The position numbers and the translations under genes are program-made. The notes below the pieces were generated by a model. The model saw only the letters and a list, made by a program, of their open reading frames with translations. It was not told the DNA's origin and ran no database searches. Positions 1 through 9,241 of a stretch of DNA of 9,241 nucleotides are shown here, in pieces (position 1 is the stretch's first letter; each line of letters opens with the position of its first letter). This DNA comes from Pseudomonadota bacterium (GTDB lineage Bacteria; SAR324; XYD2-FULL-50-16; JAHJRI01): positions 1 to 9,241 of the forward strand of contig JAKSDL010000518.1 in the NCBI GenBank assembly GCA_022360105.1, written 5' to 3'.

Positions 1-1011
1 GTAATAGAAATAGGGATTAAGAATCAGGTTCTTTCTCAATTCCTGCAAATATTCTCTGCCCTGGGTGACATTTCGGCGAATAGTCCAGACCCCGCTGGTT
101 CTTCGTTGCGCCAATTGCAGATGACCAAAATCGAGAAAATACCTTCGGTCTGCCCTGTTAATATAGAGCATCTGGGGCAGAAAATCGGTTTGTTTGACGG
201 AGCTGTTGACGAGGATGCGATCCTGATCCAGTTTCAGAGAAAACCTGGTCCCTGCACGAGGGTACCAGAACGTTCTTTGCTCTCCTCCTGTCAGCAGATC
301 AAATGGGTAAGACCTAACAACCGGGGTCAGCTCTTTCCCATTGGGGCTTAAATTGCCCTGTACATCAACTAAAACAGGTACTTTGAAGTCGACGAATTTT
401 TTGAATTGTGAGCGCCGGGTCATGTTATTGACAAGTTTCACGCCAATTGAATTGATAGAGTACAGCATCAGCAGATTCTGTGGAGGATCATACAAGACAT
501 CCTCAACGCTGAAGATTTTAGATTGATAGTCGACGGGAGCTTCCAGGCGTTTTGTAATATTTGGTGTATTGAAGCGAATTTCGAGAATAATCTGGTCGCT
601 AAGCGGTAATTGATTTCGAAGGGAACGAATTTGCACCAGATCCAGTTTTCCAGCCAGTAAAATCCGATACCATTTTTTCATTTCCGCCTGAACGGTTGGA
701 TGATCCGGTGTCAAAGTATTAGCTTTTTCCAAACGTCGAAACGCCATCAGAAATTTTTTCTCTTTTTTATAGCGTTCATAGCGTTCCAGCAGATCTTCCG
801 TGGTTTTAGCTGCGGTCCTCAAATAGGCTGCTTTGTAATCTTCGTCATCAGGCGAGGACGTATAAGCCCGGTGAAATTCGATATTGGCTTCTTCATATCT
901 TCCGAGTTCTTCGAGCTCCATGCCCCTATAGTAATTGTAGTTGCAGCCTTGGACAGCAAATAAAGCAAGACATAAACCTATGGTAAATAATGCTACTTGA
1001 TTGTTTTTCAT
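1..1011 (-). CDS. Lipoprotein with an N-terminal TPR-like segment, 3' end outside window
   Basis: The reading frame is open from the ATG at 1011 to the left edge, giving 337 residues with no stop, so the C-terminus is missing. The N-terminus is a lipoprotein signal: MKNNQ, a hydrophobic stretch, then VQGC with Cys23 as the predicted lipidated residue. The next residue is Asn, so outer-membrane rather than inner-membrane retention is likely in a Gram-negative cell. Residues about 26-110 are helical and TPR-like (a GRYEEA motif near residue 39, then a second helical pair with KANTLTPDHP). The rest is probably beta-rich and I do not recognise it. It lies 53 bp downstream of the TolB-like gene on the same strand, in line with the ZapB-like gene, so the three probably share a transcript. 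The Shine-Dalgarno sequence is weak (AAGAGA directly before the ATG). Lipidation would depend on the lgt gene in this window. The function is unknown; a scaffold or assembly role is inference from the TPR-like segment only. Confidence 0.8.
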   Translation of the reverse strand, partial: MKNNQVALFTIGLCLALFAVQGCNYNYYRGMELEELGRYEEANIEFHRAYTSSPDDEDYKAAYLRTAAKTTEDLLERYERYKKEKKFLMAFRRLEKANTLTPDHPTVQAEMKKWYRILLAGKLDLVQIRSLRNQLPLSDQIILEIRFNTPNITKRLEAPVDYQSKIFSVEDVLYDPPQNLLMLYSINSIGVKLVNNMTRRSQFKKFVDFKVPVLVDVQGNLSPNGKELTPVVRSYPFDLLTGGEQRTFWYPRAGTRFSLKLDQDRILVNSSVKQTDFLPQMLYINRADRRYFLDFGHLQLAQRRTSGVWTIRRNVTQGREYLQELRKNLILNPYFYY

Positions 1012-1064
1012 TCTCTTATTTGTTGATATTTATGCAAAAACAAACAGAATAACTTCCCTGTGTT

Positions 1065-2102
1065 TTATTGAAGATACTCTTGCAGTGACTCCAATTCTGA
1101 TCGAAACAGTCCTTTTTGAAATTGAGGCAGGTCGGATGTTTCTTTTTTATCTGGCCAGATCCAGGGATTGATATCATTTAATTTGTGCACCATATCCCTG
1201 GTATTCTTTTTCTCCCCGGAGTCTGACAAAATCAGCATCAACAGCGCCAGACTGTTATTTTCGTCAAGGTCTCTGGCTTGCTCTGCTGATTTTGAAACCC
1301 ATGAGCCTTGCTTCCCTAGAAGAAAAAACGTTTCAGAAAGCAGGGCATGTATTCTGGCGTTGTTTACATAATTCATGGCAGCAGACCTAAGCATTCTTTC
1401 TACTTCGATCAAAAGTGTCTTCTTTTCCGCCAGAAGTAACTGATTGGCAGCAAAAATCATCCCTTCCGCGATATCTGCCACGAATAAGTCATATCGTTGT
1501 TTTTTAACTTGACGATTCAATTCACGAATTGAATTCAAATCAGGAATACTTGTTGGCTCATATAGGGATTTTCTGAATATCAGCATCTTTTGAATGGTCA
1601 GTTCAGTGTGCCGGGGAAAGCTAAATCGATTCTTATGGCGAAACCCGGGTTGAATCCATTTGGCTACGGACAAAAACAGCTTATCCAGCTTTATTTCCAG
1701 CTCATCCCTTGCAAATGAAATAGCAAACTCTTTTTGATCGTTTCGTGGTGTGAATCGTTTAAGGGAAATATCCAGTATGCCCTGGTCCAACACGAACTGA
1801 AACGAACCCGTTATTAAAACAGTATTTTGAACAGTAATGGGAACGCCTTTGTGGACTTGGTGTTGCCACAAGTGAATGGTACTGAGGGAATGAAAGCGGC
1901 AATCCTCACAACCTTCCGCTAAGAAAGATTGTAATCTTGCCTGGATATAATATCCTAACCAGTCATTTGCCGGGTTGTCCCGTTGGTTGGTAAAAGGGGC
2001 AATACCAACCAGTTCATTTCCTGAGACGGGGTGTGGTGCTAAACTGCATACCAGTATGACGATTGCGTATAAGAGAACTAACGATTTATAAGCAATGCTC
2101 AT
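1065..2102 (-). CDS. Exported protein, TolB-like N-terminal domain with helical repeat C-terminus
   Basis: This is a 345-residue protein if it starts at the ATG at 2102, 10 bp after the ZapB-like stop codon. I chose this start because it gives a normal Sec signal peptide (MSIAYK, then a hydrophobic run to about residue 22, likely cut near VSG-NE at 28/29). The frame stays open to an ATG at 2225, but those extra 41 codons lie inside zapB and would bury the signal peptide. After cleavage, a segment around residues 30-62 (LVGIAPFTNQ ... DWLGYYIQ) resembles the TolB-like N-terminal domain, of the form 'IAVLPFxNxS...DWLGxGL', that also occurs in some TPR and FlgT/CsgG-like envelope proteins. A CEDC pair follows at residues 65-68. 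The C-terminal half is helical and TPR-like around residues 235-320. It is probably periplasmic, and may bind peptidoglycan- or division-associated partners, but that is inference. No close named family is recognised. Confidence 0.72.
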   Translation of the reverse strand: MSIAYKSLVLLYAIVILVCSLAPHPVSGNELVGIAPFTNQRDNPANDWLGYYIQARLQSFLAEGCEDCRFHSLSTIHLWQHQVHKGVPITVQNTVLITGSFQFVLDQGILDISLKRFTPRNDQKEFAISFARDELEIKLDKLFLSVAKWIQPGFRHKNRFSFPRHTELTIQKMLIFRKSLYEPTSIPDLNSIRELNRQVKKQRYDLFVADIAEGMIFAANQLLLAEKKTLLIEVERMLRSAAMNYVNNARIHALLSETFFLLGKQGSWVSKSAEQARDLDENNSLALLMLILSDSGEKKNTRDMVHKLNDINPWIWPDKKETSDLPQFQKGLFRSELESLQEYLQ

Positions 2103-2112
2103 ATGCAGCTTA

Positions 2113-2361
2113 CTAAAACTGATGGCGATATTGGCTTTCCTGAGGTTGGTCTTCCTGATCCTGTTCCGAACTGTCTGATGACTGCTGAAAAGAAGAAGAT
2201 ACGGAAGGTGTATCATCATCACCAAATTCCTTGATTAAATTGGCCATTTTCTCTTCATTCTGTCTCTTTTCCTCTTCCAGTTCATTTACCCTGGCTTGCA
2301 ATTCTTCAATTTTCTGAACAGCATTTCTGACCTTAGTCTGCAATTGATCTAATATCTCCAT
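2113..2361 (-). CDS. zapB: ZapB-like cell division coiled-coil protein
   Basis: This is a small, acidic 82-residue protein. Residues 1-45 form an unbroken predicted coiled coil with the ZapB N-terminal pattern: MEILDQLQTKVRNAVQKIEE compares well with the E. coli start 'LEVFEKLEAKVQQAIDTI'. ZapB is a cytoplasmic coiled-coil protein that forms part of the Z-ring-associated layer and binds ZapA. After the coiled coil, residues 47-82 are a low-complexity tail rich in Asp, Ser, Gln and Glu, which E. coli ZapB lacks. A good Shine-Dalgarno sequence (GAGGAAGG) sits 3 bp before the ATG at 2361. Downstream, the next gene starts 10 bp after the stop, so the two are probably co-transcribed. No zapA is visible in the window. 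A generic short coiled-coil protein is the alternative, but the N-terminal match is good for so small a protein. Confidence 0.72.
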   Translation of the reverse strand: MEILDQLQTKVRNAVQKIEELQARVNELEEEKRQNEEKMANLIKEFGDDDTPSVSSSFQQSSDSSEQDQEDQPQESQYRHQF

Positions 2362-2391
2362 GGTCCTTCCTCGGATTTGTTAAAAAACTAG

Positions 2392-2422
2392 AAAAAAGTC
2401 AGCTCACCATAAGGTGGCTGAC
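2392..2422 (-). terminator. Intrinsic terminator after ppiD
   Basis: Read on the minus strand, a stem of GTCAGC plus CACC pairs with GGTG plus GCTGAC, with one bulged base and a 4-base loop. It is followed at once by six T residues, then CTAG and six more T. It starts 11 bp past the ppiD stop codon. This is a textbook rho-independent terminator. It leaves only 30 bp before the zapB ATG, so zapB needs either read-through or a promoter overlapping this element. Confidence 0.88.
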
Positions 2423-2433
2423 ACGGTCTCAAA

Positions 2434-4353
2434 TTATAATTCCAGATTTACATTCATTGCGTTTAAGAGCGGCATGTTATAATCGATATCTATATCGCTT
2501 TGCATTTTGGTGATCAAGCTATTTAGTACAAGCTGAGATTTTTGATTTTGCATCATAGTTTCCAGGCCGGCTAATTGCTCTCTGCTGATATCTGTCAATT
2601 CACCTTTTTGCTTATCGATCATGAATACCAGATAATTGCGGTTGCCATCCTGTATCGCTTTCGTCTGGTTTTTTTCCATCCTGAAGGCTTCCGACTTGAA
2701 GCGATTGGTTACATTCAGGTTGCTCACCTGACGATCTGAAAACTTAAATGTAGCATCAGTGATTTTTGTATTTAACGATCGGGCAACATTTTTAAAAGCT
2801 TCCAAATCCTTAACCGACGCTGCATAATCGTTCAGCTTCTGCTTGGCCAGGTTTGTTTTCTTTTCCTCTTTGGCATAATAACGGACCCTGTCTTTTACTT
2901 CTGAAAGGGGTTTTACAAAAGGCTCCTTGGAATTGGTCACCTGGTAAACGACAATTTTCTCATCACCAGCCAGTTTATGTTGTCCTTTCTGGTTGATGGT
3001 TTTCTCTTTGACCTCCTGGTACAACTGGTATGAATAGCCGATGTCTTTCAATTCTTTGTTTTCATCAAAATCACCGGTTTTGCCAACGGTTTTGTTAACC
3101 TCTTGAGCCAGTTCGGCAAGAGTCACTTCTCCTTCCTTGTTTAATAGTTTTTTAACCAGGTTAGCCAACCGTCGTTTTGCCTTGTTTTTGCGCATAGTGT
3201 CTTCAATTTCAGCTTTTACTTCCTCAAAGGGCTTTTTGGTAGCAGCTTTTTTACCCAATACCTGAACAATATGGAATCCAAAATTGCTTTTAAACGGCCT
3301 GGATATTTCATCGGTCTCCATAGCTGCCACCTGCGCTTCGAATTCGGCAACAAAGGAACCTTCATCCACCCACCCAAGATCTCCACCTTTTTTCGCTGAC
3401 CCGGGATCTTCAGAATGAATGGTTGCCAAGCTGGCAAAACTGGTTGGGTTTTTGAGTAATTGTTTGTGAAGTGAATCTGCCTTCATTCTAGCCTGCTCGG
3501 AAACATCCGGAGCTGCTCCCTGTGGAACCCTGATTAGTATATGGCGGGAATGAAAGCTGGCCTTGTTGGTAAATTCTTCGGTTACATTATTCTCATAATA
3601 CTTTTTAACTTCCTTGGGTCGTACGTTGATTTTACCCTGCACATCTTCAATACTGAGAACAAAATAATCCAAATCAAACTGACTTTTCTGCTGGAAATCG
3701 GATTTATGAAGTTCGTAATAATCTTCAATCTCTTTTTCAGTCAGATTGGCCTGGTCGGTAAACAACTCGGGAGTGAATTCGATAGCCTTGACCGTCATCT
3801 TGGACTCGTACCTTCTAAATTCTTCCTCCAGGGATTTGCGACTGACCAAGGCACCTGTTGCAACAAACCTTAAAAACTTCTGACTGAGCAGGCTTTCCTT
3901 CAGATCCTTTTCGAAACCTATTTTATCAGTGTTCATGTAACCAAGATTGGTTTCGTATTTGTAAGGATCAAAGCGCTCATCTGTCATAAAGGAAGGATTG
4001 GTATAAATCTCATGAGCCAGTTCTTTGTCAGAAACAGCCAAACCGTTTTGCTCGGCACTTTTCAGCAGCAGGGCGTTGCTGGTAAGCTGTTTAATGATCT
4101 GGGACTCCAGGTTGATCATGTTTAAATAATCGGAAGCACGATTGCCATAGCGCTGACGGATATCTTCCCGCGCATTTTCAAAAGCACGACTGAACTTGTC
4201 TATTTTAACTTCGTAACCATCTACAGTCACAATCGTATTGGAACTCTGGCTCCGGTAGGCGGAAACGCCAAAGAATGACATCACAATGACTACGATACCA
4301 ACGATAAACTTGACGCCAAAAGATTGAACGTTATCTCTGATTAGGTTTAGCAT
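2434..4353 (-). CDS. ppiD: PpiD/SurA-type periplasmic peptidyl-prolyl isomerase, membrane-anchored
   Basis: This 639-residue protein has the PpiD layout: a short cytoplasmic N-terminus, one membrane anchor (about residues 14-33), a SurA_N-type chaperone region (about 40-220), one parvulin (PPIC-type rotamase) domain (about 268-368) and a C-terminal chaperone-like region. The length is close to that of E. coli PpiD (about 620). The parvulin domain has the family landmarks: HSRHILI (268-274), GGDLGWV (323-329) and FGFHIVQV (358-365). Its two conserved histidines are H271 and H361, so it may be catalytically active, whereas the E. coli PpiD parvulin domain is reported to be inactive. PpiD sits in the inner membrane near the Sec translocon and helps newly exported proteins fold. 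The start at 4353 has an AGGAA Shine-Dalgarno sequence 8 bp upstream. It is transcribed in the same direction as the CULT gene, but 283 bp away, and is closed by a strong terminator. Confidence 0.93.
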   Translation of the reverse strand: MLNLIRDNVQSFGVKFIVGIVVIVMSFFGVSAYRSQSSNTIVTVDGYEVKIDKFSRAFENAREDIRQRYGNRASDYLNMINLESQIIKQLTSNALLLKSAEQNGLAVSDKELAHEIYTNPSFMTDERFDPYKYETNLGYMNTDKIGFEKDLKESLLSQKFLRFVATGALVSRKSLEEEFRRYESKMTVKAIEFTPELFTDQANLTEKEIEDYYELHKSDFQQKSQFDLDYFVLSIEDVQGKINVRPKEVKKYYENNVTEEFTNKASFHSRHILIRVPQGAAPDVSEQARMKADSLHKQLLKNPTSFASLATIHSEDPGSAKKGGDLGWVDEGSFVAEFEAQVAAMETDEISRPFKSNFGFHIVQVLGKKAATKKPFEEVKAEIEDTMRKNKAKRRLANLVKKLLNKEGEVTLAELAQEVNKTVGKTGDFDENKELKDIGYSYQLYQEVKEKTINQKGQHKLAGDEKIVVYQVTNSKEPFVKPLSEVKDRVRYYAKEEKKTNLAKQKLNDYAASVKDLEAFKNVARSLNTKITDATFKFSDRQVSNLNVTNRFKSEAFRMEKNQTKAIQDGNRNYLVFMIDKQKGELTDISREQLAGLETMMQNQKSQLVLNSLITKMQSDIDIDYNMPLLNAMNVNLEL

Positions 4354-4636
4354 TAATTAAATTCCTAAATTGTGTTGAATAAGTGGAAGCCTTCACCCGG
4401 ATGAGCTTTATTCGACAAACCACGGACGATTTTCCGTCCAATATTGATTGAAAAAACTAAAATACAACGAATTTTTATTCCTGAAAACCAAGAAGTTACA
4501 CTTTATATATATGACTCAAGTTTTGCAGATATGATTCGACCTTCAGTAAAAAGTTTTATTCCGGGCTTCTTCTCTCTTGTTTGGCTTGCCTGTTAGCAAT
4601 CGACGAGGAGTGAGGAATTTCCGATGCTCGGTCCGA
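4354..4636 (-). promoter_or_regulatory. ppiD upstream region with small hairpin
   Basis: This is the 283-bp gap between the CULT gene and ppiD. It has no open frame worth calling on either strand apart from the antisense shadow of the CULT gene. An AT-rich patch (about 4500-4515) could hold a -10 element, but I see no convincing -35/-10 pair. A short inverted repeat, GGACG...CGTCC with a 6-base loop, lies at 4424-4439, about 70 bp before the ppiD ATG, and would fall in the 5' untranslated region if transcription starts further up. It is too short to assign to a regulator. The gap suggests that ppiD has its own promoter. Confidence 0.3.
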
Positions 4637-5074
4637 CTAAATCAACAAGTCGAGAATCAATCCGAAAAAGTTCCGGTCGTCCATGGAACGATAGAACCAA
4701 CCGAGGTGGGCATTACATTGATTGCAGATAGCAACCTGCCAATCAAACCCTTCAAACCAGGTCCATTCGGCAGTGGGAACTCCAACGGCAGTGCACCCTT
4801 CAGCTTCAAAAAAACAACCGATCCGAAAAACATGCCCGCCGGGATTTAAGAACGTATGCTCAAACACCCCGCCCACTTGAATTTGCTTGTTGGGAAGGGT
4901 GATTTTATTTTCGCAGTTTTTGCAGAGTATATACTTTTCTTCCTGCTCTTCTGTCTGGTCTTTTGTCTCGGTAAACCGCTTCTTTTTCTTATCGATATTG
5001 GATACCAAAAACCAAAATTTTCCAGGGTCGCTTGATAAATTGCTGTTTGTTTCTTCAAGCTGCCGCGAATACAT
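4637..5074 (-). CDS. Bacterial CULT-domain protein (cereblon-like, cyclic-imide-binding fold)
   Basis: This is a 145-residue cytoplasmic protein. Residues about 47-145 match the CULT domain, the thalidomide-binding domain of cereblon, which also occurs as a stand-alone protein in some proteobacteria and spirochaetes (for example MsCI4 of Magnetospirillum). Two CxxC pairs (C51/C54 and C117/C120) should bind one zinc. W106, W112 and W126 match the three tryptophans of the ligand pocket (human W380, W386, W400; MsCI4 W79, W85, W99) with identical spacing of 6 and 14 residues. Y128 matches MsCI4 Y101 and human F402. A loop Asn-Pro (N77-P78) lies where cereblon has N351. The domain ends with the family-like FFGLILD motif. 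The first 46 residues are a charged, lysine/glutamate-rich extension of unknown role. The ATG at 5074 is chosen because GGAGG lies 7 bp upstream; the frame extends to 5149 without such a site. It has no Lon-like or DDB1-binding part, unlike eukaryotic cereblon, so no ubiquitin-ligase role is implied. The natural ligand is unknown. Confidence 0.9.
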   Translation of the reverse strand: MYSRQLEETNSNLSSDPGKFWFLVSNIDKKKKRFTETKDQTEEQEEKYILCKNCENKITLPNKQIQVGGVFEHTFLNPGGHVFRIGCFFEAEGCTAVGVPTAEWTWFEGFDWQVAICNQCNAHLGWFYRSMDDRNFFGLILDLLI

Positions 5075-5108
5075 GGTTAATCCTCCAAAACGTGTGGTTC
5101 TTCGATAT

Positions 5109-5136
5109 TTTTTACATGATGGAAAAACATAGGCAA
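5109..5136 (-). promoter_or_regulatory. Possible promoter of the CULT-domain gene
   Basis: On the minus strand, TTGCCT (5136-5131) and TAAAAA (5114-5109) are separated by 16 bp and end about 35 bp before the ATG at 5074. The match is partial, and the A-rich -10 is weak. It is offered as the best candidate in this stretch, not as a firm call. Confidence 0.3.
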
Positions 5137-5205
5137 CCCCGTTTTCCATAAAGAGACAGGTAACTTCCAGGTTTTTTCCGGGCTTGCCAAATTCGAACCA
5201 ATTCG

Positions 5206-5247
5206 CTGATCATATATTTGAGCAATGAACGTTCATCTTCGGATCAG
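5206..5247. promoter_or_regulatory. 12-bp perfect palindrome inside a wider inverted repeat, divergent intergenic region
   Basis: ATGAACGTTCAT at 5225-5236 is a perfect 12-bp palindrome. It is enclosed by a second inverted pair, CTGATC (5206-5211) and GATCAG (5242-5247), although the two are not exactly concentric. It lies about 75 bp upstream of the pheA promoter and about 150 bp upstream of the CULT start. A symmetric site of this size between divergent genes suits a dimeric repressor such as a TetR-type protein. No such regulator is encoded in the window, so the role is inferred. The rest of 5075-5402 holds only the two promoters described and no gene that I can support. Confidence 0.35.
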
Positions 5248-5312
5248 GAATTATCTTTCCCAACAGCTTCAAAAATATCGGCCAAAATGTTGACGTCTGA
5301 TAGCTTTGTCGA

Positions 5313-5341
5313 TTGACTGTCCCTGCCATTCGATTTTATAA
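5313..5341 (+). promoter_or_regulatory. Near-consensus sigma-70 promoter for pheA
   Basis: TTGACT (5313-5318) and TTATAA (5336-5341) are separated by exactly 17 bp, which is five of six consensus bases at each element with optimal spacing. Transcription would start near 5348, leaving a leader of about 55 bases before the pheA ATG at 5403. I see no leader peptide rich in phenylalanine codons and no terminator hairpin there, so classical attenuation is not supported. Confidence 0.75.
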
Positions 5342-5402
5342 GTTTATATTGTCACATCTGATCAAGTGAGACCATGCAATTCCACATCCAGCTAAAAAAC
5401 TC

Positions 5403-6269
5403 ATGAAACCAAAACCTATAGACCTTGACCTCTGCAAATACAGCAAAATCCTAACCCTGGGTCCCAAGGGTACCTTCAGCAACCAGGCGGCTTCCCTGGT
5501 CGGAGGTACTGAAATTACAGATATCCAGTACACAACAACCATTCCGCAAATCGCCCGGGAAGTTCAGAAAAACCCCAATATTCTTGGTGTCATGCCGGTG
5601 GAAAATGCCATCTCAGGTATGGTAGGCCAGGCACAGGATGCGTTGCTTGAATCTGATGTCATTATTGTAAACGAGCTGCTGTTGGAAATCCGCTTCAGCA
5701 TGGTCTCCTATCTACCTTTGGAAGAAGTCAGGCAGTTCTTTAGCCATACAGAAGCATTCAACCAAACCATGATTTTCACCTCCCAATCGATGCCAGAAGC
5801 CAGCGTGGTGTTTTCAAATTCCAATATCCACTCCGGAGAGCTGTTTCTGGAAAGACCGGGAGAACCCGTTTCCGCAATTATCCCCAAAGTGCTTGCTGAA
5901 AATGATGACCGCTTCAAAGATAAGGTTGCCGCAGAGAATATTCAGGATTACCAGCAAAACATGACACGATTTGTAGTAATCATACAAAAACCCGCCGACT
6001 ACAAGCCGGATTTCACAAAAAAGAAAACGTCACTTTGCATCGAATTCAAGGAAGACAGGCACTCCCTGCTATTTGAGTTGTTAAGGGAGTTTCATGTTTT
6101 CGGCATCAACTTATGCAGGCTGGAGTCGAGGCCTATCAAAAACACCCCCTGGAATTACCGATTTTTCATAGATATGTTTAACAATCACCGGATGGATGCC
6201 TGCATGGAGGAGTTAAGAAATCAAAATATAGGATTCAAGCTGTTTGGCAGTTTTGATCCCATCAACTGA
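5403..6269 (+). CDS. pheA: Prephenate dehydratase, stand-alone, with ACT domain
   Basis: This 288-residue enzyme converts prephenate to phenylpyruvate, the committed step of phenylalanine synthesis, in the cytoplasm. The catalytic domain (about residues 14-195) shows LGPKGTFSNQAA (19-30), GVMPVENAISG (62-72) and the TRF motif (188-190), whose threonine is part of the active site. The ACT domain (about 208-284) carries ESRP (241-244), part of the phenylalanine-binding site. Its partner motif, usually PGAL, reads RHSLL here (219-223), so feedback binding may be altered. No chorismate mutase domain is fused, unlike the E. coli bifunctional P-protein. The ATG at 5403 is the only sensible start, but no Shine-Dalgarno sequence is visible. 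The gene stands alone, behind its own sigma-70 promoter and followed by a long non-coding stretch. Its divergence from the CULT gene may be chance or may reflect shared control. Confidence 0.93.
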   Translation: MKPKPIDLDLCKYSKILTLGPKGTFSNQAASLVGGTEITDIQYTTTIPQIAREVQKNPNILGVMPVENAISGMVGQAQDALLESDVIIVNELLLEIRFSMVSYLPLEEVRQFFSHTEAFNQTMIFTSQSMPEASVVFSNSNIHSGELFLERPGEPVSAIIPKVLAENDDRFKDKVAAENIQDYQQNMTRFVVIIQKPADYKPDFTKKKTSLCIEFKEDRHSLLFELLREFHVFGINLCRLESRPIKNTPWNYRFFIDMFNNHRMDACMEELRNQNIGFKLFGSFDPIN

Positions 6270-6310
6270 TCCCTCAAAAAAACTATATTTACACATTTTT
6301 TGTGAGGATC
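6268..6310. repeat. Imperfect inverted repeat at the pheA stop codon
   Basis: GATCC-C-TCA followed by seven A (6268-6282) pairs with six T, then GTGAGGATC (6296-6310), with two small bulges and a 13-base loop. It overlaps the pheA stop codon. The T run lies inside the stem instead of after it, so it is not a textbook intrinsic terminator. It may still mark the 3' end of the pheA transcript. Confidence 0.45.
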
Positions 6311-6348
6311 TAACAACATGTAGCAAAATACTCCGGTCATATAGAAGT

Positions 6349-6430
6349 CAGTTATCGGATATCAGCTATCAGTCTGAAGTAAAAGCTTTGTTCCGCAGAC
6401 CGATAACGGATAGCCGATAATTAATAACTC
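6349..6430. repeat. Heptad-repeat island A, long imperfect inverted repeat
   Basis: The left arm is built from 7-bp units beginning at 6349, 6356 and 6363 with a CRGNTAT pattern. The right arm has units of ATANNNN at 6403, 6410, 6417 and 6424, the first two close to ATANCSG, the complement of the left-arm unit. Positions 6352-6376 pair with 6396-6420 at 21 of 25 bases, leaving a 19-base loop (6377-6395). Transcribed from either strand this would give a long hairpin. It does not resemble a CRISPR array: the units are contiguous with no spacers. Confidence 0.7.
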
Positions 6431-6477
6431 AAGTTTCGTATACTTGTTTGACTCTTTGAAATAGATGTTTAACCCAA

Positions 6478-6508
6478 AAAAGCTATCAGCAATTAACAGT
6501 TAGCTTTT
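6478..6508. repeat. Heptad-repeat island B, hairpin
   Basis: AAAAGCTA (6478-6485) and TAGCTTTT (6501-6508) are perfect 8-bp inverted arms around a 15-base loop, with a few further pairings inside. The stretch can also be read as degenerate 7-bp units AGCTATC, AGCAATT, AACAGTT, AGCTTTT from 6481. Because the right arm ends in four T residues it could act as a weak terminator on the plus strand, and by symmetry on the minus strand. Confidence 0.5.
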
Positions 6509-6580
6509 AGATTTAACTTGAGCACCTTCGGTGTGTTTATACATGTTTTCAATATAACAGAGCAAAGTGACTCGAATTGA

Positions 6581-6615
6581 AGCTAATGGCTAATCGCTAG
6601 CAGCTAGTAGCATTT
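6581..6615. repeat. Heptad-repeat island C, NGCTARN units
   Basis: Four contiguous 7-bp units start at 6581, 6588, 6595 and 6602, each with GCTA at positions 2-5 (AGCTAAT, GGCTAAT, CGCTAGC, AGCTAGT), followed by a fifth decayed unit, AGCATTT, at 6609. Together with islands A and B these are the only structured elements in the 497-bp non-coding region 6270-6766. No open frame there is worth calling. Confidence 0.65.
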
Positions 6616-6712
6616 AACTAAAGAATTGATGCTCGTTTCACATTACATGAAAGTTTGGCAGCAAAATCGGGTGCGAAACATGAGTAACAACTTAAGGAAA
6701 TCCGATTTATAA

Positions 6713-6749
6713 CCGCAAAACGTTGTTTTTACGGGGTTTTACTAAAACC
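6713..6749. promoter_or_regulatory. Two small inverted repeats just upstream of lgt
   Basis: CCG-AAAAC (6713-6721) pairs with GTTTT-CGG (6725-6734), with small internal mismatches. The perfect repeat GGTTTT-ACT-AAAACC follows at 6735-6749, ending 17 bp before the lgt ATG. If transcribed they would form hairpins in the lgt leader, where no Shine-Dalgarno sequence is visible. A regulatory role is inference. Confidence 0.3.
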
Positions 6750-6766
6750 TAAAAAGCTAACAAACT

Positions 6767-7558
6767 ATGGACACCATTATCATCTGGGATGTCGATCCGG
6801 AGCTGTTCCGAGTGGGAGGTTTTGCAATCCGTTGGTATGGATTGTTGTATGCCACAGCTTTTCTGGCTGGGACCACCATAATGAGTCGGATTTTTGCGTT
6901 GGAAAACAAACCGGCAAAATCCATTGACAGGCTGTTAATTTACATGCTGGTTGCCGTTGTCGTGGGAGCCCGACTGGGTGAGATTCTGTTTTACAATCTT
7001 GAATATTACCTGCAAAATCCTTTCAAAATATTCCGAGTCTGGGAAGGTGGACTATCCAGCCATGGCGGATTTGTAGGTATTTTCACCGCTCTCTATTTCT
7101 ATTCTAAAAAAACTCCCGATCAACCTTATCTTTGGATTTTAGATAGGATATGCATTGTTGTGGCGTTTGCAGGTATTCTCATTCGTATCGGCAATTTTAT
7201 TAATTCTGAAATCATCGGTATACCGACCAACGGGGCTTGGGGTGTTGTTTTTAAAAATGTTGATAATATACCAAGGCATCCCGCCCAATTGTATGAATCC
7301 TTGATGTATCTTGGAGTCTTTCTGCTGTTGCTTGCCATCTACAAACTGGTTGACACGACTAAAAAACAAGGGTTGCTGATAGGCGTGTTCCTGACAGTGG
7401 GCTTTTCGTTGAGATTTTTGAACGAGTTTGTGAAGGAAAACCTGGGCTTTGCTAAAAATGAGGCTATTCTTAACACAGGACAGCTATTGAGCATTCCGGT
7501 AATATTGATAGGATTGTTTCTGTTATGGAAAGGCTGGAATCATGACAAGCCTAAATAA
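6767..7558 (+). CDS. lgt: Prolipoprotein diacylglyceryl transferase
   Basis: This 263-residue inner-membrane enzyme transfers the diacylglyceryl group from phosphatidylglycerol to the lipobox cysteine of prolipoproteins, the first step of lipoprotein maturation. About seven hydrophobic membrane segments are visible. The family landmarks are in order: RWYGLLYA (22-29), GARLGEI (67-73), the SSHGG motif with the essential His at 99, RIGNFINSEIIG (140-151) with Arg140 matching the essential E. coli Arg143, RHPAQLYES (170-178), LRFLNEF with Arg216 matching Arg239, and GQLLSIP (238-244). The usual G-R-x-GN has Ile before the Arg here. The length is slightly below the E. coli enzyme (291). It is monocistronic as far as can be seen, with 497 bp of non-coding DNA before it. 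Its stop codon overlaps that of the convergent BatE-like gene by 8 bp. A substrate lipoprotein is encoded at the left edge of the window. Confidence 0.96.
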   Translation: MDTIIIWDVDPELFRVGGFAIRWYGLLYATAFLAGTTIMSRIFALENKPAKSIDRLLIYMLVAVVVGARLGEILFYNLEYYLQNPFKIFRVWEGGLSSHGGFVGIFTALYFYSKKTPDQPYLWILDRICIVVAFAGILIRIGNFINSEIIGIPTNGAWGVVFKNVDNIPRHPAQLYESLMYLGVFLLLLAIYKLVDTTKKQGLLIGVFLTVGFSLRFLNEFVKENLGFAKNEAILNTGQLLSIPVILIGLFLLWKGWNHDKPK

Positions 7559-8369
7559 GCTCGGCTTCGATAGCTTTGATCCAAACTTCATCGTCGTTGG
7601 CCAGTTTTATCCTCCACCATTCACCCTGAACTTCCAACAATCTGAATTCTGTTCCCTCCGAAATAGGTTGGGAATACATCGGTTCATAGCTTGTGCCCGG
7701 TCCTTTTCTGACCATGGTCTGCTGTTTGATAACAACACCAGCGGTCTCCACATTCAGTTCAAAGGAAGACTTCAAATAGGATCCTCCCAAGGCAATCGTC
7801 GCAACCGCCAAAAGGACTGTTAGCGCTTTCAGTATTCCGAATTTATACAGCACCATTAAGGAAAGACAAAACCAAAACAAAACAAAAACAATAGCAGAGG
7901 CACTTCTGCGAGTGGAATAGTCAAACATGTAATGCCAGAAGAAGACGCTTTTTACGATGTCACCCCACCAGGTTTTCTGAGCTTCCGGAGTATTCAAAAT
8001 CTGCCTGACGCTGTTCAAATTGGATCTTAAATCGGAAAAACCGGGAACCAGCCGTTCCGCTCGCTTGTAATTTAGAATCGCCTTCCCTTCTTCACCTGCT
8101 TCAAAGTACGCATTTCCAATATTGTAGAGCAGATAACCGTTTTTAATATCATGTTCCTTCACTAATGCTTCAAACTGGCTGGCCGCCTTCAGCATGGCCA
8201 GACGTCTTTCATTGCCTCTAAGCATTTGCGCCTGATTAAACGTCGCCTGAGCCTTTTGAAAGAGCAGTTTTTTGTCCGCAGCAGAATCAGCAAGCGATGT
8301 ATTGCTGGATAGAAATAATATGGTCGGAACAATCAAAAGCGCTAAACTAAATGGGAAGATTTTATTCAT
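7551..8369 (-). CDS. BatE-like TPR, membrane and SH3b protein
   Basis: This 272-residue protein has the BatE-type layout: a Sec signal peptide (1 to about 27, SLA-D), a soluble helical part with at least one TPR (about 78-111, YNIGNAYFEAGEEGKAILNY), two adjacent membrane segments (about 157-175 and 181-197), then a bacterial SH3 domain (about 210-270; VRKGPGTSYEP and GEWWRIKL are typical). The TPR would face the periplasm. BatE proteins usually sit with BatA-D and MoxR genes in the Bacteroides aerotolerance operon; none of these is visible here, so it may be an orphan copy or part of a different system. SH3b domains of this type often contact peptidoglycan or peptides. The start at 8369 has TTGAGG a few bases upstream. 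The stop overlaps that of lgt by 8 bp, tail to tail. The gene name is not assigned because the layout is shared by several families. Confidence 0.78.
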   Translation of the reverse strand: MNKIFPFSLALLIVPTILFLSSNTSLADSAADKKLLFQKAQATFNQAQMLRGNERRLAMLKAASQFEALVKEHDIKNGYLLYNIGNAYFEAGEEGKAILNYKRAERLVPGFSDLRSNLNSVRQILNTPEAQKTWWGDIVKSVFFWHYMFDYSTRRSASAIVFVLFWFCLSLMVLYKFGILKALTVLLAVATIALGGSYLKSSFELNVETAGVVIKQQTMVRKGPGTSYEPMYSQPISEGTEFRLLEVQGEWWRIKLANDDEVWIKAIEAELI

Positions 8370-8422
8370 GTAGCCTCAAACACCTATTTTTTTTGAAATA
8401 CAAAAACCGTTTACACCGCCGA

Positions 8423-8445
8423 AAATCTAAATTCATAAATCTAAA
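8423..8445. repeat. Direct repeat upstream of the BatE-like gene
   Basis: AAATCTAAA occurs at 8423-8431 and again at 8437-8445, a 14-bp period with a 5-bp spacer. It lies in the 122-bp gap between the thioesterase and the BatE-like gene, about 55-75 bp before the latter's ATG. It could be a regulator site or chance in AT-rich DNA. Confidence 0.3.
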
Positions 8446-8491
8446 ATGCCATACCTAACATTTCTTTTTTTCTCCAACAAGAGAATCAGCC

Positions 8492-8992
8492 TCAAACGAC
8501 ATGTGGCTGCCCATGATATTTCGTGGGCAATTCTTCTGCCGAGAGGTATTCAACGGCGGTTCCCATGGTTTGACTGTTTTGGGTAACCATCAGCTTGGAA
8601 GTACCATGTGCCAGGAGCTTTCCTTGATCATCCCCGGCTTTTGCTTCCGCCAGGTGAATCGTACGGCCGGATTTCACGCTTTTTCCTTCAACAACCATTT
8701 TTTGACCGGAAACCGGTGCCAGAAAATCTACTTTCAAATCAATGGTGATCAATCCTTGTTCCTCCGGCAGATCACAATAGGCCGACCAATACGCAGCAGT
8801 ATCGATAATAGTTGCGTAAACTCCCCCGTGAAGACTGCCAAAAGGATTCATATGGTTTTTCATAATGTTAACTTCGACCTTGGAAAACCCAGGCCCCAAC
8901 TCAACAACCTGCATCGACATGTACCTGAAAAACGGACTTTGATTGATCAGCTTAATAACGGATTTCAAATGATCTGAATTTATTAAATGCAT
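8492..8992 (-). CDS. PaaI-type hotdog thioesterase
   Basis: This 166-residue cytoplasmic protein belongs to the PaaI/YdiI-like hotdog acyl-CoA thioesterases, which hydrolyse acyl- or aryl-CoA esters. The key motif is NPFGSLHGGV (49-58), with His55-Gly-Gly on the central helix and Asp64 in the helix that supplies the catalytic carboxylate. ITIDLKVDFLAPV (82-94) is the typical central strand, and GRTIHLAEAKAGDDQGKLLAHGTSK (109-133) the strand pair that follows. A 30-residue C-terminal tail with no recognised motif makes it slightly longer than usual (about 140). GAGG lies 5 bp before the ATG at 8992. It begins 25 bp after the stop of the MarR-type regulator on the same strand, so the two likely form an operon. 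The substrate cannot be read from the sequence, and the regulator may sense it or a related aromatic or acyl compound. Confidence 0.88.
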   Translation of the reverse strand: MHLINSDHLKSVIKLINQSPFFRYMSMQVVELGPGFSKVEVNIMKNHMNPFGSLHGGVYATIIDTAAYWSAYCDLPEEQGLITIDLKVDFLAPVSGQKMVVEGKSVKSGRTIHLAEAKAGDDQGKLLAHGTSKLMVTQNSQTMGTAVEYLSAEELPTKYHGQPHVV

Positions 8993-9017
8993 GCATACCT
9001 CATAACAATTAACCTCT

Positions 9018-9241
9018 TTAAATGATAACGGATTTCCGATCCAAACGATTCAGAAAATCCTGCAACTGCCCCCACTCTTCCCTGGTGAAGTTGTCTAAAA
9101 ACTTTTGGTTGACCAATTGAAACAGATTCATAATGGGTTGTTTCTGCTCTTTGGCAGATGGCGTCAGGTAAATCCGCAAGGATCTGCGATCGGTCTTGTC
9201 AGCCTCTCTTTCAATCCAACCGTCCTTCTCCAGTCGATCCA
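9018..9241 (-). CDS. MarR-family transcriptional regulator, C-terminal part
   Basis: Only the last 73 residues are present; the N-terminus is beyond the right edge. The visible part starts in the recognition helix and wing of a MarR winged helix-turn-helix: LEKDGWIEREADKTDRRS (3-20) is the hallmark, with DRRS in the DNA-binding wing, followed by LRIYLTPSA and the C-terminal dimerisation helices. MarR proteins are dimeric regulators that often respond to aromatic or phenolic compounds and usually control nearby genes. The likely target is the thioesterase gene 25 bp downstream. The ligand is unknown. Confidence 0.9.
   Translation of the reverse strand, partial: DRLEKDGWIEREADKTDRRSLRIYLTPSAKEQKQPIMNLFQLVNQKFLDNFTREEWGQLQDFLNRLDRKSVII

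Follow-up and report, generated by a model that had tools for sequence, protein, structure and literature searches.

A free-standing CULT-domain protein of the SAR324 lineage with a predicted cereblon-type pocket

We found that the 9,241-nucleotide contig analysed here from the SAR324 lineage (hereafter the window, meaning the whole stretch) encodes a 145-residue protein that almost certainly belongs to the CULT family, and which is a new member, from this lineage, of a family whose description dates from 2015. Its family, backbone fold, pocket residues and their conservation are established by computation. For its role we hypothesize damage or metabolite reading, and as a whole explanation we tentatively put forward, at somewhat less than even confidence, a free-standing CULT reader for which the C-terminal cyclic imides of damaged proteins would be the leading natural ligand.

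Family membership and pocket residues

The plus-strand frame over positions 4637-5074 is interrupted by stops, and the coding strand is the minus strand; because a GGAGG lies 7 nt upstream of the ATG at 5074, we favour this start over a longer frame of 170 residues (Table 1). No signal peptide or membrane stretch was seen by eye in the CULT protein, the Pfam scan of its 145 residues returned no LON domain, and the structure model of the ORF contains no second folded region besides the CULT domain; the protein is probably free-standing and cytosolic. Fusion of CULT to LON or another domain was also considered among the relatives and set aside: nine ORFs exceed 185 residues, and the eight inspected by eye look like upstream read-through.

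Table 1. Genes of the window and features of the CULT gene
Feature	Position	Strand	Basis or remark
f7, context gene	1..1011	-	Runs past window edge
f6, gene without accepted family	1065..2225	-	TTG start overlaps zapB, probably too early
ZapB-like gene	2113..2361	-	PF06005, 32.9 vs 31.5 bits
ppiD-type periplasmic chaperone gene	2434..4353	-	SurA_N_3 and rotamase domains; NCBIfam PpiD model below cut-off
CULT-domain protein, 145 aa	4637..5074	-	ORF reading, sequence match
CULT domain, residues 47-145	4640..4936	-	PDB match, structure model, superposition
Third cage tryptophan W126 and Y128	4691..4699	-	Alignment, conservation
Second CxxC, residues 117-120	4715..4726	-	Sequence, conservation
W104-W112, including cage tryptophans 1 and 2 (W106, W112)	4739..4765	-	Alignment, conservation
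NPxG hairpin tip, residues 77-80	4835..4846	-	Sequence; motif named in the available text of PMC4449219
First CxxC, residues 51-54	4913..4924	-	Sequence, conservation
Disordered Lys/Glu-rich tail, residues 1-43	4946..5074	-	pLDDT <50; poorly conserved
Shine-Dalgarno-like GGAGG	5082..5086	-	Read from sequence
pheA-type prephenate dehydratase gene	5403..6269	+	PF00800
lgt	6767..7558	+	PF01790, TIGR00544

When the PDB was searched with phmmer, the best match was MsCI4 (cereblon isoform 4, MGR_0879, of Magnetospirillum gryphiswaldense; PDB 4v2y and others), with 94.8 bits and E 4.9e-26 over residues 49-144 and about 40% identity, and the best chain titled 'Protein cereblon' scored 51.7 bits (E 8.9e-13). 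Pfam placed Yippee-Mis18 (PF03226), a family of related fold, narrowly over its cut-off (27.8 vs 26.6 bits), but that match is confined to 28 residues (105-132) and the CULT match is far stronger; no NCBIfam model came near its cut-off for this protein. The beta-tent fold of the CULT family is present, as is the NPxG motif (N77-P78-G79-G80), and the two CxxC motifs align to those of MsCI4 and form the predicted site of a single zinc that would pin the protein. The initial annotation had read a cereblon-like CULT protein with a complete thalidomide-type pocket from the cysteines at 51/54 and 117/120, the tryptophans at 106, 112 and 126, Tyr128 and the spacings W-6-W-14-W and W-5-CxxC-6-W; these positions and spacings are correct, the family identity is borne out by the PDB sequence match, backbone superposition and conservation, and the predicted completeness of the pocket agrees with sequence, superposition and conservation alike.

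In the alignment to MsCI4 (residue numbers of the latter following PMC8900816), W106, W112, W126 and Y128 pair with W79, W85, W99 and Y101, N77-P78 with N50-P51 (N50 being counted along the alignment), E103 with E76 and W104 with F77. The two proteins thus have in common the three tryptophans, the tyrosine at the base of the cage, the NPxG tip and both CxxC motifs, but this one has W104 and C94 where MsCI4 has F77 and a leucine, and it bears a long disordered tail. Unlike animal cereblon, it has neither a LON domain nor a DDB1-binding region, and its cage base is a tyrosine where animal cereblon has phenylalanine, a difference noted in the available text of PMC8900816. In being bacterial and consisting of a CULT domain, it resembles the Group I prokaryotic CULT proteins as the available text of Lupas et al. 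(2015; PMC4287342) presents them, to which it adds a SAR324 member and relatives that include Nitrospirota- and Aminicenantes-titled records.

Conservation was assessed on loci collected with CULT profiles or patterns: 142 loci, less two without a CULT ORF (L010, L122) and five duplicates, gave 135, and one (L027), too short, was dropped from the conservation analysis and the tree to leave 134. The three tryptophans and four cysteines are all present in 133 of the 134, N77 is kept in 133 and P78 in 131, and position 128 is Tyr in 99, Phe in 33 and Trp in two; position 104 varies (Phe 44, Tyr 28, His 25, Trp 18, Asn 10, others fewer). Conservation is highest mainly in the columns of the zinc site and pocket, a pattern that is partly built in because every locus came from CULT-derived queries. 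A second pair of cysteines, C87 and C94 (residues 87-94, window 4793-4816), flanks a hairpin turn, where a disulfide or thiol pair is possible; both are present in 95 of the 134 relatives and one alone in 20, and MsCI4 carries only the first.

Distribution and gene neighbourhoods

A single-sequence search gave 29 relatives from 32 candidates, and a profile search gave 304 from 1708, the best 120 of the 304 being listed; among the matches listed, one is named 'cereblon family protein' (Nitrospirota bacterium). A first single-protein scan of genome contigs gave no confirmed relative. Counted as genomes with a match at E <=0.001, with group names deduced from seed-record titles and the larger phyla covered by samples, CULT occurs in 17 of 52 genomes of the phylum of the SAR324 record, in 15 of 42 of the order of the Thiotrichaceae record, and in the phyla of the Thermodesulfovibrionia (11/295), Spirochaetes (32/296, one with two internal stops), Desulfobacterales (40/395, one a fragment at E 7.8e-4) and Aminicenantes (8/297) records. 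Among the genomes of that SAR324 phylum, CULT carriers (several of 5-10 Mb) tend to be larger than CULT-less ones, as judged by eye and with completeness not accounted for.

The tree (135 rows, few columns) leaves 45 of its 132 inner branches open and requires 23 changes among nine groups vs 80 with shuffled labels; the seven rows of window type sit together on a single branch (99/93), and three changes are required for the 18 SAR324 rows. The gene is accordingly patchy, repeatedly gained or lost, yet long kept in the SAR324 lineage. Carriage by phages, plasmids or defence systems was set aside: tblastn against plasmids and phages gave no CULT match, two scans of viral contigs no confirmed relative and PADLOC, whose models may not cover all defence, no family at E <=0.1, and PHROGs returned two partial, weak matches only.

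Around CULT, with ORFs taken from a simple longest-ORF script and families assigned by BLASTP, by which diverged copies are missed, the most widely shared neighbours reach five lineages, each within one group, in a set of 135 loci that make up 105 lineages at 65% identity. Only UPF0047 (PF01894), divergent next to CULT in L016, L136 and L160 (three groups), recurs across groups at the same place and strand within two ORFs, and 66 of the 135 loci lack an ORF on the CULT strand within 100 bp to either side of it. Across the whole set, neither a protease nor any other effector is found consistently next to CULT.

Several further arrangements recur in particular sets of loci. A more distant CULT type with different conserved surroundings occurs in L053-L063 of the SAR324 phylum: an MscS-like channel gene overlaps the CULT start in L056, L058, L060 and L062 (family checked on L056), and a response-regulator/TPR/aminopeptidase group lies near CULT in L055, L061, L063 and, partly, L059 (checked on L061). 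In five Thiotrichales loci (L012, L018, L027, L123 and L124; TIGR02392 in L012), the heat-shock sigma factor gene rpoH shares the strand of CULT and lies 34-623 bp upstream of it. In L015, L022, L226 and L230, the gene immediately before CULT is a cobA/hemD-type fusion (gaps from -41 to 65 bp; family checked on L022), and an alpha/beta hydrolase family (F32) precedes CULT by 2-19 bp in three Desulfobacterota loci. In L017 and L019, CULT is flanked on one side by TldD/PmbA-like genes, which score below NCBIfam cut-offs, and on the other by a dUTPase gene (families checked on L019). In L145, L146, L151, L153, L158 and L162, it ends 1 bp from a convergent zf-HC2 anti-sigma-type gene, which itself adjoins a sigma-70-type gene (as checked on L145). 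From such neighbours one can pick out by eye a theme of pyrimidines or proteostasis (dUTPase, carA, pyrF, rpoH, TldD/PmbA-like), which we do not count as proof.

Candidate ligands and roles

According to the available text of PMC4449219, MsCI4 binds thalidomide and uridine, but not thymidine or cytidine/cytosine, and folds upon binding, and its authors could give no biological context for uridine recognition. By analogy, the ligand of the protein described here is likely to be a cyclic imide or a uracil-like ring. A planar ring with a -CO-NH-CO- edge (glutarimide, succinimide, dihydrouracil or uracil) would be held between the three tryptophans, with hydrogen bonds from backbone atoms of the W104-W106 strand and from the Y128 hydroxyl; both this ring binding and the folding of the pocket on its ligand are extrapolated from MsCI4.

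Human cereblon reads C-terminal cyclic imides, as stated in the available text of PMC12117711. By inference, the bacterial protein is most likely a non-catalytic reader rather than an enzyme, and it would capture the C-terminal cyclic imides of damaged proteins as an adaptor or a sequestering protein; damaged protein ends as the target in vivo seem to us possible, if somewhat doubtful. To our knowledge, bacteria have neither the LON part of eukaryotic cereblon nor a ubiquitin ligase, and an adaptor role would therefore have no known partner. We place damage reading slightly over uracil sensing because cyclic imides can arise non-enzymatically and because conservation lies in the pocket and not in the neighbourhood. 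No effector is visible, however, and a metabolite ligand would explain the pocket equally.

Under such an explanation, uracil, uridine, dihydrouracil or hydantoin would sit in the cage and be reported or stored, the protein acting as a sensor or buffer of free metabolites. The uridine selectivity of MsCI4 speaks for this, and pyrimidine genes lie near some relatives (dUTPase in L019 and, by family, L017; carA in L013; pyrF near L004), but these neighbours were chosen by eye and are lineage-specific, no pyrimidine gene adjoins CULT in the window, a uracil sensor lacks a context, and no fused DNA-binding or enzyme domain gives it a visible output. We consider it unlikely, if the best of the alternatives.

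A partnership with PpiD in the envelope protein-folding machinery, at which the initial annotation had hinted from the position of CULT upstream of ppiD, is considerably less probable. The gene order itself stands: in all seven window-type loci ppiD is the next gene downstream of CULT and shares its strand, after a gap of 50-283 bp, with pheA divergent upstream of CULT, and the rpoH genes of the five Thiotrichales loci could be read in the same direction. Its functional meaning is weak, however, as in the 128 other loci the ppiD family is never next to CULT, and a PpiD-type match (in some cases to the rotamase domain only) occurs in all 52 genomes of the phylum, vs CULT in 17. Moreover, three of six CULT-less genomes fetched from the phylum (G052, G054 and G055; loci L257, L258 and L259) keep lgt, pheA, ppiD, zapB, f6 and f7 in window order without CULT, so the block is independent of it, and it is chiefly this that sets PpiD back as a functional partner; in the other three (L260, L261 and L262), the stretch yielded a ppiD match only, partial in L262. 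A permissive six-frame profile search found no CULT remnant in L257-L259. In L257, an ArsS-type radical SAM gene (4976-5938) lies between pheA and ppiD, the position that CULT occupies in the window. PpiD works in the periplasm, and no signal peptide could be seen by eye in CULT. In the window, a weak terminator-like site separates the two genes, and the search upstream of CULT on its strand gave no sigma-70-like site; such scans prove little. As the ppiD block occurs without CULT in some genomes and a single neighbour family recurs at a constant place across phyla, in three loci, gene order does not reveal the function of CULT.

Slightly less probable still is a beta-tent enzyme, as in MsrB, with a redox or repair function that would use C87 and C94: the frequent pairing of these cysteines and the fold that, by the available text of PMC4287342, MsrB and CULT have in common speak for it, but 39 of the 134 relatives lack one or both with the tryptophan cage retained, MsCI4 binds its ligands with only the first, and no enzyme activity is named in the part of the CULT literature consulted.

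Implications

The thalidomide and protein-degrader pocket of human cereblon persists with very little change in stand-alone bacterial proteins from several groups. Structural and ligand studies of MsCI4 are present in the open-licence PMC literature, whose titles and abstract beginnings report no role in bacteria for CULT proteins and give no physiological ligand or partner there. The neighbourhood survey closes one shortcut, as gene order indicates no partner, and the small single domain makes the question one for the bench. Should the protein prove a stand-alone damage reader in ubiquitin-free cells, which we think unlikely enough to propose with reserve, the damage reading of cereblon would be independent of, and older than, the ubiquitin ligase of which eukaryotes made it a part.
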